Below are positions 1 through 64,000 of a stretch of 64,000 nucleotides of DNA, in pieces. The stretch spans positions 1 to 64,000 of the forward strand of contig CANHRS010000005.1 of NCBI GenBank assembly GCA_947463445.1. The letters run 5' to 3'. This DNA is from Flavobacteriia bacterium (GTDB lineage Bacteria > Bacteroidota > Bacteroidia > Flavobacteriales_D > Crocinitomicaceae). Below the pieces are notes generated by a model. The model worked only from the letters and a program-made list of their open reading frames with translations, did not search any database and was not told where the DNA came from. Position numbers and translations under genes: made by a program. Numbering within the stretch: the stretch's first letter is position 1; the number at the start of each line of letters is the position of its first letter.

Positions 1-198
1 AGAGTATAATCCACAACTTCAATTAGAGTTCAGTTCTGCTTGATTAAGGGGGGGGGCTTACTTTTAAAAATCAGGAATCAACGTAGTAAAATCAATACTT
101 CTAGGATGTAAATCGATTAATTTCTATTTTTATCGGACAGTAGTGATTTCAAAGATAGGTTAAACCAAAAATGTAGCAAGAATTCATTCTATAATGTC

Positions 199-206
199 TA
201 CTTTTG
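199..206 (+). promoter_or_regulatory. Bacteroidota -7 box TACTTTTG
   Basis: TACTTTTG matches the Bacteroidota -7 consensus TAnnTTTG. It ends 7 nt before the ATG at 214, so the expected transcript starts at or within a few bases of the start codon. No convincing TTG -33 element lies at the usual distance. Confidence 0.5.
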
Positions 207-213
207 TAGTAAT

Positions 214-960
214 ATGTCGGATAAAGTTGATCAAAATAAAGCATGGTTTAGTACTTGGTTTGATACCAAATATTATCATACTCTCTATAAAAACAGAAAC
301 GAGTCAGAAGCTGAATTGTTTATTTCCAATTTATATAAATACTTGAATTTATCAAATGAATATGTACTTGATTTAGCATGTGGTAAAGGTAGACATTCAT
401 TGACACTTAATAGTTTAGGTTTACGCGTATTAGGAGTAGATTTATCACCACAAAGTATTCGAAGTGCATCTCAATTTCAAAATAATCATTTGAATTTTCA
501 AGTACACGACATGCGAGAAGTGATTGAAAATGAGAGTTTTGATCTTGTTTTTAATCTTTTTACAAGTTTTGGATATTTTGAAAATGAAGCGGATAATATT
601 ACAGTATTAAGATCAATTTATGAAATGTTACATGTAAATGGATTACTAGTAATCGATTTTTTGAATACTACAAAAACATTAAATTCACTTGTTAAAGAGG
701 AAGTTAAAGTAGAAGATAATATTGAATTTAATTTGAAACGAGAATTTGACGGAAGATTTATCAAAAAAAATATTTCGTTTTCGGATCAAGGAGAAGAATT
801 CAATTTTCAAGAATCAGTTAGGGGTTTTTCGTTAGATGATTTTCACAATATGCTTACGTTAACTAATTTTAAAATTGAATATGTTTTTGGAGATTTTAAA
901 TTAAATCCATTTAATTCAGCAACTTCAGATCGTTTAATAATAATTGCAAGAAAATTATGA
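214..960 (+). CDS. Class I SAM-dependent methyltransferase
   Basis: 248 aa, the usual size for a small stand-alone Rossmann methyltransferase. Motif I is visible as LDLACGKG at residues 52-59, followed by the acidic ribose-binding VDLS near 75-78 and a motif IV-like FDLVFNLF near 109-116, so it should bind S-adenosylmethionine. The substrate cannot be told; the family covers small molecules and proteins. The ATG at 214 is the first in frame and has a -7 box just before it. The stop overlaps the start of the ZIP transporter gene (ATGA), so the two are probably translationally coupled. No signal peptide; cytosolic. Family assignment is firm, specificity unknown. Confidence 0.85.
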   Translation: MSDKVDQNKAWFSTWFDTKYYHTLYKNRNESEAELFISNLYKYLNLSNEYVLDLACGKGRHSLTLNSLGLRVLGVDLSPQSIRSASQFQNNHLNFQVHDMREVIENESFDLVFNLFTSFGYFENEADNITVLRSIYEMLHVNGLLVIDFLNTTKTLNSLVKEEVKVEDNIEFNLKREFDGRFIKKNISFSDQGEEFNFQESVRGFSLDDFHNMLTLTNFKIEYVFGDFKLNPFNSATSDRLIIIARKL

Positions 961-1682
961 TGGATCTTTTCAATATTTTATTACTCGTTTTTGCAGTCTT
1001 TTTAGGTGGTATCATTGTTTCTTTGATGGATGGTCTTAAGCAGAAAAAACTGATTAAGATTATGTTAGCTTTTAGTGGAGGTTTTTTATTATCTATTGCT
1101 TTTGTACACTTTCTTCCTGAGCTTTATGAATCTGAATCAAAATATAGTATCGGTTTGTTTATACTTATCGGTTTTTTAATTCAATTGTTTTTAGAATATT
1201 TCTCAGGAGGAATAGAGCATGGGCATATTCATATTCATAAAAATCAAAGAATACCTTGGGCTTTATTTATTTCTTTGTCCGTTCATTCTTTTATCGAAGG
1301 TATTCCATTAGCAGGGGATGAATTACATATTCAACATCATCATATGTCTGGACAATCTCTTTTGCTTGGTATATTGTTTCATCAAACACCTGTAGCAATT
1401 GCATTAATGACATTACTAAAGGGGTCAGGAATCACAAATACAAAATCTTGGATTATACTTATGTCTTTTGCTTGTATGACACCTCTAGGATTAATTTTTG
1501 GAAAATTAACACATAATGCTATCGATATGTTTTCTATGAATATATTACTTGCAATTGTGGTAGGAATGTTTTTACATATATCTACTACGATTATTTTCGA
1601 AGCAAGTGAAAATCATCGATTTAATTTGATGAAATTGTTTAGTATTATCGTAGGGGTAGTTTTAGCAGTTGTTATTGCTTAA
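957..1682 (+). CDS. ZIP family metal transporter
   Basis: 241 aa with about eight hydrophobic segments. A histidine-rich cytoplasmic-loop-like run HGHIHIH is at residues 88-94. The two ZIP signature sites are present: HSFIEG at 110-115 (TM4) and HQ at 142-143 (TM5), which form the binuclear metal site in the family. It should import divalent metal such as zinc, iron or manganese across the inner membrane; which metal is not readable. The start overlaps the methyltransferase stop by 4 nt (a second ATG follows at 960), and a terminator hairpin lies just downstream, so the pair forms a two-gene operon. I give no symbol because membership of the ZupT subgroup is not certain. Confidence 0.85.
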   Translation: MMDLFNILLLVFAVFLGGIIVSLMDGLKQKKLIKIMLAFSGGFLLSIAFVHFLPELYESESKYSIGLFILIGFLIQLFLEYFSGGIEHGHIHIHKNQRIPWALFISLSVHSFIEGIPLAGDELHIQHHHMSGQSLLLGILFHQTPVAIALMTLLKGSGITNTKSWIILMSFACMTPLGLIFGKLTHNAIDMFSMNILLAIVVGMFLHISTTIIFEASENHRFNLMKLFSIIVGVVLAVVIA

Positions 1683-1706
1683 CAACGCAATTTATTTTAA
1701 TCAAAT

Positions 1707-1758
1707 AGTAAAGACTCATTTTTTGTTGTTTATCAAAATTTAGAGTCTTTACTTTTTT
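1707..1758 (+). terminator. Rho-independent terminator after the ZIP gene
   Basis: Perfect 11-bp inverted repeat AGTAAAGACTC (1707-1717) and GAGTCTTTACT (1743-1753) with a 25-nt loop. It is followed by a T-rich tract, and sits 25 nt after the ZIP stop in the gap between convergent genes. The T tract fits plus-strand termination. Confidence 0.7.
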
Positions 1759-1769
1759 CTTTATTCAAA

Positions 1770-2789
1770 TTATAGTCTTTCTCTAACTAATGTTTCTAAG
1801 CAGTTTACAAATGCTGGATGATCATTAGAACTTGGAACTAATTGTACTTTTTCTCCCCCATGTTCTTCAAATATTTCTTGGTATTCTTCCCCAATTTCCA
1901 CGATTGTTTCAAGGCAATCTGCAATGAAAGCTGGGCTAAATACTAATAGTTTTTTTGCTCCTTTTTTTGCTTGCTCTTCAACAATTTTATCTGAAAATGG
2001 ATGTAACCATTTTTTATTTAAACGGGATTGGAAACATACAGTGTAATCTTTTTCTGTTATTTCTAATTTTTCTGCTATTAACCTTGTTGTAGCGTAACAA
2101 GTAGCTTTATAACAAAGTTTATTATTTTCGTTAATTTCTGTTTCGCAAGGTTGGTCTTCACATAATCCGTCATTATATACTTTGTCTACATGTCTATCTG
2201 GTAAACCATGGTACGAAAATAAAATATGGTCATAAGCTTTTACATCATAAGCTTTTGCTCTCTCAACGATGGATGTAATATAATCTGGATTGTCGTAAAA
2301 TTGAGAAACAATTTTTAATTCTGGTATTACCCACCATTTTCGTATAATATCCATTGCTTTTTCAATGGCAGAGCCAGTTGAAGCACTTGCATACTGAGGA
2401 AATAGTGGTATAATTATAATTTGATCATAATTAGCTTGATGCATCTTATCTAATACCACTTCCATCGAAGGATTTTGATATCGCATTGCCATTTCAACGG
2501 TTACATTTTCCTTCTGAAATTGTTGTTGTAACAATACTTGCACTTTTTCAGAATAGTCTAATAGTGGTGATTTTCCATTACTATGATCCCATAATTTCTT
2601 GTAAATCTTTGCAGATTTAGGTGCACGAAAGGGTACTATGATACCATTTACTAGAAGTTTTCGACCTAACCAAGGTAAATCAATAACACGAGGGTCATTT
2701 AAAAATTCGTTTAAATAACGTCTAACATCAGTTGTACTTGGACTATCTGGTGTTCCTAATTGTAATAATAAAACTCCGGTTTTTTTCAT
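1770..2789 (-). CDS. hemH: Ferrochelatase
   Basis: 339 aa, normal length for bacterial ferrochelatase, which inserts ferrous iron into protoporphyrin IX in the last step of protoheme synthesis. The catalytic His is in FSYHGLP (His194) and the conserved acidic patch is in DCLETIVEI (residues 291-299). The family motifs LLLQLGTP (7-14), MRYQNPS and FQSRLN are all present. Cys210, 215, 226 and 231 lie where some bacterial ferrochelatases carry cluster-binding cysteines, but I cannot show that an iron-sulfur cluster is bound. It lies downstream of lpdA on the same strand, but a hairpin terminator separates them. No exact TAnnTTTG box is seen directly upstream. Confidence 0.96.
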   Translation of the reverse strand: MKKTGVLLLQLGTPDSPSTTDVRRYLNEFLNDPRVIDLPWLGRKLLVNGIIVPFRAPKSAKIYKKLWDHSNGKSPLLDYSEKVQVLLQQQFQKENVTVEMAMRYQNPSMEVVLDKMHQANYDQIIIIPLFPQYASASTGSAIEKAMDIIRKWWVIPELKIVSQFYDNPDYITSIVERAKAYDVKAYDHILFSYHGLPDRHVDKVYNDGLCEDQPCETEINENNKLCYKATCYATTRLIAEKLEITEKDYTVCFQSRLNKKWLHPFSDKIVEEQAKKGAKKLLVFSPAFIADCLETIVEIGEEYQEIFEEHGGEKVQLVPSSNDHPAFVNCLETLVRERL

Positions 2790-2799
2790 AGGTAATGAT

Positions 2800-2834
2800 T
2801 TAAAATAAATAAGGGTAAATTTTCATTTACCCTT
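2800..2834 (-). terminator. Terminator hairpin after lpdA
   Basis: Perfect inverted repeat AAGGGTAAAT / ATTTACCCTT with a 4-nt TTTC loop (2811-2834), beginning 22 nt past the lpdA stop. On the minus strand it is followed by an AT-rich, T-containing tract, consistent with termination between lpdA and hemH. Confidence 0.65.
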
Positions 2835-2856
2835 AAATTAATTCATTAATAATTTG

Positions 2857-4260
2857 TTAAATGTGCAGCGCTCTTCCTTCAGTTGCATCTAAAGCAGCTT
2901 CTTTAACTCCTTCGGAATAGGTTGGGTGAGGATGACAAATACGAGAAATATCTTCTGCAGATGCTCTATATTCCATTGCAACTACTGCTTCCATAATTAA
3001 ATCTGCAGCACGTGGTGCAATCATATGAACACCTAATACTTCGTCTGTTGTTTTGTCTGCTAAAATTTTAATAAATCCTGCAGTATCCATACTTGCTCTG
3101 GCTCTACCCAAAGCCTTAATTGGAAAATTACCTACTTTATATTCGATGTTAGCCACTTTTAGTTCTTCTTCTGTTTTACCAACTGCGGCAACTTCTGGCC
3201 AAGTATAAACAACCCCTGGTATCAAGTTATAGTTAATATGTGGTTTTTGTCCTGCTATTAATTCTGCAACATATACACCTTCTTCTTCTGCCTTATGCGC
3301 TAGCATAGCTCCTCTTACTACATCTCCAATTGCATATATGTTTGGAATAGTTGTTTGTAAATGATCATTGACTTCAATTTGACCTCTATTATTAACTGTA
3401 AGTCCTATATTTTCTAATCCTAATCCTGTTGTAAATGCTTTTCTTCCAACCGCTACCAAACAATAATCCGCTTCAAATGTTACTTCTTCGCCTTTTTTAT
3501 TTAATGCTTTTAAAGTTACAGAATCACCATTATTTACAACTCCTTGAACTTTATGCTCCATGTGAAATTTAAAACCTTCTTTTTTAAGAACTTTTGTTAA
3601 TTCTTTTCCTAAAGATTTATCCATAGTTGGGATAATAGTATCAGCAAATTCAATTACTTGAATTTCAGTTCCTAATCTACCATAAACAGATCCTAATTCT
3701 AAGCCGATAACTCCCCCGCCAATAACTAACATCTTTTTAGGAATCTCAGTCATTTTCAATGCTTCAGTGGATGTGATGATTCGTTTTTTATCAGGTTCCA
3801 TTCCTGGGAAAAAGTTTGGTTTAGATCCTGTTGCAATAATAGAGTATTTTGCTTCGATAATTTCCTCCGAACCATCTGCTTTTTTTACTGCTATTTTAGT
3901 GTTGGAAATGAAAGAACCACTACCATGAAGCACTGTAACTTTGTTTTTATCCATTAAAAACTTAATCCCACTACAAGTTTGGCTAATCACCTCTTCTTTG
4001 CGTTTTACCATTTGGTGTATATCAGCAGTAAGATTTTCCAGTCCAATTCCATGCGTTGCAAACGTATGTTTAGCATTATGGTAATGTTCAGAAGAATCTA
4101 ATAACGCTTTAGATGGAATACAGCCTACGTTCAAGCAAGTTCCTCCTAATGTATCGTATTTTTCTATTAATGCTGTTTTAAAACCTAATTGTGCGCAACG
4201 TATTGCAGCAACATATCCACCAGGTCCTGATCCAATAATGGCAACGTCGTATGAACTCAT
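2857..4260 (-). CDS. lpdA: Dihydrolipoyl dehydrogenase (E3)
   Basis: 467 aa flavoprotein of the class I pyridine nucleotide-disulfide oxidoreductases. It has the FAD Rossmann motif GSGPGG near residues 10-15, the redox-active disulfide GGTCLNVGCIPSK (Cys42 and Cys47), a second NAD-binding GGGVIGLELG near 180, and the C-terminal HPHPTYSE whose His-Glu pair completes the active site across the dimer. It reoxidises dihydrolipoamide in the pyruvate and 2-oxoglutarate dehydrogenase and glycine cleavage complexes. Lipoyl synthase is encoded about 500 bp upstream on the same strand, a sensible pairing. A -7 box TAACTTTG precedes it at 4282-4289. Confidence 0.96.
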   Translation of the reverse strand: MSSYDVAIIGSGPGGYVAAIRCAQLGFKTALIEKYDTLGGTCLNVGCIPSKALLDSSEHYHNAKHTFATHGIGLENLTADIHQMVKRKEEVISQTCSGIKFLMDKNKVTVLHGSGSFISNTKIAVKKADGSEEIIEAKYSIIATGSKPNFFPGMEPDKKRIITSTEALKMTEIPKKMLVIGGGVIGLELGSVYGRLGTEIQVIEFADTIIPTMDKSLGKELTKVLKKEGFKFHMEHKVQGVVNNGDSVTLKALNKKGEEVTFEADYCLVAVGRKAFTTGLGLENIGLTVNNRGQIEVNDHLQTTIPNIYAIGDVVRGAMLAHKAEEEGVYVAELIAGQKPHINYNLIPGVVYTWPEVAAVGKTEEELKVANIEYKVGNFPIKALGRARASMDTAGFIKILADKTTDEVLGVHMIAPRAADLIMEAVVAMEYRASAEDISRICHPHPTYSEGVKEAALDATEGRALHI

Positions 4261-4757
4261 TTAATTTGTTATTTAAAAATGCAAAGTTAGAATTTAAGTT
4301 TGTTTAGATAGTCGGGTTAAGGATAAAAATCTTGGAGTTTAGTAATTTTTTATACGTTATTAAGAAGGTAATTTGTTAGTCTTTGAAAATTTATCTTCAA
4401 ATTTTCGATTCTCAGAGAGAATATTGATGTATATTTTATTTTGAAACCCTAGAAAATACTGAAGTATACATGTTTTTTAATTGAGTTTATAAAATCTTAA
4501 AGATTTACTCAATTTTCAGTTTTTTAGTGTGACTTTGTAATATTTAATGGTTTTAACCCTTTAAATGATGTATTTCTTGTAAAGATTTAATTAAATCTTG
4601 CTGAATTTGTTTGTTACAAATAGTTTTTTAGTTGATTTCTTGTTAATTAATATATAATTATACGTTATATGATCTAATTATTTAGATAGCTACAACTAAT
4701 TAACAAGTTATCAAAAATTTATTGTTGATAAAGTATAGTGTTAATTCACATTAAAAG
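4261..4757. other. 497-bp intergenic region between lpdA and lipA
   Basis: Very AT-rich, with no credible coding frame. It holds the lpdA -7 box (4282-4289). A small AATCTTAAAGATT palindrome lies around 4493-4507, and a weak TTATCA/TGATAA inverted repeat around 4709-4733 could act in lipA termination. No structured RNA or repeat family was recognised. It is unusually long for two genes on the same strand, so a small RNA cannot be excluded. Confidence 0.4.
4282..4289 (-). promoter_or_regulatory. -7 box TAACTTTG for lpdA
   Basis: Exact TAnnTTTG match on the minus strand, ending 21 nt before the lpdA ATG. No clear -33 TTG was found. Confidence 0.45.
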
Positions 4758-5639
4758 TTATAATTCAAAAATATGTTTTTCAGCATGATAGGATGATCTA
4801 ACAAGGGGCCCACTTTCTACATATCTAAATCCCATTTTCAAACCTAATTCTTTGTATTCTTCGAAGCGTTGTGGAGTGATAAATTCAACAACCGGAAGGT
4901 GTTTTGGAGTAGGTTGTAAATATTGACCGAGAGTTAATATATCAACTTGAACACTGCGTAAATCTTCCATGGTTTCAATCACTTCTTTGTGTGTTTCTCC
5001 AAGTCCTAACATTACTCCGGATTTCGTACGCATTCCTCCTTTTTTTAAACGAAATAAGACTTCTAAACTTCTATCATATTTTGCTTGTATTCTAACTTGT
5101 TTGGTTAATCTTCTTACAGTTTCGAGGTTGTGAGAAACAATTTCAGGAGCAACATCGATAATGTTTTGTAGATTTTCCCATTTTCCCATAAAATCTGGAA
5201 TCAAGGTTTCTAATGTTGTACCTGCTGATTCTTTGCGTATAGCATTAACTGTTGCTGCCCAAATTTCTGAACCACCATCTTTTAAATCATCACGGTCAAC
5301 AGATGTAATGACAGCGTGTTTAACTTCCATAGTTTTGACACTATGTGCAACACGATTTGGTTCTAGTAAATCAGCTGCTAAAGGTTTTCCAGTTTGTACG
5401 GCACAAAATCCACAACTTCGTGTACAAATGTTACCTAATATCATAAATGTGGCAGTTCCCTCTCCCCAACATTCTCCCATGTTTGGACAACTTCCGCTTT
5501 CACAAATAGTATGTAATTTATGTTCATCAACTAAAGCACGCACTTTCTTGTAATTTTCACCGATAGGTAATTTTACACGTAACCAGTTTGGTTTTTTAAT
5601 ACGAATAGGTTGGTCGTCTTTGTTGATAATCTCGCTCAT
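4758..5639 (-). CDS. lipA: Lipoyl synthase
   Basis: 293 aa radical SAM enzyme that inserts two sulfurs into octanoyl groups on E2 and GcvH proteins. The auxiliary cluster ligands Cys46, Cys51 and Cys57 ([12 protein letters not shown]) and the radical SAM CxxxCxxC ligands Cys72, Cys76 and Cys79 (CTRSCGFC) are all present. The C-terminal RSSYHAE carries the serine ligand of the auxiliary cluster. The MSEIINKDD start has a -7 box TATCTTTG 17 nt upstream. The gene is monocistronic by its spacing; its product and LpdA act on the same lipoylated complexes. Confidence 0.97.
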
Positions 5640-5656
5640 TTGTACAACTATTTATA

Positions 5657-5664
5657 CAAAGATA
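5657..5664 (-). promoter_or_regulatory. -7 box TATCTTTG for lipA
   Basis: Exact TAnnTTTG on the minus strand, 17 nt before the lipA ATG, implying a leader of roughly 10-13 nt. Confidence 0.6.
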
Positions 5665-5729
5665 CAGCAAGTAAAATCTCGATTTTGGAGATTTCTCAAC
5701 AGTTAATAAGATCGAATTGTTGATATGTG

Positions 5730-6626
5730 TTATTCTAAAGCTCCATTTGCTTTGGCAGTATCTATCCAAAATTCTGAAAGTTCTTTCACATTTGCCCCAA
5801 TTGCGATTGCGAGATAAAGTGCCATTGTCATCATAAAAATAGATGCTTCACGAATTTCATGAATAGAGTTCAAACCGCCAAAAACATCTTGAATTTTCTG
5901 CTGAAGAAATTCATTATGTTTTTCTACAAAGGTTATTGAACCTACATTCGTTTTTATGTGTGGATTCATTAAAGCATCTATCCAAAATTTGTCAATCTTA
6001 CAATATAATGTTTCAGGATTTTCCATTCCAAGTTCTCTCCAAGCTTTTAATGTGATTCGATCATCCGATGAAGCTAATGGAGTATCCAATAATAATGCAA
6101 AAGCGTTGTCTGCTAAATTTTGCACGACTTCTAAATATCCTGATTGTGCTTGTTCATGCTTTGTTGTTTCTTGTTGTTTTAAATATTCTGCAACCGATAA
6201 GTGAGGAAGTGTTTTAACTTCTGGACATTCTTTAAAACATGGAAATTCGTCTCCTTGGTATATATACTGTGTTTCTCCATGTTGAATTTGTCTGCCTAAT
6301 GGGTACATGCGACAAGCGAGAGGTCTTCCAGTATGTACGCTACATCCAAATTGTTGGTCATACAATAAACAACTTTTCTTGCCTGTTACATTTATATTTC
6401 CCTCAAATTTTAATCGTATACCACCAAAGTCTGTGTATTTAGCACAAAATTCAGTTACTGTTATTTTTTTTGTATCTGCTAGTTGTCTTAATTCCCATGG
6501 ATTTATCCAGATTTGATTTCCATGACAACATGTACCGGTTCTAGTACAGGTGAGTGGCAGTATGTCAGTATGGGAAAGAAGTGTGGTTTTTATTTTTTTC
6601 ATTAAATCAAAGTTATTGTTTTTCAT
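5730..6626 (-). CDS. YkgJ family cysteine cluster protein
   Basis: 298 aa. The N-terminal third holds the cysteine cluster typical of the YkgJ/CxxCxxCC family: Cys27, Cys33 and Cys34 in CTRTGTCC, and later cysteines in SCLLYD and GCSVHTGRPLACRMYP. These are thought to bind a metal or iron-sulfur centre. The remaining ~170 residues are helical, with no domain I recognise. No signal peptide, so cytosolic. The biochemical role of the family is not established. It is divergently arranged with the OsmC-family gene. ATG at 6626 is the first start; Met9 is an alternative. Confidence 0.8.
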   Translation of the reverse strand: MKNNNFDLMKKIKTTLLSHTDILPLTCTRTGTCCHGNQIWINPWELRQLADTKKITVTEFCAKYTDFGGIRLKFEGNINVTGKKSCLLYDQQFGCSVHTGRPLACRMYPLGRQIQHGETQYIYQGDEFPCFKECPEVKTLPHLSVAEYLKQQETTKHEQAQSGYLEVVQNLADNAFALLLDTPLASSDDRITLKAWRELGMENPETLYCKIDKFWIDALMNPHIKTNVGSITFVEKHNEFLQQKIQDVFGGLNSIHEIREASIFMMTMALYLAIAIGANVKELSEFWIDTAKANGALE

Positions 6627-6685
6627 TCAGTGACAAAGTTTATCACATAAAAAGAAGTAATTTTACAATTCATAATTAATGAACT

Positions 6686-7093
6686 ATGATTACTTCAAAA
6701 GTTGAATATGTAGGAGGTTTAAGAACTACTGCAACGCATCTTGCCTCTGGCTCAACTATCATAACAGATGCGCCAATTGACAACCATGGAAAAGGAGAGG
6801 CTTTTTCACCAACTGATTTAGTTGCTACTTCTTATGCTTCTTGTATGTTGACAATTATTGGAATTTATTGTCAGTCACACGATCTTCCCTTTACACATGG
6901 AAAAGCCGATGTAACAAAAATTATGTCTTCTACTCCTCCTCGTAAAATTGAAAAATTAATTGTTACAATCGATATATCGAATAATGGTTGGGACGAAAAT
7001 CAAAAAAAACATGTCATCGCTGCTGGAAAAGCATGTCCTGTCGCTAAAACATTAGGAGATAATGTGGAAGTTGAATTAACTATTAACGCATAA
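6686..7093 (+). CDS. OsmC family protein
   Basis: 135 aa, typical for OsmC/YhfA-like proteins. The two redox cysteines are in place: Cys53 in SYASCML, preceded by the family motif SPTDLVATS, and Cys117 in GKACPVAKTLG. OsmC and Ohr proteins reduce organic hydroperoxides with these cysteines. The short YhfA-like form seen here is less well characterised, so peroxidase activity is inferred. It lies 14 nt ahead of rlmB and is probably cotranscribed with it. Confidence 0.88.
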   Translation: MITSKVEYVGGLRTTATHLASGSTIITDAPIDNHGKGEAFSPTDLVATSYASCMLTIIGIYCQSHDLPFTHGKADVTKIMSSTPPRKIEKLIVTIDISNNGWDENQKKHVIAAGKACPVAKTLGDNVEVELTINA

Positions 7094-7107
7094 GGTCAAA
7101 ATATACT

Positions 7108-7905
7108 ATGGAAAAAAGATTCGATAAACCTTTTCAAAGAAAAGAAGAAAAATACACTCCTCGTGAAAAGGAAAATGACGATATTATTTTTGGTGTTAGG
7201 GCGGTAATCGAGGCGATAAATTCTGGTCGCGAGATTAATAAGTTGATGATTCAAAAAGGAATGCAAAAAGAACTTTTCTTTGAATTAAAAGAAGCAACGG
7301 CAAACAAAAATTATTTTATTCAATTTGTTCCGGTTGAACGTTTAGATCGTATCACAACTGCAAACCATCAAGGAGTTATCGCTTATCTTTCTCCGATGGC
7401 GTATGCAAACTTTGAGGAGTTAGTAGATAAAGCGGTAGAGAATGAAGAAAAAGCATGTTTCTTATTTTTAGATCGTTTGACAGATGTGCGTAATTTCGGG
7501 GCAATAGCAAGAACTGCAGAATGTGAAGGGGTGACTGCAATAGTAATTCCTGGAAAAGGATCTGTTCAAGTAACGCCAGATGCTATCAAAACAAGTGCGG
7601 GTGCTTTGAATCGTATTCCCGTATGTAAAGTAGGAAACTTAAAAGACAGTTTATTCTATTTGCAGCAAAGTGGATTTAGGATCGTTGCTTGTACGGAAAA
7701 ATCTTCTGTTCCTTTATATGAAGTAAACTTACGTGGTCAGGTTGGAATCGTGATGGGTTCGGAAGAAGACGGTGTAAGTAGCGATATTCTTAAAATGTGT
7801 GATATCAAAGCACGTATTCCGATGAAAGGTCAAATTGCGTCTTTAAATGTAGGAGTCGCTACAGGTATGATTTTATACGAACGTTTGAGGCAGGAGTTGT
7901 ATTAA
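7108..7905 (+). CDS. rlmB: 23S rRNA (guanosine-2'-O)-methyltransferase RlmB
   Basis: 265 aa SpoU-type SPOUT methyltransferase. An N-terminal substrate-binding domain (GVRAVIEAI near 29-37) is followed by the knotted catalytic domain with motif 1 NFGAIARTAE, motif 2 GIVMGSEEDG and motif 3 IPMKGQIASLNVGVA. RlmB methylates G2251 in the peptidyl transferase P loop of 23S rRNA. An N-terminal stretch of about 25 charged residues precedes the canonical start. Other TrmH-group members are hard to exclude, but the length and N-terminal domain fit RlmB best. Confidence 0.88.
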   Translation: MEKRFDKPFQRKEEKYTPREKENDDIIFGVRAVIEAINSGREINKLMIQKGMQKELFFELKEATANKNYFIQFVPVERLDRITTANHQGVIAYLSPMAYANFEELVDKAVENEEKACFLFLDRLTDVRNFGAIARTAECEGVTAIVIPGKGSVQVTPDAIKTSAGALNRIPVCKVGNLKDSLFYLQQSGFRIVACTEKSSVPLYEVNLRGQVGIVMGSEEDGVSSDILKMCDIKARIPMKGQIASLNVGVATGMILYERLRQELY

Positions 7906-7941
7906 ATAATTAAGATTTAAATATATAAGAAATTACTATAT

Positions 7942-8784
7942 ATGAAATTCGGTAAGACAATCAAAATATTTCTAATAGATGGAGAGCCAAATGGTCGGAT
8001 GAGCTGTGAACTTTCTAATTGGTCAGGTAAAGCGTATAAAATTCCACGTATAAAAATAAAGGATTGTAATGATAGAATTGATTTATCTAGTACAGGTGTT
8101 TACTTACTTTTTGGTAAGGATGATGTGGGTAAAGAACAAGTATATATAGGATAAGCTGAATCAATATTAAAAAGACTAAATCAGCAGTTAAACCAAAAAG
8201 ATTTTTGGAATGAAGCAATTGTTTTTATTAGTAAAGATGAAAATCTAAATAAAGCACATATAAAATACTTAGAAAATAGACTGCATGATATTGCTAAATC
8301 TACTAATAGATACAAAATAGATAATTCTGTTGTTCCAACTCAATCCTCTATTTCAGAATCTGATAGAGCAGAAATGGAAGAATTTATAGAATATATAAAG
8401 TTGCTTGTTAACACTCTTGGTCATAAGGTATTTGAAGAAAAAAGAGAATTTAAAACTAAACAAAATCAAGAAAGTTTCTTCATTAAAGCTGCTGGAGGTG
8501 CAGAATCTCAAGGGGAACTAACTTCTGACGGATTTGTTGTTTTTAAAAATTCTAAAGTTGCCTCCACAGTCGTAAATTCAATGACTTCTAATCTTATTTT
8601 ATTTAGACAAAAGCTTATTGATGAAGGTGTTCTTGTTGAAAAAGAAGAATATTTTGAATTTTCAGATGATTATATTTTTAGTAGTCCCTCTACTGCAGCA
8701 TCAATAGTAATGGGGCGTAATGCGAATGGATTAACTGAATGGAAAAATTTAGAAGGTAAAACACTTAAAGAATTTGAATCATGA
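7942..8784 (+). pseudogene. GIY-YIG nuclease family gene, interrupted by one in-frame stop
   Basis: The reading frame from ATG 7942 runs to 8151 (70 codons, ending in VYIG), meets TAA at 8152-8154, then continues open in the same frame to the stop at 8782-8784. The upstream part holds the GIY-like GVYLLFG and the downstream YIG of a GIY-YIG domain. The next residues after the stop (AESILKRL) continue that domain, and the C-terminal part (GGAESQGELTSDGFVV, then SPSTAASIVMGRNANG) looks like a DUF4357-type tail. The expected residue is Glu (GAA), so a single G-to-T change accounts for the break. It may be a true nonsense mutation, a sequencing error or a recoded site. The C-terminal part could start at ATG 8374 as a separate protein. 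The intact family is an accessory putative nuclease of unproven role. Confidence 0.8.
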
Positions 8785-8927
8785 ATCAACTGAAAAGATT
8801 TCAAATAACTAAAGACTAGAAATTTTCTATTGATCAAATATATTTACAAATATTTATTGAGAAATTAAATTCTTTATAATATTCCTATTCTTTTGTCTGA
8901 TGTCTTTTGTCTAATGTCTAAAAAAAA

Positions 8928-11216
8928 CTAATCCAACACTTCCAATTTCGCAAATTTCAACAACAAGGTTTTACTTCCTTCTTGTGGGAAAAAGATAACT
9001 GCCTTTTTTTCTGCTCCAGCACCTTCTAAACGAATTACTTTTCCTTTACCAAATTTTTCGTGAAGTACATTGTAACCAACTTTTAAAGTGGATTCTAATT
9101 CTCCAGAATTTTTACTCGGTCTAGATGTTACATCGGAAAGAGAACGTAAACTTCGCGCTGGTTCAGGAGTGCGATTTAGTCCATGAGATATTGTCCGTTC
9201 AGAAATACCCGAATGTGAATTTAACGAACGACCACCAGTTCTGTTTTGGTAAGGGTTTTCATATTGAATATAGTCTTTGTTTATTTCAGAGATAAAACGA
9301 CTTGGTTCGCTAGTTGTTAAGGATCCAAAAACAAAACGTGAAGCTGCATGAGAAATCGTACATGTTTTTTCGGCTCTAGTAACTGCGACATAAAATAAAC
9401 GTCTTTCTTCTTCCAATTCACTTCGAGTGTTTAATGCCATTTGTGATGGAAATAGATTTTCTTCTAATCCTACCAAATAAACGTGTGGAAATTCCAATCC
9501 TTTACTCGAGTGTATGGTCATTAATGTTATGTGATTCTTTTCGTCTTCTTTTTCATTATCCGCATCTGTTAGTAAGGCAACATCAATCATGAATTCCGAA
9601 AGCGTATTGTTTTCATCTTCCGCTTTAGAATTTGTGAATGCTTTAATACCGTTTAATAACTCTTCAATGTTTTGATAACGCTCCACTTCTTCAGGACCTT
9701 TATCTTTTTCAGAATGCAATTCTTTTAGTATCCCAGATGATTTTGCGATTTCGTATGAAAGGTCGTATGCCTTCATCTTGTCGATTTGAACATGAAAGCT
9801 TTCAATCATTGTAGCGAATTCGGTAAGTTTAGCTTTCGTGGTAGCATTGAGGGCGATTGGATAACGATTGAAGTCATTAATTATATCCCAAATACTCACT
9901 TGGTAGGTATTGGATGCAATGATTAAGTTTTCAATGGATGTTTTACCGATTCCACGTTTTGGGTAATTTACGACACGTTTCAACGCTTCTTCATCTCTTG
10001 GATTAGCCGTCAAACGAAAATATGCTAAAATATCTTTAATCTCTTTACGTTGATAAAAAGATAACCCACCATAAATTTTATAAGGCATATTCAATTTTCG
10101 TAACGCCTCCTCAAATGCTCTAGATTGTCTGTTGGTACGATATAATATAGCAAAGTCATTAAAGGTTAAACCTTCTGCTTGTTTTAAATCATATATTTTG
10201 TTGGAGATAACTTTTCCTTCTTCATTATCCGTTAATGTTTTTATGATTGTAATTGGTTTTCCATCATCGTTTGCAGTCCATACATTTTTTTGAATCTGAT
10301 CTTTGTTTTTGGAGATGACACTATTCGCAGCTTCTACAATTGATTTCGTACTACGATAGTTTTGCTCTAATTTGTATACACGGAAATCTGGATAGTCATT
10401 TTTGAAGTTCAGTATGTTTTGAATATTCGCACCACGGAAAGAGTAAATACTTTGTGCATCGTCCCCAACCACGCAAATATTTTCATAAACAGCTGCCAAT
10501 TTTTTTACAATTAAATATTGTGCATAATTGGTATCCTGATACTCATCGACCAATACATACTTAAATTTGTGTTGGTAATATTGTAATACGTCAGGGAAAT
10601 CTCTTAATAGAACATTTGTATGATATAGTAAATCATCAAAATCCATTGCCCCTGCTTTGAAACAACGATTTGCATAGGTCAGATAAATACGACTGATCTC
10701 AGGTCTACGACTCATTTTATCTTCCTCCATTATTTCCTTATTTTGGGCATATGCCTCGGGAGAGATGAGGTTGTTTTTTGCTGCTGAAATTCTACCTAAA
10801 ACCATACTTGGTTTATAAGTCTTATCATCTAGGTTTAATTCTTTAATGATATCCTTTAGTAAACTCTTAGAATCAGATGTATCATAGATGGTAAAATTTT
10901 GAGGATACCCTAAACGGTCACTATTGAAACGTAAGATACGTGAAAAGACAGAGTGAAATGTTCCCATGGTTATATTTCGAGCTTCACCACCACCAACAAT
11001 TGCATTGATTCTTTCTGTCATTTCTTTTGCTGCTTTATTTGTAAAAGTTAGCGCTAAAACATTGAAAGGGTCAATACCTTGTTTAATCATGTGGGCAATA
11101 CGGTAGGTGAGGACTCTTGTTTTACCAGATCCTGCTCCTGCAATAACCATGATTGGTCCATCAATTTGTTCCACAGCCTCACGTTGGCTACTGTTTAATC
11201 CGTCTAAATATTCCAT
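8928..11216 (-). CDS. UvrD/PcrA-like superfamily 1 DNA helicase
   Basis: 762 aa, the size of UvrD/PcrA/Rep 3'-5' helicases. Walker A AGAGSGKT is at 26-33; Walker B/motif II DEYQDTN is near 225; motifs GDDAQSIYSFRGA, QNYRST, MTIHSSKGLEF and VAVTRAE follow in order. The C-terminal ~50 residues (HEKFGKGKVIRLEG...) form the Tudor-like RNA polymerase-interaction module seen in PcrA/UvrD. Roles in the family are nucleotide excision repair, removal of RecA filaments and rescue of stalled polymerases. The ATG has a -7 box only 5 nt upstream, suggesting a leaderless mRNA. It is divergent from the ribosomal superoperon. Confidence 0.93.
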   Translation of the reverse strand: MEYLDGLNSSQREAVEQIDGPIMVIAGAGSGKTRVLTYRIAHMIKQGIDPFNVLALTFTNKAAKEMTERINAIVGGGEARNITMGTFHSVFSRILRFNSDRLGYPQNFTIYDTSDSKSLLKDIIKELNLDDKTYKPSMVLGRISAAKNNLISPEAYAQNKEIMEEDKMSRRPEISRIYLTYANRCFKAGAMDFDDLLYHTNVLLRDFPDVLQYYQHKFKYVLVDEYQDTNYAQYLIVKKLAAVYENICVVGDDAQSIYSFRGANIQNILNFKNDYPDFRVYKLEQNYRSTKSIVEAANSVISKNKDQIQKNVWTANDDGKPITIIKTLTDNEEGKVISNKIYDLKQAEGLTFNDFAILYRTNRQSRAFEEALRKLNMPYKIYGGLSFYQRKEIKDILAYFRLTANPRDEEALKRVVNYPKRGIGKTSIENLIIASNTYQVSIWDIINDFNRYPIALNATTKAKLTEFATMIESFHVQIDKMKAYDLSYEIAKSSGILKELHSEKDKGPEEVERYQNIEELLNGIKAFTNSKAEDENNTLSEFMIDVALLTDADNEKEDEKNHITLMTIHSSKGLEFPHVYLVGLEENLFPSQMALNTRSELEEERRLFYVAVTRAEKTCTISHAASRFVFGSLTTSEPSRFISEINKDYIQYENPYQNRTGGRSLNSHSGISERTISHGLNRTPEPARSLRSLSDVTSRPSKNSGELESTLKVGYNVLHEKFGKGKVIRLEGAGAEKKAVIFFPQEGSKTLLLKFAKLEVLD

Positions 11217-11221
11217 GTAAA

Positions 11222-11229
11222 CAAAGATA
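11222..11229 (-). promoter_or_regulatory. -7 box TATCTTTG for the UvrD-like helicase
   Basis: Exact TAnnTTTG on the minus strand. Only 5 nt separate it from the ATG at 11216, so the predicted transcription start coincides with the start codon. Confidence 0.6.
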
Positions 11230-11437
11230 CGTTACAAGGATGTAATTTTCAATCATTTTTTGGAATCACTTTTTCTTAATTTAATATTAAACTTATTGCA
11301 AGAGTTTATAATTTGTTCATAACCATAGTTTCTTCAAGAATATCAAGCAGTGCAATGTTCATAACCTTTAATAAAGTGAATAAATTGTTTATTTCAACAT
11401 CTAAATGTGAAAAAATTAGATAAAATCGAGTGTTTAC

Positions 11438-11467
11438 TTGTATTGTATACTTTATTTCGTATCTTTG
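11438..11467 (+). promoter_or_regulatory. Promoter of the str-S10-spc-alpha superoperon
   Basis: TTG at 11438-11440 and TATCTTTG at 11460-11467 with a 19-nt spacer fit the Bacteroidota -33/-7 promoter well. The predicted start is near 11472, about 53 nt before rpsL. Confidence 0.7.
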
Positions 11468-11472
11468 TAGTT

Positions 11473-11490
11473 CCCAAAAGTATGTTTGGG
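11473..11490 (+). promoter_or_regulatory. Stem-loop at the 5' end of the rpsL leader
   Basis: CCCAAA / TTTGGG with a 6-nt loop, lying immediately after the predicted transcription start. A hairpin at the very 5' end could stabilise the long ribosomal transcript or take part in feedback control. There is no T tract, so it is not a terminator. Confidence 0.4.
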
Positions 11491-11524
11491 CTGTTTATTT
11501 ATTAATAAAAGTTAGAGTTTAAGT

Positions 11525-11905
11525 ATGCCAACTATTCAACAATTAGTTCGCAAAGGACGAACGGCAGTAGTTAAGAAAAGCAAGTCAGCTGCTCTTGATT
11601 CTTGCCCGCAACGCAAAGGTGTATGTGTAAGGGTTTACACCACTACTCCTAAAAAGCCGAACTCAGCTATGAGAAAAGTAGCGAGGGTACGTCTCACTAA
11701 TGGTAAGGAAGTAAATGCTTACATCGGTGGTGAAGGACACAATTTACAAGAGCACTCTTTGGTGCTTGTACGTGGAGGAAGAGTAAAAGATCTTCCTGGG
11801 GTTAGATACCACATCGTGCGAGGAGCTGAAGATACAGCTGGTGTAGAAGGTAGAACACAACGTCGATCTAAGTACGGAACTAAGAGACCAAAAGCGAAAA
11901 AATAA
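11525..11905 (+). CDS. rpsL: 30S ribosomal protein S12
   Basis: 126 aa, full length. S12 lies at the decoding centre. The loop TPKKPNS carries Lys43 and GGRVKDLPG carries Lys88, the two positions at which streptomycin-resistance changes arise in E. coli; both are Lys here, as in sensitive wild types. The protein ends in the usual basic tail ([11 protein letters not shown]). First gene of the superoperon, 17 nt ahead of rpsG. Confidence 0.98.
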
Positions 11906-11922
11906 TTTAAAGCTTTCAAGAA

Positions 11923-12393
11923 ATGAGAAGAAGAAAAGCCAAAAAAATCCCGATTCTCCCGGATCCAAAATTTAACGAAATTATCGTTACGAAATTCGTT
12001 AACAATTTAATGTATGACGGGAAAAAAACTCTAGCTTTTAAAATTTTCTACGATGCTATCGAATTGGTAGATTCAAAAGTAGAAGAACAAAGCGGGTTAG
12101 ACGTATGGAAAAAAGCATTGGAAAATGTTACTCCTAGCGTAGAAGTAAGAAGTCGCCGTGTAGGTGGAGCAACGTTCCAAATTCCTACACCGGTTCGTGA
12201 AGAAAGAAAACAATCGTTAGCTATGAAATGGTTAATCGGTTATTCACGTAAACGTAATGAAAAATCTATGGCTGGGAAACTAGCTTCTGAAATCATCGCT
12301 GCTTCGAAAGAAGAAGGTGCTGCATTTAAGAAAAAAGCAGATACATTACGTATGGCTGAAGCAAACAAAGCGTTCTCACACTTTAGATTTTAA
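11923..12393 (+). CDS. rpsG: 30S ribosomal protein S7
   Basis: 156 aa. S7 nucleates assembly of the 30S head. The family pattern [17 protein letters not shown] is present in the middle, and [19 protein letters not shown] follows. In E. coli S7 is the translational repressor of its own operon, binding between rpsL and rpsG. Here that gap is only 17 nt and shows no obvious hairpin, so the same control is unlikely. Confidence 0.98.
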
Positions 12394-12398
12394 TAGTC

Positions 12399-14504
12399 AT
12401 GGCTAGAGATTTAAAATTCACAAGAAATATTGGTATTGCTGCGCATATTGATGCTGGTAAAACTACTACTACTGAGCGTATACTTTATTACGGTGGTGTA
12501 AACCATAAAATTGGTGAGGTACACGATGGTGGTGCTACTATGGACTGGATGGAGCAAGAGCAAGAAAGAGGTATTACTATCACTTCTGCTGCTACTACTT
12601 TGAAATGGCAATACCGTAATCAAGAGTATCACATGAATATTATCGATACTCCTGGACACGTTGATTTTACAGTTGAGGTGAATCGTTCATTACGTGTATT
12701 AGATGGTTTAGTGTTTTTGTTTTCAGCCGTTGATGGTGTTGAACCACAATCTGAAACTAACTGGAGACTTGCAAATAATTATAATGTTCCTCGTATTGGT
12801 TTTGTTAACAAAATGGACCGTTCTGGTGCAGATTTCTTAAACGTGTGTAAACAAGTGAAAGAAATGTTAGGAAGTCACGCTTTACCACTTCAATTAAACA
12901 TTGGTGCAGAAGACGATTTTCAAGGTGTTGTTGACTTAATTAACTTCAGAGGTGTAGTTTGGAATGAGCACGATATGGGTATGACTTTCAAAGAAATTGA
13001 AATTCCTGCTGATATTATTGATGAAGCTCGTCAATTACGTGAAGAATTATTAGAAGCAGTTGCTGAATTCGATGATACATTAATGGAGAAATATTTCGTT
13101 GATCCAGAATCATTAACAGAAAGAGAAATCTTAGATGCGTTAAGAGCTGCTACTATCGCTGGTAAAGTTGTACCTATGATGTGTGGTTCTGCTTTCAAAA
13201 ACAAAGGTGTTCAAGCAATGTTGGATATGGTAATGGAAATTTTACCTTCTCCAATGGATGTTGATGGAATTACAGGAACTGATCCAAAAACTGGTGAAGA
13301 GACTTCTCGTCAACCATCTTATAACGAACCTTTCGCAGCTTTAGCTTTTAAAATTGCAACAGATCCTTTCGTAGGACGTTTATGTTTTATTCGTGCTTAC
13401 TCAGGTAACTTACAAGCTGGTTCTTACGTTTTCAATACAAGATCAGAAAATAAAGAGCGTATTTCTCGTATCTTCCAAATGCATGCTAACAAACAAAATC
13501 AAATTGATGAGTTAGGTGCAGGTGATATTGGTGCTGTAGTAGGATTTAAAGATATTCGTACAGGAGATACTTTGTGTGATGAAAAACACCAAATTATTCT
13601 TGAGTCAATGAATTTCCCTGAGCCTGTAATTGGTTTAGCTATTGAGCCTAAAACACAAGCAGATACAGATAGACTTTCTATTGGTTTGAATAAACTTTCT
13701 GAAGAAGATCCAACTTTCCGTGTTAACACAGACGAAGAGACTGGACAAACAATCATTAGTGGAATGGGTGAGCTTCACTTGGAGATCATTGTTGATCGTT
13801 TAAAAAGAGAATTTAAGGTTGAAGTAAATCAAGGTGCACCTCAGGTATCCTACCGTGAAGCAATTACTGCTGAAGTAGAGCACAGAGAGCAATACAAAAA
13901 ACAATCAGGTGGTCGTGGTAAATTCGCTGACATTTTGGTTAAAATCTCTCCACAAGATAATCAAGAAAAAACAGGATTAGAGTTTGTAAACTCAATTAAA
14001 GGTGGTAACATTCCTCGTGAATTTATTCCTTCTGTTGAAAAAGGATTTAAAGAATCCATGAAAAATGGTGTATTGGCAGGATATTTAGTTGATTCTATGA
14101 AAGTAGAATTATTAGATGGTTCATACCACAACGTCGATTCAGATTCTTTATCTTTTGAGATTTGTGCTAAAATGGCATACCGTGAAGCTTTGAAAAAATG
14201 TAAGCCTATTTTATTAGAGCCTATCATGAAATTAGAAGTGGTTACTCCAGAAGAAAACATGGGTGATGTTGTAGGTGACTTAAACCGTCGTCGTGGTATG
14301 ATGAAAGGTATGGATGATAGAGCTGGTGCAAAAGTGGTTAAAGCGGATGTTCCATTATCTGAAATGTTTGGATATGTAACACAATTACGTACTATAACTT
14401 CTGGTCGTGCTACTTCAAGTATGGAGTTCTCTCATTACGCTGAAGCACCTCGTAACGTTGCTGATGATGTAATCGCGAAAATTAACGGTAAAGTAAACGC
14501 TTAA
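12399..14504 (+). CDS. fusA: Elongation factor G
   Basis: 701 aa translocase GTPase that moves tRNAs and mRNA after peptide-bond formation. G1 [11 protein letters not shown] is at residues 15-25, the switch II motif DTPGHVDF near 85-92 and NKMD near 137-140. Domain IV and V signatures follow, with SGRGKFADI-like sequence in the middle and [13 protein letters not shown] near the end. Only 5 nt separate it from rpsG. Just this one copy is seen in the window. Confidence 0.98.
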
Positions 14505-14516
14505 TAAGATTAACAG

Positions 14517-14822
14517 ATGAGTCAAAAAATAAGAATTAAATTAAAATCGTACGATCACAATTTAGTTGATAAATCAGCTGAGAAAATTGTTAAGACGGTT
14601 AAAGCTACAGGTGCTGTAGTTAGTGGACCAATTCCATTACCAACACACAAAAGAATCTATACTGTATTAAAATCTCCACACGTTAACAAGAAAGCTCGTG
14701 AACAATTCGAGTTATGTTCTTACAAACGTTTGTTAGATATCTACAGTTCTTCTGCAAAAACTGTAGACGCATTAATGAGATTAGAACTTCCTAGTGGAGT
14801 TGACGTAGAAATTAAAGTTTAA
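14517..14822 (+). CDS. rpsJ: 30S ribosomal protein S10
   Basis: 101 aa, normal size. S10 lies in the 30S head; in other bacteria it also pairs with NusB in antitermination. The signature [29 protein letters not shown]-type region is present in the middle of the protein. The gap to fusA is only 12 nt, so no long S10 leader of the E. coli L4-controlled type can be present here. Confidence 0.98.
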
Positions 14823-14839
14823 TTATAATAAAATAAAGT

Positions 14840-15454
14840 ATGCCTGGAATAATTGGTAGAAAAGTCGGAATGACTAGCATCTATAGTGCCGAGGGTAAGG
14901 CAACGCCATGCACAGTAATAGAAGCTGGTCCTTGTGTAGTAACTCAGTTAAAAACACAAGAAAGAGATGGATACGACGCAGTACAATTAGGATTTGGAGA
15001 ACGTAAAGAAGTACGTACTCCAAATGCTTTAAAAGGTCACTTCAAAAAAGCGAACACAACACCAAAAGCGAAGCTTGTTGAGTTTAAAGGTTTTGATGGT
15101 TTGAACCTTGGAGATGTTGTGAAAGTAGATATCTTTGAAGAAGGAGAATTTGTTGGAGTAGTAGGTACTTCTAAAGGTAAAGGTTTCCAAGGTGTTGTTC
15201 GAAGACACAATTTTGGCGGAGTAGGTCAAGCTACACACGGTCAACACAATCGTCTTCGTGCACCTGGTTCAATTGGAGCTTGTTCTTATCCTGCTCGTGT
15301 ATTCAAAGGAATGCGTATGGCTGGACAAATGGGAAACAAACGCGTGATGACTGAAAACTTAGTAGTATTGAAAGTTCTTGCTGACAAAAATTTAATAGTG
15401 GTGAAAGGATCGGTTCCTGGAGCTAAAGGTTCAACTGTATTAATCGCGAAATAA
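14840..15454 (+). CDS. rplC: 50S ribosomal protein L3
   Basis: 204 aa. L3 is one of the first proteins to bind 23S rRNA and reaches the peptidyl transferase centre. The signature [20 protein letters not shown] lies near 113-132, within the central extension, and it starts with the usual [15 protein letters not shown]. The stop codon TAA shares its last base with the rplD ATG, pointing to coupled translation. Confidence 0.98.
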
Positions 15455-16080
15455 TGGAAGTAAAAGTAATTGACCAAAATGGAAAAGCTACTTCTAAAAA
15501 AGTAGCGCTTTCAGATGCAATCTTTGGTATTGAACCAAACGATCACGCAATCTATCTTGATGTTAAGCAACATTTAGCTAATCGTCGTCAAGGAACACAT
15601 AAAGCGAAAGAAAGAGCAGAAATTGCTGGTTCTACACGTAAGATTAAAAAGCAAAAAGGTACTGGTGGTGCTCGTGCTGGTAGTATCAAGTCAGGTACTA
15701 TCGTAGGGGGGGGGCGTATTTTCGGACCTCGTCCACGTAATTACCATTTCAAATTGAATATCAAATTGAAACGTTTAGCTCGTAAATCTGCGTTCGCTTA
15801 TAAAGCAAAATCTGATTCATTAATCGTATTAGAAGATGTAAATTTTGATACAATTAAAACAAAAGGATTTATTTCACTTATTAATAATCTTGAGTTAACG
15901 AATGATAAAGTGCTTTTCATTTTGGGATCACAAAATGATAACGTATATTTGTCTTCTCGTAACTTAAAAAGAGTGAAAGTTGTTACAGCTGATTCAGTTA
16001 ATACATTTGATGTGTTAAATGCTAAAAAAGTAGTAATGGCTGCTAGTTCCATTGAAGTTATCGAAAACATTCTAAACTAA
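15454..16080 (+). CDS. rplD: 50S ribosomal protein L4
   Basis: 208 aa. L4 lines the exit tunnel through its long loop (residues about 45-95, THKAKERAEIAGS...GARAGS). The conserved GGGRIFGPRPRNY is encoded across a run of nine G residues at 15704-15712, an unusual homopolymer in this AT-rich genome and a possible slippage site; the frame as read gives the expected protein. E. coli L4 represses the S10 operon, but no matching leader is present here. Confidence 0.98.
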   Translation: MEVKVIDQNGKATSKKVALSDAIFGIEPNDHAIYLDVKQHLANRRQGTHKAKERAEIAGSTRKIKKQKGTGGARAGSIKSGTIVGGGRIFGPRPRNYHFKLNIKLKRLARKSAFAYKAKSDSLIVLEDVNFDTIKTKGFISLINNLELTNDKVLFILGSQNDNVYLSSRNLKRVKVVTADSVNTFDVLNAKKVVMAASSIEVIENILN

Positions 16081-16087
16081 TTTAGTG

Positions 16088-16384
16088 ATGAATAGAATTA
16101 TTAGAAAGCCACTTATTACAGAAAAAGCAACGCTAGCGATGGAAACTCGTAATCGTTTTACTTTTGAAGTAGAAAAAAGTGCTAACAAAATTGAAATTAA
16201 AAAAGCTGTCGAAAAAATGTATGGAGTTCATGTAACTGAAGTTCGTACACAAACCTATGGCGGTGGTAAATCCTCTGTTAAGCAAACTAACAAAGGTATC
16301 GTTGTGCAACCTAACAATCCTTGGAAAAAAGCGATTGTTACAGTAGCAGATGGAGAAACGATTGATTTGTATAATAACATTTAA
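16088..16384 (+). CDS. rplW: 50S ribosomal protein L23
   Basis: 98 aa from ATG 16088. A GTG at 16085 would add one residue, but MNRIIRKPLITEKAT is the canonical beginning. L23 sits at the tunnel exit and is the docking site for trigger factor and SRP. The C-terminal half carries the VRTQTYGGGKSSVKQTNKG-like loop and ends in the usual beta strand. Confidence 0.96.
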   Translation: MNRIIRKPLITEKATLAMETRNRFTFEVEKSANKIEIKKAVEKMYGVHVTEVRTQTYGGGKSSVKQTNKGIVVQPNNPWKKAIVTVADGETIDLYNNI

Positions 16385-16393
16385 CAAAAAGAA

Positions 16394-17218
16394 ATGGGTC
16401 TTAAAAAATTCAAGCCTACAACTCCAGGGCAAAGACACAAGATCAACAGTACTTATACTGAAGTAACTACTAATGTACCAGAAAAGTCATTAGTAACGAA
16501 AAAGAGTAAAACTGGTGGTCGTAACAATGACGGTAGAATGACCATGAGATACATTGGAGGTGGTCACAAACAAAAATACCGTATCATTGACTTTAAAAGA
16601 GACAAACAGGATATCCCTGCAACTGTCAAAACTATTGAGTACGATCCAAATCGTACAGCTCGTATAGCTTTGTTGTTTTATGCTGATGGTGAAAAAAGAT
16701 ATATTATCGCACCTGAAGGATTGAAAGTTGGTGATACTGTTGTTGCTGGTAAAAATGCTACACCTAACGTGGGTAATGCAATGTTTTTGGCTGATGTTCC
16801 TCTAGGAACAGTTATCCATAACATCGAATTACAACCAGGTAAAGGTGGTGCTATTGCTCGTGGAGCTGGTACTTATGCACAGTTGAACGCTCGTGATGGT
16901 CGTTTTGCAATCATTAAACTTCCTTCTGGTGAAACTAGAATGATTTTGACTACTTGCTTAGCAACTATTGGTTCTGTTTCAAATTCTGAGCATAGCTTAG
17001 TTGTTTCAGGTAAAGCTGGACGTTCAAGATGGTTAGGTAGAAGACCACGTGTTCGTGGTGTTGTAATGAATCCAGTCGATCACCCAATGGGAGGTGGTGA
17101 AGGAAGAAATTCCGGAGGTCACCCTAGATCTCGTAACGGTGTTCTTGCTAAAGGATTCAAAACACGTTCTAAAACCAAATATTCTGATAAATACATCATC
17201 TCGAAAAGTAAGAAATAA
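16394..17218 (+). CDS. rplB: 50S ribosomal protein L2
   Basis: 274 aa, full length. L2 is needed for subunit association and peptidyl transfer. The catalytic-region signature [14 protein letters not shown] is present near residues 222-235 and contains the conserved His required in other bacteria. The N-terminal OB-fold and the SH3-like barrel ([10 protein letters not shown]) are intact. Confidence 0.98.
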
Positions 17219-17224
17219 TAAGTT

Positions 17225-17503
17225 ATGAGTAGATCGTTGAAAAAACCACCATTCGTACATTATAAATTGTTTAAACGAGTGGAAGAAGCACAAGCTTCAA
17301 ACAGCAAAGCAGTGATCAAGACTTGGTCAAGAGCTTCTACAATTACCCCAGATTTTGTTGGGTTAACTATAGCTGTACACAATGGGAATAAGTTTATTCC
17401 TGTTTTCGCAACAGAGAACATGGTAGGACACAAGTTAGGAGAATTTTCTCCAACGCGTAACTTCCGTGGTCATGGTGCTGATAAGAAAAATAAGAAAAGA
17501 TAG
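17225..17503 (+). CDS. rpsS: 30S ribosomal protein S19
   Basis: 92 aa. S19 forms a complex with S13 in the 30S head. The signature [22 protein letters not shown] and the closing [16 protein letters not shown] are both clear. It starts [11 protein letters not shown], the standard N-terminus, 6 nt after rplB. Confidence 0.98.
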
Positions 17504-17523
17504 TTTTTAAAATTAGTAGTGAC

Positions 17524-17919
17524 ATGGGCGCTAGAAAAAGAATAAGAGCTGAGAAATTAAAAGAAGAGAAATCTACAACTGCAATTGCAAGTTTGAATGC
17601 TTCTCCTATTGCTCCAAGAAAGATGAGATTAGTTGCAGATCTTGTAAGGGGAGTTGATGTAAATAAAGCTTTAAATATTTTGCAACATAATTCTAAATTT
17701 GCTTCTAAAAGTCTTGAAAAGTTATTGCGTTCAGCAATTGCAAATTGGGAACAAAAAAATGAAGGTAAAAGTATTGAGGACGAAAAATTAGTTGTATCTT
17801 CTATCCAAGTTGATAGTGCTGCAATGATGAAACGTATTCAAACTGCACCTCAAGGTAGAGCTCATAGAATTAGAAAAAGATCGAACCACGTTACCATCAT
17901 TGTAGATGGTGCTAAATAA
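17524..17919 (+). CDS. rplV: 50S ribosomal protein L22
   Basis: 131 aa. L22 is the second constriction protein of the exit tunnel. An N-terminal extension of about 20 basic residues ([17 protein letters not shown]) precedes the conserved core SPRKMR-like segment (here [14 protein letters not shown]). The tunnel hairpin tip [12 protein letters not shown] is in the C-terminal third. The extension is the only departure from a minimal L22. Confidence 0.97.
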
Positions 17920-17929
17920 GTAATAGAAC

Positions 17930-18664
17930 ATGGGACAAAAAACAAATCCAATTGGAAATAGATTAGGTTTCATCCACGGATGGGAATCTAATTGGTATGG
18001 TGGAAACGACTATAAGGATAAAATTGTTGAAGACGATAAAATCCGTAAATATTTGTTTACACGTTTATCAAGAGCTAGTCTTTCTAAAATTATCATTGAG
18101 AGAACTTTGAAACTTGTTACTGTTACTATTAATACTGCACGTCCAGGTGTAATTATTGGTAAAGGTGGTCAAGAAGTTGATAAATTGAAAGAAGAGTTAA
18201 AAAAATTGACGAAAAAAGAAATTCAAATCAACATTTTCGAGGTTAAACGTCCAGAACTGGATGCTCGTTTAGTTGCTGATGGAATTGCTCGTCAAATCGA
18301 AGCTCGTATCTCTTTTCGTCGTGCAATCAAGATGGCTATTGGTTCAACGATGAGAATGGGTGCTGAAGGTATCAAGGTTAAAATATCTGGTCGTCTTAAT
18401 GGTGCTGAAATGGCTCGTAATGAGATGTACAAAGATGGACGTACTCCGTTACATACGTTCAGAGCAGATATTGATTACTCTGTTAGTGAAGCGCATACGA
18501 CTTACGGTCGTATTGGAATTAAAGTTTGGATTTGCAAAGGTGAAGTATACGGAAAAAGAGATTTATCTCCAAACGTAGGCATGTCTGCTGCAGGTGCTAA
18601 AGGTGGTGCTACATCACAAGCTCCAAATAACCGTAAGGCTGCTCCAAAAAGAAAGAAAAAATAA
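17930..18664 (+). CDS. rpsC: 30S ribosomal protein S3
   Basis: 244 aa. S3 lines the mRNA entry tunnel and gives the 30S its helicase activity. The KH domain motif [13 protein letters not shown] is near residues 74-86, and the C-terminal domain contains [17 protein letters not shown]. The last ~25 residues are Ala/Lys-rich and look disordered, as in many Bacteroidota S3 proteins. Confidence 0.98.
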
Positions 18665-18686
18665 TTGATTTAATACATTATTAAAG

Positions 18687-19115
18687 ATGTTACAACCAAA
18701 AAGAACCAAATTTAGGAGAGTACAAAAAGGAAGAAATCGTGGTGAAGCTCAAAGAGGTAGCACTATTGCTTTTGGATCTTTTGGACTTAAAACATTGGAA
18801 CCTGCATGGATAACTTCTAGACAAATTGAGGCTTCTCGTATCGCTGTAACTCGTTACATGAAAAGAGAGGGTCAGGTTTGGATTAGAATTTTCCCTGATA
18901 AACCTGTAACTTCTAAGCCTGCAGAGGTAAGGATGGGTAAAGGTAAAGGAGCACCAAGTCACTGGGTAGCAGTTGTTAAACCAGGTCGTATCTTATTTGA
19001 AGCAGACGGTGTACCTTACGAAACTGCAAAAGAAGCATTGCGCTTAGCTGCACAAAAACTTCCAGTAAAATGTAAGTTTATAGTTCGTAATGATTATGTT
19101 GTACCTGGTAAATAA
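18687..19115 (+). CDS. rplP: 50S ribosomal protein L16
   Basis: 142 aa. L16 organises the A site of the 50S. The canonical start [11 protein letters not shown] and the signature [19 protein letters not shown] are present. It lies between rpsC and rpmC with 22 and 7 nt gaps. Confidence 0.98.
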
Positions 19116-19122
19116 TTAAGAT

Positions 19123-19317
19123 ATGAAACAACAAGAAATCACCAAGTTATCAGATGCAGACTTAAGAGGTCGTATCGAGACTCTAGAAGAGAAATTGATG
19201 AAGATGAAAGTATCACATGCAGTAACTCCAATAGAAAATCCGTTACAAATCCGTGCAACAAGAAAAACTGTTGCGCGTCTGAAAACAGAATTGGGTAAAC
19301 GTTTAATTCAAGCTTAG
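19123..19317 (+). CDS. rpmC: 50S ribosomal protein L29
   Basis: 64 aa, two-helix protein near the tunnel exit. MKQQEITKLSDADLRGRIE and the closing IRATRKTVARLKTEL-type helix identify it. The gene is too short for more motifs, but its place between rplP and rpsQ is diagnostic. Confidence 0.96.
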   Translation: MKQQEITKLSDADLRGRIETLEEKLMKMKVSHAVTPIENPLQIRATRKTVARLKTELGKRLIQA

Positions 19318-19345
19318 GCTTGTTTAATTTGAAATTTGCTTAGTA

Positions 19346-19606
19346 ATGGAAGAAAAGCGTAATTTAAGAAAAGAAAGAGTAGGTGTTGTTACTAGCGATA
19401 AGATGGAAAAATCTATCGTTGTTTCTGTAGAAAGAAAAGTAAAACATCCAAAGTATGGTAAGTTCGTAAAAAAAACTACTAAATTTGTTGCTCATGATGA
19501 AAACAATGACTGTAACGAAGGCGATACAGTTAGAATCATGGAAACAAGACCCTTGTCAAAGAACAAGAATTGGAGATTAGTAGATATTGTTGAAAGAGCT
19601 AAATAA
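19346..19606 (+). CDS. rpsQ: 30S ribosomal protein S17
   Basis: 86 aa OB-fold protein, a primary 16S rRNA binder. The motifs [14 protein letters not shown] and [10 protein letters not shown]...[16 protein letters not shown] are all present. The 28-nt gap after rpmC is slightly long for this operon but shows no structure. Confidence 0.97.
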
Positions 19607-19615
19607 TCATTAATA

Positions 19616-19984
19616 ATGATACAACAGGAATCAAGACTTTCAGTAGCCGATAACTCGGGAGCAAAAGAGGTGTTATGTATTCGCGTTTTAGGCGGTACTA
19701 AACGTCGTTATGCTTCAGTTGGAGATAAAATCGTAGTTGCTGTAAAGAGCGCAACGCCCTCTGGTGCCGTAAAAAAAGGTCAGGTAGCCAAGGCAGTTAT
19801 AGTAAGAACAAAAAAAGAAGTACGTAGAGCTGATGGCTCCTACATTCGATTTGACGACAATGCTGTGGTTATTTTAAATCAAGCAGGAGAGATGAGAGGT
19901 ACTCGTATTTTCGGACCAGTAGCACGTGAGCTTCGTGAAAACAATTTTATGAAAATTGTTTCTTTAGCTCCTGAAGTACTTTAA
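19616..19984 (+). CDS. rplN: 50S ribosomal protein L14
   Basis: 122 aa. L14 forms an intersubunit bridge and is the docking site for the silencing factor Rsf[20 protein letters not shown] at the start and the signature around residues 60-86 ([11 protein letters not shown]...[11 protein letters not shown]) are typical. Confidence 0.98.
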
Positions 19985-19997
19985 AATTGTGGAAGTT

Positions 19998-20315
19998 ATG
20001 CAAAAGAAATTACACATTAAAGTTGGAGACACAGTTAAGGTACTTAGCGGTGACTCTCGTGGACAAGAAGGAAAAATTCTTGTTATCGACAAAAAGAAAA
20101 GCCGTGCTGCAGTTGAAGGTTTGAATATGGTTAAGCGTCATGCTAAGCCAAGTGCTTCAAATCCTCAAGGAGGCATTGTTGAAAAAGAGAGTGGAATTCA
20201 TATTTCCAATCTTATGGTTGTTCACAATGGTGTTGCTTCAAGAGTAACACGTAAAGAGAACAAAGCAGGTAAATTAGTTCGTCATTCTAAAAAGTCAGGG
20301 GAGGAAATTAAGTAA
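19998..20315 (+). CDS. rplX: 50S ribosomal protein L24
   Basis: 105 aa from ATG 19998. A GTG three codons upstream is in frame but gives a non-canonical N-terminus, so [15 protein letters not shown] is preferred. The KOW motif ([19 protein letters not shown]) is at the N-terminus. L24 starts 50S assembly. The stop overlaps the rplE start by one base (TAATG). Confidence 0.96.
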
Positions 20316-20866
20316 TGAGTTATACACCGAGACTAAAGGAAAAGTATGCACAGGAAATTATTCCTGCACTTACTGAAAAATTTGGGTACAAAACCGTTAT
20401 GCGTGTACCTAAATTATCTAAAATTGTATTAAGCCAAGGAGTTGGTGATGCAGTAGCCGATAAAAAATTAGTAGATAATGCAGTTGCAGAATTGTCTAGA
20501 ATTGCTGGTCAAAAAGCAGTTGCTACAATTTCTAAAAAAGATATCTCTAATTTCAAATTGCGTAAAGGAATGCCAGTTGGTACAAAAGTTACTTTACGTG
20601 GTGATAAAATGTTCGATTTTTTAGATCGTTTTATCTCTGTTGCTTTACCTCGTACAAGAGACTTTAGAGGAATTAATCCTAAAGGTTTTGACGGAAGAGG
20701 AAACTACAACTTAGGTATTAAAGAACATATCATTTTCCCTGAAATTGATATCGACAAAGTAAGTCGTATGATGGGTATGGATATTACCTTTGTTACAACA
20801 GCAGATAGTGATGAAGAAGGAAAAGCTTTGTTAGATGCTTTTGGTTTTCCATTTATTAAAAAATAA
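20315..20866 (+). CDS. rplE: 50S ribosomal protein L5
   Basis: 183 aa. L5 binds 5S rRNA in the central protuberance. The conserved [15 protein letters not shown] and LPRTRDFRG regions are in the centre, and [15 protein letters not shown] near residues 140-154 is diagnostic. Translationally coupled to rplX. Confidence 0.98.
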
Positions 20867-20871
20867 GTAAG

Positions 20872-21186
20872 ATGGCTAAGGAATCAATGAAAGCGCGTGA
20901 GCGCAAAAGAGAACATATGGTAGCTAGAGATGTTTCTAAAAGAGCAGCTTTGACATCTATCATTAAATCTTCAAGTACAGATGAAGCTGTACAAAATGCA
21001 AAATGGGATGCTATGTTAGCAATTCAAAAATTATCAGCTAATGGTGCTAAAGTTCGTTTACATAACCGTTGTGGTTTGACAGGACGTCCTAGAGGTTACA
21101 TGCGCCAATTTGGTATCTCAAGGGTAACTTTCCGTGAGATGGCACTTGCTGGTAAAATCCCAGGAATTAAAAAATCAAGTTGGTAA
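20872..21186 (+). CDS. rpsN: 30S ribosomal protein S14, long zinc-free form
   Basis: 104 aa. The C-terminal signature GLTGRPRGYMRQFGISRVTFREMA identifies S14. Only one Cys (in LHNRCGLTG) remains, so the zinc ribbon of the short form is absent. The middle is longer than in short S14 (an insert around residues 25-55), making this an E. coli-like long form. The protein binds helices of the 30S head. Confidence 0.97.
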   Translation: MAKESMKARERKREHMVARDVSKRAALTSIIKSSSTDEAVQNAKWDAMLAIQKLSANGAKVRLHNRCGLTGRPRGYMRQFGISRVTFREMALAGKIPGIKKSSW

Positions 21187-21205
21187 AATCTTAATTAGGT
21201 AAAAA

Positions 21206-21604
21206 ATGAATACAGATCCTATTGCAGATTTCTTGACTCGAATTAGAAATGCGAGTAGTGCTAATTTGAAAATGGTTGAGATCCCTGGCTCTAATGTTAA
21301 GAGAGCTATGACTCAAATCCTTTTCGATCAAGGTTACATTACAAATTTTAAATTCGAAGATGACGAGAAACAAGGTGTAATTAAAATTGCACTTAAATAC
21401 AATCAGTCTACGAAAGTACCAGCTATCACTAAGCTTGTTCGTGCATCACGTCCAGGATTAAGAAAGTATAGCGGTTCAGCTGAAATGCCACGCGTTTTAA
21501 ACGGGTTAGGTATTGCAATCGTTTCTACTTCTAAAGGTGTTATTACTGATAAAGAAGCTAGAAAAAACAATGTTGGTGGAGAAGTTCTCTGCTATGTATA
21601 TTAA
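21206..21604 (+). CDS. rpsH: 30S ribosomal protein S8
   Basis: 132 aa. S8 is a primary 16S rRNA binder. MNTDPIADFLTRIRNA at the start and the C-terminal signature (GIAIVSTSKGVITDKEAR then GGEVLCYVY) are clear. In E. coli S8 represses the spc operon by binding near rplE; no comparable site could be recognised here. Confidence 0.98.
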   Translation: MNTDPIADFLTRIRNASSANLKMVEIPGSNVKRAMTQILFDQGYITNFKFEDDEKQGVIKIALKYNQSTKVPAITKLVRASRPGLRKYSGSAEMPRVLNGLGIAIVSTSKGVITDKEARKNNVGGEVLCYVY

Positions 21605-21622
21605 TTAAATTTAATTAGTAAA

Positions 21623-22177
21623 ATGTCAAGGATAGGTAAAAATCCAATTACGATCCCGAGTGGAGTAGAAGTAAAACTTAATGGAAACGTTGTTTCTGTT
21701 AAAGGTTCGAAAGGTACTTTAACACAAGAAATTGATTCTTGTGTTACACTTATCATTGAGGACAATATAATCACTTTTAACCGCGAATCTGATGCTCCTA
21801 ATCATAGAGCTAAACATGGTTTGTACCGTGCTTTAGTGGATAATATGATTACTGGTGTATCGCAAGGGTACAAGAAGGAAATGGAAGTTATCGGTGTAGG
21901 TTACCGTGCAACTGCTACAGGTCAAACTTTAGAGTTGTCATTAGGTTATTCACATGCGATTATTTTGGAAGTTCCTTCTGAAATTAAGGTATCTGCAGAA
22001 ACCCTTAAGGGTAAAGCTCCAGTTGTAACTTTAGAGTCTCACGATAAACAATTAGTAGGACAAGTTGCTGCCAAAATTCGTTCCCTTCGTAAACCAGAGC
22101 CATATAAAGGTAAAGGTATCAAATTTGTTGGTGAAATAATTAGAAGAAAAGCTGGTAAAGCTGCAGGTAAAAAATAA
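21623..22177 (+). CDS. rplF: 50S ribosomal protein L6
   Basis: 184 aa, two repeated alpha/beta domains as usual. MSRIGKNPI begins the protein and PEPYKGKGIKF is the C-terminal L6 signature. L6 lies by the sarcin-ricin loop and GTPase centre. Confidence 0.98.
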   Translation: MSRIGKNPITIPSGVEVKLNGNVVSVKGSKGTLTQEIDSCVTLIIEDNIITFNRESDAPNHRAKHGLYRALVDNMITGVSQGYKKEMEVIGVGYRATATGQTLELSLGYSHAIILEVPSEIKVSAETLKGKAPVVTLESHDKQLVGQVAAKIRSLRKPEPYKGKGIKFVGEIIRRKAGKAAGKK

Positions 22178-22188
22178 TTTAAAATATC

Positions 22189-22542
22189 ATGGCATTTAGT
22201 AAAATAAATAGAAGAGCTAAGATTAAAAGAAGAATCAGAAAGAAAGTTTCTGGATCTGCTCAATTGCCTCGTCTGACTGTATTCCGTTCTAACAAGCAGA
22301 TTTACGCTCAATTAATTGACGATACAAATGGTGTTACTTTGGTAGCATCAAGCTCTTATAAAAACGTTGCAGCGGATAAATTAACGAAAGTTGAACAAGC
22401 TGCATTAGTTGGTAAAGAAGTTGCTGCTAAAGCAATCAAAGCTGGTATCGATAAAGTAGTTTTTGATAGAAATGGTTATTTGTATCATGGAAGAGTTAAA
22501 TCATTAGCTGACTCTGCAAGAGAAGGCGGACTTAAATTTTAA
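22189..22542 (+). CDS. rplR: 50S ribosomal protein L18
   Basis: 117 aa, 5S rRNA-binding protein. [15 protein letters not shown] (basic N-terminus), [18 protein letters not shown] and the closing [24 protein letters not shown] are standard L18 sequence. 3 nt before rpsE. Confidence 0.97.
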
Positions 22543-22545
22543 ACG

Positions 22546-23064
22546 ATGGCGACATTAAATTTAAATAGAGTAAAATCTACAGAAACTGAGTTGAAAGATA
22601 AATTAGTTGCTGTTAACCGTGTAACTAAGGTTACAAAAGGTGGACGTACTTTTAGCTTTTCTGCGATTGTTGTAGTAGGTGACGAAAACGGAATCGTTGG
22701 TCATGGATTAGGAAAAGCTAAAGAGGTTACTGAAGCGATTACTAAAGGCATTGACGATGCGAAAAAGAATTTGATACGTGTTCCAATTTTAAAAGGAACA
22801 GTACCTCATGCACAAAAAGGTAAATTCGGTGGAGCACAAGTTCTACTTAAACCAGCTACACCTGGTACAGGTGTTATCGCTGGTGGTGCTATGCGTGCAG
22901 TTTTAGAGAGCGTAGGAGTGCATAATGTACTTGCTAAATCTCAGGGTTCATCAAATCCTCACAATGTTATTAAAGCAACTATGGATGCGTTATCTCAAAT
23001 GAGAGATGCTGTAACAGTTGCTAGACAACGTGGAATTAGTTTGGATAAAGTGTTTAACGGTTAA
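22546..23064 (+). CDS. rpsE: 30S ribosomal protein S5
   Basis: 172 aa. S5 contributes to decoding fidelity. The double-stranded RNA-binding-like domain ([20 protein letters not shown]) and the C-terminal [15 protein letters not shown] region are intact. The stop is followed by rpmD after 10 nt. Confidence 0.98.
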
Positions 23065-23074
23065 TATTTCAATC

Positions 23075-23251
23075 ATGGCTACAATTAAAATTAAGCAAGT
23101 TAGAAGTTCGATTAAACGTCCTGCTATTCAAAAAGCTACAATGCAAGCTTTAGGATTTAAAAAAATGAATCAGGTAATTGAACACGAAGCTACACCTCAG
23201 ATATTAGGTATGGTTAAAAAAGTACAACATCTTTTGGAAGTTGTTGAGTAG
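23075..23251 (+). CDS. rpmD: 50S ribosomal protein L30
   Basis: 58 aa from ATG 23075. The open frame extends upstream into rpsE, but the canonical MATIKIKQVRSSIKR start is here and leaves a 10-nt gap. L30 is a small ferredoxin-fold 50S protein; its position between rpsE and rplO is diagnostic. Confidence 0.95.
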   Translation: MATIKIKQVRSSIKRPAIQKATMQALGFKKMNQVIEHEATPQILGMVKKVQHLLEVVE

Positions 23252-23271
23252 AATCTTTAAATCGAATTGAT

Positions 23272-23718
23272 ATGAATTTACATAATTTAACTCCTGCAAA
23301 AGGTTCTGTTAAGAAGACAAAACGTATTGCTCGTGGTCAAGGATCTGGGCATGGTGGTACTTCTACACGTGGACACAAAGGAGCAAAATCAAGATCTGGA
23401 TATAGTACAAAAATCGGTTTTGAAGGTGGGCAAATGCCTCTTCAAAGACGTGTTCCTAAATTTGGATTTAAAAATATAAACAGAGTAGAATATAAGGCTA
23501 TTAATTTAGACATTATTCAGTCTTTGATTGAACGTAAAAATGTAACTGAAATTACTCCTGATGTATTACGTACACATGGTCTTATTTCACGTAATGATTT
23601 AGTAAAAGTATTAGGTCGTGGTGAGTTAAAATCTAAAATAAGTGTAAGTGCACATAAGTTTTCTGATACTGCAAAAGCAGTTATTCAAGAACAAGGTGGT
23701 AATTGTTCAGAAATCTAA
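23272..23718 (+). CDS. rplO: 50S ribosomal protein L15
   Basis: 148 aa. The Gly/Arg/Lys-rich N-terminal extension (RGQGSGHGGTSTRGHKGAKS) threads into 23S rRNA. The C-terminal domain ends with the sequence typical of Bacteroidota L15. It directly precedes secY, with 25 nt between them. Confidence 0.97.
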   Translation: MNLHNLTPAKGSVKKTKRIARGQGSGHGGTSTRGHKGAKSRSGYSTKIGFEGGQMPLQRRVPKFGFKNINRVEYKAINLDIIQSLIERKNVTEITPDVLRTHGLISRNDLVKVLGRGELKSKISVSAHKFSDTAKAVIQEQGGNCSEI

Positions 23719-23743
23719 TTAACTTTGCCTTTATTTTATTAAA

Positions 23744-25084
23744 ATGAAGAAGTTTATACAGAATATTAAAAATATCTGGAAAGTAGAAGAATTGAGAAAG
23801 AGGATTTTATTAACTCTTTCTCTAATTCTTGTTTATAGAGTTGGTTCTTTTATCATCTTGCCAGGTGTTAATTATGATGCTTTAGCTGCGGCTAATGCTA
23901 AAGGTGATTCTAATGCACTTGAGTCTTTATTGTCTCTATTCTCAGGAGGTGGGTTTTCCAATGCTTCAATTATGGCTTTAGGTATTATGCCTTATATTAG
24001 TGCTTCTATCATAATGCAGTTGTTGGGTATGGCTGTTCCTGCTGTGCAAAAAATGCAAAATGAAGGAGAATCTGGTAAAAAGAGAATCAACAATTATACT
24101 CGTATTCTTACGATTATAATTTGTGCACTTCAAGCACCTACATATTTAACAATGTGGATTGGTAACAAAGGTGCTTTGCCTTTAGATGCCGGTTCAATGT
24201 GGTGGATACAATCTACAATTGTTTTAGTTGCAGGTTCTATGTTCGCAGTATGGTTAGGTGAGCGAATTACTGACAAAGGAATTGGTAATGGTATTTCATT
24301 ATTAATTACTGTTGGTATACTTTCTCGTTTTCCACAAGCATTATTTGCAGAAATTGGTTTTAATAAGGATAACTTAATTATGATTGTTTTAGAATTGGTT
24401 GCATTTATGTTAATCGTTTTAGGTACTATCTTAATTGTTCAAGGAGTTCGTAAAATTCCAATGAGTACAGCAAAGAGAATTGTTGGTTCTCGTGGTGTAG
24501 ATTCAGAAGCTGCTCGAAGTTATTTACCTATTAAAGTTAATGCTAGTGGTGTTATGCCGATTATTTTTGCTCAGGCAATAATGACTATACCGGTTATGAT
24601 TTTTTCAAAAGCAAGTGCAGAGGGATCAACTAATTTTATTCAACGTACTTTAGGAGATGTATATGGATTTTCATACAATGGTTTATTAGCATTGTTGATT
24701 ATAGTATTTACTTTCTTTTACACTGCTATTATGATTAATCCTCGTAAGATGGCGGATGATATGAAACGTAGCGGAGGTTTTATACCCGGAGTTAAACCTG
24801 GTGATGAGACTGCTGATTATATTGATATTTTAGTTTCTCGTATTACTTTACCAGGTTCTATTTTCTTAGCATTAATTGCGATTTTACCATCAATTGCTCA
24901 TGGAGCTGGAATTACTTCTGGATTTGAGATGTTTTTTGGTGGAACTTCTTTATTAATTATGGTTGGTGTTGTTTTGGATACACTTCAACAAATTGAGACT
25001 TATTTATTGAATCGTCATATGGATGGTTTAATGGAAGGTTCTAGAGTACGTGGAAGACAAACAAATGAAATAGCATCTTATTAA
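23744..25084 (+). CDS. secY: Protein translocase subunit SecY
   Basis: 446 aa, ten hydrophobic segments, the central channel subunit of the Sec translocon. N-terminal signature [13 protein letters not shown], the plug/TM2 region [20 protein letters not shown] and the cytosolic loop [17 protein letters not shown] are all present. The exported proteins near the right end of the window would pass through this channel. No map or adk gene lies between secY and infA. Confidence 0.98.
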
Positions 25085-25086
25085 TT

Positions 25087-25305
25087 ATGGCAAAGCAAAA
25101 TTCGATTGAACAAGATGGTGTAATTATTGAGGCACTTTCAAACGCAATGTTTCGTGTTGAGTTAGAAAATGGTCATGTTATCACTGCACATATTTCTGGT
25201 AAGATGAGAATGTTTTACATTAAGATTCTTCCGGGAGATAGAGTAAAGGTTGAGATGTCGCCTTATGATTTATCAAAAGGGCGTATCTCTTTTAGATACA
25301 AATAG
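25087..25305 (+). CDS. infA: Translation initiation factor IF-1
   Basis: 72 aa S1/OB-fold protein. The sequence [17 protein letters not shown]...[21 protein letters not shown] is the IF-1 signature; the protein ends in [13 protein letters not shown]. It binds the 30S A site during initiation. 2 nt after secY. Confidence 0.97.
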
Positions 25306-25329
25306 TATTTCTCCTTAAATAATAAAAAA

Positions 25330-25446
25330 ATGAAAGTTAGAGCTTCAGTTAAAAAACGTTCTGCAGACTGCAAGATCGTTAAGAGAAAAGGTAGAGTTTA
25401 TGTGATTAATAAAAAAAATCCTAAACTTAAACAAAGACAAGGATAA
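25330..25446 (+). CDS. rpmJ: 50S ribosomal protein L36, zinc-free form
   Basis: 38-aa ORF: it starts [15 protein letters not shown] and ends NPKLKQRQG, the hallmarks of L36. Of the four zinc ligands of the C+ form (Cys11, Cys14, Cys27, His33) only Cys14 remains; the others are Ser, Asn and Lys. It is therefore a C- form that should not bind zinc, common in Bacteroidota. It lies between infA and rpsM, as expected. Confidence 0.95.
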
Positions 25447-25458
25447 TTAAGTAGGTAT

Positions 25459-25833
25459 ATGGCACGTATAGCAGGTATAGATTTACCAAAGAAAAAAAGA
25501 GGTGTAATTGGATTGACTTACATCTATGGTATTGGTCGTAGCACGGCTAAGCAAGTTTTGGATAAAAATGGTATTGATGAAAATATCAAAGTTCAAGATT
25601 GGAATGACGATCAAATTGGTTTGATTCGTGAGTCTATTAACGAGTTTAAAGTAGAAGGACAGTTACGTTCGGAAGTACAATTAAACATTAAACGTTTAAT
25701 GGACATTGGATGTAATCGTGGGATTCGTCATAGAGCTGGTTTACCATTAAGAGGTCAACGTACAAAGAACAACTCTCGTACAAGAAAAGGTAAAAGAAAA
25801 ACAGTTGCGAACAAGAAAAAAGCGACTAAATAA
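25459..25833 (+). CDS. rpsM: 30S ribosomal protein S13
   Basis: 124 aa. [26 protein letters not shown] at the start and [18 protein letters not shown] at the end are the S13 signatures. The basic tail contacts the P-site tRNA. First gene of the alpha-type block. Confidence 0.98.
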
Positions 25834-25841
25834 TAAATAGT

Positions 25842-26228
25842 ATGGCAAAAGCTGATAAAAAGAAGAAGAAAAACGTCAAAGTAGAGGCAATGGGTGAAGC
25901 GCATATTCAAGCTACCTTCAACAATGTTATTATTTCTTTGACTAACAACGCTGGTCAAGTTATATCTTGGTCATCGGCTGGTAAAATGGGATTCAGAGGA
26001 TCAAAGAAAAACACGCCTTATGCTGCGCAAATGGCTGCTGAAGATTGTTCCAAAGAAGCATTTGACTTCGGATTACGTAAAGTTAAGGTTTTCGTAAAAG
26101 GACCAGGTGGAGGACGCGAGTCTGCAATTCGTTCTATTCATAATTCTGGAATTGAAGTAGTAGAAATCGTTGATATTACTCCATTACCACATAATGGGTG
26201 TCGTCCTCCTAAACGTAGAAGAGTATAG
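25842..26228 (+). CDS. rpsK: 30S ribosomal protein S11
   Basis: 128 aa. S11 is on the platform near the E site. The core [24 protein letters not shown] and the C-terminal signature [18 protein letters not shown] are clear. A lysine-rich N-terminus ([13 protein letters not shown]) precedes the fold. It is followed by the only sizeable gap in the alpha block, which holds a hairpin. Confidence 0.98.
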
Positions 26229-26240
26229 TATAAACCAAAA

Positions 26241-26290
26241 GAGATTATAGAGTGTCGAAGGAAAGCCTTAATTCACACTCTCTCTTTTTA
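26241..26290 (+). promoter_or_regulatory. Candidate attenuator / S4-binding leader before rpsD
   Basis: An outer stem AGAGTGT (26249-26255) pairs with ACACTCT (26275-26281) and an inner stem AAGG/CCTT (26258-26261, 26266-26269) closes an AAAG loop. A pyrimidine tract ending in TTTTT follows at 26285-26289, 14 nt before the rpsD ATG. This resembles an intrinsic terminator inside an operon, so it could tune expression of rpsD-rpoA-rplQ. S4-responsive leaders upstream of rpsD have been proposed for Bacteroidia; a match to that class is my inference. Confidence 0.55.
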
Positions 26291-26302
26291 AATTAAATAA
26301 AA

Positions 26303-26911
26303 ATGGCAAGATACACAGGTCCAAAGTCGAAAATAGCTCGACGTTTCAATGAACCTATCTTCGGACCAGATAAAGCTTTAGATAAAAGAGCTTACGGTCC
26401 TGGACAACATGGTCCAAATAAAAGAAGAGGAGGTAAAAAGTCTGAGTACGCGATACAGTTAGCGGAAAAGCAAAAAGCTAAGTATACTTACGGTATATTG
26501 GAGCGTCAATTCTCTAATTTATTTGAGAAAGCTTCGCGTATGAAAGGAATTACAGGTGAGAATTTATTACAATTGTGTGAATCTCGTTTAGATAATACAG
26601 TTTATCGTTTAGGTATTTCTCCTTCTCGTCGTGGTGCGAGACAATTAGTTTCTCATAGACATATAACAGTAAATGGAGAAGTTGTAAATATTCCTTCTTA
26701 TACTATTAAAGTAGGAGATGTTATCGGAGTTCGTGAAAAATCTAAATCTTTAGAGGCAATCACTTCTTCATTAGCTTCTACTAGTAAGAAATATGATTGG
26801 TTGGATTGGAATAATTCTGAGTTAGCAGGTAGATTTTTAGCTACACCAGCACGTGAGATGATCCCTGAAAACATCAAAGAACAATTAATTGTCGAATTAT
26901 ATTCTAAATAA
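26303..26911 (+). CDS. rpsD: 30S ribosomal protein S4
   Basis: 202 aa. S4 starts 30S assembly. The N-terminal basic region ([25 protein letters not shown] begins it) lacks the zinc cysteines, and the S4 RNA-binding domain ([20 protein letters not shown] then [10 protein letters not shown]) is intact. In E. coli and B. subtilis S4 represses its own operon; the hairpin just upstream is a candidate site for a comparable control here. Confidence 0.97.
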
Positions 26912-26927
26912 TAATTAAAGAATTAAC

Positions 26928-27920
26928 ATGGCTATTTTAGACTTCCAAAAGCCTGACAAGGTTATCATGATTCAATCAGATGAGCATAAAGGACAATTTG
27001 AATTCCGTCCTTTGGAGCCTGGTTATGGTATCACTGTAGGTAATGCATTACGTCGAATATTATTATCTTCCTTAGAGGGATTCGCAATATCTTCTATTCG
27101 TATTGAAGGTGCAGATCATGAGTTTACTACCTTAAAAGGTGTAGTTGAAGATATTACTGAAATTGTATTGAATTTAAAGCAAGTTTGTTTTAAACAACAA
27201 ATCGATGGTACAGATAACGAAACTGTAATTATTTCTGTTAGTGGTCAAAATCAATTAACTGCTGGAGATTTAGGTAAATTTACTTCTGCTTTTCAGGTTT
27301 TAAATCCTGATTTAGTTATTTGTAACATGGAGCCATCTGTTAAATTTGAAATGGAATTGACCATTATCAAAGGTAGAGGTTACGTACCAGCTGAAGAAAA
27401 TAAAATTCAAGGTGTTCCATTTGGAACTATTTTTATTGATTCTATTTTTACACCAATCAAAAACGTAAACTACGCAATTGAAAACTTTCGTGTAGAACAA
27501 AAAACGGATTATGAGAAGTTAGTAATGGAAATTACTACAAATGGTTCTATTCATCCTAAGGATGCTTTGAAAGAAGCTGCTAAGATTTTAATTCATCATT
27601 TCATGTTATTTTCTGATGAGAAAATTACTTTAGATAGTGAGTCTAAATCTGATTCAGATGAATTTGATGAAACATCTTTGCATATGCGTCAATTGTTAAA
27701 AACAAAATTAGTGGATATGGATTTATCTGTTAGAGCACTTAATTGTTTAAAAGCTGCTGATGTAGAAACGCTTGGTGATTTAGTATCGTTTAACAAAAAT
27801 GACCTATTGAAATTCCGTAATTTCGGTAAAAAATCTCTTACTGAATTAGATGATTTAGTAGACAATAAGGGGTTAACTTTTGGTATGAACGTAGCCAAAT
27901 ATAAATTAGACAAGGACTAA
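26928..27920 (+). CDS. rpoA: RNA polymerase alpha subunit
   Basis: 330 aa. The N-terminal dimerisation domain holds the signature [17 protein letters not shown] near residues 33-49, and the C-terminal domain ([22 protein letters not shown] and [17 protein letters not shown]) is the helix-hairpin-helix fold that contacts upstream DNA and activators. That domain is the expected partner of any activator bound at the palindromes near 55.6 and 59.6 kb. Confidence 0.98.
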
Positions 27921-27943
27921 TAACCATATTATAAAGTATTACA

Positions 27944-28480
27944 ATGAGACACGGAAATAAAGTAAATCATTTAGGTAGAAAATCAGAGCACAGAAAGGCT
28001 ATGCTATCTAATATGGCTAATTCTCTTATTGAGCACAAGCGCATTACTACTACAGTAGCTAAAGCAAAAGCTTTAAGAGGTTATGTTGAGCCATTAATTA
28101 CAAAATCTAAAACAGATTCTACACATTCTCGTAGAACTGTGTTTAGTTATTTGAAAAACAAAGAAGCTGTTTCAGCTCTATTTAGAGATGTTGCACCGAA
28201 AGTTGCTACAAGAAATGGTGGTTATACACGTATTATTCGTTTAGGTTTCCGTTTAGGGGATAACGCAGAAATGTGTATGATTGAATTAGTTGATTTCAAT
28301 GAGTTAATGTTAGCTAATGAAGCTCCTAAGAAAGCTACGACAAGAAGATCTAGAAAACCAGCTGGTGCTAAAGCATCTGCTGCTTCTATCGAAACTTCTG
28401 TTGAAGAGGTTGCTTCTGAAGAAACAACTACTCCTGAAGCTACTTCAGAAGATTCTACTGAAGACGGTGCTTCTGAATAA
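27944..28480 (+). CDS. rplQ: 50S ribosomal protein L17
   Basis: 178 aa. The first ~120 residues are standard L17 ([50 protein letters not shown]). A C-terminal extension of about 55 residues rich in Ala, Ser, Thr and Glu follows and is probably disordered; such tails occur in Bacteroidota L17. Last gene of the superoperon, closed by a clear terminator. Confidence 0.97.
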
Positions 28481-28510
28481 GAAAAATAAATTTCAATTTT
28501 TGAATAGTTA

Positions 28511-28537
28511 AAGGGTGATTTAGGTCACCCTTTTTTT
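28511..28537 (+). terminator. Terminator of the ribosomal superoperon
   Basis: AAGGGTGA / TCACCCTT, 8-bp stem with a 6-nt loop, followed by seven T residues. It lies 30 nt after the rplQ stop. Confidence 0.85.
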
Positions 28538-28614
28538 ATGTCTTATTGTTAAGAACCTATTCAATTTGTTAATTGAATTTTATGAGTATTTCATATTGTT
28601 AAATTTTGATTTTT

Positions 28615-28622
28615 TATTTTTG
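28615..28622 (+). promoter_or_regulatory. -7 box TATTTTTG for carA-eno
   Basis: Exact TAnnTTTG, 14 nt before the carA ATG and downstream of the superoperon terminator. A TTG at 28596-28598 is 16 nt away, a shorter spacer than usual. Confidence 0.5.
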
Positions 28623-28636
28623 TACAAATTATTATT

Positions 28637-31022
<2,386 letters not shown>

Positions 31023-31078
31023 AAAAAACATAAAATGTTTTTTTGATCCGTTAAAGCTCCCGAGAGGGAGCTTTTTTT
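31023..31078 (+). terminator. Tandem terminator hairpins after eno
   Basis: An AT-only hairpin AAAAAACAT / ATGTTTTTT (31023-31043) is followed by a GC-rich one, AAAGCTCCC-GAGA-GGGAGCTTT (31053-31074), and a T run to 31078. The second is a textbook intrinsic terminator. Confidence 0.85.
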
Positions 31079-31093
31079 ATTTAGAGCTTGTCA

Positions 31094-31135
31094 TAGTGCT
31101 TTGCACTAGGTTTGGATATATCGTCCTTTCAGGAC
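31094..31135. repeat. Pair of REP-like small hairpins
   Basis: TAGTGC-TTT-GCACTA (31094-31108) and GTCCT-TTC-AGGAC (31123-31135), lying between the eno terminator and hutU. The first shares the TTT-loop plan with the palindromes at 39896, 46027, 46313 and 46580. No coding potential. Confidence 0.5.
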
Positions 31136-31243
31136 TAGAATCGGTTTAGGGTTTGTTTATCTTATGTTTATTTTGCCTTTTTGATTCGGATTTTGTTATT
31201 CTTCTTTCTATATTTATAGCACCAAAAAATCAAAATTCATACT

Positions 31244-33241
31244 ATGACAACTCAGGAATTTCAACAAGATATTTTACAAGGTATTCCAAGTGTTTTACCT
31301 GCTCAAAAAGCATATGAAAGTGTTATAAATCATGCACCAAAACGTAAGGAAATTTTATCTAAAGAAGAAACACGTTTGGCATTGGAGAATGCGTTGCGTT
31401 ATTTTTCAAAGGAATTACATACGGAATTAGCACCTGAGTTTTTACAAGAGTTGAAAGATTTTGGTCGTATTTACATGTATCGTTTTCGTCCAGATTACAC
31501 CATGTATGCTCGTCCGATTGAAGATTATCCTGGTAAATCTTTACAGGCTAAGGCAATTATGTTGATGATTCAAAATAACTTAGATTATGCAGTTGCGCAA
31601 CACCCACATGAGTTAATTACTTATGGTGGAAATGGTGCTGTATTTCAAAATTGGATTCAATATCGTTTGACGATGAAATATTTGGCGGAGATGACGGAAG
31701 ATCAGACCTTGGTGATGTATTCAGGTCATCCGATGGGATTGTTTCCTTCGCATAAAGATGCTCCACGTGTTGTTGTGACGAATGGAATGGTTATACCTAA
31801 TTATTCTAAACCAGATGATTGGGAGAAAATGAATGCTATGGGAGTTTCACAATATGGACAAATGACAGCTGGTTCCTATATGTATATTGGACCACAAGGA
31901 ATTGTACATGGAACAACTATTACTGTTTTGAATGGATTTAGAAAAATCAAAAAATCTCCTGCAGGTTCTTTATTTGTTACCTCTGGATTAGGGGGTATGT
32001 CAGGAGCTCAACCAAAAGCAGGGAATATTGCAGGTTGCGTAACTGTATGTGCTGAAGTAAATCCAAAGATTACAAAAATTAGACATGCGCAAGGATGGAT
32101 TAATGAAGTGATTGATGATATTAATCAATTAGTTGTACGTGTAAAAGAAGCACAAGCAAATAAAGAGGTTGTTTCGATTGCCTATTTAGGAAATATCGTG
32201 GATGTGTGGGAAACATTTGATGCTCAAAATTTACACATTGATTTAGGTTCCGATCAAACATCGTTACATAACCCATGGGCAGGAGGTTATTATCCTATTG
32301 GTTTAACGTTTGAAGAGTCGAACGAATTAATGGCAACGAATCCTGAAGAATTCAAACATAAAGTGCAAGCAACGTTAGTTCGTCATGCAGCTGCGATAAA
32401 TAAGCACTCTTTAAAAGGTACGTATTTCTTTGATTATGGAAATGCCTTTTTATTGGAAGCTTCTCGTGCAGGAGCGGATGTGATGGCAGCAAATCATATT
32501 GATTTTAAATACCCATCCTATGTACAGGACATTATGGGTCCAATGTGTTTTGATTATGGTTTTGGTCCATTTCGTTGGGTTTGCGCATCTGGTAAAGCAG
32601 AAGATTTAGCTAAAACGGATGAAATTGCTTGTCAAGTACTAGAAGAATTAATGAAGACAAGTCCAGACGAAATTCGTCAGCAAATGGATGACAATATTAC
32701 GTGGATCAAAGGTGCGCAACAAAATAAATTAGTTGTAGGTTCTCAAGCACGTATTTTATATGCAGATGCTGAAGGTAGAATGCTCATTGCAGAAGCTTTT
32801 AATAAAGCAATCGCAGCAGGTCAAATTGGACCGGTTATATTAGGTAGAGATCACCACGATGTATCTGGAACAGACTCACCATACCGTGAAACTTCTAACA
32901 TCTATGATGGGTCTAAGTTTACGGCAGATATGGCGATTCAAAATGTGATTGGCGATAGTTTCCGCGGAGCTACTTGGGTTTCTATCCATAATGGAGGTGG
33001 TGTAGGTTGGGGAGAAGTAATCAACGGTGGTTTTGGAATGTTGTTGGATGGTTCTGCTGATGCGGATAGACGATTGAAGTCTATGTTGCATTGGGATGTA
33101 AATAATGGTATTTCAAGAAGGAGTTGGGCTAGAAATGAGGGGGCGATCTTTGCGATTAAACGCGCAATGGAGAAAGAGCCTTTGTTAAAGGTTACAATTC
33201 CGGAGTTGGTTGATGGAAGTGTATTGGATGGGTTGATATAA
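31244..33241 (+). CDS. hutU: Urocanate hydratase (urocanase)
   Basis: 665 aa, about 100 residues longer than the common ~555-aa bacterial form. Urocanase converts urocanate to imidazolone propionate in histidine breakdown using tightly bound NAD. Diagnostic stretches are YGGNGAVFQNW, MYSGHPMGLFPS, TSGLGGMSGAQPKA, QTSLHNPWAGGYYP, and near the C-terminus GRDHHDVSGTDSPYRET and SIHNGGGVGWGE. hutH, hutI and hutG are not in the window, so histidine catabolism genes are dispersed in this genome. Monocistronic by its surroundings. Confidence 0.95.
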   Translation: MTTQEFQQDILQGIPSVLPAQKAYESVINHAPKRKEILSKEETRLALENALRYFSKELHTELAPEFLQELKDFGRIYMYRFRPDYTMYARPIEDYPGKSLQAKAIMLMIQNNLDYAVAQHPHELITYGGNGAVFQNWIQYRLTMKYLAEMTEDQTLVMYSGHPMGLFPSHKDAPRVVVTNGMVIPNYSKPDDWEKMNAMGVSQYGQMTAGSYMYIGPQGIVHGTTITVLNGFRKIKKSPAGSLFVTSGLGGMSGAQPKAGNIAGCVTVCAEVNPKITKIRHAQGWINEVIDDINQLVVRVKEAQANKEVVSIAYLGNIVDVWETFDAQNLHIDLGSDQTSLHNPWAGGYYPIGLTFEESNELMATNPEEFKHKVQATLVRHAAAINKHSLKGTYFFDYGNAFLLEASRAGADVMAANHIDFKYPSYVQDIMGPMCFDYGFGPFRWVCASGKAEDLAKTDEIACQVLEELMKTSPDEIRQQMDDNITWIKGAQQNKLVVGSQARILYADAEGRMLIAEAFNKAIAAGQIGPVILGRDHHDVSGTDSPYRETSNIYDGSKFTADMAIQNVIGDSFRGATWVSIHNGGGVGWGEVINGGFGMLLDGSADADRRLKSMLHWDVNNGISRRSWARNEGAIFAIKRAMEKEPLLKVTIPELVDGSVLDGLI

Positions 33242-33266
33242 GGGGTTGTTTTAATTTTGATATAAT

Positions 33267-33286
33267 GGGTGCGTCGCGACACACCC
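33267..33286. repeat. GC-rich near-perfect palindrome
   Basis: GGGTGCGTCGCGACACACCC, 20 bp, is self-complementary except for one mismatched pair. It sits between the convergent hutU and asnB-like genes and stands out against AT-rich surroundings. Probably a dispersed REP-like element; there is no T tract, so terminator use is doubtful. Confidence 0.45.
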
Positions 33287-33328
33287 GAACGGCAATATAA
33301 TTGATTATTAGTGGTTAGTAACTAAAAA

Positions 33329-34582
33329 CTAGGTTTTACGTTTTTTCTTTTTAGCTGCAGGGAATAGGATATTGTTAAGAATTAAACGGTATCCTGGTGA
33401 GTTTGGGTGTAGGTTTAAATCCGTTGGAGGATCTTGCACCATGTGTCGGTAATCTTCTGGGTCGTGACCACCATAGAAAGTCCATGTACCTTGCCCTAAT
33501 TCACCGTGTACATATTTCGCAGTTCCAAGTGCTTTGTTTTCTCCTAAGATTAGAACATTTGATTTAATAAATTCTTTTTTAAAGTCTGTTGTTTGCCCCA
33601 TGAAATCATCTATGATGTCTGTATGGCATTGTGTTAACATGGTTGGAATCACATCCCATTTTGCTGAAAATTCAAACAAAGAGAATTTGTCCATTGCTTC
33701 TGATCTATGTAGGTCCGTTCCGTCGATATTAGCATATTCATATACAAGCGGATTTCTTTCCAATGTAAATTTATCAAATGCAAAGGTGTTATTGAAATCT
33801 AGTTTTTGTTGACAATTTGGATCTGCAGGATCTCCATCGTACATGTTTTCGCAGATGTCCGTATTGTGCGCTGCGAGTGCAATATCAAAACTGTCGGTAC
33901 CACTACACATTGTAAAAAGGAATCCACCTCCAAGAACAAAATTTTTCAGGTTATTTGCAACCGCTAATTTTAGTTGAGATACCTTATGGAAACCTAACAT
34001 TTTTGCATCGTTTTCGGCTTCTTCTACTTGCGCAAGGTACCAGGGAGCGTTTTTGAAGTTGCTATAAAACTTACCATATTGTCCTGTAAAATCTTCGTGG
34101 TGTAAGTGTAACCAATCGTATTTAGGAAGTACCCCCATGACAATGGCGGAATCATAGATTTTATCGTAAGGGATTTCAGCGTATTCTAATACAAGTGTTA
34201 CAGCATCATCCCATGGTTGTTTACCTTTCGGAGTATAAACCGCAATTTTAGGTGCTTTTTCTAGTTGTATAATTTCTTGATTTACATCGGGATTGGAGAT
34301 TTCATTTCGAATTGCATTCGCTTTTCCATCCGTAATCACCTCGTATTTTACACCACGAATGGTTAATTCTTCTTCAATTTTAACATCGTGAGGGCATAAA
34401 AAAGAACCACCTCTGTAATTTAGTAACCACTCCAATGTTAAACCGTTATTTAACATCCAGTATGCTATTCCATATGCTTTTAAATGGTTTGTTTGTCCAT
34501 TATCCATAGGAATCAATACACTTGTAGCATTTAGTCGTAAACTAAAAGAAATAAGTAGAAAAAGAAATAGTAGTTTTTTCAT
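33329..34582 (-). CDS. Conserved exported protein downstream of dnaB (often labelled asparagine synthetase B)
   Basis: 417 aa with a clear N-terminal signal peptide (MKKLLFLFLLISFSLRLNA). I see neither the N-terminal Cys glutaminase nor the ATP pyrophosphatase motif SGGxDS, so the asparagine synthetase name used for this Bacteroidota family looks unsupported. Visible features are a Gly-rich GGGFLFTMCSGTDSFDIALAA-type segment near the middle and a GTWTFYGGHDPEDYRH motif near the C-terminus, suggesting an alpha/beta fold with a Cys/His site. It ends in a basic tail (KKKKRKT). It starts 3 nt after the dnaB stop and is cotranscribed with it. Envelope location likely; function unknown. Confidence 0.8.
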   Translation of the reverse strand: MKKLLFLFLLISFSLRLNATSVLIPMDNGQTNHLKAYGIAYWMLNNGLTLEWLLNYRGGSFLCPHDVKIEEELTIRGVKYEVITDGKANAIRNEISNPDVNQEIIQLEKAPKIAVYTPKGKQPWDDAVTLVLEYAEIPYDKIYDSAIVMGVLPKYDWLHLHHEDFTGQYGKFYSNFKNAPWYLAQVEEAENDAKMLGFHKVSQLKLAVANNLKNFVLGGGFLFTMCSGTDSFDIALAAHNTDICENMYDGDPADPNCQQKLDFNNTFAFDKFTLERNPLVYEYANIDGTDLHRSEAMDKFSLFEFSAKWDVIPTMLTQCHTDIIDDFMGQTTDFKKEFIKSNVLILGENKALGTAKYVHGELGQGTWTFYGGHDPEDYRHMVQDPPTDLNLHPNSPGYRLILNNILFPAAKKKKRKT

Positions 34583-34585
34583 TTG

Positions 34586-36160
34586 TTAGAAAGGATCATC
34601 AAGACTATCTGTATTGAAATCGAAATTTTCCTCTGCTTCATTCATTTTACTTTGAACGGTATAGCTATTTCCTGCAGGGGCATTATCGAAACCAGTATTT
34701 ACTCCCAAAGCACCCATTGTTTTACCAATTGGTTGGAAATCTTCTTCGAATGAATCGAAATTATCGAAACGCGCATATTCTCCTATAAAACGTAAACGAA
34801 CAGAGTCTGTAGCACCATTTCGGTGTTTTGCGACAATAATTTCTCCTACACCAAGATTGGATTCTCCTTCTTCGTTTTGAAGAATTTGATAATATTCTGG
34901 ACGGTATAAGAAAGATACGATATCGGCATCTTGCTCAATTGCTCCAGATTCACGTAAGTCGGAAAGTATTGGTTTTTTATCGCCACCTCGTGTTTCTACG
35001 GAACGACTTAACTGCGAAAGTGCAATTACAGGAATGTTTAATTCTTTTGCAATCTCTTTGATGGAACGCGATATGGTAGAAATTTCTTGTTCACGGTTAC
35101 CAGAACCTTTACCACCACCGGCAGTCATCAATTGTAAGTAATCAATGATTACCATTTGAATATCGTATTGGCTTTTCAGACGGCGACATTTTGCACGTAA
35201 ATCGAATACCGAAATACCTGCGGTATCATCAATGTAAATAGGTGCAGTTGCTAATTTTGCAATTCGTGTATGTAGTTGTTGGAATTCGTGTTCAGCTAAA
35301 TCCCCTTTTCTTAGTTTTTCAGCACTAATTCTTGATTCAGAAGCAATTAAACGTTTCACTAATTGAACTGAGGACATCTCCAGCGAGAATATAGCCACAC
35401 CCATACCATAATCCACGGCAGTATTTCTCGCCATGGAAAGTACGAATGCTGTTTTCCCCATCGCAGGTCGTGCAGCAATTACAATCATGTCCGAACGCTG
35501 CCATCCCGAAGTAAGTTTATCTAGTTCCCGGAAACCAGTAGGAACACCAGATATACCATCTGTATTTTTAGAAGCTTTTTCAATTTCTAAAATAGCTTCA
35601 CGCACAACGTTTTGCATTACGTCTACGTTCTTTTTCATGTTGTTTTCTGCAATCTTGAAAAGGTCACCTTCCGCTTTGTTTAGCAAATCAAAAACGTCCG
35701 TTGTTTCATCGAATGCGTCGCGAAGTACTTCGTTACACATTCGAATGATTTCGCGTTGGATATATTTTTGAGAGATAATTCTTGCGTGGTATTCTGCGTG
35801 TGCAGCAGAAGCGATGCGGTGTGTTAATTGAGATACATATAAAGCACCACCAGCCATTTCTAATTCACCTTCTTTACGAAGTTGTGTTGTAACAGTAAGT
35901 AGATCGATAGGATTTGTACTAGCGAAAAGTTCACGAATGGCTTTGTAAATCACCACGTGTTTTGGGTCATAAAAACTACTAGGTGTCAGTACATCAATTG
36001 TGTCGTTCACCGCATTTTTGTCTAACATCATTGCTCCCAAAACAGCCTGCTCTAAATCAACAGCTTGTGGAGGTCGCTTACCGAAAGCATCCGGAAAATC
36101 TGCGTTTGCAGGTTTCGTTCTGGTTAGCGGTTTTTTGATTTTATCCGAATTATTTTCCAT
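34586..36160 (-). CDS. dnaB: Replicative DNA helicase
   Basis: 524 aa from ATG 36160. The frame is open 28 codons further up, but those overlap the DUF885 gene end and precede the -7 box, so MENNSDKIKK is the likely start. The N-terminal primase-interaction domain (DLEQAVLGAMMLD) is followed by the RecA-like domain with Walker A ARPAMGKTAF, the Walker B region VIIDYLQLM and the switch region LRESGAIEQDADIV. DnaB is the hexameric 5'-3' fork helicase. The acidic C-terminus (ENFDFNTDSLDDPF) is probably flexible. No intein is seen. Confidence 0.95.
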   Translation of the reverse strand: MENNSDKIKKPLTRTKPANADFPDAFGKRPPQAVDLEQAVLGAMMLDKNAVNDTIDVLTPSSFYDPKHVVIYKAIRELFASTNPIDLLTVTTQLRKEGELEMAGGALYVSQLTHRIASAAHAEYHARIISQKYIQREIIRMCNEVLRDAFDETTDVFDLLNKAEGDLFKIAENNMKKNVDVMQNVVREAILEIEKASKNTDGISGVPTGFRELDKLTSGWQRSDMIVIAARPAMGKTAFVLSMARNTAVDYGMGVAIFSLEMSSVQLVKRLIASESRISAEKLRKGDLAEHEFQQLHTRIAKLATAPIYIDDTAGISVFDLRAKCRRLKSQYDIQMVIIDYLQLMTAGGGKGSGNREQEISTISRSIKEIAKELNIPVIALSQLSRSVETRGGDKKPILSDLRESGAIEQDADIVSFLYRPEYYQILQNEEGESNLGVGEIIVAKHRNGATDSVRLRFIGEYARFDNFDSFEEDFQPIGKTMGALGVNTGFDNAPAGNSYTVQSKMNEAEENFDFNTDSLDDPF

Positions 36161-36165
36161 AGAAA

Positions 36166-36173
36166 CAAATGTA
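36166..36173 (-). promoter_or_regulatory. -7 box TACATTTG for dnaB
   Basis: Exact TAnnTTTG, only 5 nt before the chosen dnaB ATG at 36160. This supports that start and suggests a leaderless transcript. Confidence 0.55.
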
Positions 36174-36219
36174 CGGAAAGGGAAGAGAGATACAAAATTT
36201 TGTTGATAAATGGTGGTGC

Positions 36220-37929
36220 TTACCTCATGTTTTGTTCTAACCAATCATTGATGTTCTTTTCAAGGAGATTTAAAGGTATACTTCCATTTTCTAAACATTT
36301 ATCATGAAATACTTTTATATCAAACTTATCACCAAGTTTTTCTTCTGCTTTTTTACGTAAAGCAAGAAATACAGATTCACCTGTACCATAACATGTCATT
36401 TGACCTGGTGTTACAATCATTCTTAATACAAAATTTTCAATTGCTTTTTTGGATAAATTAGGACAGTATTTAGTATAATATTTTATCGCATCTGACTGTG
36501 ACCAATTTTTTGCGTGAATACCTGGGTCGATAATCATAGTAATTACAAATCTAAAATATAGATTTATACGATTTGTATCGTTTGAATATAAATTCATTTC
36601 ATCTGCTAAAAGTTCAGAATATCTCGCCCAACCTTCATTAAATCCACCATTTCCAATTAATTCGAGTAATTTTGATGAATTTGCTAGGTCTAATTGAATT
36701 CCTCCTTGAAGGTGGTGGCCTGGATAAACTTCGTGAAAAGCTAATGCTTCGACCAATCCTTTGTTTTGATGTTTAAAATCATATAATTGTATATAAAAAG
36801 TGCCAGAGTCTACATTTTTAAGCATTGGTTTTTGATATTCACTATTAGCCATTGGTAAATAATCAGGAATTGGTTCAATTTTATATTTTTGTTTTGTGAT
36901 TAAATTAAAATAGAGAGGAAGTTTTTCTTCTGCTCGAGATAATGCATTTTTTGTATATTGAATTAATTCTTCTTTAGATTTAAATGTTTCAGAAGTATCT
37001 GATACTATAGATTTAATAGTATCAAAATTGGAAGTTTTGAAGAGTTCATTTCCAATTTTTATTATTTTCTCTTTTCTAAAATTCAATCTTTTTAAACCAT
37101 TTTCGTACATTTGATTAGCACTTATTTTTAAAGTCGTGTTTGCTCGTAATTTTGCTTCATAACATTTAAAACCATCGGGATTTGAAGAGACGCCTATGTT
37201 TGATTTAGCTTTAGGTAAATAGTTGAATTGAAGAAAATCTCTGTATTCTTTTATTTTCGGATAGATTTGCTTGGAAATAATTTTTTCTAATTCTAATCCA
37301 AAATCTTTTAGACTATCCTTAGTTGAAGGGATGTAATATGGAGATTCTTTAAATGGAATTGCTAATTGCTCATCAAGTTGTGTTATTATTAATTCAACAA
37401 TGACTTTTGGTGTTGAATAGCCTTGTTTGAGTCCTTCCTTTAGTTTATCCATTTCATTTTGAATAAACATTGGTATTTTAATCCATCTTTTAAGTACATT
37501 TTTTCGATTCAATTCTGAACCTATCGGTTGTGCTTCACAAAGATTACTGATCCCAATGTGCCATCCATCTAAATGACTAAGTAACCAAAGATCTTCTTTG
37601 CAAATTCTACATTCTTTATCACTTTCCAATGTTTCAAAAAGTACTTCGTATGTTAAAAGGTCTACTTTAGTTAACGATTTTTTGTCAATTTTTATCAATT
37701 CTGCATATAACGAATCTTCGAAATTTTCTTGGATTTCAATAGCATTCATTGAGTTATCGCCTAAATTCACATTATCGGCGTTTTCGATGCCGTACATTGT
37801 TCCGTATTCAGGATGAGTCTTAAACGCTTGATTAATATATAAATCAGCTAATTGATTTACTTTAGAGTCTTGAGGAAAATAATAGTTGCATATCAGCAAT
37901 AGTATAGAGAATGCTATTATCTTTTTCAT
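36220..37929 (-). CDS. DUF885 family exported protein, putative metallopeptidase
   Basis: 569 aa with an N-terminal hydrophobic signal (MKKIIAFSILLLICNYYFP). The DUF885 hallmark AFHEVYPGHHLQGG lies near residues 405-418; its HE..H pattern resembles a gluzincin zinc site, with NEGWARYSELLADE about 30 residues later providing the distal Glu. The last hundred residues hold TPGQMTCYGTGE, another family motif. The family is thought to contain periplasmic or surface peptidases, but activity is inferred. LLIC could be a weak lipobox, but the residue before Cys is Ile, so I favour SPI cleavage or none. Divergent from the fumarase gene. Confidence 0.85.
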   Translation of the reverse strand: MKKIIAFSILLLICNYYFPQDSKVNQLADLYINQAFKTHPEYGTMYGIENADNVNLGDNSMNAIEIQENFEDSLYAELIKIDKKSLTKVDLLTYEVLFETLESDKECRICKEDLWLLSHLDGWHIGISNLCEAQPIGSELNRKNVLKRWIKIPMFIQNEMDKLKEGLKQGYSTPKVIVELIITQLDEQLAIPFKESPYYIPSTKDSLKDFGLELEKIISKQIYPKIKEYRDFLQFNYLPKAKSNIGVSSNPDGFKCYEAKLRANTTLKISANQMYENGLKRLNFRKEKIIKIGNELFKTSNFDTIKSIVSDTSETFKSKEELIQYTKNALSRAEEKLPLYFNLITKQKYKIEPIPDYLPMANSEYQKPMLKNVDSGTFYIQLYDFKHQNKGLVEALAFHEVYPGHHLQGGIQLDLANSSKLLELIGNGGFNEGWARYSELLADEMNLYSNDTNRINLYFRFVITMIIDPGIHAKNWSQSDAIKYYTKYCPNLSKKAIENFVLRMIVTPGQMTCYGTGESVFLALRKKAEEKLGDKFDIKVFHDKCLENGSIPLNLLEKNINDWLEQNMR

Positions 37930-37983
37930 TTTATTAGATTAAATATTTTTATCTAATATACAATTATTTTATAGATGAATTTG

Positions 37984-38014
37984 TCCTCCCCCTCGGTCCC
38001 CCTCCAAAGGGGGA
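37984..38014. repeat. CCCCCT/AGGGGG hairpin repeat
   Basis: CCTCCCCCT is followed by CCCCCT-CCAA-AGGGGG (stem at 37998-38013), in the divergent gap between DUF885 and fumarase. The same layout recurs at 50154-50184, so this is a small dispersed repeat family. Confidence 0.45.
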
Positions 38015-38097
38015 AGATTTATGTTTTGCTTCAAATTAGAATAGTAATTCAAGGTTTTAAGAAGCTTTAAATTAATTTTAAGCGTTAAATATTTTCT

Positions 38098-38105
38098 TAC
38101 ATTTG
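38098..38105 (+). promoter_or_regulatory. -7 box TACATTTG for fumarase
   Basis: Exact TAnnTTTG, 19 nt before the ATG, implying a leader of about 12-15 nt. Confidence 0.55.
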
Positions 38106-38124
38106 CAGTCAAAAATTACTTGTT

Positions 38125-39729
38125 ATGGCTGACTTTTTTTATCAAAATCCATTTCCAATTTTAGGAGATAAAACAGAATATAGAAAAATCACTTCTGATT
38201 ATGTGAAGGTAGTAAACTACGGCAATAGAGAGGTGTTAGAAATCGAACCAAAAGGATTGGAATTATTGGCGCAAGAAGCATTGAGTGATGTTTCTTTTTA
38301 CTTAAGACCAACTCATTTAGAGAAATTACGAGCGATCATTGAAGATCCAGAAGCGACAGACAATGATCGTTTTGTTGCGTATAATTTATTGCAAAATGCA
38401 ACCATTGCAGCGGAGGGTCAATTACCTTCTTGTCAGGATACAGGAACAGCAATTGTGATGGCGAAAAAAGGGGAGGATGTTTATACCGGCGTTACTGATG
38501 AAGAGCATTTGTCGAAAGGGATTTACAATACCTATCAAGAAAAAAATTTACGTTTTTCTCAGGTTGTTCCATTGACCATGTTTGATGAGAAAAACTCCGG
38601 AACAAACTTACCTGCACAAATTGATATTTATGCTAAAAAAGGAATGTCTTATGAATTTTTGTTTTTAGCAAAAGGGGGAGGTTCTGCAAACAAAACATTT
38701 TTATATCAACGTACAAAGTCCTTGTTGAACGATGCATCTTTAGAGCAATTTGTAAGAGAACGTATCAAAGATTTAGGAACATCTGCATGTCCACCATATC
38801 ACCTAGCATTGGTTATCGGAGGAACATCTGCGGAGTCAAATTTAGCGACAGTTAAGAAAGCATCTGCGGGTTATTTTGATGAATTGCCAACTGAAGGAAA
38901 CGAAGGAGGTCAAGCATTCCGTGATTTGGAATGGGAATCACGTGTACATAAAATTTGTCAGGAGAGTTTGATTGGAGCACAATTTGGTGGTAAATATTTT
39001 ACCCATGATGTACGTGTGATTCGTTTACCACGTCATGCTGCTTCCTGTCCAGTTGGATTGGGTGTTTCTTGTTCTGCAGATAGAAATATCAAAGCAAAAA
39101 TCACGAAAGATGGAATTTTTGTAGAGCAATTAGAACAAAATCCTCGTAGATTATTGCCAGAGACAGCACCGCATTTAGAAGCTCCTGTTGAGATTGACTT
39201 AGATCGTCCAATGGCGGAAGTTTTGGCTGAATTGTCGAAATATCCAATTAAGACGCGTTTGAAGTTAAATGGAACATTGATTGTTGCGCGTGACATGGCA
39301 CATGCTAAAATCAAAGAAATTATCGATGCTGGTCAACCAATGCCAGAATATTTTAAAAACCACCCAATTTATTATGCAGGTCCTGCGAAAACACCAGAGG
39401 GAATGCCTTCCGGAAGTTTTGGTCCTACAACTGCTGGTAGAATGGATGCTTATGTAGATCAATTCCAATCCTTAGGAGGAAGCATGATCATGTTAGCGAA
39501 AGGGAATCGTTCGAAAGATGTTACCAATGCTTGTAGCAAATACGGTGGTTTCTATTTAGGTTCGATTGGTGGTCCTGCTGCTATTTTAGCGAAAGAGAAT
39601 ATAACTTCTGTTGAGGTGGTTGATTTTCCGGAGATGGGGATGGAGGCAGTGAGAAAGATTACGATTAAGAATTTCCCAGCGTTTATTATTACGGATGATA
39701 AGGGGAATGATTTTTTTGAAAATATTTAG
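38125..39729 (+). CDS. Class I fumarate hydratase (iron-sulfur)
   Basis: 534 aa single-chain class I fumarase, fusing the alpha (N-terminal) and beta (C-terminal) domains. It interconverts fumarate and malate in the TCA cycle with a labile [4Fe-4S] cluster. Cluster ligands are expected in [10 protein letters not shown] (near residue 106), [11 protein letters not shown] and the Cys of TSACPPYH. The C-terminal domain includes [16 protein letters not shown]. It is monocistronic, with its own promoter and terminator. fumA and fumB cannot be told apart by sequence alone, so no symbol is given. Confidence 0.95.
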
Positions 39730-39867
39730 AAAATTTTTAGCTCAGACTATTCTTCGTTCGACTTCAAAATTAAATTCCAAATGTGCTAGAGCACACTGCG
39801 GTTTTAATTTTTTGTCTGCCTCGAAAACTAAACGCTAAATTCTTTTCTAGGTTTATATAAGTTTTTT

Positions 39868-39895
39868 AAGTCCCGGTTTTGCTGGGACTTTTTTT
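39868..39895 (+). terminator. Terminator after the fumarase gene
   Basis: AAGTCCC / GGGACTT stem (39868-39874 and 39884-39890) with a T tract to 39895. The flanking A/T polarity fits the plus strand only. Confidence 0.75.
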
Positions 39896-39918
39896 GTTTC
39901 GCTTTGCGAAACGGAGGG
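39896..39918. repeat. TTT-loop palindrome, copy 1
   Basis: GTTTCGC-TTT-GCGAAAC followed by GGAGGG. The 22-nt core is identical to the copies beginning at 46027 and 46313. Here it abuts the fumarase terminator. Confidence 0.65.
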
Positions 39919-39968
39919 AACGCTATTATTGGACAAATAGAGTAAGCATATTTGCTTTGTATTTTTTG

Positions 39969-39988
39969 AGACGCAAAGCATTGCGTCT
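39969..39988. repeat. AGACGCAA/TTGCGTCT hairpin
   Basis: AGACGCAA-AGCA-TTGCGTCT, a perfect 8-bp stem with a 4-nt loop, just past the topB 3' end. No T tract follows on either strand, so it looks like a dispersed palindrome rather than a terminator. Confidence 0.5.
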
Positions 39989-39997
39989 GCACGGGGT

Positions 39998-42124
39998 TTA
40001 GCGTTCGATTTCGATACTAAAGTCTGAGGTAAGGATGAATCGGGCGTCGATAGATTTTTCTGTTCCAGGCATTTCCAAGCCTTTGATTTTGGCTGTTTTA
40101 CCAGTAGTTATTAGATCTACAACTTGTTTGTCGGTGAGTTTTTTGTTAAGTAGGCCAAAAGGGATTTTAAATCCACATGTCGTAAAGTTAGCACATCCAT
40201 ATGCAGTTTTACCTTTTCGCAAATTTACTTGTTTGCATTTTGGACATACTAATTCTTCGGGATTTTCGGTTTTCTTTTCTTTTTTTTCGCGTGGTTTAGA
40301 AACTTTTGATTTGACTTCTTCTAATGGTTTTTCTGGAGCGATAGCAATAACACGTTTAGTGTTAAAAATTACCTCTTCCGTTAATTCAGAAACCATTTGT
40401 ACCAATTCTTGTTTGAAGGTATCTAATTCGTATTCTCCTTTTTCAATGAGACGAATTTTACGTTCCCAGTTACCTGTAAGTTCTGGGCTTTTCAATAATT
40501 CGTTTTGAATTGTATCGATCAAATCCACTCCTGTTTGGGTTGGGACAATGTTTTTCTTTTTACGTTCAATATATTTTCTACGAAATAGTGTCTCAATGAT
40601 GTTAGCACGTGTGGATGGGCGACCAATACCATTGTCTTTCAGTAACTCTCGCATTTCTTCATCTTCTACTTGTTTACCTGCTGTTTCCATGGCACGTAAC
40701 AATGTCGCTTCCGTATAATATTTTGGTGGAGAAGTTTTACCTTGATGTACTTTTGGTTCGTGTGGTCCAGATTCTCCTTCTTCGAAATGCGGCATCACCG
40801 TTTCCTCTTCCCCTTTTTTATCCGATTCCCCTTGTTTATCATTGCTGTAAACCTCTCGCCAACCCGGTTCAATAATCTGTTTTCCTGTTGCTTTGAATTC
40901 AACCTGACCTACTTTTCCAAGTACTGTTGTGTTAGACACTTTACATTCAGGGTAAAAAACAGCAATAAAACGTTTTGCTATCAGGTCATAGATTTGTTTT
41001 TCATTTAGTGGTAATCCTTGTGGGAACTCTCCAGTCGGAATAATTGCGTGGTGATCTGTCACTTTTTTATCGTCAAAAACTACTTTCGACTTTGGAATTG
41101 GTTTTTGCAATAAGGGCGCAATTAATCGTTCGTAAGGTTTCATCGCTTGAAGAATCCCAGGAACTTTTGGATGGATGTCTTCCGATAGGTAGGTTGTATC
41201 CACACGCGGATACGTCACCAATTTCTTTTCGTATAAGTTTTGGATTCCTCTTAAAGTTTCATCCGCAGTAAACGCATATTTACGGTTGGCTTCCACCTGA
41301 AGAGCTGTCAAATCAAATAATCTTGGATTTCCTTCCTTTCCTTCTTTTTGTTCGAAGGAGGTCACCTCGAAATTATGCTGTTTTAAATATTCTAATCCTT
41401 TTTCTGCTTTCTCTTTGGAACGAATTCGGTCGATGGTTGCCGTAAATTCCGTTTCTCGGTAGGTAGTTTTTAATTCCCAGTATTCATCCGTAACGAAGGC
41501 TTCAATTTCCTTATGCCTTTGAACAATCATGGATAAGGTTGGAGTTTGTACACGACCAATTGAAAATGTTGCTTTACCTCGACCAAATTTTACTGTAAAT
41601 AAACGTGTGGCATTCATTCCTAGCATCCAATCACCGATTGCACGAGCACTTCCAGCTTTGTATAAATTATCATATTTGGTAGACTCTACCAATTTAGAAA
41701 ACCCTTCTTTGATTGCTTCTTCTGTCAAAGAAGAAATCCATAAGCGTTTGATTGGAACATTGCATTTTGCCTTCAACAATACCCATCGCTGAATTAATTC
41801 TCCTTCTTGTCCGGCATCCCCACAGTTTATAACTTCTGTACAGTTTTGCACTAAACGTTCGATGGTATGAAATTGTTTTTTGGAGGATTGTTGGTCGATA
41901 AGTTTAATCCCAAAGCTCGAAGGAACCATTGGTAAATCTTCTAAGCGCCAGAACTTCCATTTTTCTGTATAATCTTGGGGTTCTTTTAGGGTACATAAAT
42001 GTCCGAATGTCCAAGTGACTTGGTACCCATTTCCTTCCATATAGCCGTCCTTGGCCTGTGTAGCGCCGATTATTTTGGCGATATCACGTGCGACACTTGG
42101 TTTCTCTGCTATACAAACAATCAT
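39998..42124 (-). CDS. topB: DNA topoisomerase III
   Basis: 708 aa type IA topoisomerase. The Toprim domain starts IVCIAEKPSVARDIA. The catalytic Tyr is in the motif VTYPRVDTTYLS in the middle of the protein, and IGRPSTRANIIETL is another type IA signature. After a Lys/Glu-rich linker, a C-terminal zinc-ribbon-like segment CPKC...GCANFTTCGFKIPFG resembles the topo C-terminal repeats of Bacteroidota TopB enzymes. It relaxes or decatenates DNA via single-strand passage. TopB copies also travel on mobile elements, but the surroundings here are housekeeping genes. Confidence 0.95.
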   Translation of the reverse strand: MIVCIAEKPSVARDIAKIIGATQAKDGYMEGNGYQVTWTFGHLCTLKEPQDYTEKWKFWRLEDLPMVPSSFGIKLIDQQSSKKQFHTIERLVQNCTEVINCGDAGQEGELIQRWVLLKAKCNVPIKRLWISSLTEEAIKEGFSKLVESTKYDNLYKAGSARAIGDWMLGMNATRLFTVKFGRGKATFSIGRVQTPTLSMIVQRHKEIEAFVTDEYWELKTTYRETEFTATIDRIRSKEKAEKGLEYLKQHNFEVTSFEQKEGKEGNPRLFDLTALQVEANRKYAFTADETLRGIQNLYEKKLVTYPRVDTTYLSEDIHPKVPGILQAMKPYERLIAPLLQKPIPKSKVVFDDKKVTDHHAIIPTGEFPQGLPLNEKQIYDLIAKRFIAVFYPECKVSNTTVLGKVGQVEFKATGKQIIEPGWREVYSNDKQGESDKKGEEETVMPHFEEGESGPHEPKVHQGKTSPPKYYTEATLLRAMETAGKQVEDEEMRELLKDNGIGRPSTRANIIETLFRRKYIERKKKNIVPTQTGVDLIDTIQNELLKSPELTGNWERKIRLIEKGEYELDTFKQELVQMVSELTEEVIFNTKRVIAIAPEKPLEEVKSKVSKPREKKEKKTENPEELVCPKCKQVNLRKGKTAYGCANFTTCGFKIPFGLLNKKLTDKQVVDLITTGKTAKIKGLEMPGTEKSIDARFILTSDFSIEIER

Positions 42125-42142
42125 AGAAAATTATTGGGAGAG

Positions 42143-42150
42143 CGAAGATA
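42143..42150 (-). promoter_or_regulatory. Near-consensus -7 box TATCTTCG for topB
   Basis: One mismatch to TAnnTTTG (C for T), 18 nt before the topB ATG. Weak on its own; listed because its distance matches other promoters here. Confidence 0.3.
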
Positions 42151-42201
42151 CGGAAAATGTAAAGGAAGAAAAAATGATGTTAATAAGTCGTGAGAAATAG
42201 C

Positions 42202-42705
42202 TTATTTCCAGTAACGATACACCGTAAAACCATGCGGATTTTTTTCATCTGCATCGTAACGCAAAACTTCTTCTTTGTTCCATGCTGATTCATCGAATTC
42301 AGGGAAAAAGGTGTCTGGTTTAAAAGCGTGATTGATGAAGGTAATAAACATTTCGTTTAAGTCTTTATGATCCAATGCTTCCCGGTAGATTTGTCCACCA
42401 CCGATTACAAATAATTTGCGTTCAGATTCAGCTTTGAAGTGTTCTATGCATTCATTAAGAGAAGTAAACACTTTACACGTTCCGGCGTCAAAATTAGCGT
42501 TACGACTAAGCACGACATTTTCTCTGTTTGGAAGTGGTCTGTATTTCTCCGGAATCGAATCGTAATTTTTTCGTCCCATTACCACAATTTGTTCTTTGGT
42601 GGTTGTTGTAAAAAAACGCATTTCAGCAGGTAAATGCCACATTAGGTCATTGTCTTTACCGATTCCTCGGTTGCTATCCATGGCTACGATTAGGGAGAAA
42701 TTCAT
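42202..42705 (-). CDS. folA: Dihydrofolate reductase
   Basis: 167 aa. The sequence LIVAMDSNRGIGKDNDLMWHLPAEMRFF contains the substrate-binding region with the conserved Trp, and VVMGRKNYDSIP and VIGGGQIY are the NADPH-binding motifs. It regenerates tetrahydrofolate after thymidylate synthesis, fitting its position 41 nt after thyA on the same strand. Confidence 0.97.
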   Translation of the reverse strand: MNFSLIVAMDSNRGIGKDNDLMWHLPAEMRFFTTTTKEQIVVMGRKNYDSIPEKYRPLPNRENVVLSRNANFDAGTCKVFTSLNECIEHFKAESERKLFVIGGGQIYREALDHKDLNEMFITFINHAFKPDTFFPEFDESAWNKEEVLRYDADEKNPHGFTVYRYWK

Positions 42706-42706
42706 T

Positions 42707-42745
42707 TGAGTGACGAGTTACGAGTGACGGGAAACGAGTGACGAA
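42707..42745. repeat. Short GAGTGACG tandem repeat
   Basis: GAGTGACG occurs three times (twice as ACGAGTGACG) with small spacers between thyA and folA. It is a short degenerate repeat of the kind often found between Bacteroidota genes, and fills the whole intergenic gap. Confidence 0.5.
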
Positions 42746-42746
42746 A

Positions 42747-43541
42747 TTAAACTGCGACTGCACCTTTGATGTGTGGGTGTGGGTCGTAGTTGGTTAATTC
42801 AAAATCTTCCAATTTGAAATCAAAGATGTTTTTCACCTCAGGATTTATTTTCATGGTTGGAAGTGGTCTGAAATCGCGGGTTAACTGTAATTTCACTTGT
42901 TCTAAATGATTGTTGTACAAATGTGCATCCCCAAATGTATGAACGAAATCTCCTACTTGGAGGTTGCATACTTGGGCTATCATCATTGTTAACAAGGCAT
43001 ACGAAGCAATATTGAAAGGTACACCTAAAAAAGTATCAGCACTTCGTTGGTATAATTGGCAACTTAATTTACCATCTGCTACATAGAATTGGAATAAAGA
43101 GTGACATGGCGGTAAAGCCATATTATCCACATCTGCGACATTCCAAGCAGAAACCATTAATCGACGTGAATTTGGATTCTTTTTAATTTGGTCGATAAGG
43201 TTTGAGATTTGATCAATCGTACCACCTTTTCCATCTGGCCAAGACCTCCATTGATACCCGTATACAGGTCCTAAGTTTCCTTGTGCATCTGCCCATTCAT
43301 CCCAAATAGATACGTTATTATCTTTTAGGTATTTAATATTTGTGTCCCCACGTAAGAACCATAATAATTCAACAATAATAGAGCGTAGATGCAATTTTTT
43401 TGTCGTAAGCAATGGGAAGCCTTCACTTAAATCAAAACGCATTTGGTAACCAAAAGTAGAAATAGTACCGGTACCAGTTCTATCTCCTTTTTGTGTTCCA
43501 TTTTCTAGGATGTGGTTTAGTAAATCGTGGTATTGTTTCAT
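42747..43541 (-). CDS. thyA: Thymidylate synthase
   Basis: 264 aa, the length of E. coli ThyA. Makes dTMP from dUMP using methylene-tetrahydrofolate. Catalytic Cys is in [13 protein letters not shown], and the folate/nucleotide motifs [31 protein letters not shown] and the end [11 protein letters not shown] are intact. The thyA-folA order makes a functional pair. 6 nt after the bifunctional-nuclease-family gene. Confidence 0.98.
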
Positions 43542-43547
43542 GGTGAC

Positions 43548-44138
43548 TTAGGATTCAGAACGTTTGTTAATTTCATCGCGTAAACGAGAAGCTAGCTCAT
43601 AATCTTCATTTTCAATTGCGTCTAGTAATTGTTGTTCTAATTCTTCTACATTATATGTAGTGGCAGGTTTTTCACTTGTTGTTGTACTTACTTCTGAGGA
43701 AGGAGTTTCTTGTTGTAATTCTGCATTTTCATCTAGAAGAATACCAGCGCTTGCTAGGATATTTTCGTAGGTGTAAATTGGACATTTGAAACGTACTCCA
43801 AGTGCGATTGCATCGGACGTACGTGCATCGATTTCGCTGAATTTTTCGTCTTTCGAACAAATCAATTTCGCGTAAAAAACACCTTCGACCAAATTGTAAA
43901 TAATTACTTCAACTACTTCAATTTGAAAAGATTGCGCAAAACTTTTGAATAAGTCATGGGTTAATGGTCTTGTAGGTGTCATTTTTTCCAATTCAATAGC
44001 AATAGCTTGCGCTTCAAAGCCACCGATGATAATTGGCAAACTTCTTTTCCCTCCAGTTTCGGCAAGAACAAGCGCATATGCTCCTGACTGTGTTTGGCTG
44101 TAGGAAAGACCTACAATTTCCAATTTTACCTTTTCCAT
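43548..44138 (-). CDS. Bifunctional nuclease family protein with C-terminal UVR motif
   Basis: 196 aa. The N-terminal ~130 residues form a BFN (DUF151) domain: GGKRSLPIIIGGFEAQAIA, TRPLTHDLF and the acidic SEIDARTSDAIALGVR. A Ser/Thr-rich linker leads to a UVR motif, LEQQLLDAIENEDYELAS followed by RLRDEI, at the C-terminus, as in UvrB and UvrC. BFN proteins are reported to have RNase/DNase activity in plants; a role in bacteria is inferred. It directly precedes thyA-folA, suggesting a nucleotide or DNA-metabolism context. Confidence 0.85.
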   Translation of the reverse strand: MEKVKLEIVGLSYSQTQSGAYALVLAETGGKRSLPIIIGGFEAQAIAIELEKMTPTRPLTHDLFKSFAQSFQIEVVEVIIYNLVEGVFYAKLICSKDEKFSEIDARTSDAIALGVRFKCPIYTYENILASAGILLDENAELQQETPSSEVSTTTSEKPATTYNVEELEQQLLDAIENEDYELASRLRDEINKRSES

Positions 44139-44154
44139 GTATTACTCAAGATAT

Positions 44155-44194
44155 GAAAAAACAAAAACCAGTAGTGTTTCCGCTACCAGTTTTT
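44155..44194 (-). terminator. Terminator of the etf operon
   Basis: On the minus strand AAAAACTGGTAG pairs with CTACTGGTTTTT over 12 bp, using two G-U pairs, with an 8-nt loop and a further T-rich tract. On the plus strand the same positions become C-A mismatches, so the structure is good RNA only in the etf direction. Confidence 0.8.
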
Positions 44195-44216
44195 ATTATA
44201 AATTTATTTGATATTA

Positions 44217-45158
44217 TTAGTTTGCATTTTTGAAATTCTTCAATGCCTCTGTTAATTTAGGTAATACTTCAAAAGCATCTCCTACGATTCCATAATCTGC
44301 AGCTTTAAAGAAAGGAGCTTCAGAATCCGAGTTAATAACAACGATTACTTTAGAACCATTTACACCAGCTAAATGTTGGATAGCACCAGAAATACCTGCA
44401 GCGATGTACAAGTTTGGACGAATTGCCACACCTGTTTGTCCTACGTGCTCATGGTGAGGTCTCCAACCGATATCTGCAACTGGACGAGAACAAGCCGTTG
44501 CAGCGCCCAATACATTTGCAAGATCTTCTACGATACCCCAGTTTTCAGGACCTTTTAAACCACGTCCTGCTGAAACTACTAAATCCGCTTCTGGTAATGG
44601 AATACTACCTTCTGGTTTTTTAGTGTCCATTACTTTAATTGCAGCAGCACCAACATTCCCGTTGAACGCTTCAACAGTTGCAGTTCCACCTACATTTTCT
44701 GGTTGGATAGAGTTTGGTAATAACGAAATGATTTTTACAGCAGTTTTCACAGCAACATTTCCAAATGCTTTTCCAGAGAATACGTTTACTTTACATGTAA
44801 AACCATTTCCAGTTTCCGGTAAAGCAATTGCACCAGAAACCAATCCAGCTTTCAAACGAACAGATAAACGCGGAGCAACAGCTTTCGCTACTAGGTCGTG
44901 TGAGAAAATTACTACCTCCGCACCCGTTGCTTCCACAGCACTTGCTACTAAACGTGTAATTTGTTGGTTATCTGCGTCATTGATGGAAGAATCAACCAAT
45001 ACTTTGTTAGCTCCGTAAGCGCCTAATGCTTCTGCACCAGCAGCTTTTCCGTAAGCAACAACAGTCACTTCTCCTCCTAATTTTTTTGCATACGTTACAG
45101 CTTCAAAAGAAGCTTTAGCAGCAAAATGGTTTGTATTTATATATACTAATGCTTTCAT
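44217..45158 (-). CDS. etfA: Electron transfer flavoprotein alpha subunit
   Basis: 313 aa from ATG 45158; a longer frame begins inside etfB, but MKALVYINTNHF is the expected start and leaves a 1-nt gap. The C-terminal FAD domain has VSAGRGLKGPENW, CSRPVADIGWRPHHEHVGQTG-like sequence and LYIAAGISGAIQHLAG, all ETF-alpha signatures. With EtfB it passes electrons from acyl-CoA dehydrogenases to the quinone pool. The operon is closed by a hairpin terminator. Confidence 0.96.
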   Translation of the reverse strand: MKALVYINTNHFAAKASFEAVTYAKKLGGEVTVVAYGKAAGAEALGAYGANKVLVDSSINDADNQQITRLVASAVEATGAEVVIFSHDLVAKAVAPRLSVRLKAGLVSGAIALPETGNGFTCKVNVFSGKAFGNVAVKTAVKIISLLPNSIQPENVGGTATVEAFNGNVGAAAIKVMDTKKPEGSIPLPEADLVVSAGRGLKGPENWGIVEDLANVLGAATACSRPVADIGWRPHHEHVGQTGVAIRPNLYIAAGISGAIQHLAGVNGSKVIVVINSDSEAPFFKAADYGIVGDAFEVLPKLTEALKNFKNAN

Positions 45159-45159
45159 C

Positions 45160-45900
45160 TTAAATAACTTTTGCTTCGTTGTGTAACAAATCAACTAATT
45201 CTGCCATGTTTGAAGGATCAATCATTTTACATGCTTTTTTTGCATCTGGTAATGAATAAGACTCAAAACTTGTGTAAACATCCACAGCAGATGGAGCAAT
45301 CACTTCTAGTGGTTTTGTTCTAGCTGCCATGATACCACGCATGTTTGGAATTCGTTGTTCCGCCATACCTTTTGCGCAACTTACCACTGCAGGAGTAGAA
45401 ACCTCAACGATTTGTAAACCTCCAACAATTTCTTGTTCCAATGTCAACGTTGTACCGTTTACATCTAATTTAGAAGCTTGCGAAGCAAAAGGAACATCTA
45501 GGAATTCAGCTATCATTCCAGCAACTTGTGAACCGTTGTAGTTGATAGTTTCTTTTCCTGTCAATACTAAATCAAAGTTGTTTTTCTTTGCATACTCAGC
45601 GATTTGAGAAGCAACAAAAAACGCATCAGTTGGTTCAGCATCAATACGCACTGCGTTGTCAGCTCCGATAGCTAATGCTTTACGGATGATCGATTCATCT
45701 GCAGCATTTCCAACCGTAATGATTGTTACATTTCCTCCGATAGTTTCTTTTAACTCCAAAGCACGAACAAGGGCATACCACTCGTCGTATGGGTTAACAA
45801 TATATTGCACGCCGTTCTCATCAAATTTTGTATTACCATCGGTAAACGCAATTTTAGAAGTTGTGTCTGGTGATTTACTGATACAAACTAAAATATTCAT
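45160..45900 (-). CDS. etfB: Electron transfer flavoprotein beta subunit
   Basis: 246 aa. MNILVCISKSPDTTSKI at the start, VNPYDEWYALVRALELKE (AMP-binding region), and LTGKETINYNGSQVAGMIAEFL are ETF-beta signatures. It forms the heterodimer with EtfA. A -7 box TAAATTTG lies 23 nt upstream. Confidence 0.96.
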   Translation of the reverse strand: MNILVCISKSPDTTSKIAFTDGNTKFDENGVQYIVNPYDEWYALVRALELKETIGGNVTIITVGNAADESIIRKALAIGADNAVRIDAEPTDAFFVASQIAEYAKKNNFDLVLTGKETINYNGSQVAGMIAEFLDVPFASQASKLDVNGTTLTLEQEIVGGLQIVEVSTPAVVSCAKGMAEQRIPNMRGIMAARTKPLEVIAPSAVDVYTSFESYSLPDAKKACKMIDPSNMAELVDLLHNEAKVI

Positions 45901-45923
45901 GCTAAAATTTTAAACTTAACATA

Positions 45924-45931
45924 CAAATTTA
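45924..45931 (-). promoter_or_regulatory. -7 box TAAATTTG for etfBA
   Basis: Exact TAnnTTTG on the minus strand, 23 nt before the etfB ATG. No clear -33 element. Confidence 0.45.
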
Positions 45932-46026
45932 AGAAATAATAGTCAGTTAGCGGTGGTTTGGTGGAAATTTTGAGAAAGGAAAGTTGAGGGGTGGAATTGA
46001 AGGGGTGGAAATTAGAAATGGTGGTT

Positions 46027-46305
46027 GTTTCGCTTTGCGAAACGGAGGGTTTTCTCTTACTTTTTTCTGGCCAAAAAAGTAAGCAAAAAGGCCTTATCGC
46101 TGTAAAAATGAATCACCAATACGAAACGTTTACTACAAAAACAAAACTTCCTTCGGAGCTACTTCGTGGTCCTCCTTCGTCGTCAGACACTTGTTTTTGT
46201 TACGTAAACTTTTCCTAATAGGTACCGATTCATTTTTACTAGGCGACGAATTTCGGTTCACGTTTTTTAGTGGTTCGTATATAGTTCAATTGCATTTTTG
46301 GAGGG
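46027..46305 (+). repeat. Structured intergenic element, copy 1
   Basis: Starts with GTTTCGC-TTT-GCGAAAC (46027-46043), then CTTACTTTTTT...AAAAAAGTAAG around a CTGGCC loop, then a longer-range pair ACAAAAACAA / TTGTTTTTGT, and ends in a 63-nt block (46243-46305) that is almost identical in copy 2. Strand is set by convention only. The multiple stems suggest a transcribed RNA or a mobile non-coding element; no protein is supported. Confidence 0.65.
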
Positions 46306-46312
46306 TGGATTT

Positions 46313-46571
46313 GTTTCGCTTTGCGAAACGGAGGTTGTTTTGTCACTTTTTGGAGCAGCAAAAAGTAACCAAAAACTGCTTGTCGCTCGAAAAGCATCGG
46401 ATTTTATTTCGAAACGTTCGCTACAAAAACAAAACTCGTCGTACCTCCTCAGACAGTTGTTTTTGTTACGCTGCCTTATTCGATAAAAGCACGATTTACT
46501 TTTCTGATGCGACGAATTTCGGTTCACGTTTTTTAGTGGTTCGTATATAGTTCAATCGCATTTTTGGAGGG
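46313..46571 (+). repeat. Structured intergenic element, copy 2
   Basis: Same order of parts as copy 1: GTTTCGC-TTT-GCGAAAC, an ACTTTTT/AAAAAGT stem, CTACAAAAACAAAAC paired with GTTTTTGTTACG, and the terminal block 46509-46571, which differs from copy 1 at one of 63 positions. The middle is diverged but keeps the stems, which argues for selection on structure or for conversion of the end block. Confidence 0.65.
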
Positions 46572-46579
46572 ATGGTTGG

Positions 46580-46598
46580 ATTTTGACTTTGTCAAAAT
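46580..46598. repeat. TTT-loop hairpin related to the element
   Basis: ATTTTGAC-TTT-GTCAAAAT followed by GG: same stem-TTT-stem-GG plan as the palindrome at 46027 but with a different stem sequence, immediately after copy 2. Confidence 0.5.
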
Positions 46599-46763
46599 GG
46601 ACTCTGCGGCCTCTAAAACGAGTTATTGTCAAATTCTCCGAATCCTCTGCGAAAATATTTTCTTTCGGTTTTCAAAAGTTACATTTTCATGGATGGCTTT
46701 ATGTTCATTCTTCGATTTTGTGAATTTAATTATCTTTATGGATTCAACTAGTGCAAGTTTAGT

Positions 46764-47441
46764 ATGGCAAAAAATAAATTACGTCGTTTTAGTGAAATGA
46801 AAGAATGGTCGAATGTGTATGAACCATCGTTGGATCCATTAAAGCGGGAGCCTTTTCCTTTGAAAGGGAGGTGGAATGCGGAACATTTCAAGAACGAAAA
46901 TCCGATTGTGTTGGAGTTAGGTTGTGGTAAAGGGGAGTATTCGATTGGGATGGCGGATCATTTTCCAGAGAAGAACTTTATTGGTGTTGATATTAAGGGT
47001 GCTCGTATTTGGGTTGGAGCGAAGGATGCTGTTGAACGTGGTGTGGAGAATGTTGCTTTTTTACGCACAAAGATTGATTTTATTACCGATTATTTTGGAG
47101 AAAACGAAGTAGATGAAATTTGGTTGACATTCTCAGACCCTCAACCGAATAAACCTAGAAAACGTTTGACTTCATCGTTATTTATAAATCGCTACCGTAA
47201 AATCTTGAAAAAAGGTGGAATAATCCATTTAAAAACGGATAGTGATGTCTTGTTTGAATCTACGGAAGAAGAAATCAAAGAACACGGGTATGATTGCTTA
47301 GAATTGACTTGGGATTTGTATGCTTCGTTGGAAGGTAAAACGGAATTAGAACGCGAAATTTTTTCAATCAAAACGCATTATGAAGAGTTGTTTACAGCGA
47401 AGGGTAGTGTGATAAAGTATTGTAAGTTTAGGGTGGGGTAG
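46764..47441 (+). CDS. trmB: tRNA (guanine-N7)-methyltransferase
   Basis: 225 aa. Makes m7G46 in the tRNA variable loop. SAM motif I LELGCGKGEYSI is near residues 50-61, VDIKGARIW near 75-83, the catalytic region WLTFSDPQPNKPRKRLTS near 118-135, and HLKTDSDVLFE in the last third. ATG at 46764 gives the canonical MAKNKLRRF start. Confidence 0.95.
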   Translation: MAKNKLRRFSEMKEWSNVYEPSLDPLKREPFPLKGRWNAEHFKNENPIVLELGCGKGEYSIGMADHFPEKNFIGVDIKGARIWVGAKDAVERGVENVAFLRTKIDFITDYFGENEVDEIWLTFSDPQPNKPRKRLTSSLFINRYRKILKKGGIIHLKTDSDVLFESTEEEIKEHGYDCLELTWDLYASLEGKTELEREIFSIKTHYEELFTAKGSVIKYCKFRVG

Positions 47442-47818
47442 AGATAGGAGTTAGCAATTTAGCAAATAGGCAATAGCAAATAGGCAATAGCTTTTAGTAG
47501 ATAGGCAATAGCATTTAGTAGATAGTTTTGGAAGGGAGGGAATAGGCAGTAGGAAATAGGGAATAGCTTTTAGTAGATAGGCAGTAGGAAATAGGCAATA
47601 GCATTTAGCAGATAGTTTTGGAAGGGAGGAAATAGGTAATAGCTTTTAGTAGATAGGCAGTAGGCAATAGCTTTTAGTAGATAGGCAGTAGTATTTAGGC
47701 AATAGGCAATAGCATTTAGCAGATAGTTTTAGAAGGGAGGTAATAGGTAATAGCTTTTAGTAGATAGGCAGTAGCAAATAGGCAATAGCTTTTAGTAGCT
47801 AGTTTTGGAAGGGAGGAA
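47442..47818. repeat. Degenerate nested tandem repeat
   Basis: About 370 bp built from short phrases GGCAATAGC, TTTTAGTAGATAG and AGGCAGTAG. These are grouped into larger units that each end in AGTTTTGGAAGGGAGG (ends near 47540, 47630, 47740 and 47816). Unit lengths vary from about 80 to 110 bp. Entirely purine-rich on the plus strand and non-coding. Confidence 0.8.
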
Positions 47819-47834
47819 GTATGAAGACTACCCA

Positions 47835-47889
47835 AATTTTTCTCTAACTCCTCTTTTAACATTTCTTCAAATAATTCATCGAAAAATTC
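47835..47889 (-). pseudogene. 3'-end fragment of a DsbA-family gene
   Basis: Directly after the ATPase stop, the minus strand encodes DELFEEMLKEELEKNL, which matches DNMFEEMLKEELEKIY at the C-terminus of the DsbA-family gene whose end is at 49481. Over 45 aligned bases 35 agree, and many of the differences fall at third codon positions, so both copies were once coding. No start and no matching stop remain. Confidence 0.65.
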
Positions 47890-49299
47890 TTACATAAACA
47901 AAGAATCTAGATTTAAGTCTTTTGTTACCAGTCCTATTCCGTGTTTTCCTGTTGTACCCCAAGGACTAATCATTACTGTATACACACCTTTTTTTGTTTT
48001 TGTCGCCTCCTTAAATTGAGATTCTTTATTTCTAAGTTTACTAGAATAATCCATGTCAATTGTAAATACGTCATTGTAGAATTTTAGTTCACATAGAAGT
48101 ATCGTATTATCATTTCTATCTATTACGAGGTCAATTTGTGCATTTTTATTACTCCAACTGTAATTTTTTGATGAAATTTGGTCACATTTCAAGGTTTTTT
48201 TAATGCTGTCAATGTGTTTGTAACACATCATTTCAAAAGCGTATCCACACCAAACTTTATATTCATTTGTCGTGTGTAATTGTGACCATTGATTATTTTT
48301 ATTCTTTGCAATAAATTGTAAATGAAATAGGCAGAATTCATCAAAAATACGATAACGTGTTATTTTTCTATTGTTCCCAATAGCTTCGTATTTTTCAATA
48401 AATCCTGACTCTATGAGTTCTTCTAAAGATGTAGAAAATTGTCCTCCTGAAGTTATTTTTTTATCTTTTAGTATCTCATCTCTTGTCATTCCCATTTTAG
48501 CACCTCGGGAAAGCGCTTGTATGATTTGTTCGTGATAAGTTCCTTCGTCAAAAAGTGATTTGAATACTTCGTCAAATTCATACTCTAATTGCGCTCCTTT
48601 TTGAAAACAAATTCTGTCAATTGCTGTAACAGCAGAATCTCCAGGTTGTATATGTTCTAAATATTCAGCCACTCCTCCAAAAGTCATGTAAATCTTTACA
48701 ATTTCAATTTCAGGTAATATGATTTTTTTATTTGTAAAAAACTCTTTAACTTCTGATAATGTGAATGGTTGTAACTTTATTTTGCGTGTAATTCGGTTGT
48801 GTAATCCTCCTCTATTTCTAATTATTTTTTTTAACATGTATGAAGCTGCGGATCCACATACTACCACAATAAGATCATTTCTAGTGGTACAGTATGTATT
48901 CCAAAAATTTTCAAAAGCTGGAAGAAAATTCGATCGCATGGTGTCCACCCATGGGAATTCATCAATAAATATTACTTTCTTTTTTTTCGTTTCTTTGATT
49001 CCTTTAAGATACTGTTTTAATAAATCTAATGCTTGTAGCCAATTTTCAGGTTTACTATCTTGAAATTTATTAGAGATTGCTCTTAATTCAATCATAAAAT
49101 TCTCAATCTGATTTTGTTTTACACCATCTCTTAATCCTGAGAAACTAAACAACAGATTTTTTGAGAAATACTCTCTAATTAGATAGGTTTTCCCTATTCT
49201 TCGCCTTCCATAAACAGCAATTAATTCTGAACGATGACTATTTAAAGATTCGTTAAATTTTTCTTTTTCTATGTGTCTTCCTGAAATTTCTTTTGACAT
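47890..49299 (-). CDS. AAA+ ATPase of the DUF234-associated type
   Basis: 469 aa. N-terminal AAA domain with YGRRRIGKTYLIREYF (P-loop GRRRIGKT near 31-38), the Walker B-like KVIFIDEFPW near 112-121 and the sensor VVVCGSAASYML. A winged-helix region follows (ALSRGAKMGMTRDEIL...GGQFSTSLEELIESGFI), and the C-terminal domain has QIDLVIDRNDNTILLCELKF, the D-(E/D)-xK-like pattern of a PD-(D/E)xK nuclease fold (DUF234). Such ATPases are widespread as accessory genes in Bacteroidota and archaea; function is unproven. The gene is flanked by two copies of a DsbA gene end, and its promoter overlaps an inverted repeat. Confidence 0.85.
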   Translation of the reverse strand: MSKEISGRHIEKEKFNESLNSHRSELIAVYGRRRIGKTYLIREYFSKNLLFSFSGLRDGVKQNQIENFMIELRAISNKFQDSKPENWLQALDLLKQYLKGIKETKKKKVIFIDEFPWVDTMRSNFLPAFENFWNTYCTTRNDLIVVVCGSAASYMLKKIIRNRGGLHNRITRKIKLQPFTLSEVKEFFTNKKIILPEIEIVKIYMTFGGVAEYLEHIQPGDSAVTAIDRICFQKGAQLEYEFDEVFKSLFDEGTYHEQIIQALSRGAKMGMTRDEILKDKKITSGGQFSTSLEELIESGFIEKYEAIGNNRKITRYRIFDEFCLFHLQFIAKNKNNQWSQLHTTNEYKVWCGYAFEMMCYKHIDSIKKTLKCDQISSKNYSWSNKNAQIDLVIDRNDNTILLCELKFYNDVFTIDMDYSSKLRNKESQFKEATKTKKGVYTVMISPWGTTGKHGIGLVTKDLNLDSLFM

Positions 49300-49314
49300 A
49301 ATTTAAATATGAAC

Positions 49315-49353
49315 TACAGCCAAAAATACGATTTTTTTTATGATTTGGCTGTA
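49315..49353 (-). promoter_or_regulatory. ATPase promoter with overlapping inverted repeat
   Basis: TACAGCCAAA (49315-49324) and TTTGGCTGTA (49344-49353) form a perfect 10-bp inverted repeat with a 19-nt spacer. The left arm overlaps the minus-strand -7 box TATTTTTG (49321-49328), which lies 21 nt before the ATPase ATG. A regulator bound here would block transcription. Confidence 0.6.
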
Positions 49354-49383
49354 CTTAAATATTATTTTAAATTATTCAATTGG

Positions 49384-49416
49384 AGCCAAAAAGCTATAAA
49401 AACGTTTGTTTTGGCT
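49384..49416. promoter_or_regulatory. Second AGCCAAA-N19-TTTGGCT inverted repeat
   Basis: AGCCAAA (49384-49390) and TTTGGCT (49410-49416), again with exactly 19 nt between arms, start 66 bp from the first repeat's core. The identical spacing makes chance unlikely and suggests two operators for the same factor. Confidence 0.55.
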
Positions 49417-49480
49417 GTTGTTCAATGTCTTTGAAATGATTTTAAAGATATGAAAATCAATATTTTTGATTTAAAAAATT

Positions 49481-50134
49481 TTAATTATAAATCTTCTCCA
49501 ATTCTTCCTTTAACATTTCTTCAAACATATTATCTTCTTGCGCGCCGACGAAAGATTTGCGTTGGTTGATGACGAAATGTGGAACGCCACGAACCCCAAA
49601 TTTACGTCCTCTTTCCATGTCGAAGTTGAAGGCTTGGGTGTATGCGTCGGAGTGGATGATTTCTAGTGCTTTTGTTTTGTCTAAACCAATGTTTTCGATG
49701 GATTTTAGGATGTTTTCTTCCACTGAAAAGTCTACACAGTTAGTGAAGTATTGGTATAAAAACTCTTCTTTAAATTGTTGTCCTTTGTTTTCGGTTTTGC
49801 TCCATTGCCATAAACGGTGAAGGTCGTATGTGTTGAAAACAGGTGTTTGGTCTAATTTCAGATCGATGCCGTAACGTTGTCCTGTTTGGTTTAGTTCCAC
49901 AAACATGTTGGATAAACGTTCCATTGGGATACCTGTTTTTTCTGAAAGGTGAATGGCAGAATTTTTAGAGGTGTTTTTAGGGAAAGTTGGGTCTAATTGA
50001 AAACTTCTCCAGGTGATTTCTACTTTGTCAAGGGCGTTGAGGTTGCGCAAGGCTTGTTCGAGTTTCATTTTCCCGATGTAGCAGAAAGGGCAAACGATGT
50101 CGCTCCAGATTTCGATTGAAAGAGTAGTGGTCAT
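49481..50134 (-). CDS. DsbA family oxidoreductase (FrnE-like)
   Basis: 217 aa thioredoxin-fold protein. The active site CPFC is at residues 15-18 (IWSDIVCPFCYIGK), the cis-Pro region is GVRGVPHFVI near 180-189, and a helical insertion lies between them. No signal peptide, so it is of the cytoplasmic FrnE/2-hydroxychromene isomerase-like group rather than periplasmic DsbA. The substrate is unknown. Its C-terminal helix FEEMLKEELEK is duplicated beyond the neighbouring ATPase gene. Confidence 0.88.
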   Translation of the reverse strand: MTTTLSIEIWSDIVCPFCYIGKMKLEQALRNLNALDKVEITWRSFQLDPTFPKNTSKNSAIHLSEKTGIPMERLSNMFVELNQTGQRYGIDLKLDQTPVFNTYDLHRLWQWSKTENKGQQFKEEFLYQYFTNCVDFSVEENILKSIENIGLDKTKALEIIHSDAYTQAFNFDMERGRKFGVRGVPHFVINQRKSFVGAQEDNMFEEMLKEELEKIYN

Positions 50135-50149
50135 GCTCGTAATTATTAC

Positions 50150-50184
50150 AATTTCACCTCCCTTAATCCCTCCTCAAGGAGGGA
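50150..50184. repeat. CCCTCC/GGAGGG hairpin repeat
   Basis: CCTCCCTTAAT then CCCTCC-TCAA-GGAGGG and a run of A. Same design as the element at 37984-38014. It lies between alaS and the DsbA-family gene; the polarity of the A run does not make it a terminator for alaS. Confidence 0.45.
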
Positions 50185-50212
50185 AAAAAGAGATCCATTT
50201 ATCGTTTACAAA

Positions 50213-52828
50213 TTAATTTACCAAAGTTCTAAACTCTTCAATTGCTTTGTCGACGCCTTGTTTGTTTTTACCACCAGCAGTTGCGAAGAAAGCTTGTCCG
50301 CCGCCGCCGCCTTGGATGTGTTTGGAAATTTCACGGATGATTTTTCCAGCGTCTAAGTCTTTTTCTTTAGCAAGAGCTTCGTCGATGATGATGGTTAAAG
50401 AACATTTGTCGTCTTCTACACCACCAAAGATTCCAACGAAATTGGAAGTCTCCCCTTTTAATTGGTACGCGATGTCTTTAATACTTCCTGCGTCTAAGTT
50501 TACTTTTGTTCCTAAGAAATTGATGCCGTTGATGCCTTCAATTTTGGTTTTCAATTCATGTTTCACCGCTTGTGCTTTTTCACGTTGGAACACTTCGATT
50601 TGTTTTTGTAAGGCAGAATTCTTTTTACTTAATTCTTCGACAGCTTCCACAATGTTTTTAGGATTTTTAAGTACTTCTTTAATTTCGTTTAAGGTTTCTA
50701 CTTGTGAGCGGTAGAATTCTTCTGCTGTAGTACTTGTGATTGCTTCAATACGACGGATACCTGCTGCAACTGCTGCTTCCGAAGTGATTTTGAATAAACC
50801 AATAGCGCTGGTTGTAGAAACGTGTGTTCCACCACATAATTCGATGGATTCTCCGAATTGGATAGCACGCACTGAATCTCCATATTTTTCACCAAACAAA
50901 GCCATTGCACCCATCGATTTTGCTTCTTCGATAGGAATGTTGCGGTGTTCGTTTAACAAAATACTTTCACGAATGTTCGCGTTCACTAATTCTTCGATTT
51001 GTTTCAATTCTTCATTGGTCACTTTAGAGAAATGGGAGAAGTCGAAACGTAGGTTTTTAGCATTTACTAAGGAACCTTTTTGTTCTACGTGCGTTCCAAG
51101 AACCGTACGTAAAGCATGGTGTAATAAGTGTGTCGCAGAGTGGTTGCATGCAGAAAGTGCACGTTTTGTTTTATCTACATTTCCAATAAATGATGCTTTC
51201 GGATCTGCAGGTAATTTTTCCGCTAAATGCACGATGAGGTTGTTTTCCTTTTTCGTGTCAAAGATGCTTGTTTTTTCACCGTTCGTCTCGATGAATCCAG
51301 TATCACCCACTTGTCCACCACCTTCTGGGTAGAACGGAGTTTGGTTAAACACCAATTGGTAGAATGTTTTTTGTTTTTGGCTTACTTTACGGTATTTAAT
51401 GATTTCAAGTTCCGCGGTTAATTGATCGTAACCAACAAATTTCTCGTCTTGATCAGGCTGTAATTGCACCCAGTCGTCTGTTTCAATTGCAGTCGCAGCA
51501 CGTGAACGATCTTTTTGTGTTTGAAGTTCTGCTTGGAAAGCTTCTTCATCGATCGACAAGTCATTTTCTCTTGCAATTAAAGAGGTCAAATCTACCGGGA
51601 AGCCGAATGTATCGTATAATTCGAACACAGAAGCGCCACTTAATACTTTTGTATTCGTTTCTTTTGCCGTTTTCATTAAGTTATCCATTCTACGAATCCC
51701 TAATTCTAGCGTTCTAAAGAAACTTACCTCTTCTTCGTGGATTACTTTTTGAATGATGTCTTTTTGCGTGATTAATTCTGTGAAATATTCCCCCATCGTT
51801 TGGCCTAAAACGACACTTAATTCTCCCATGAAAGGTTCTTTTAAGCCAAGCGTTTGGTACCCGTAACGAATCGCGCGACGAAGAATTCTACGAATTACAT
51901 AACCAGCACCGGTGTTGCTTGGTAATTGTCCGTCAGCAATTGAGAATGCAATGGCACGAATGTGATCCGCGATGACACGTAAAGCGATATCTGTTGTTTC
52001 TACTTTCCCATATTCCACACCAGAAACTTTTTCCATGTGTTTGATCAATGTTTGGAAAAGGTCCGTATCGTAGTTAGAAGTTTTTCCTTGTAACGCCATT
52101 GCTAAACGCTCTAATCCCATTCCTGTATCCACGTGTGTAGCAGGAAGTGGTTCAAGACTTTGGTCCGCTTTACGATTGAATTGCATGAACACATTGTTCC
52201 AAATTTCGATTACTTGCGGGTGATCTTGATTTACTAAGTCTTTTCCAGGTGTTTTCAAACGATCTTCTAATGGGCGAATATCCACATGGATTTCCGTGCA
52301 TGGTCCACATGGTCCAGTTTCTCCCATTTCCCAGAAATTATCTTTTTTCGAAGCAAGCAGGATGCGATCTTCCGCGATGAAACGTTTCCATATAGCAAAA
52401 CTTTCTTCGTCTTTTGGAACGTTGTCCTTTGCGTCTCCTTCGAAAACCGTTACATATAATTGATCTTTCGGTATTTTGTATACTTCCGTTAATAATTCCC
52501 AAGCCCAAGAAATAGCATCTTCTTTGAAATAATCGCCGAAAGACCAGTTTCCAAGCATTTCGAACATGGTATGGTGGTAGGTATCTACACCCACTTCTTC
52601 CAAGTCGTTGTGTTTACCAGACACACGTAAACATTTTTGTGTGTTTGCGATACGTGTAACACTTGGTTTGGCATTTCCCAAGAAATAGTCTTTGAACTGA
52701 TTCATTCCCGCGTTCGTAAACATCAACGTCGGGTCGTTTTTGACAACCATAGGAGCAGAAGGAACGATTTTGTGTCCTTTACTAGCGAAAAAGTCGAAAA
52801 AATGCTGTCTAATTTCTTGAATAGTCAT
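50213..52828 (-). CDS. alaS: Alanine-tRNA ligase
   Basis: 871 aa from ATG 52828; the frame opens earlier with a TTG, but MTIQEIRQHFFDFF is the canonical start. Domains in order: class II catalytic core (SAPMVVKNDPTLMFTNAGMNQFKD...), tRNA-recognition region, editing domain with zinc-type HSATHLLHHAL and CGGTHVS, coiled coil, and C-Ala/DHHA1 domain ending QGGGGGQAFFATAGG. It charges tRNA-Ala and clears mischarged Ser/Gly. A -7 box lies 31 nt upstream. Confidence 0.96.
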   Translation of the reverse strand: MTIQEIRQHFFDFFASKGHKIVPSAPMVVKNDPTLMFTNAGMNQFKDYFLGNAKPSVTRIANTQKCLRVSGKHNDLEEVGVDTYHHTMFEMLGNWSFGDYFKEDAISWAWELLTEVYKIPKDQLYVTVFEGDAKDNVPKDEESFAIWKRFIAEDRILLASKKDNFWEMGETGPCGPCTEIHVDIRPLEDRLKTPGKDLVNQDHPQVIEIWNNVFMQFNRKADQSLEPLPATHVDTGMGLERLAMALQGKTSNYDTDLFQTLIKHMEKVSGVEYGKVETTDIALRVIADHIRAIAFSIADGQLPSNTGAGYVIRRILRRAIRYGYQTLGLKEPFMGELSVVLGQTMGEYFTELITQKDIIQKVIHEEEVSFFRTLELGIRRMDNLMKTAKETNTKVLSGASVFELYDTFGFPVDLTSLIARENDLSIDEEAFQAELQTQKDRSRAATAIETDDWVQLQPDQDEKFVGYDQLTAELEIIKYRKVSQKQKTFYQLVFNQTPFYPEGGGQVGDTGFIETNGEKTSIFDTKKENNLIVHLAEKLPADPKASFIGNVDKTKRALSACNHSATHLLHHALRTVLGTHVEQKGSLVNAKNLRFDFSHFSKVTNEELKQIEELVNANIRESILLNEHRNIPIEEAKSMGAMALFGEKYGDSVRAIQFGESIELCGGTHVSTTSAIGLFKITSEAAVAAGIRRIEAITSTTAEEFYRSQVETLNEIKEVLKNPKNIVEAVEELSKKNSALQKQIEVFQREKAQAVKHELKTKIEGINGINFLGTKVNLDAGSIKDIAYQLKGETSNFVGIFGGVEDDKCSLTIIIDEALAKEKDLDAGKIIREISKHIQGGGGGQAFFATAGGKNKQGVDKAIEEFRTLVN

Positions 52829-52859
52829 AGTGTCTTGGGTGTTTTGAATCAATTTTGCT

Positions 52860-52867
52860 CAAAGATA
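52860..52867 (-). promoter_or_regulatory. -7 box TATCTTTG for alaS
   Basis: Exact TAnnTTTG on the minus strand, giving a leader of about 25 nt to the ATG at 52828 and arguing against the TTG at 52852. Confidence 0.6.
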
Positions 52868-52974
52868 AGGGATTAAAGAGAAAGTTACTTTTATCGGAGG
52901 TAAAAAATGAGATTGTACATTAAATTTTCGTTTTATGTTATGATAAATTAATATTATAAGTTTAAATAATTGAC

Positions 52975-52982
52975 TAAATTTG
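52975..52982 (+). promoter_or_regulatory. -7 box TAAATTTG before the response regulator gene
   Basis: Exact TAnnTTTG, 72 nt before the TTG start used here for the regulator. No TACCCA palindrome accompanies it. Confidence 0.4.
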
Positions 52983-53054
52983 AAGGTGCTGATTACGTTT
53001 AGTTTACGCAGTTCGTTTTCTCACACTTTTCATAGAAATTAGCACCATATTTAA

Positions 53055-53699
53055 TTGTTTCATAAACCTTTAGCCTTGCAGAATTTTTCAGTACACGTTT
53101 GTGATGATCATCCATTAATAACCTCCGGTTTAGGTCAAGTATTTTTGGAGAGTGATTTTATTACAGATTTTTCTAGTTCTTATTCACGAGAGGGTCTTTT
53201 TTCTTTTCTAAAAAATAATAGGGTAGATTTATTATTGTTAGATATTTCATTGAAGGGACACAATAGTATGGATGATTTACCTTTCATTTTGATGACTTAT
53301 CCGGCTATTAAAGTGGTTTTAATTTCTACGTATGATTTAATGGATATTCAACTTAAAGCTAGGGAAGCTGGAGCGCATGGGTTTATTAGTAAATCGTCCA
53401 ATAATAATCAGTTAATTGATATTTGTCAGCAGGTGATGGAAGGGGTCGATTTTTGGAACTTTGATGCGTTAACTTCGTTTAATTTAGTGCAAACAAAAGG
53501 AGTAGATATAGATTTAACTGTGCGTGAAGTAGAGATTGTAAAATTATTATTGCGCGGGTATACGAATCAAAAAATTGCGAATCAATTAAGCATAAGCATT
53601 CATACCGTTCAGACGCATCGGAAAAATATCAAATCAAAATTACAATTAGAAGGAGCTTCAGATTTGATTGCTTTTGCGAATCGTTTCAAATTGGTTTAG
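53055..53699 (+). CDS. LuxR/NarL-type response regulator
   Basis: 214 aa if started at TTG 53055; an upstream stop rules out a longer frame, and TTG 53076 would give a 207-aa protein. There is no early ATG. The receiver domain has the acidic pair in VCDDHP (Asp17-Asp18), phospho-acceptor Asp63 in LLLDISL and conserved Lys113 in GFISKSS. The C-terminal helix-turn-helix has LTVREVEIVKLLLRGYTNQKIA and LSISIHTVQTHRKNI, the DNA-binding signature. It should be phosphorylated by the kinase encoded tail-to-tail with it (the two stop codons overlap in TTAG). It is the best candidate to bind the TACCCA-N5-TGGGTA palindromes. Confidence 0.92.
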   Translation: MFHKPLALQNFSVHVCDDHPLITSGLGQVFLESDFITDFSSSYSREGLFSFLKNNRVDLLLLDISLKGHNSMDDLPFILMTYPAIKVVLISTYDLMDIQLKAREAGAHGFISKSSNNNQLIDICQQVMEGVDFWNFDALTSFNLVQTKGVDIDLTVREVEIVKLLLRGYTNQKIANQLSISIHTVQTHRKNIKSKLQLEGASDLIAFANRFKLV

Positions 53700-55537
53700 T
53701 TATGAAACAAGGTGAAAATATGTTTCATCCCTTTTTCCAAGGGTAAGATTTCGAATTTACCAAGATCTTGGTTTATTCTTTCATGGATAGAAATAAGTCC
53801 AATTCCATTTTCAGAAATATTTTGCGGGTCATATCCAATACCATCATCTTCAATAATTAAGATGTATTCTTTTTTTGTTGCAATGATCTGAATACAAATA
53901 TTATTTGTTTTAGCGTGTTTTAATGCATTTTCAATTAGTTCTAAAAAAGTAAAGTATATGATTTCTTTTTTACTTTTTTCAATTTGCATTAATTGATTTT
54001 CAGTGTCGATGATGTTTATTTCAAAGGAAATAGAATTGAAGTAGTTTTCTAGTCTAAAGATTTCATCGTTTATTGCTTGCACTAAGGATTTTTTATCTAA
54101 TGAAAAAGTGTGTAAATCGTGGGAGATTTCACGGACGTTTTCTTGTATTTTTTGTATTTCCGTGAAGTAAAAATCCGTATTACTCTCCTTTTTTTTGTTG
54201 TCAGAATCTATTCTTCTGCCTAAAGCGGATAGGTTTGAACTTATGGAATCGTGCAGTTCTCTTGAGATTCTACCTCGTTCATTTAATAAACCTTGCAGGT
54301 ATTTTGTTAACGAATTTTGTCTTTCCTCGAGTAGATTTTTTTCTAATAAAACAGCTTGAATTTTGGATGAAAATAAATCGCGGTGTAGAATTAAAAGTAC
54401 TGTAAATCCTTCGAAAACAATGATCCAACGGAAAGTCATCAGTTGGTTGTAGGATGCGAGCGAAAGCGGTAGCAGTGAGAAAAATACGGTGAAAATTAGT
54501 GTAAACATAAAAAGCATTAAAAAATAGAGTGCTTTTGGAGATTTATTTTTTTTGTACGTATGGAAACAAATTCCAATCATCATGATTGGATAGAATACGA
54601 TTACTAGGTTACTTATTTTATAGAGAATTAGCGGGTAATTTGGCCAGTAAAAGAATGCAGTTTGATTTATAAGTATCGAAACAATGGATAGAAGAATTTT
54701 TATTTTAATGATTTTATGCAGTCTGGGGTAGTTTTGTTTTACTGCAAAAAGTTCGAATAATATCATCCATAAGCTGATAAATGTGACCGTAATAAAATAA
54801 TACATCGTAAAATATCCCTCTAAAAGGTAATTCGCTGGAAGTATCGTTCGGAATAAGCCATTGGAAATGATTAGGATTCCAAAAAGACTAACGATGTAAA
54901 ACGTGTAATAAATATGGACTTTTGATTTAAAACTAATTCCTGTAATAATTCCTAGAAAAAATAGCACACCTATTATTCCGTAAATTATGCCATATTGTAT
55001 TTCATCCTTTCTAGTGTGAATTAAATATTCATTTGATGCGTATATTGAAATTGGCAAGTTTGGGGTTGCAAATGTTTTATTAACTCTTATGTAACAGGTG
55101 TAATTTTTGTTTTTGTTTAAGTGAAAATTAAATATTGGATACCTGGAAACGAATTGTTTGCTGGAGGGATTTTTCAGTCCTTGATTACCTAAATCGTAAA
55201 TTTTGTTTTTTTGCGCGATGTAAAGTGTAAAATCTTCGATAAGTGGGTATTGACTTTCTAAATAATAGCGTCCACTTTTAGTGCATTTCAGCGTAAACTT
55301 TAACCACCAAATGTTTTTATCGAATGGTTTCTTAAATCCACTTGGGCTGACTTTTTTCCACTGTTGCGAGGATAATTGAACAATGGAATCTATGTTAAAA
55401 CTGTTTGTTTTTACGGATGTAGAATATAGATCAGCGTTTACAGTTGTTTTAGTAAATAATTTATCTAGTACAATCGTGTTCCCAAATCCAAGTATTGGAA
55501 AACAACTCACTAGGATAATAATTAATGTTTTAAACAC
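53696..55537 (-). CDS. Sensor histidine kinase with 7TMR-DISM sensor
   Basis: 613 aa, GTG start. Signal peptide (1-20), extracytoplasmic 7TMR-DISM-type beta domain (about 45-165, with LESQYPLIEDFTLYI), seven transmembrane segments (about 180-390), a coiled-coil linker, then a HisKA_3 dimerisation domain with phospho-His429 in RISRELHDSISSNLS and a HATPase_c domain (ELIENALKHAK; DDGIGYDP; NGIGLISI). This sensor class often detects carbohydrates or other surface ligands, which fits the envelope genes next to it, but the ligand is unknown. HisKA_3 kinases pair with LuxR-type regulators, matching the convergent gene. Confidence 0.92.
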   Translation of the reverse strand: MFKTLIIILVSCFPILGFGNTIVLDKLFTKTTVNADLYSTSVKTNSFNIDSIVQLSSQQWKKVSPSGFKKPFDKNIWWLKFTLKCTKSGRYYLESQYPLIEDFTLYIAQKNKIYDLGNQGLKNPSSKQFVSRYPIFNFHLNKNKNYTCYIRVNKTFATPNLPISIYASNEYLIHTRKDEIQYGIIYGIIGVLFFLGIITGISFKSKVHIYYTFYIVSLFGILIISNGLFRTILPANYLLEGYFTMYYFITVTFISLWMILFELFAVKQNYPRLHKIIKIKILLSIVSILINQTAFFYWPNYPLILYKISNLVIVFYPIMMIGICFHTYKKNKSPKALYFLMLFMFTLIFTVFFSLLPLSLASYNQLMTFRWIIVFEGFTVLLILHRDLFSSKIQAVLLEKNLLEERQNSLTKYLQGLLNERGRISRELHDSISSNLSALGRRIDSDNKKKESNTDFYFTEIQKIQENVREISHDLHTFSLDKKSLVQAINDEIFRLENYFNSISFEINIIDTENQLMQIEKSKKEIIYFTFLELIENALKHAKTNNICIQIIATKKEYILIIEDDGIGYDPQNISENGIGLISIHERINQDLGKFEILPLEKGMKHIFTLFHN

Positions 55538-55553
55538 TTGATTTAATTTTTAC

Positions 55554-55561
55554 CGAAAGTA
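55554..55561 (-). promoter_or_regulatory. Near-consensus -7 box TACTTTCG for the kinase gene
   Basis: One mismatch to TAnnTTTG, 16 nt before the GTG start. Its first base lies exactly 31 bp from the centre of the palindrome at 55592, mirroring the plus-strand promoter on the other side. Confidence 0.45.
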
Positions 55562-55583
55562 GGTAGAAAATTTAGTTTTAATA

Positions 55584-55600
55584 TACCCACTATATGGGTA
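55584..55600. promoter_or_regulatory. Palindromic operator TACCCA-N5-TGGGTA, site 1
   Basis: Perfect 6-bp arms with a 5-bp spacer, centred at 55592 between the divergent kinase and beta-helix genes. The same palindrome recurs at 59604-59624. Its position relative to the -7 boxes (31 bp) would place a bound dimer near -42, typical for an activator that contacts RNA polymerase. Confidence 0.7.
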
Positions 55601-55622
55601 GATTATACCAATTGTAATGGTC

Positions 55623-55630
55623 TAATTTTG
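55623..55630 (+). promoter_or_regulatory. -7 box TAATTTTG of the first surface gene set
   Basis: Exact TAnnTTTG preceded by GGTC, 16 nt before the ATG at 55647, and 31 bp from the palindrome centre. No TTG -33 element, as expected for an activator-dependent promoter. Confidence 0.6.
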
Positions 55631-55646
55631 ACAAAAATATTATATC

Positions 55647-56726
55647 ATGAAAAAAATATGTTTCGTTTTATTGTCCGTTGTAGGTATTTCCTTTTGTGGA
55701 CAAAGTAAAGTATTGACTGTTAGTAACAACACTAATTCACCAGGTCAGTATACTGATTTGCAAGCTGCTTGTGATGCTGCATCGGATTATGACACCATTT
55801 ATATACATGCTTCTGAAACATATTACAGCGCGGTGAACATTAAAAAACCTTTGGTTTTAATAGGGGAAGGAGCATTGCCAAATCAGCAAGTGTTGTGGGG
55901 AACCACTGTTTCTTCCATTACGTTTACGTATGACATTGGTTCAGACCTTCCTTCCTCTGGATCTAGAGTATATGGAATAAATGCTTCTTTTACGATTGGT
56001 ACAGATAAGAGTAATACTAATAAAGGAATAAGTGGTATTGTGTTTGAAAGATGTAAAGGATGGATTTATAGTAATCCAGGGGTTAATATTACAGGATTAT
56101 CGATTCATCAGTTTAATGGAGGCATACAATTGCAAGGTGCGCTAGTAAATTCAATTATTTCAAATTCGATATTACATAATGTTAAATGGGGACTTTATTC
56201 TTCAAACAATATAATTCGGAATTGTATTTTGTCTAGTTATTCTCAATTTTATGGAGCAGTTGTAGCGAATAATATTTTTTACGATCCAAATACAGGATCT
56301 ACTCTAAATTTTTTCAGTGCAGAGAACACAACGTTTACGAATAATGTATGTTATTTTTCAACTAATCCGTTTCCACTACAAAACGTTAATAACGTGACCT
56401 ATACTGGTAATATCGTTGATAAAAACCCTAAGTTTGTTCAATCCGCTACCGCTGGAGACGTTAATGGTTATGTTGCTTTTACAGCGCCACCTTTTGCAAA
56501 TTTCAATTTATTAGTTGGCTCTCCAGCATTAACATTGGGGACAGATGGAACACAAGCGGGTATTTATGGTGGTCCAACACCATGGGTAGATGGTGGAGAA
56601 GGTGTTTATCGATATTTTGCTATGCCAAGTCAAGTACCATATGTAACCGATATGGATATTTTGAATACCGCTATTCCATTGAACGGTACATTAAACGTAA
56701 AAATCAAAGCTAAGACACAACAATAA
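55647..56726 (+). CDS. Exported right-handed beta-helix-like protein, paralogue 1
   Basis: 359 aa. Signal peptide MKKICFVLLSVVGISFCGQS, then KVLTVSNNTNSPGQYTDLQAA, the opening common to pectin-lyase-fold proteins (the sequence DTIYIHASE and LVLIGEG follows). The middle has many short Asn/Ile/Val strands typical of a parallel beta helix. The C-terminal ~60 residues (AGIYGGPTPWVDGGEGVYRYF...DMDILNTAIPLNG) are strongly conserved with the genes at 56748 and 59673 and are not a recognisable T9SS sorting domain. No catalytic residues could be assigned. First gene of a three-gene unit. Confidence 0.8.
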   Translation: MKKICFVLLSVVGISFCGQSKVLTVSNNTNSPGQYTDLQAACDAASDYDTIYIHASETYYSAVNIKKPLVLIGEGALPNQQVLWGTTVSSITFTYDIGSDLPSSGSRVYGINASFTIGTDKSNTNKGISGIVFERCKGWIYSNPGVNITGLSIHQFNGGIQLQGALVNSIISNSILHNVKWGLYSSNNIIRNCILSSYSQFYGAVVANNIFYDPNTGSTLNFFSAENTTFTNNVCYFSTNPFPLQNVNNVTYTGNIVDKNPKFVQSATAGDVNGYVAFTAPPFANFNLLVGSPALTLGTDGTQAGIYGGPTPWVDGGEGVYRYFAMPSQVPYVTDMDILNTAIPLNGTLNVKIKAKTQQ

Positions 56727-56747
56727 ATCTTTTAAATATAAATTATT

Positions 56748-57788
56748 ATGAAAAAAATAAGTTTCATTTTGCTGTCCCTACTAGGAGTTTCTTTTTTTGG
56801 GCAAGCTAAGGTTTTGACTGTTAGTAATAACTCAAATTCGCCAGGTCAATATACTGATTTACAAGCGGCTTGTGATGCTTCGGCAATTAATGATACCATT
56901 TACATACATGCTTCCAATAGTATTTATGGAGCTGATATTAAAAAAAGTCTAACATTGATAGGTGAAGGAACTTTACCAGATAAACAAAATTTATTGACTA
57001 CTAAATGTAATTTAAACTTTAGTAAAACCGACCAAATTATCAGTGCATCCGGTACAAAGATAATTGGTATACATGGTGTTTTTAAATTAGCAAATCCTGA
57101 AGGGCTTTCTAACATTTTGTTTGATAGATGTAGAGGTTCAATAGAGTATGCTACATACAGTATTACGTATAAAAATATATTAATTTCTCATTTTGTAGGT
57201 TCAATAAGTGTTAGTTTAACTAATTCAATAATTTCTAATTCGATTATAATGAATTTTTTGAATATTCCATTAAGCCAATCGTCTAGTAATTTAATTACCC
57301 ACTCTTTAGTTTTGGATGCAAATACTTCTCTAAATGGATGTAATGTAAAAAATAGTATTTTTTATTCTATGGATAAAACAAAGAATACTTCGATTGATTT
57401 TATAAATTGCACCCTAGAGAATAACTTATTTTTCACATCAAATTTGCCTGTAATTTTAAATGGTGTTAATAACAAACTATCTATAGATCCTAAATTTTTG
57501 TCTCCTGAATCTGGTGCTGTTTTAATTACTTATAATAACGAGACAGTAGAGCCAAAAGCGGATTTCAAAGTTTTATCAGATTCTCCTGTCTTAACTATGG
57601 GTACTGATGGAAAAGAAATTGGTATTTATGGAGGTGAAAATCCATGGGTTGATGGAGGTAATGGTGTCTTTCGCTATCATACAATGCCTAATCAAGTCCC
57701 ACATATTACCCATATGGATATTTTAAATACTTCCGTTCCTTTAAATGGGAATTTAAAAGTATCTATTAAGGCAAAAGTACAACAATAA
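56748..57788 (+). CDS. Exported right-handed beta-helix-like protein, paralogue 2
   Basis: 346 aa, tandem duplicate of the preceding gene, 21 nt downstream. Signal peptide MKKISFILLSLLGVSFFGQA. The first ~70 residues and last ~60 (IGIYGGENPWVDGGNGVFRYH...MDILNTSVPLNG) closely match paralogue 1, whereas the beta-helix middle has diverged (SNILFDRCRGSIEYATYS). This pattern, constant ends with a variable core, suggests the ends serve export, anchoring or partner binding while the core recognises something variable. Function unknown. Confidence 0.8.
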   Translation: MKKISFILLSLLGVSFFGQAKVLTVSNNSNSPGQYTDLQAACDASAINDTIYIHASNSIYGADIKKSLTLIGEGTLPDKQNLLTTKCNLNFSKTDQIISASGTKIIGIHGVFKLANPEGLSNILFDRCRGSIEYATYSITYKNILISHFVGSISVSLTNSIISNSIIMNFLNIPLSQSSSNLITHSLVLDANTSLNGCNVKNSIFYSMDKTKNTSIDFINCTLENNLFFTSNLPVILNGVNNKLSIDPKFLSPESGAVLITYNNETVEPKADFKVLSDSPVLTMGTDGKEIGIYGGENPWVDGGNGVFRYHTMPNQVPHITHMDILNTSVPLNGNLKVSIKAKVQQ

Positions 57789-57809
57789 TTTTACGTTAAT
57801 AAATTGATT

Positions 57810-59528
57810 ATGAGATACTTATTTTTTATTGTTTGTATATTGTTAAGCGTAAACCTTTTTTCGCAAGATGTTGTTTCTGGAGAATATTTTTTTGATGTGG
57901 ATCCACAAATTGGGAAGGGGAAGGCGTTTGATTTTGTTGCAAGTACAAGTGTCAGCAAGACCTTGGATATTCCGACAACAGATTTAACTCCTGGATTCCA
58001 CAATTTATTTGTGCGCGTAAAGAATTCTAAAGCAGTTTGGGGTCACTCGGAAGGTAGGTTGTTTTATATTTTATCGACACCAACTACGGTAGTTACGAAA
58101 ATTGTTTCTGCAGAATGGTTTGTAGATAAAGACCCTGGAATTGGAAAAGGGACATCGTTTGTTGTAAGTCCGGATCAAACTTCTTCGTTATTAGATGTTA
58201 CTACCAAAACATTGACGGAAGGTTTCCATAATTTATTTGTCCGCGTAAAGAATAGTGCAGGAGTTTGGAGTCATTATGAAGGAAGGTTATTTTATGTTTT
58301 ACCAACTTCAACCACTACTTCTTCTAAAATTGTTTCTGCGGAATGGTTTGTTGACCAAGACCCTGGAATTGGAAAAGGTACATTGTTTGTTGTAACTTCA
58401 GATCAACCTTCCTCGTTGTTGGATGTTTCTACCCAAAAAATCACGGCTGGTTTTCATAATTTATTTGTGCGTGTCAAGAATAGTGCGGGAGTTTGGAGTC
58501 ATTACGAGGGGAGGTTATTTTATGTGATGCCTGCACTGATAAAGCAAGATACCAAAATTGTTTCTGCAGAATGGTTTGTAGATAAGGATCCTGGTATTGG
58601 AAAAGGAAAAATCATTCCATTTACAGCAGCTAATACATTGAGTGAAGTACTTGACTTGGCTTCAGCAGGTGTAAAAGATGGGGCACATAATTTATTTATT
58701 CGTGTGGTAAATGATAAAGGAGTTTGGAGTCATTACGAAGGACGTAAATTCCTAGTTTGTAAAGATCCGATGCAACAACCGATCTTGGAAGTTACTACTC
58801 AACTTTGTGCAGGGGACACACTGCATTTAACAGGTAAGCCTGTAGTAGGCGCAACAAGTTATTATTGGAAAGGACCAAATAGTTTTACCAAAACTGGATT
58901 AAAAGTAGAGCAATTCAATGTGGATACCCTGCAATCTGGAACGTATACCTTGTATGCAGTGCGTGCAGGTGGAACTGCTTGTGATACGACTAGTGCGAGT
59001 ATTTCCGTGTTTGTAAAACCATTACCAAAGGTTTCTTTTTCTTTGATGAGTCCGATCTGTGATACATTAAAAAGTGTTGCGTTAACTGGAGGAGTTCCAA
59101 TAGGAGGTACTTATGTTGGGAAACAGGTGACTAATTCTACGTTCAATACACTGAATAAGGCGGGTAGTTATACAATAGAATATACTTTCCAAGCTAAAAA
59201 TGGTTGTAATTCTCAAGCGACTTCAACGATAAAAGTGTTGAATTGTAGCCAAAGTTCTTCGGTGGATGAAGGTACAATTTCGGGGATACACATTTTTCCA
59301 AATCCAACTTCTGATTTCTTACATATTAGTTCTTTGGATCCATCTTTATTGCATGGATCCATCCACGTGTCGGATGTTTTAGGTAGATCATTAGTCCATT
59401 TGCGCGTGGAGAGTGTTAGTACAACTATTTCGTTACGAAAATTAGGTGGATCAGGTGTTTACTTGGTGTATATATATGATTCACAAGGTGTTTTTGTAAA
59501 ATGTACACAAGTAGTTCTGCAGGATTAA
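57810..59528 (+). CDS. T9SS-exported repeat protein 1
   Basis: 572 aa from ATG 57810 (a TTG two codons earlier is also in frame). Signal peptide ending near SVNLFSQ. Four tandem repeats of about 75 residues follow, each opening like SAEWFVDKDPGIGKG and closing like FHNLFVRVKNS.GVWSHYEGRLFYV. Then come two Ig/PKD-like domains with disulfide-type Cys (CAGDTLHLTGK; PICDTLKSVALTGG) and a C-terminal type IX sorting domain (IHIFPNPTSDFLHI ... GVYLVYIYDSQGVFVK). It should be secreted through the T9SS and attached to the cell surface. The DxDPGxGKG loops might bind a metal, which is speculation. Confidence 0.85.
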   Translation: MRYLFFIVCILLSVNLFSQDVVSGEYFFDVDPQIGKGKAFDFVASTSVSKTLDIPTTDLTPGFHNLFVRVKNSKAVWGHSEGRLFYILSTPTTVVTKIVSAEWFVDKDPGIGKGTSFVVSPDQTSSLLDVTTKTLTEGFHNLFVRVKNSAGVWSHYEGRLFYVLPTSTTTSSKIVSAEWFVDQDPGIGKGTLFVVTSDQPSSLLDVSTQKITAGFHNLFVRVKNSAGVWSHYEGRLFYVMPALIKQDTKIVSAEWFVDKDPGIGKGKIIPFTAANTLSEVLDLASAGVKDGAHNLFIRVVNDKGVWSHYEGRKFLVCKDPMQQPILEVTTQLCAGDTLHLTGKPVVGATSYYWKGPNSFTKTGLKVEQFNVDTLQSGTYTLYAVRAGGTACDTTSASISVFVKPLPKVSFSLMSPICDTLKSVALTGGVPIGGTYVGKQVTNSTFNTLNKAGSYTIEYTFQAKNGCNSQATSTIKVLNCSQSSSVDEGTISGIHIFPNPTSDFLHISSLDPSLLHGSIHVSDVLGRSLVHLRVESVSTTISLRKLGGSGVYLVYIYDSQGVFVKCTQVVLQD

Positions 59529-59567
59529 CCCTTTATTCAAAATAAATTTTCACTAGTAATTAAATTC

Positions 59568-59599
59568 AAAAGCTGTCCTCTAAAGGGACAGCTTTTTTT
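59568..59599 (+). terminator. Terminator between the two surface gene sets
   Basis: AAAAGCTGTCC / GGACAGCTTTT stem with a short loop and a run of seven T. It ends the first unit (55647-59528), and the second operator begins 5 nt later. Confidence 0.85.
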
Positions 59600-59603
59600 G
59601 AAA

Positions 59604-59624
59604 TATACCCATTAAGTGGGTATA
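59604..59624. promoter_or_regulatory. Palindromic operator TATACCCA-N5-TGGGTATA, site 2
   Basis: Perfect 8-bp arms with a 5-bp spacer, centred at 59614; its core is the same TACCCA-N5-TGGGTA as site 1. It sits 31 bp before the -7 box of the second surface gene set. Confidence 0.75.
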
Positions 59625-59644
59625 TATGAGCAGTTTTTAAGGTC

Positions 59645-59652
59645 TACATTTG
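59645..59652 (+). promoter_or_regulatory. -7 box TACATTTG of the second surface gene set
   Basis: Exact TAnnTTTG preceded by GGTC, as at 55623, 20 nt before the ATG at 59673 and 31 bp from the palindrome centre. Confidence 0.65.
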
Positions 59653-59672
59653 GTTGCTATAAAATTAGAAAA

Positions 59673-60755
59673 ATGAAAAGAAAAGTTTTTGGAGTCCTTG
59701 CTTGTATGGGCTTAACATTCTTGGGACATGCCAAGGTATTGACAGTAAGTAATAATGTTGCATCTCCGGGGCAATATACCGTTTTGCAAACAGCATGTGA
59801 TGCAGCAGCGTCCAACGACACAATTTACATCCATGGTTCGGAAAGTAGTTATGGTGAAGTAAGTATTACCAAGCCTTTGGTATTGATAGGTACAGGTGTA
59901 AATGCGCAAAAACGCTTTAAATTTTCTTCAAGTGTAAGTACTATTTCCATAGGTTGGAATGCGAGTACAACTCAGAATGGTGGAGGGAGTAAAATTTTCG
60001 GGTTAGATATTAATACATTTTACATAAATGATTCCCAAAATTCAAGTGGAATCAAAAACGTGTTGATACAAAGAAATAGAATTGGATATATAAGTGTTGG
60101 TGGTTATCGCGTTGCTTCAAACATAAATATCAATAATAATGTATTAGGAGGTGCAAGTATTAATGGTAAAAGTGTTTATCTCAAAAATAATGTGATTCTA
60201 GGAGGAGTTTCAGGAGGGGAAAAAGATTTTGTTGGGACATTGGTTGTAGCACATAATGTCATTTATGGATCTTGTTCTATTTCAAGGGCATCTGTTTATA
60301 ATAATATTTTTTATTCTTCCAGTTCTGAAGTTTTTCAGTATTGTCAGTACACGAGTATCACACGAAACTTGGTAATTGGGAAAATAAACTACACCAATGC
60401 CAATATTGTTTTTGGAACAAATACAGGGGGGGAAAATATTTTAAATGAGGATCCTTTATTTGTAGATGTAAATACAAATCTTATGTCCTATTCATATACT
60501 AATCCACCAACAGGGCCATTTGTAGATTACCATTTAAGTGCAGGTTCTCCAGCAATTGGTGCTGGTATTGGCGGAGTTGATTTAGGAATTTACGGAGGAG
60601 ATACACCATTTTTTGAGGGAACTTCCGAAGATGGTCGTAACCGTTATTTTCCAATGCCAGCTATTCCTGTTATGTTGGACATGAATATTGTTAATTCATC
60701 GGTGTTAAAAAACGGCAAGATAAAAGTAGAATTTAAAGCACGTAAACAAGATTAG
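59673..60755 (+). CDS. Exported right-handed beta-helix-like protein, paralogue 3
   Basis: 360 aa from ATG 59673; the frame extends upstream to a GTG inside the operator, which is rejected. Signal peptide MKRKVFGVLACMGLTFLGHA, then KVLTVSNNVASPGQYTVLQTA as in paralogues 1 and 2. The core has Asn-rich short strands (NININNNVLGGASING). The end (DLGIYGGDTPFFEG...MPAIPVMLDMNIVNSSVLKNG) is the most diverged of the three. First gene of the second unit, immediately followed by a repeat protein, mirroring the first unit. Confidence 0.8.
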   Translation: MKRKVFGVLACMGLTFLGHAKVLTVSNNVASPGQYTVLQTACDAAASNDTIYIHGSESSYGEVSITKPLVLIGTGVNAQKRFKFSSSVSTISIGWNASTTQNGGGSKIFGLDINTFYINDSQNSSGIKNVLIQRNRIGYISVGGYRVASNININNNVLGGASINGKSVYLKNNVILGGVSGGEKDFVGTLVVAHNVIYGSCSISRASVYNNIFYSSSSEVFQYCQYTSITRNLVIGKINYTNANIVFGTNTGGENILNEDPLFVDVNTNLMSYSYTNPPTGPFVDYHLSAGSPAIGAGIGGVDLGIYGGDTPFFEGTSEDGRNRYFPMPAIPVMLDMNIVNSSVLKNGKIKVEFKARKQD

Positions 60756-60756
60756 T

Positions 60757-62520
60757 ATGTTAAAGTACATTTTTGTTTCTTTTAGTGTGCTATTTTTTCA
60801 TGCATTACTATTTGCTCAAAACTTGACTTCTGGGGAGTATTTTTTTGATATAGAACCAGGAAACGGAAAGGCGCAAACATTTAGTTTTGTTTCAGACGCG
60901 CAAGTTTCAGGTAGTATTGAGTTAGATATTAGCACGTTATCACCAGGGTTTCATTTTTTATACACGCGCGTAAAAAATAGTGCGGGAGTTTGGAGTCATT
61001 ACGAAGGACGATCTTTTTATATTTTAGAAAATTCAACGTATACAACATTTGATCCACAGCCGAATTTGGTTCAGGGAGAATGGTTTATGGACACAGATCC
61101 AGGAAATGGTAAAGCGACTGCATTTAGTTTTGCATCTACAGGAGAAGTAAGTAAGTCATTAGACATCGATTTAGCGAATTTATCCGAAGGATTTCATCAA
61201 CTATTTATTCGTGTAAAAGCAGAAAATGGACGATGGAGTCATTACGAAGGTAGAATGTTTTATGTGATTGAGCCTTCGAAATATACGATGAGTGAAAATC
61301 AACCGATGCTTTCCGCTGCAGAATATTTTATGGATAAAGATCCAGGGTTAGGTAAGGGTAAACCGATTTCACTTTTACCTGCTGATTCTGTTTCCATGGT
61401 AGCAGATCTAGATGTTAGTAATTTACCGGTAGGTCCGCATACATTGAGTGTTCGCGTTCGAAATAGTAAAGGTGTTTGGAGTTTGTACGAACAACGTTCC
61501 TTCTTTATTATTGAAACTGCGCCAATACTTCCTCTTGCCAATACTCAATTGAAAGCATATGAATGGTACGTTGATAAAGATCCTGGATTTGGGAAAGGAA
61601 CCAAATTAGCTGTTGCACTAACAGATACCTTAGTTTCAGCTATCGATTTAACTATGTTGAATTTAACAGATGGAGAACATGTGTTATTCCTACGTGTTCA
61701 AAATACATTGCAACAATGGAGTTTGCAGGAAAGTCGAAAGTTTACCATTTGTACTAATGTACTTTCTACACCAGTAATTACTAGTCAACCTAAAATTTGT
61801 GTTGGAGATACGCTTTATTTGACGGGTAAGTCTGTAGTAGGAGCAACAAGTTATTTTTGGAAAGGACCAACTAGTTTTACCCAAGCGGGATTAAAAGTTG
61901 TTATGTCTCATGCGGATATCCTAAAATCTGGCGAATATAATTTATATGCAGTACGTGCCGGTGGAACAGGTTGTGATACCAGTAATGCAAATACGTTTGT
62001 TACCGTAATGCCTGTGCCGGAAGTAACATTTGATTTAGATACTTCGATTTGTGATACTGTAAAAAGTATTCAATTAACAGGAGGCGTTCCTAGTGGAGGT
62101 GTTTATTCTGGAGAGCATATTACGAACAATACATTTACTACAACAAGTAAAGCAGGAAGTTATACTGTTAATTATAGATATAAAGCCAAAAATGGTTGTT
62201 TTTCAGATGCATCCGCTTCAGTAGAAGTTGTGAATTGTACCCAAAGTTCGGTAGATGAACTATCGTTTTCAGGCATAGCTGTGTATCCAAATCCTACAAC
62301 CGACATTTTGTATTTAAGTTCCATAGGGAAATCCCTTTTAGGGTATACAGTTCAAATCTCCGATGTTTTAGGAAGAGAATTATATACAGAGAAGGTAAGT
62401 AATATTTCTACAAAGATTTCGTTACAAAAAATAGGTGCTTCGGGCATTTATTATGTGCATATATATGATGCTTTTGGTGTGTTTGTACAAAGTACACAAT
62501 TTGCATATACAGAAAATTAA
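60757..62520 (+). CDS. T9SS-exported repeat protein 2
   Basis: 587 aa, paralogue of the gene at 57810. Signal peptide (1-20, ending ALLFAQ). Four repeats open SGEYFFDIEPGNGKA, QGEWFMDTDPGNGKA, AAEYFMDKDPGLGKG and AYEWYVDKDPGFGKG, and close with WSHYEGRSFYI-like sequence that decays to WSLQESRKFTI in the fourth. Two Ig/PKD-like domains (CVGDTLYLTGK; SICDTVKSIQLTGG) and a T9SS sorting domain (IAVYPNPTTDILYL ... GIYYVHIYDAFGVFVQ) follow. It starts 1 nt after paralogue 3, so the two should be coupled. Confidence 0.85.
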   Translation: MLKYIFVSFSVLFFHALLFAQNLTSGEYFFDIEPGNGKAQTFSFVSDAQVSGSIELDISTLSPGFHFLYTRVKNSAGVWSHYEGRSFYILENSTYTTFDPQPNLVQGEWFMDTDPGNGKATAFSFASTGEVSKSLDIDLANLSEGFHQLFIRVKAENGRWSHYEGRMFYVIEPSKYTMSENQPMLSAAEYFMDKDPGLGKGKPISLLPADSVSMVADLDVSNLPVGPHTLSVRVRNSKGVWSLYEQRSFFIIETAPILPLANTQLKAYEWYVDKDPGFGKGTKLAVALTDTLVSAIDLTMLNLTDGEHVLFLRVQNTLQQWSLQESRKFTICTNVLSTPVITSQPKICVGDTLYLTGKSVVGATSYFWKGPTSFTQAGLKVVMSHADILKSGEYNLYAVRAGGTGCDTSNANTFVTVMPVPEVTFDLDTSICDTVKSIQLTGGVPSGGVYSGEHITNNTFTTTSKAGSYTVNYRYKAKNGCFSDASASVEVVNCTQSSVDELSFSGIAVYPNPTTDILYLSSIGKSLLGYTVQISDVLGRELYTEKVSNISTKISLQKIGASGIYYVHIYDAFGVFVQSTQFAYTEN

Positions 62521-62546
62521 GTTAATCATTCAAAAAATAATCTAAG

Positions 62547-63320
62547 ATGAAAAAAAGAGGTATAGCACAAAAAATTGGATTACTATCGTTTATATTATTG
62601 GTTTTATCAATCACATTTTCCTGTGAAAAAGAAGCGATCAATAAAACGAGTTCAGATGGAGGAACTATTGGCAATACAGCCACAACCACAACAACGACTA
62701 CAGGAAATACAACCGTAATTCCAAATACATCGTTTAATCCTTATGGGATTTGGCAACGGTTTGGATCTCCAAAAGGGTACAAAACAGATTTAGCAGTTGG
62801 AAATATTCCTGGTGAGCCTGCTAATCGGGTATATATGTGTGAGCATCCGGGCTCTCCATCAGAAGGTTTGTATAAGGGGTATATTAATGGGAATATTATT
62901 ACTTGGGATTCGGAATTTGGGTTGCCTAATGCTGAATTTAAGCAAGTGAATAATTATATGACTTTATATTTCAATGTTGGTTTACCGGAGGATGCAGGAA
63001 AGTATGCGCGAGGTATTTGGACGAATACGTGTGGTCCTTTGAGTAAAGAGAATACGAATGAAAATGGTTCAGTAGGTAATCTATTATTTTGGACAGCTTC
63101 AGATTTAGGTTGTGGAGATATCCAAGTTACCGTAGAAGGTGTAACAAAAACCATTGATTCTTATTATAGTGCATCGCCGTCATGCGGATCTACAGGTTGC
63201 GCAAATTTTACATTACCAGTAGGCGTTTATAGTTATACAGCAAGTTGTAGTAGTTATACCTGGAATGGTACAATCAGTTGCACAAATAATGGCTGTAGTA
63301 AAATGCAATTCATTCAATAA
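62547..63320 (+). CDS. Putative surface lipoprotein with Thr-rich linker
   Basis: 257 aa. A long signal ends SITFSC, giving a lipoprotein Cys near residue 27; the following residues EKEAINK are compatible with outer-membrane sorting in Bacteroidota. A linker rich in Thr, Gly and Asn (about 40-62) leads to a globular region with GIWQRFGSPKGYKTD and a Cys-rich C-terminal domain (DLGCGDIQVTVEG...SPSCGSTGCANFTLPVGVYSYTASC) that looks like a beta-sandwich. No known function. 26 nt after the repeat protein gene, probably the same transcript. Confidence 0.75.
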   Translation: MKKRGIAQKIGLLSFILLVLSITFSCEKEAINKTSSDGGTIGNTATTTTTTTGNTTVIPNTSFNPYGIWQRFGSPKGYKTDLAVGNIPGEPANRVYMCEHPGSPSEGLYKGYINGNIITWDSEFGLPNAEFKQVNNYMTLYFNVGLPEDAGKYARGIWTNTCGPLSKENTNENGSVGNLLFWTASDLGCGDIQVTVEGVTKTIDSYYSASPSCGSTGCANFTLPVGVYSYTASCSSYTWNGTISCTNNGCSKMQFIQ

Positions 63321-63436
63321 AGCGCTTTTGATTATCCTTTTTTTAAACAAAAGAAGACAATATGTATTCAAATGGGTTCGATACATGTGTGTTTAAATGA
63401 AATAATTAAGTTACAGAATCCAGTAAATAGTATCCA

Positions 63437-64000
63437 ATGAAAATACGTTTTTTAGCAGTTAGTAGTATTGCATTGTCACTTTTATTAGTACAATGTGTGG
63501 TGACTAAACCATTAGATTTTTCGGAAGTAAGTGTTGCGGAAGAGGGTGGTTTAAAGTTTAGTAAAATCAGTAATGAAAGTGATTTTGTTATAGGTCCAAA
63601 TGTGATGACGAGTAGTTATGTTTCAGGAAGAGGCAAGGTAAAAACAATTCGTTGGTATGCAGCACCATTTATCGGCCTATCAGCAGATGGGAAAAACATC
63701 GGGTTTATATCCAATAAAGGAAATGTCCATAACATACATATTAAATCGACCGTTGGAGGTTCTGCATTGGTGCAACGTACGTACAAGGGAGGTTGTTTTG
63801 ATTTAGCATTTTCGCACGATGGAAAGAATATTTGTTTTAGTGATAATTCGGATGGGAATCAAAATGTATATACTATCAACGCCAAAGAGGGTTCTGCTAT
63901 TCGCCAAATTACTTCCGCTCCAAATGGGGAGTTAGGTGCGATTTTTTCGTATGATGATAAAACGATTTTTTTCACAAAAGAGGAGAAATCATTTGTTTCA
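63437..64000 (+). CDS. Putative lipoprotein with PD40/TolB-like propeller repeats (partial)
   Basis: 188 codons from ATG 63437, open to the window edge, so the 3' end is missing. The N-terminus MKIRFLAVSSIALSLLLVQC resembles a lipoprotein signal, although Gln before the Cys is unusual. Propeller-like units are visible as LSADGKNIGFISNKGNVHNI, FSHDGKNICFSDNSDGNQNV and FSYDDKTIFFTKEE, the pattern of WD40-like PD40 repeats. Such proteins act as envelope scaffolds or binding modules. It lies 116 nt after the lipoprotein gene. Confidence 0.75.
   Translation, partial: MKIRFLAVSSIALSLLLVQCVVTKPLDFSEVSVAEEGGLKFSKISNESDFVIGPNVMTSSYVSGRGKVKTIRWYAAPFIGLSADGKNIGFISNKGNVHNIHIKSTVGGSALVQRTYKGGCFDLAFSHDGKNICFSDNSDGNQNVYTINAKEGSAIRQITSAPNGELGAIFSYDDKTIFFTKEEKSFVS

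Follow-up and report, generated by a model that had tools for sequence, protein, structure and literature searches.

The DNA analyzed here, referred to as the window, is a stretch of 64,000 nucleotides from the draft genome (2.56 Mb) of a Flavobacteriia bacterium; it ends on contig C5 (68,085 bases), and the sequence beyond position 64000 was also read. The locus comprises, in this order, alaS, a regulator gene, a kinase gene, PbH A, PbH B, REP1, a hairpin with a T-run, PbH C, REP2, two lipoprotein genes, a gene for a 269-amino-acid protein, and dnaK. All the features located below within the window lie on the plus strand, with the single exception of the kinase gene. The regulator (53055..53699) has a receiver and a GerE domain of the LuxR/NarL DNA-binding type (Pfam Response_reg, 1.9e-14; GerE, 2.7e-15). 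Convergent with it, on the minus strand (53696..55537), is the gene of a sensor histidine kinase in which Pfam identified 7TMR-DISMED2, 7TMR-DISM_7TM, HisKA_3, and HATPase_c domains, in keeping with the 7TM sensor kinase and regulator of the original prediction.

The kinase gene is followed by two adjacent units built to the same plan, as had been proposed: one or two beta-helix proteins (PbH) and then a four-repeat T9SS protein (REP). In the first unit, PbH A (55647..56726) consists of a signal peptide, a right-handed beta-helix, and a conserved two-strand C-terminal tail, as judged from its sequence, structure model, and fold comparison. Its paralogue PbH B (56748..57788) is 48% identical to it, and REP1 (57804..59528, with the likelier start at ATG 57810) combines a signal peptide, four 76-amino-acid Ig-like repeats, Ig-like domains, and a T9SS type A sorting domain (Pfam/NCBIfam, DNA repeats). 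Direct reading of the sequence 3' of REP1 revealed a terminator-like hairpin and T-run (59568..59599), which would part this unit from the second one. The latter contains PbH C (59673..60755; 360 amino acids), whose orthologue in the related genome G010 is 86% identical, and REP2 (60757..62520), with a signal peptide, four repeats of about 80 amino acids, Ig-like domains, and a T9SS type A sorting domain (Pfam/NCBIfam, structure model). The two additional lipoproteins foreseen for the second unit were found as well: one with a lipobox cysteine, encoded 26 bp after REP2 (62547..63320) and having an orthologue in the corresponding position of G010, and a PD40/TolB-like one that begins at 63437 and runs past the window's end at 64000 to contig position 64489. 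The 269-amino-acid protein, whose family is unassigned, is encoded at 64504-65313, and DnaK comes next.

The duplication of the unit is real: the identity of the paralogues within the locus is 34 to 48% among the PbHs and 49 to 50% between the REPs. The repeats are visible in the DNA itself, with a spacing of 228 to 231 bp in REP1 and 240 to 243 bp in REP2. In G010 the gene order is identical from alaS to the 269-amino-acid protein, with a single PbH in the first unit. A Pfam scan of the window genes and the two contig genes beyond revealed neither a SusC/SusD pair nor a glycoside hydrolase in the locus, as had been noted; by its gene content, the locus is not a polysaccharide utilization locus.

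An operator and promoter shared by the two units

Operator 1 (TACCCACTATATGGGTA, 55584..55600) lies between the kinase gene and PbH A, and operator 2 (TACCCATTAAGTGGGTA, 59606..59622) lies upstream of PbH C. They are the only two exact occurrences of TACCCA-N5-TGGGTA in the 2.56-Mb genome, so that the shared operator proposed originally turned out to be unique genome-wide to the two units. Each is followed after 22 bp by a -7 promoter element (TAATTTTG, 55623..55630, and TACATTTG, 59645..59652, respectively); the Bacteroidetes consensus for this element is TANNTTTG, located at -12 to -5 (PMC6847099). Because operator 2 and its promoter sit between them, the start of PbH C originally placed at GTG 59616 was rejected and corrected to ATG 59673, which was also preferred on the basis of conservation with L104:8980-10062.

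The genome of G010 likewise has two N5 operators, in orthologous places and always upstream of the units, and a reversed control pattern was absent from both genomes. A form with an N4 spacer was present three times in G003 (all at a kinase-PbH locus), twice in G001 (at a kinase locus), and twice in G011 (adjoining a PbH gene); the kinase at the G003 and G001 loci is 49% identical to that of the source genome. The operator in either form was thus found in five genomes of the genus, and at all gene-directed sites in them (10/10) the motif TAnnTTTG follows it by exactly 22 bp. A match in G006, located inside an ORF and with an 11-bp spacing, was set aside as chance.

Since the -7 element occupies -12 to -5 and the spacing is 22 bp, the operator center would lie near -43. 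The binding sites of NarL consist of inverted heptamers with 2 bp between them, as in TACCCCTAAAGGGGTA, and such 7-2-7 sites are found at -40 to -49 of napF and -38 to -47 of yeaR (PMC4549865). The present system resembles those of the NarL type in its GerE regulator, inverted heptamer operator, and activator-like position near -43, but it differs from them in its 7TMR-DISM sensor, its dedication to a single locus, and the 3-bp rather than 2-bp operator center in the source genome and G010. The regulator probably contacts the operator, and the operator position suggests that it is an activator. A private sensor system seems to control the PbH-REP units in the source genome.

The distribution of this control system is narrow. 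Kinase homologues (E<=1e-40) were present in only 4 of 59 relatives, all of the same genus, and the regulator and the TolB-like lipoprotein were also restricted to a few relatives. Small lipoproteins are among the products encoded behind the operator in G003 and G001, and PbH is replaced in G001 by a 1416-amino-acid exported protein; these targets place lipoproteins in the regulon, not in the phylum-wide core. In other families, 23 LuxR-type genes were found near PbH, slightly more commonly at a short distance; their number is too small to support a claim.

PbH and REP are paired across Bacteroidota

The PbH profile was used to scan 84,980 species, each represented by one genome, and the best 79 loci were retained. 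The profile was built from six PbHs, since one made of all 29 proved too divergent for use on the whole collection. Longest-frame ORF calling missed partner genes in GC-rich genomes, and a six-frame search found them. The best 79 loci came nearly all from Bacteroidota records, with one Ignavibacteriae record in addition. Four of them end at or near a contig edge and were left out of the count; in the remaining 75/75 resolvable loci a REP gene was the next one after PbH on the same strand. It followed directly in 74 (including L116, where the REP gene has one in-frame stop) and after 440 bp in one (L144). No REP apart from PbH was seen in the best 79 loci.

The reverse search, with the REP profile, covered 119 Bacteroidia genomes and 296 genomes of the phylum. 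The class-wide sample yielded 32 REP genes, 31 of them with PbH directly upstream and the remaining one fused to it. In the phylum-wide sample PbH was directly upstream of REP in 30/30 resolvable genes, after two REPs at contig edges and three weak matches not confirmed as REP had been left out. Overall, PbH preceded REP in 61 of the 62 resolvable genes, the 62nd being a natural PbH-REP fusion; distant unpaired forms may be missed in this count because the sequences that seeded the REP profile came from beside PbH. The forward and reverse counts are not fully independent, since some genomes are common to both, and the pairing is not due to chance because it was found again in every resolvable locus tested. 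The original prediction had stated that families never co-occurring elsewhere would speak against a joint system; the opposite was observed, PbH and REP being together in all resolvable loci.

The median gap between the two genes was 11 bp, and up to five PbH genes stood in tandem before some REPs. A rule of one repeat per PbH was not supported, the number of PbH copies and that of REP repeats correlating only weakly (rho 0.23). A separate search found a PbH-REP pair on a Hymenobacter volaticus plasmid, where the annotation goes no further than "hypothetical protein" and "CARDB domain protein." The literature searched contained no description of the pair; PbH has no family in Pfam or NCBIfam, the N-terminal repeat of REP has none of its own in either, and a search for REP repeats in phages found none. 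An undescribed, co-regulated, and exported system, as first suggested, is supported. Its proposed membership was confirmed in part: judged from gene content, PbH and REP are the phylum-wide core, to which this genus adds the kinase, regulator, and lipoproteins.

REP is a beaded T9SS cargo

Both REPs of the locus have four repeats, of about 75 to 81 amino acids, signal peptides read from the sequence, and a match to TIGR04183/PF18962. A T9SS sorting domain was identified in 43 of 48 REPs (35 Por_Secre_tail and 8 CHU_C). The family typically has two to seven Ig-like beads and often extra domains (added PKD, Ig, or lipase-like ones). Structure prediction of the repeat units, proposed originally as a check, returned a model of REP2 as Ig-like beads with a pLDDT of 82 and a pTM of 0.39; the low pTM is expected because the beads sit on flexible linkers.

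The best fold matches of REP were the beads of GhpA, the grappling hook protein of Aureispira (PDB 9flp and related entries). The two share a beaded Ig-like surface stalk and the phylum, and GhpA is the best match of REP by both sequence and fold; the sequence match is, however, confined to the downstream Ig domains (profile positions 313 to 556) and is a generic Ig-domain similarity only. A sequence search with the REP repeat region alone found no solved structure. REP resembles T9SS type A/B cargo built of Ig-like repeats, such as the SprB-type adhesins, in its signal peptide, its Ig-like beads, and the Por_Secre_tail or CHU_C domain at its C terminus. It differs from such cargo in that its N-terminal repeat lacks a Pfam or NCBIfam family of its own, it always occurs with a PbH gene, and the pair includes no PorP/SprF-type gene. 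PbH-REP falls within the T9SS-dependent surface proteins.

PbH has the predicted fold of polysaccharide-acting enzymes, with no catalytic group recognized

The beta-helix expected for PbH was found in the structure model of PbH A (pLDDT 87, pTM 0.86), where it spans approximately residues 20 to 310 and is followed by C-terminal strands at 332-338 and 351-356. The best matches to solved folds had Z scores of 14 to 20, including one of 19.7 over 248 residues. Most of the closest ones act on polysaccharides: PL6 alginate lyases, alginate epimerases, inulin lyases, pectate lyases, and tailspike depolymerases. These folds speak for PbH being a lyase- or epimerase-like enzyme shown by or beside REP, with the pair forming a small glycan-processing device, as does the sensor domain class of the kinase, since carbohydrate binding has been reported for the 7TMR-DISMED2 domain of NicD (PMC8544897). 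The near-invariant positions of PbH, however, are structural (glycines, ladder asparagines, a GTDGTDxGIYGG cap, and the tail residues P331, G347, L349, and Q358), and no catalytic Lys/Arg/Glu group was recognized among them. Moreover, most of the 80 PbHs gave no match to Pfam lyase families, and the locus has no glycoside hydrolase or SusC/D. PbH shares the right-handed parallel beta-helix with the lyases, epimerases, and tailspikes (PL6, AlgE4, RbmB, and others), but at 9 to 17% identity, and is set apart from them also by its strict partner gene and conserved two-strand tail. We therefore regard an enzymatic role as unlikely. The middle coils are more variable than the cap and tail, as would be expected if frame and joint are constant and the face varies. 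Of the two activities on an external polymer envisaged at the outset, binding is plausible, but processing is not supported, PbH having shown no conserved catalytic constellation and the REP repeats being Ig-like beads.

PbH is about 350 amino acids long and has a signal peptide and no lipobox, and none of the 80 PbHs matched Por_Secre_tail, CHU_C, or TIGR04183. The surface apparatus originally proposed fits REP with its T9SS domain, but PbH, lacking both a T9SS signal and a lipobox, would be placed at the surface only through REP.

A natural fusion and co-divergence of the partners

One open frame (L240:3817-7602; 1261 amino acids) encodes, in order, a signal peptide, PbH (E 4e-57), its tail, one REP bead (E 1e-15), PKD, DUF7619, and Por_Secre_tail, the last with a match at the Pfam cutoff (26.9 versus 27 bits). 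The REP bead begins a few residues past the PbH tail. A search of the family of this example found no further fusion, which leaves a single one in all. Its existence is evidence that the two proteins work as a single unit and that a T9SS-exported chain can include PbH. Across 63 pairs, the similarities of PbH and REP correlated with r=0.61; when partners were swapped within genomes the mean r was 0.37, and 0 of 2000 swaps reached 0.61. This pair-specific co-divergence does not require contact, because adjacent, co-inherited genes co-diverge whether or not their proteins touch, and joint inheritance alone could give it.

Operon pairing is compatible with shared regulation alone, in which case PbH and REP would be co-expressed but otherwise independent surface factors that form no complex. 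We consider this very improbable in view of the fusion, the pair-specific co-divergence, the lack of conservation of neighbors other than the partner across the forward loci, and the lack of any exception in the resolvable loci (75 in the forward and 62 in the reverse search, in partly overlapping sets). PbH could instead be a periplasmic escort or assembly factor, i.e., a dedicated secretion chaperone for REP that is not itself displayed; its signal peptide, its lack of a surface anchor or T9SS domain, and the strict pairing and close coupling with the client gene would suit such a role. In the fusion, however, PbH belongs to the chain bearing the T9SS-like tail, and up to five tandem PbH genes for one REP would be odd for a chaperone; we regard an escort function as unlikely.

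DISCUSSION

We consider it probable that the core of the system is a two-protein surface complex in which REP displays PbH as a glycan-recognition head on a stalk, placed in this genus under two-component control. PbH would leave the cytoplasm via Sec, and REP, as T9SS cargo, would be placed at the external surface of the outer membrane by its sorting domain. PbH would associate with REP and thereby be displayed at the surface; the likeliest joint is the C-terminal tail of PbH, which in the fusion runs almost straight into the REP bead. In this arrangement REP would be the stalk and PbH the recognition head, whose ligand would most likely be a glycan. In this genus the kinase may sense an envelope or carbohydrate cue, and a regulator dimer bound to TACCCA-N4/5-TGGGTA, some 43 bp ahead of the transcription start, would switch on the PbH-REP units and the lipoprotein genes.

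A more tentative proposal, which we regard as possible but somewhat doubtful, is that PbH-REP represents a new general route of T9SS display, in which the partner protein takes a folded beta-helix without a T9SS signal of its own across the outer membrane, and the C-terminal strands of the beta-helix protein complete the first Ig-like repeat of that partner or dock on it. The literature searched yielded no known case of a T9SS partner without a CTD carried along by another cargo. PbH-REP offers a direct test case for T9SS export of preassembled complexes, and the private kinase, regulator, and operator are a genetic handle for finding the cue. A two-gene unit that occurs without exception in the tested loci, and whose PbH has no curated family, points to a common surface system awaiting assay. 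If PbH is the recognition head, freshwater, groundwater, soil, plasmid-borne, and gut-type Bacteroidota would hold a large set of beta-helix binders.

Variants of the PbH and REP proteins

A divergent subtype of the exported beta-helix protein (PbH), with DR at the end of the tail, was found in five loci (L090, L222, L229, L231, and L232) at E values of 1e-5 to 1e-10, and here too the gene for the T9SS-sorted repeat protein (REP) lay directly downstream. One PbH frame (L124:6001-7017) ended early, at 'PQVTSLNI', ahead of the tail, and may contain a frameshift. Some REPs (in L146, L147, L158, and L176) started with a 'TPYPIIFVHG' segment. Lipase/PGAP1-like alpha/beta hydrolase domains were detected by Pfam in 4 of the 48 REPs surveyed. 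Record L116 (CALPOI020000127.1) is titled Candidatus Planktophila lacus, an actinobacterium, and agrees in both length and PbH position with contig C127 from G011, which belongs to the same genus as the window genome; the name looks wrong.

Operator, kinase, and the dnaK-alaS locus

A spacer of 5 bp separates the operator half-sites in the window genome (55584-55600 and 59606-59622) and G010, but one of 4 bp does so in G003, G001, and G011 (window sites compared with L076 and L254). The G003 and G001 kinases share only 49% identity with the window kinase. In the corresponding dnaK-alaS interval of G001 (contig C29, L254:4704-12616), the kinase and regulator are present, PbH is absent, and the same operator is predicted to control two small lipoproteins and a 1,416-aa exported protein. 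The dnaK-alaS locus, compared between G001 and the window genome, is one where control appears to be kept while gene content turns over.

Follow-up and report, generated by a model that had tools for sequence, protein, structure and literature searches.

The stretch of DNA analysed here (the window, 64,000 nucleotides of contig CANHRS010000005.1) comes from a freshwater bacterium of the Crocinitomicaceae. It carries the palindrome TACCCA-N5-TGGGTA twice, once between a sensor histidine kinase gene and a set of predicted surface-protein genes and once in front of a second such set. The question raised by this locus is whether the palindromes are operators and, if so, whether the LuxR/NarL-type response regulator (RR) encoded next to the kinase reads them, and to what effect. 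An earlier sequence-only reading had proposed that the RR activates both gene sets and the kinase gene from these sites.

Genes, predicted operators and promoter boxes of the locus

The features of the locus are collected in Table 1. The RR is likely to start at 53055 or 53076. Pfam recognised a Response_reg (1.9e-14) and a GerE domain (2.7e-15), the phospho-acceptor Asp is conserved (LLLLDIS, in which the Asp is invariant), and the solved relatives of the protein include NarL, VraR and EvgA, the top PDB sequence match being VraR (5.7e-18). The kinase is composed of a signal peptide, 7TMR-DISMED2, 7TMR-DISM_7TM, HisKA_3 (5e-7) and HATPase_c (1.8e-6). The domain order, the Asp and the combination of HisKA_3 with HATPase_c are those of a NarL/FixJ-type RR with its cognate kinase; the sensor part, 7TMR-DISMED2 and 7TMR-DISM_7TM, is not of the nitrate-sensing NarX/NarQ type.

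Table 1 Features of the two-component and surface-gene locus in the window
Feature	Position	Strand	Remarks
LuxR/NarL-type RR	53055..53699	+	receiver and GerE helix-turn-helix
Sensor histidine kinase	53696..55537	-	Pfam; convergent to the RR gene, ends overlap
Kinase-facing -7 box TACTTTCG	55554..55561	-	22 bp from palindrome edge
Operator 1 (predicted), TACCCACTATATGGGTA	55584..55600, centre 55592	.	6-5-6; common to the divergent kinase and bh1 promoters
Sigma-A -7 box TAATTTTG, bh1 operon	55623..55630	+	22 bp from operator 1
bh1, exported parallel beta-helix protein	55647..56726	+	AlphaFold2 and Foldseek
bh2, bh1 paralogue	56748..57788	+	48 % identity
rep1, repeat protein with type IX secretion C-terminal sorting domain	57810..59528	+	Por_Secre_tail 9.7e-9
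Apparent intrinsic terminator, AAGCTGTCC...GGGACAGCTTTTTTT	59569..59599	+	read from sequence; 3' end of the bh1-bh2-rep1 unit
Operator 2 (predicted), TACCCATTAAGTGGGTA	59606..59622, centre 59614	.	
Sigma-A -7 box TACATTTG, bh3 operon	59645..59652	+	22 bp from operator 2
bh3, third beta-helix paralogue	59673..60755	+	
rep2, repeat protein with type IX secretion C-terminal sorting domain	60757..62520	+	Por_Secre_tail 1.5e-11
Lipoprotein-like gene	62547..63320	+	27 bp 3' of rep2

The three beta-helix paralogues had no Pfam matches, and neither did the lipoprotein-like gene, which is possibly part of the rep2 transcription unit. The AlphaFold2 model of bh1 (pLDDT 77.5) consists of a succession of short parallel strands, and its top Foldseek matches, all weak, were beta-helix polysaccharide lyases, pectin methylesterases and tailspikes. 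The model of rep1 (pLDDT 63.7, pTM 0.30) was too poor for use. As the apparent terminator behind rep1 closes the bh1-bh2-rep1 unit, a new unit begins at operator 2.

Both palindromes are centred where the sequence-only reading had placed them, and the -7 boxes of the two surface operons, starting at 55623 and 59645, are each 31 bp from the centre and directly preceded by GGTC, as it had noted. These two boxes match TAnnTTTG perfectly. The kinase-facing box, first base 55561, has one mismatch; it too begins 31 bp from the centre, and its description as near-consensus was fair, yet it is the weakest of the three. Measured from the palindrome edge, the distance is 22 bp for all three boxes.

In the whole assembly of the organism (2.56 Mb, 91 % complete) the exact palindrome was found only twice, both times within the window, compared to approximately 0.09 copies expected by chance from base composition for a single spacer length. 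The palindrome is thus not common in the genome. When palindrome, 22-bp distance and box were searched for together in the assembly, allowing up to three mismatches, the two perfect sites ranked first and the kinase-facing site followed with one mismatch; the two-mismatch class was empty and the two places in the three-mismatch class were no excess over a reversed-pattern control. The view that such exact spacing is hard to ascribe to chance was borne out, and the regulon predicted from this search, as far as it can be read from sequence, is three promoters at one locus.

The promoters in related species

In the complete genome G010 the RR and kinase are 95 % identical to those of the window, bh2 is missing, and the only two exact N5 palindromes are at the same promoters as in the window. 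An initial scan for exact N5 copies had been read as showing that the motif is confined to these two species. This reading was dropped when a scan of the genus with spacers of 1-9 bp revealed TACCCA-N4-TGGGTA in three further congeners, with two copies in G001, three in G003 and two in G011. All copies in G001 and G003 are located at the kinase-RR locus, where the kinase is 48-49 % identical to that of the window and still convergent with the RR gene, and in G001 the pair still adjoins alaS. In both species the palindrome that separates the kinase gene from its divergent neighbour reads TACCCACTTATGGGTA and is thus of the N4 form. One G011 copy precedes a beta-helix gene and the second is at a contig end, with one of its sides unreadable; in this assembly the RR and the beta-helix gene are on separate contigs, and a search for the kinase gene did not find it. 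Palindromes with N3 or N9 spacers and one N4 palindrome in G006 were set aside, having no box at 22 bp.

Wherever a copy in the genus points towards a surface gene, a perfect TAnnTTTG starts 22 bp from the palindrome edge, while the kinase-facing box has one mismatch in each species (TAATTTGG, at 22 bp, in G001 and G003). When ten promoters from five species were aligned, both arms and TA..TTTG were invariant and the box was always 22 bp from the proximal arm. Much of the DNA from arm to box has diverged, and the only length difference in the stretch from distal arm to box is a single base of the palindrome spacer. The 31-bp distance to the centre pointed out earlier is therefore exact in the window but not the conserved quantity between species; because three of the relatives have a 4-bp spacer, what is conserved is the 22 bp from arm to box. 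The comparison of homologous loci that had been suggested as a check thus gave palindrome and box in register in G010, G001, G003 and G011. In the window's genome (G000), G010, G001 and G003 the operator is flanked by the kinase gene on one side and by surface genes on the other, and the target genes vary by species: beta-helix genes, small lipoproteins (G001 and G003) and, in G001, a 1416-aa FG-GAP/SprB protein with a sorting domain.

In the beta-helix tree, the protein of G003, which has an N4 site, joins bh1 and bh2 (94/95), with bh3 outside. Taken at face value, this would mean that the two operators of the window lineage changed their spacers separately, which is what one would expect had the regulator changed first. 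It is just as possible that one window promoter was copied onto the other, since operators 1 and 2 have in common the GGTC before the box and an AATA before the palindrome.

The candidate regulator and its proposed mode of action

Orthologs of the window RR were found in only five of 13 genomes (G000, G010, G003, G011 and G001; E 4.5e-42 or better), whereas the top match in the other eight congeners was 6e-27. These five are exactly the motif-bearing species. Their RRs form one clade (SH-aLRT 100), in which those of the two N5 species and those of the three N4 species are sister groups (SH-aLRT 98 each). Five other LuxR-type RRs were found in the window's genome, and each is matched by an ortholog in G008, a 99 % complete genome that does not have the motif. 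The adjacent RR, which the sequence-only reading had named as the obvious candidate, is accordingly the only one of the six examined with orthologs in exactly the motif-bearing congeners. As the five species are related, this co-occurrence does not represent five independent events. The helix TVQTHRKNIK is identical across the five RRs, in keeping with the identical half-sites that they are predicted to bind. The stretch between receiver and GerE domain is 7 residues longer in both N5 species than in the other RRs compared, so that a longer linker tracks a wider spacer; this is a correlation and no more, because it reflects a single evolutionary event.

It is conceivable, if unlikely, that a different regulator reads the palindromes, for instance a one-component PAS-LuxR protein or a LuxR-type RR from another locus, and that the adjacent pair is merely one more of its targets. 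In other Bacteroidota the motif has PAS-LuxR genes as neighbours in some cases and RR genes in others, and other beta-helix loci of the family adjoin PAS-LuxR genes and have palindromes of their own. However, no PAS-LuxR-type protein was recovered from the window's genome with the RR as query, the other five LuxR-type RRs also occur in congeners that do not have the motif, whereas the window RR occurs in motif-bearing ones only, and the position of the operator between kinase and surface genes in four of the species argues for the neighbouring RR.

Among known systems, NarL of Escherichia coli with NarX/NarQ comes closest. There, as in the window, a receiver-GerE regulator is paired with a HisKA_3 kinase and the sites are inverted heptamers of the TACYYMT type; each window site has one arm TACCCAT, a full match, and one arm TACCCAC, matching at 6/7 positions. 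An engineered narG -89 site is TACCCCTAAAGGGGTA (PMC4549865). The 7-2-7 site of NarL at ogt1052 is centred at -44.5, 32 bp before the -10 element (PMC9314961), and that at yeaR covers -38 to -47 (PMC4549865), so a single site 30-32 bp before the -10 or -7 element is common to the NarL promoters and the window. The NarL sites are 16 bp (7-2-7), whereas those of the window and G010 are 17 bp (7-3-7) and do not have the 2-bp gap; the sites of G001, G003 and G011 are 16 bp and have the NarL spacing. The window also differs from E. coli NarL in that its kinase is of the 7TMR-DISM type instead of a nitrate sensor, its box is the TAnnTTTG of Bacteroidota, and its predicted targets, surface genes, belong to the same locus. 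With VraR, EvgA, ChrA and DesR, which are solved NarL/FixJ RRs, the window RR shares the two-domain layout, a family resemblance only. We know of no target or operator that it has in common with them.

The position of the sites suggests how they would act. TAnnTTTG at -12 to -5 is the sigma-A box mapped in Flavobacterium psychrophilum (PMC9723704), and the window has the same -7 box at the same position. With the boxes taken to lie at -12 to -5, the palindromes are centred at -43 (N5) or -42.5 (N4), close to the approximately -42 predicted earlier and fitting class II activation. Unlike in ordinary Bacteroidota sigma-A promoters (-33/-7), the -33 region is occupied by the proximal half of the palindrome, and no TTG is present at -33 in the window or in the aligned promoters, as expected for activator-dependent promoters. 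The layout of a class II promoter is thus found here: a site centred near -42 reaches into the -35/-33 region, and a good -33 element is absent.

In our judgement the locus probably encodes a NarL/FixJ-family two-component system with a local regulon, which acts by class II activation of the surface operons and probably of the kinase gene as well. The 7TMR-DISM kinase would sense an envelope or external signal and phosphorylate the RR, a dimer of which would bind the inverted repeat at operators 1 and 2. The bound RR would cover about -51 to -35, the place of the missing -33 element, contact sigma-A polymerase on the -7 box and switch on bh1-bh2-rep1 and bh3-rep2, possibly with the lipoprotein-like gene. 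The kinase gene would probably be activated too, via the other face of operator 1; such autoregulation is plausible, though the boxes concerned are the weaker, one-mismatch ones, in the window as in G001 and G003. The proximal half-site would be held in register with the polymerase and the distal one would be free to shift by one base. The binding of the RR, its dependence on phosphorylation, activation rather than repression, the autoregulation of the kinase, the signal and the surface function of the targets are inferred. The interpretation given in the sequence-only reading is in this sense supported, with RR binding and activation still predictions.

A role as repressor, of either the RR or some other protein, is less likely still than the involvement of another regulator. 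Repression does occur in the NarL family, for example by NarL at frdA (PMC4549865), but the sites considered here, at -51 to -35, lie upstream of the box and off both the box and the start, a TTG at -33 is absent as in activator-dependent promoters, and the 22-bp register is constant in ten promoters. Shared ancestry of duplicated promoters, free of functional constraint, is very improbable as the reason why sites 1 and 2 are alike. While bh1 and bh3 are paralogues and the common GGTC and AATA suggest promoter copying, the same arms, register and box precede unrelated genes (the 1416-aa FG-GAP/SprB gene and the small lipoprotein genes), the DNA from arms to box has diverged between species, and motif and box also occur across Bacteroidota; as a full explanation it was already rejected by the cross-species alignment. 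That the palindrome, a short intergenic inverted repeat with a terminator just 5' of site 2, is itself a terminator, a mobile-element repeat or an RNA hairpin is scarcely credible, as no T-run follows it, the terminator at 59569-59599 is separate, there are just two copies per genome, and the fixed distance to the downstream box would be left unexplained.

Spread and meaning of the promoter geometry

Activation by the adjacent RR is thus the preferred reading for the window, and the same geometry is found beyond its genus. In 399 genomes of the order, the palindrome (N4 or N5) with a box at 22 bp was found ten times in the five congeners and once in G024, compared to a single match of the reversed pattern. 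The G024 match was not counted; a PAS-LuxR gene is near, but the box points away from the flanking genes. The same motif and box match is found in G024 and in record JAMLHA010000001. Among 84,980 genomes the pattern occurred in 66 stretches, nearly all from Bacteroidota and mostly of the N4 form. Outside the genus a LuxR-type (GerE) gene was within 300 bp at 10/61 of the loci, compared to 0.5 % of random positions (1.2 Mb); the significance, 7e-13, is approximate because the profile was built partly from the same matches. When the offset was left free (8-38 bp) in 395 genomes of the phylum, 8/11 matches had the box at 22 or 23 bp. As some of the motif loci elsewhere in Bacteroidota adjoin PAS-LuxR genes and others two-component regulators, more than one LuxR subfamily in the phylum may act at this site.

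Beta-helix/repeat loci near PAS-LuxR genes in the Crocinitomicaceae have other palindromes in the same register. TAGCTATTTATAGCTA occurs at three promoters of G001, with a one-mismatch copy in G003, CACTCAATATTGAGTG at a PAS-LuxR-associated beta-helix/repeat locus in G016, and TACACCTTTTGGTGTA 23 bp from the box at an RR locus in G010 and G004. This suggests that different LuxR-type regulators would use private operators within one geometry. In G003, GCACGA-N4-TCGTGC repeats likewise have a box at 23 bp, but T-runs follow them; they are therefore terminator-like and were not taken as operators. Palindromes did not accumulate at 22-23 bp across the genome in a 1.2-Mb sample (G010, G015 and G001), where 2/28 N4 cases were at these distances and approximately 0.4 per offset elsewhere. 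The architecture thus clusters at particular loci and is no general promoter property.

A wider proposal can be made only tentatively, and we hold it to be possible rather than probable: in the Crocinitomicaceae each beta-helix/repeat cassette would be served by a dedicated LuxR-type regulator through a palindrome of 16-17 bp peculiar to that cassette (of the TACCCA, TAGCTA or CACTCA type), whose distance from the sigma-A box is fixed at 22-23 bp, and in the window lineage operator and regulator would have changed together, with one base added to the spacer at both operators and 7 residues to the RR linker, and with recognition helix and arm-to-box distance unchanged.

The locus is read here as a NarL-type local regulon with a Bacteroidota promoter geometry. 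The literature examined describes no operator for any Bacteroidota two-component system of the LuxR or 7TMR-DISM type, and the present analysis provides a predicted one obtained purely from sequence, a NarL-like palindrome in a fixed sigma-A register. The register of motif to box is usable as a search rule for sites of LuxR-type activators in the phylum, and the N4 to N5 change with its longer linker offers a clean pair for studying how far a dimer tolerates altered half-site spacing. For the biology of these bacteria, the predicted regulon would tie surface proteins that evolve fast to an orphan sensor kinase.

Palindromes at regulator and surface genes

In both the congener G010 and a further genome, G004, TACACCTTTTGGTGTA lies between a response regulator gene and a divergent gene, 23 bp from TAGTTTTG. 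Most surface-gene promoters carry an extra TACC half-site between the palindrome (predicted operator) and the -7 box, 4-5 bp past the palindrome; at window site 2, before the beta-helix gene bh3, there is none between the two elements. Palindromes of the TAGCTA and CACTCA types, unlike those of the window, occur at other beta-helix/repeat cassettes close to PAS-LuxR genes, with TAnnTTTG boxes 22-23 bp downstream.

Promoters and records in other Bacteroidota

Repeated A-tract-TACCCAGTACTGGGTA-T-tract promoters are present in Algoriphagus genomes. The scan often picked up two in one genome, and some precede a small, conserved gene encoding about 85 aa. A second promoter type, TACCCA-N4-TGGGTA-TTG, offset 23 bp, was seen in distant Bacteroidota and continues with GACGG in two of four cases. 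Contigs matching the congeners G011 and G001 are filed under Candidatus Planktophila lacus and Chitinophaga pinensis (L150, L151), names that look wrong.

Loci and positions of the promoter elements
Feature	Locus or contig	Position
TACACCTTTTGGTGTA	L199 (G010:C1)	about 10438-10453
TACACCTTTTGGTGTA	L172 (G004:C137)	about 1401-1416
Promoters bearing on the TACC half-site	window	55601-55622
Promoters bearing on the TACC half-site	L047, L048, L188	
Cassettes with differing palindromes	L187 (G001:C6), L186 (G003:C24), L190 (G016:C2)	
Algoriphagus promoters	L099, L105, L106, L109, L110, L112, L116, L121, L133-L135, L142, L145, L155, L159, L164	
TACCCA-N4-TGGGTA-TTG promoters	G475:C2, G525:C34, G565:C3, G778:C7	

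Pace of surface-gene change

When window 55647-60755 was compared with L046 of G010, the beta-helix gene bh1 was only 60% identical, compared to 95% for the regulator and kinase and 94% for alaS, and its paralogue bh2 had no counterpart. The surface genes evolve fast, while the promoters ahead of them are conserved.
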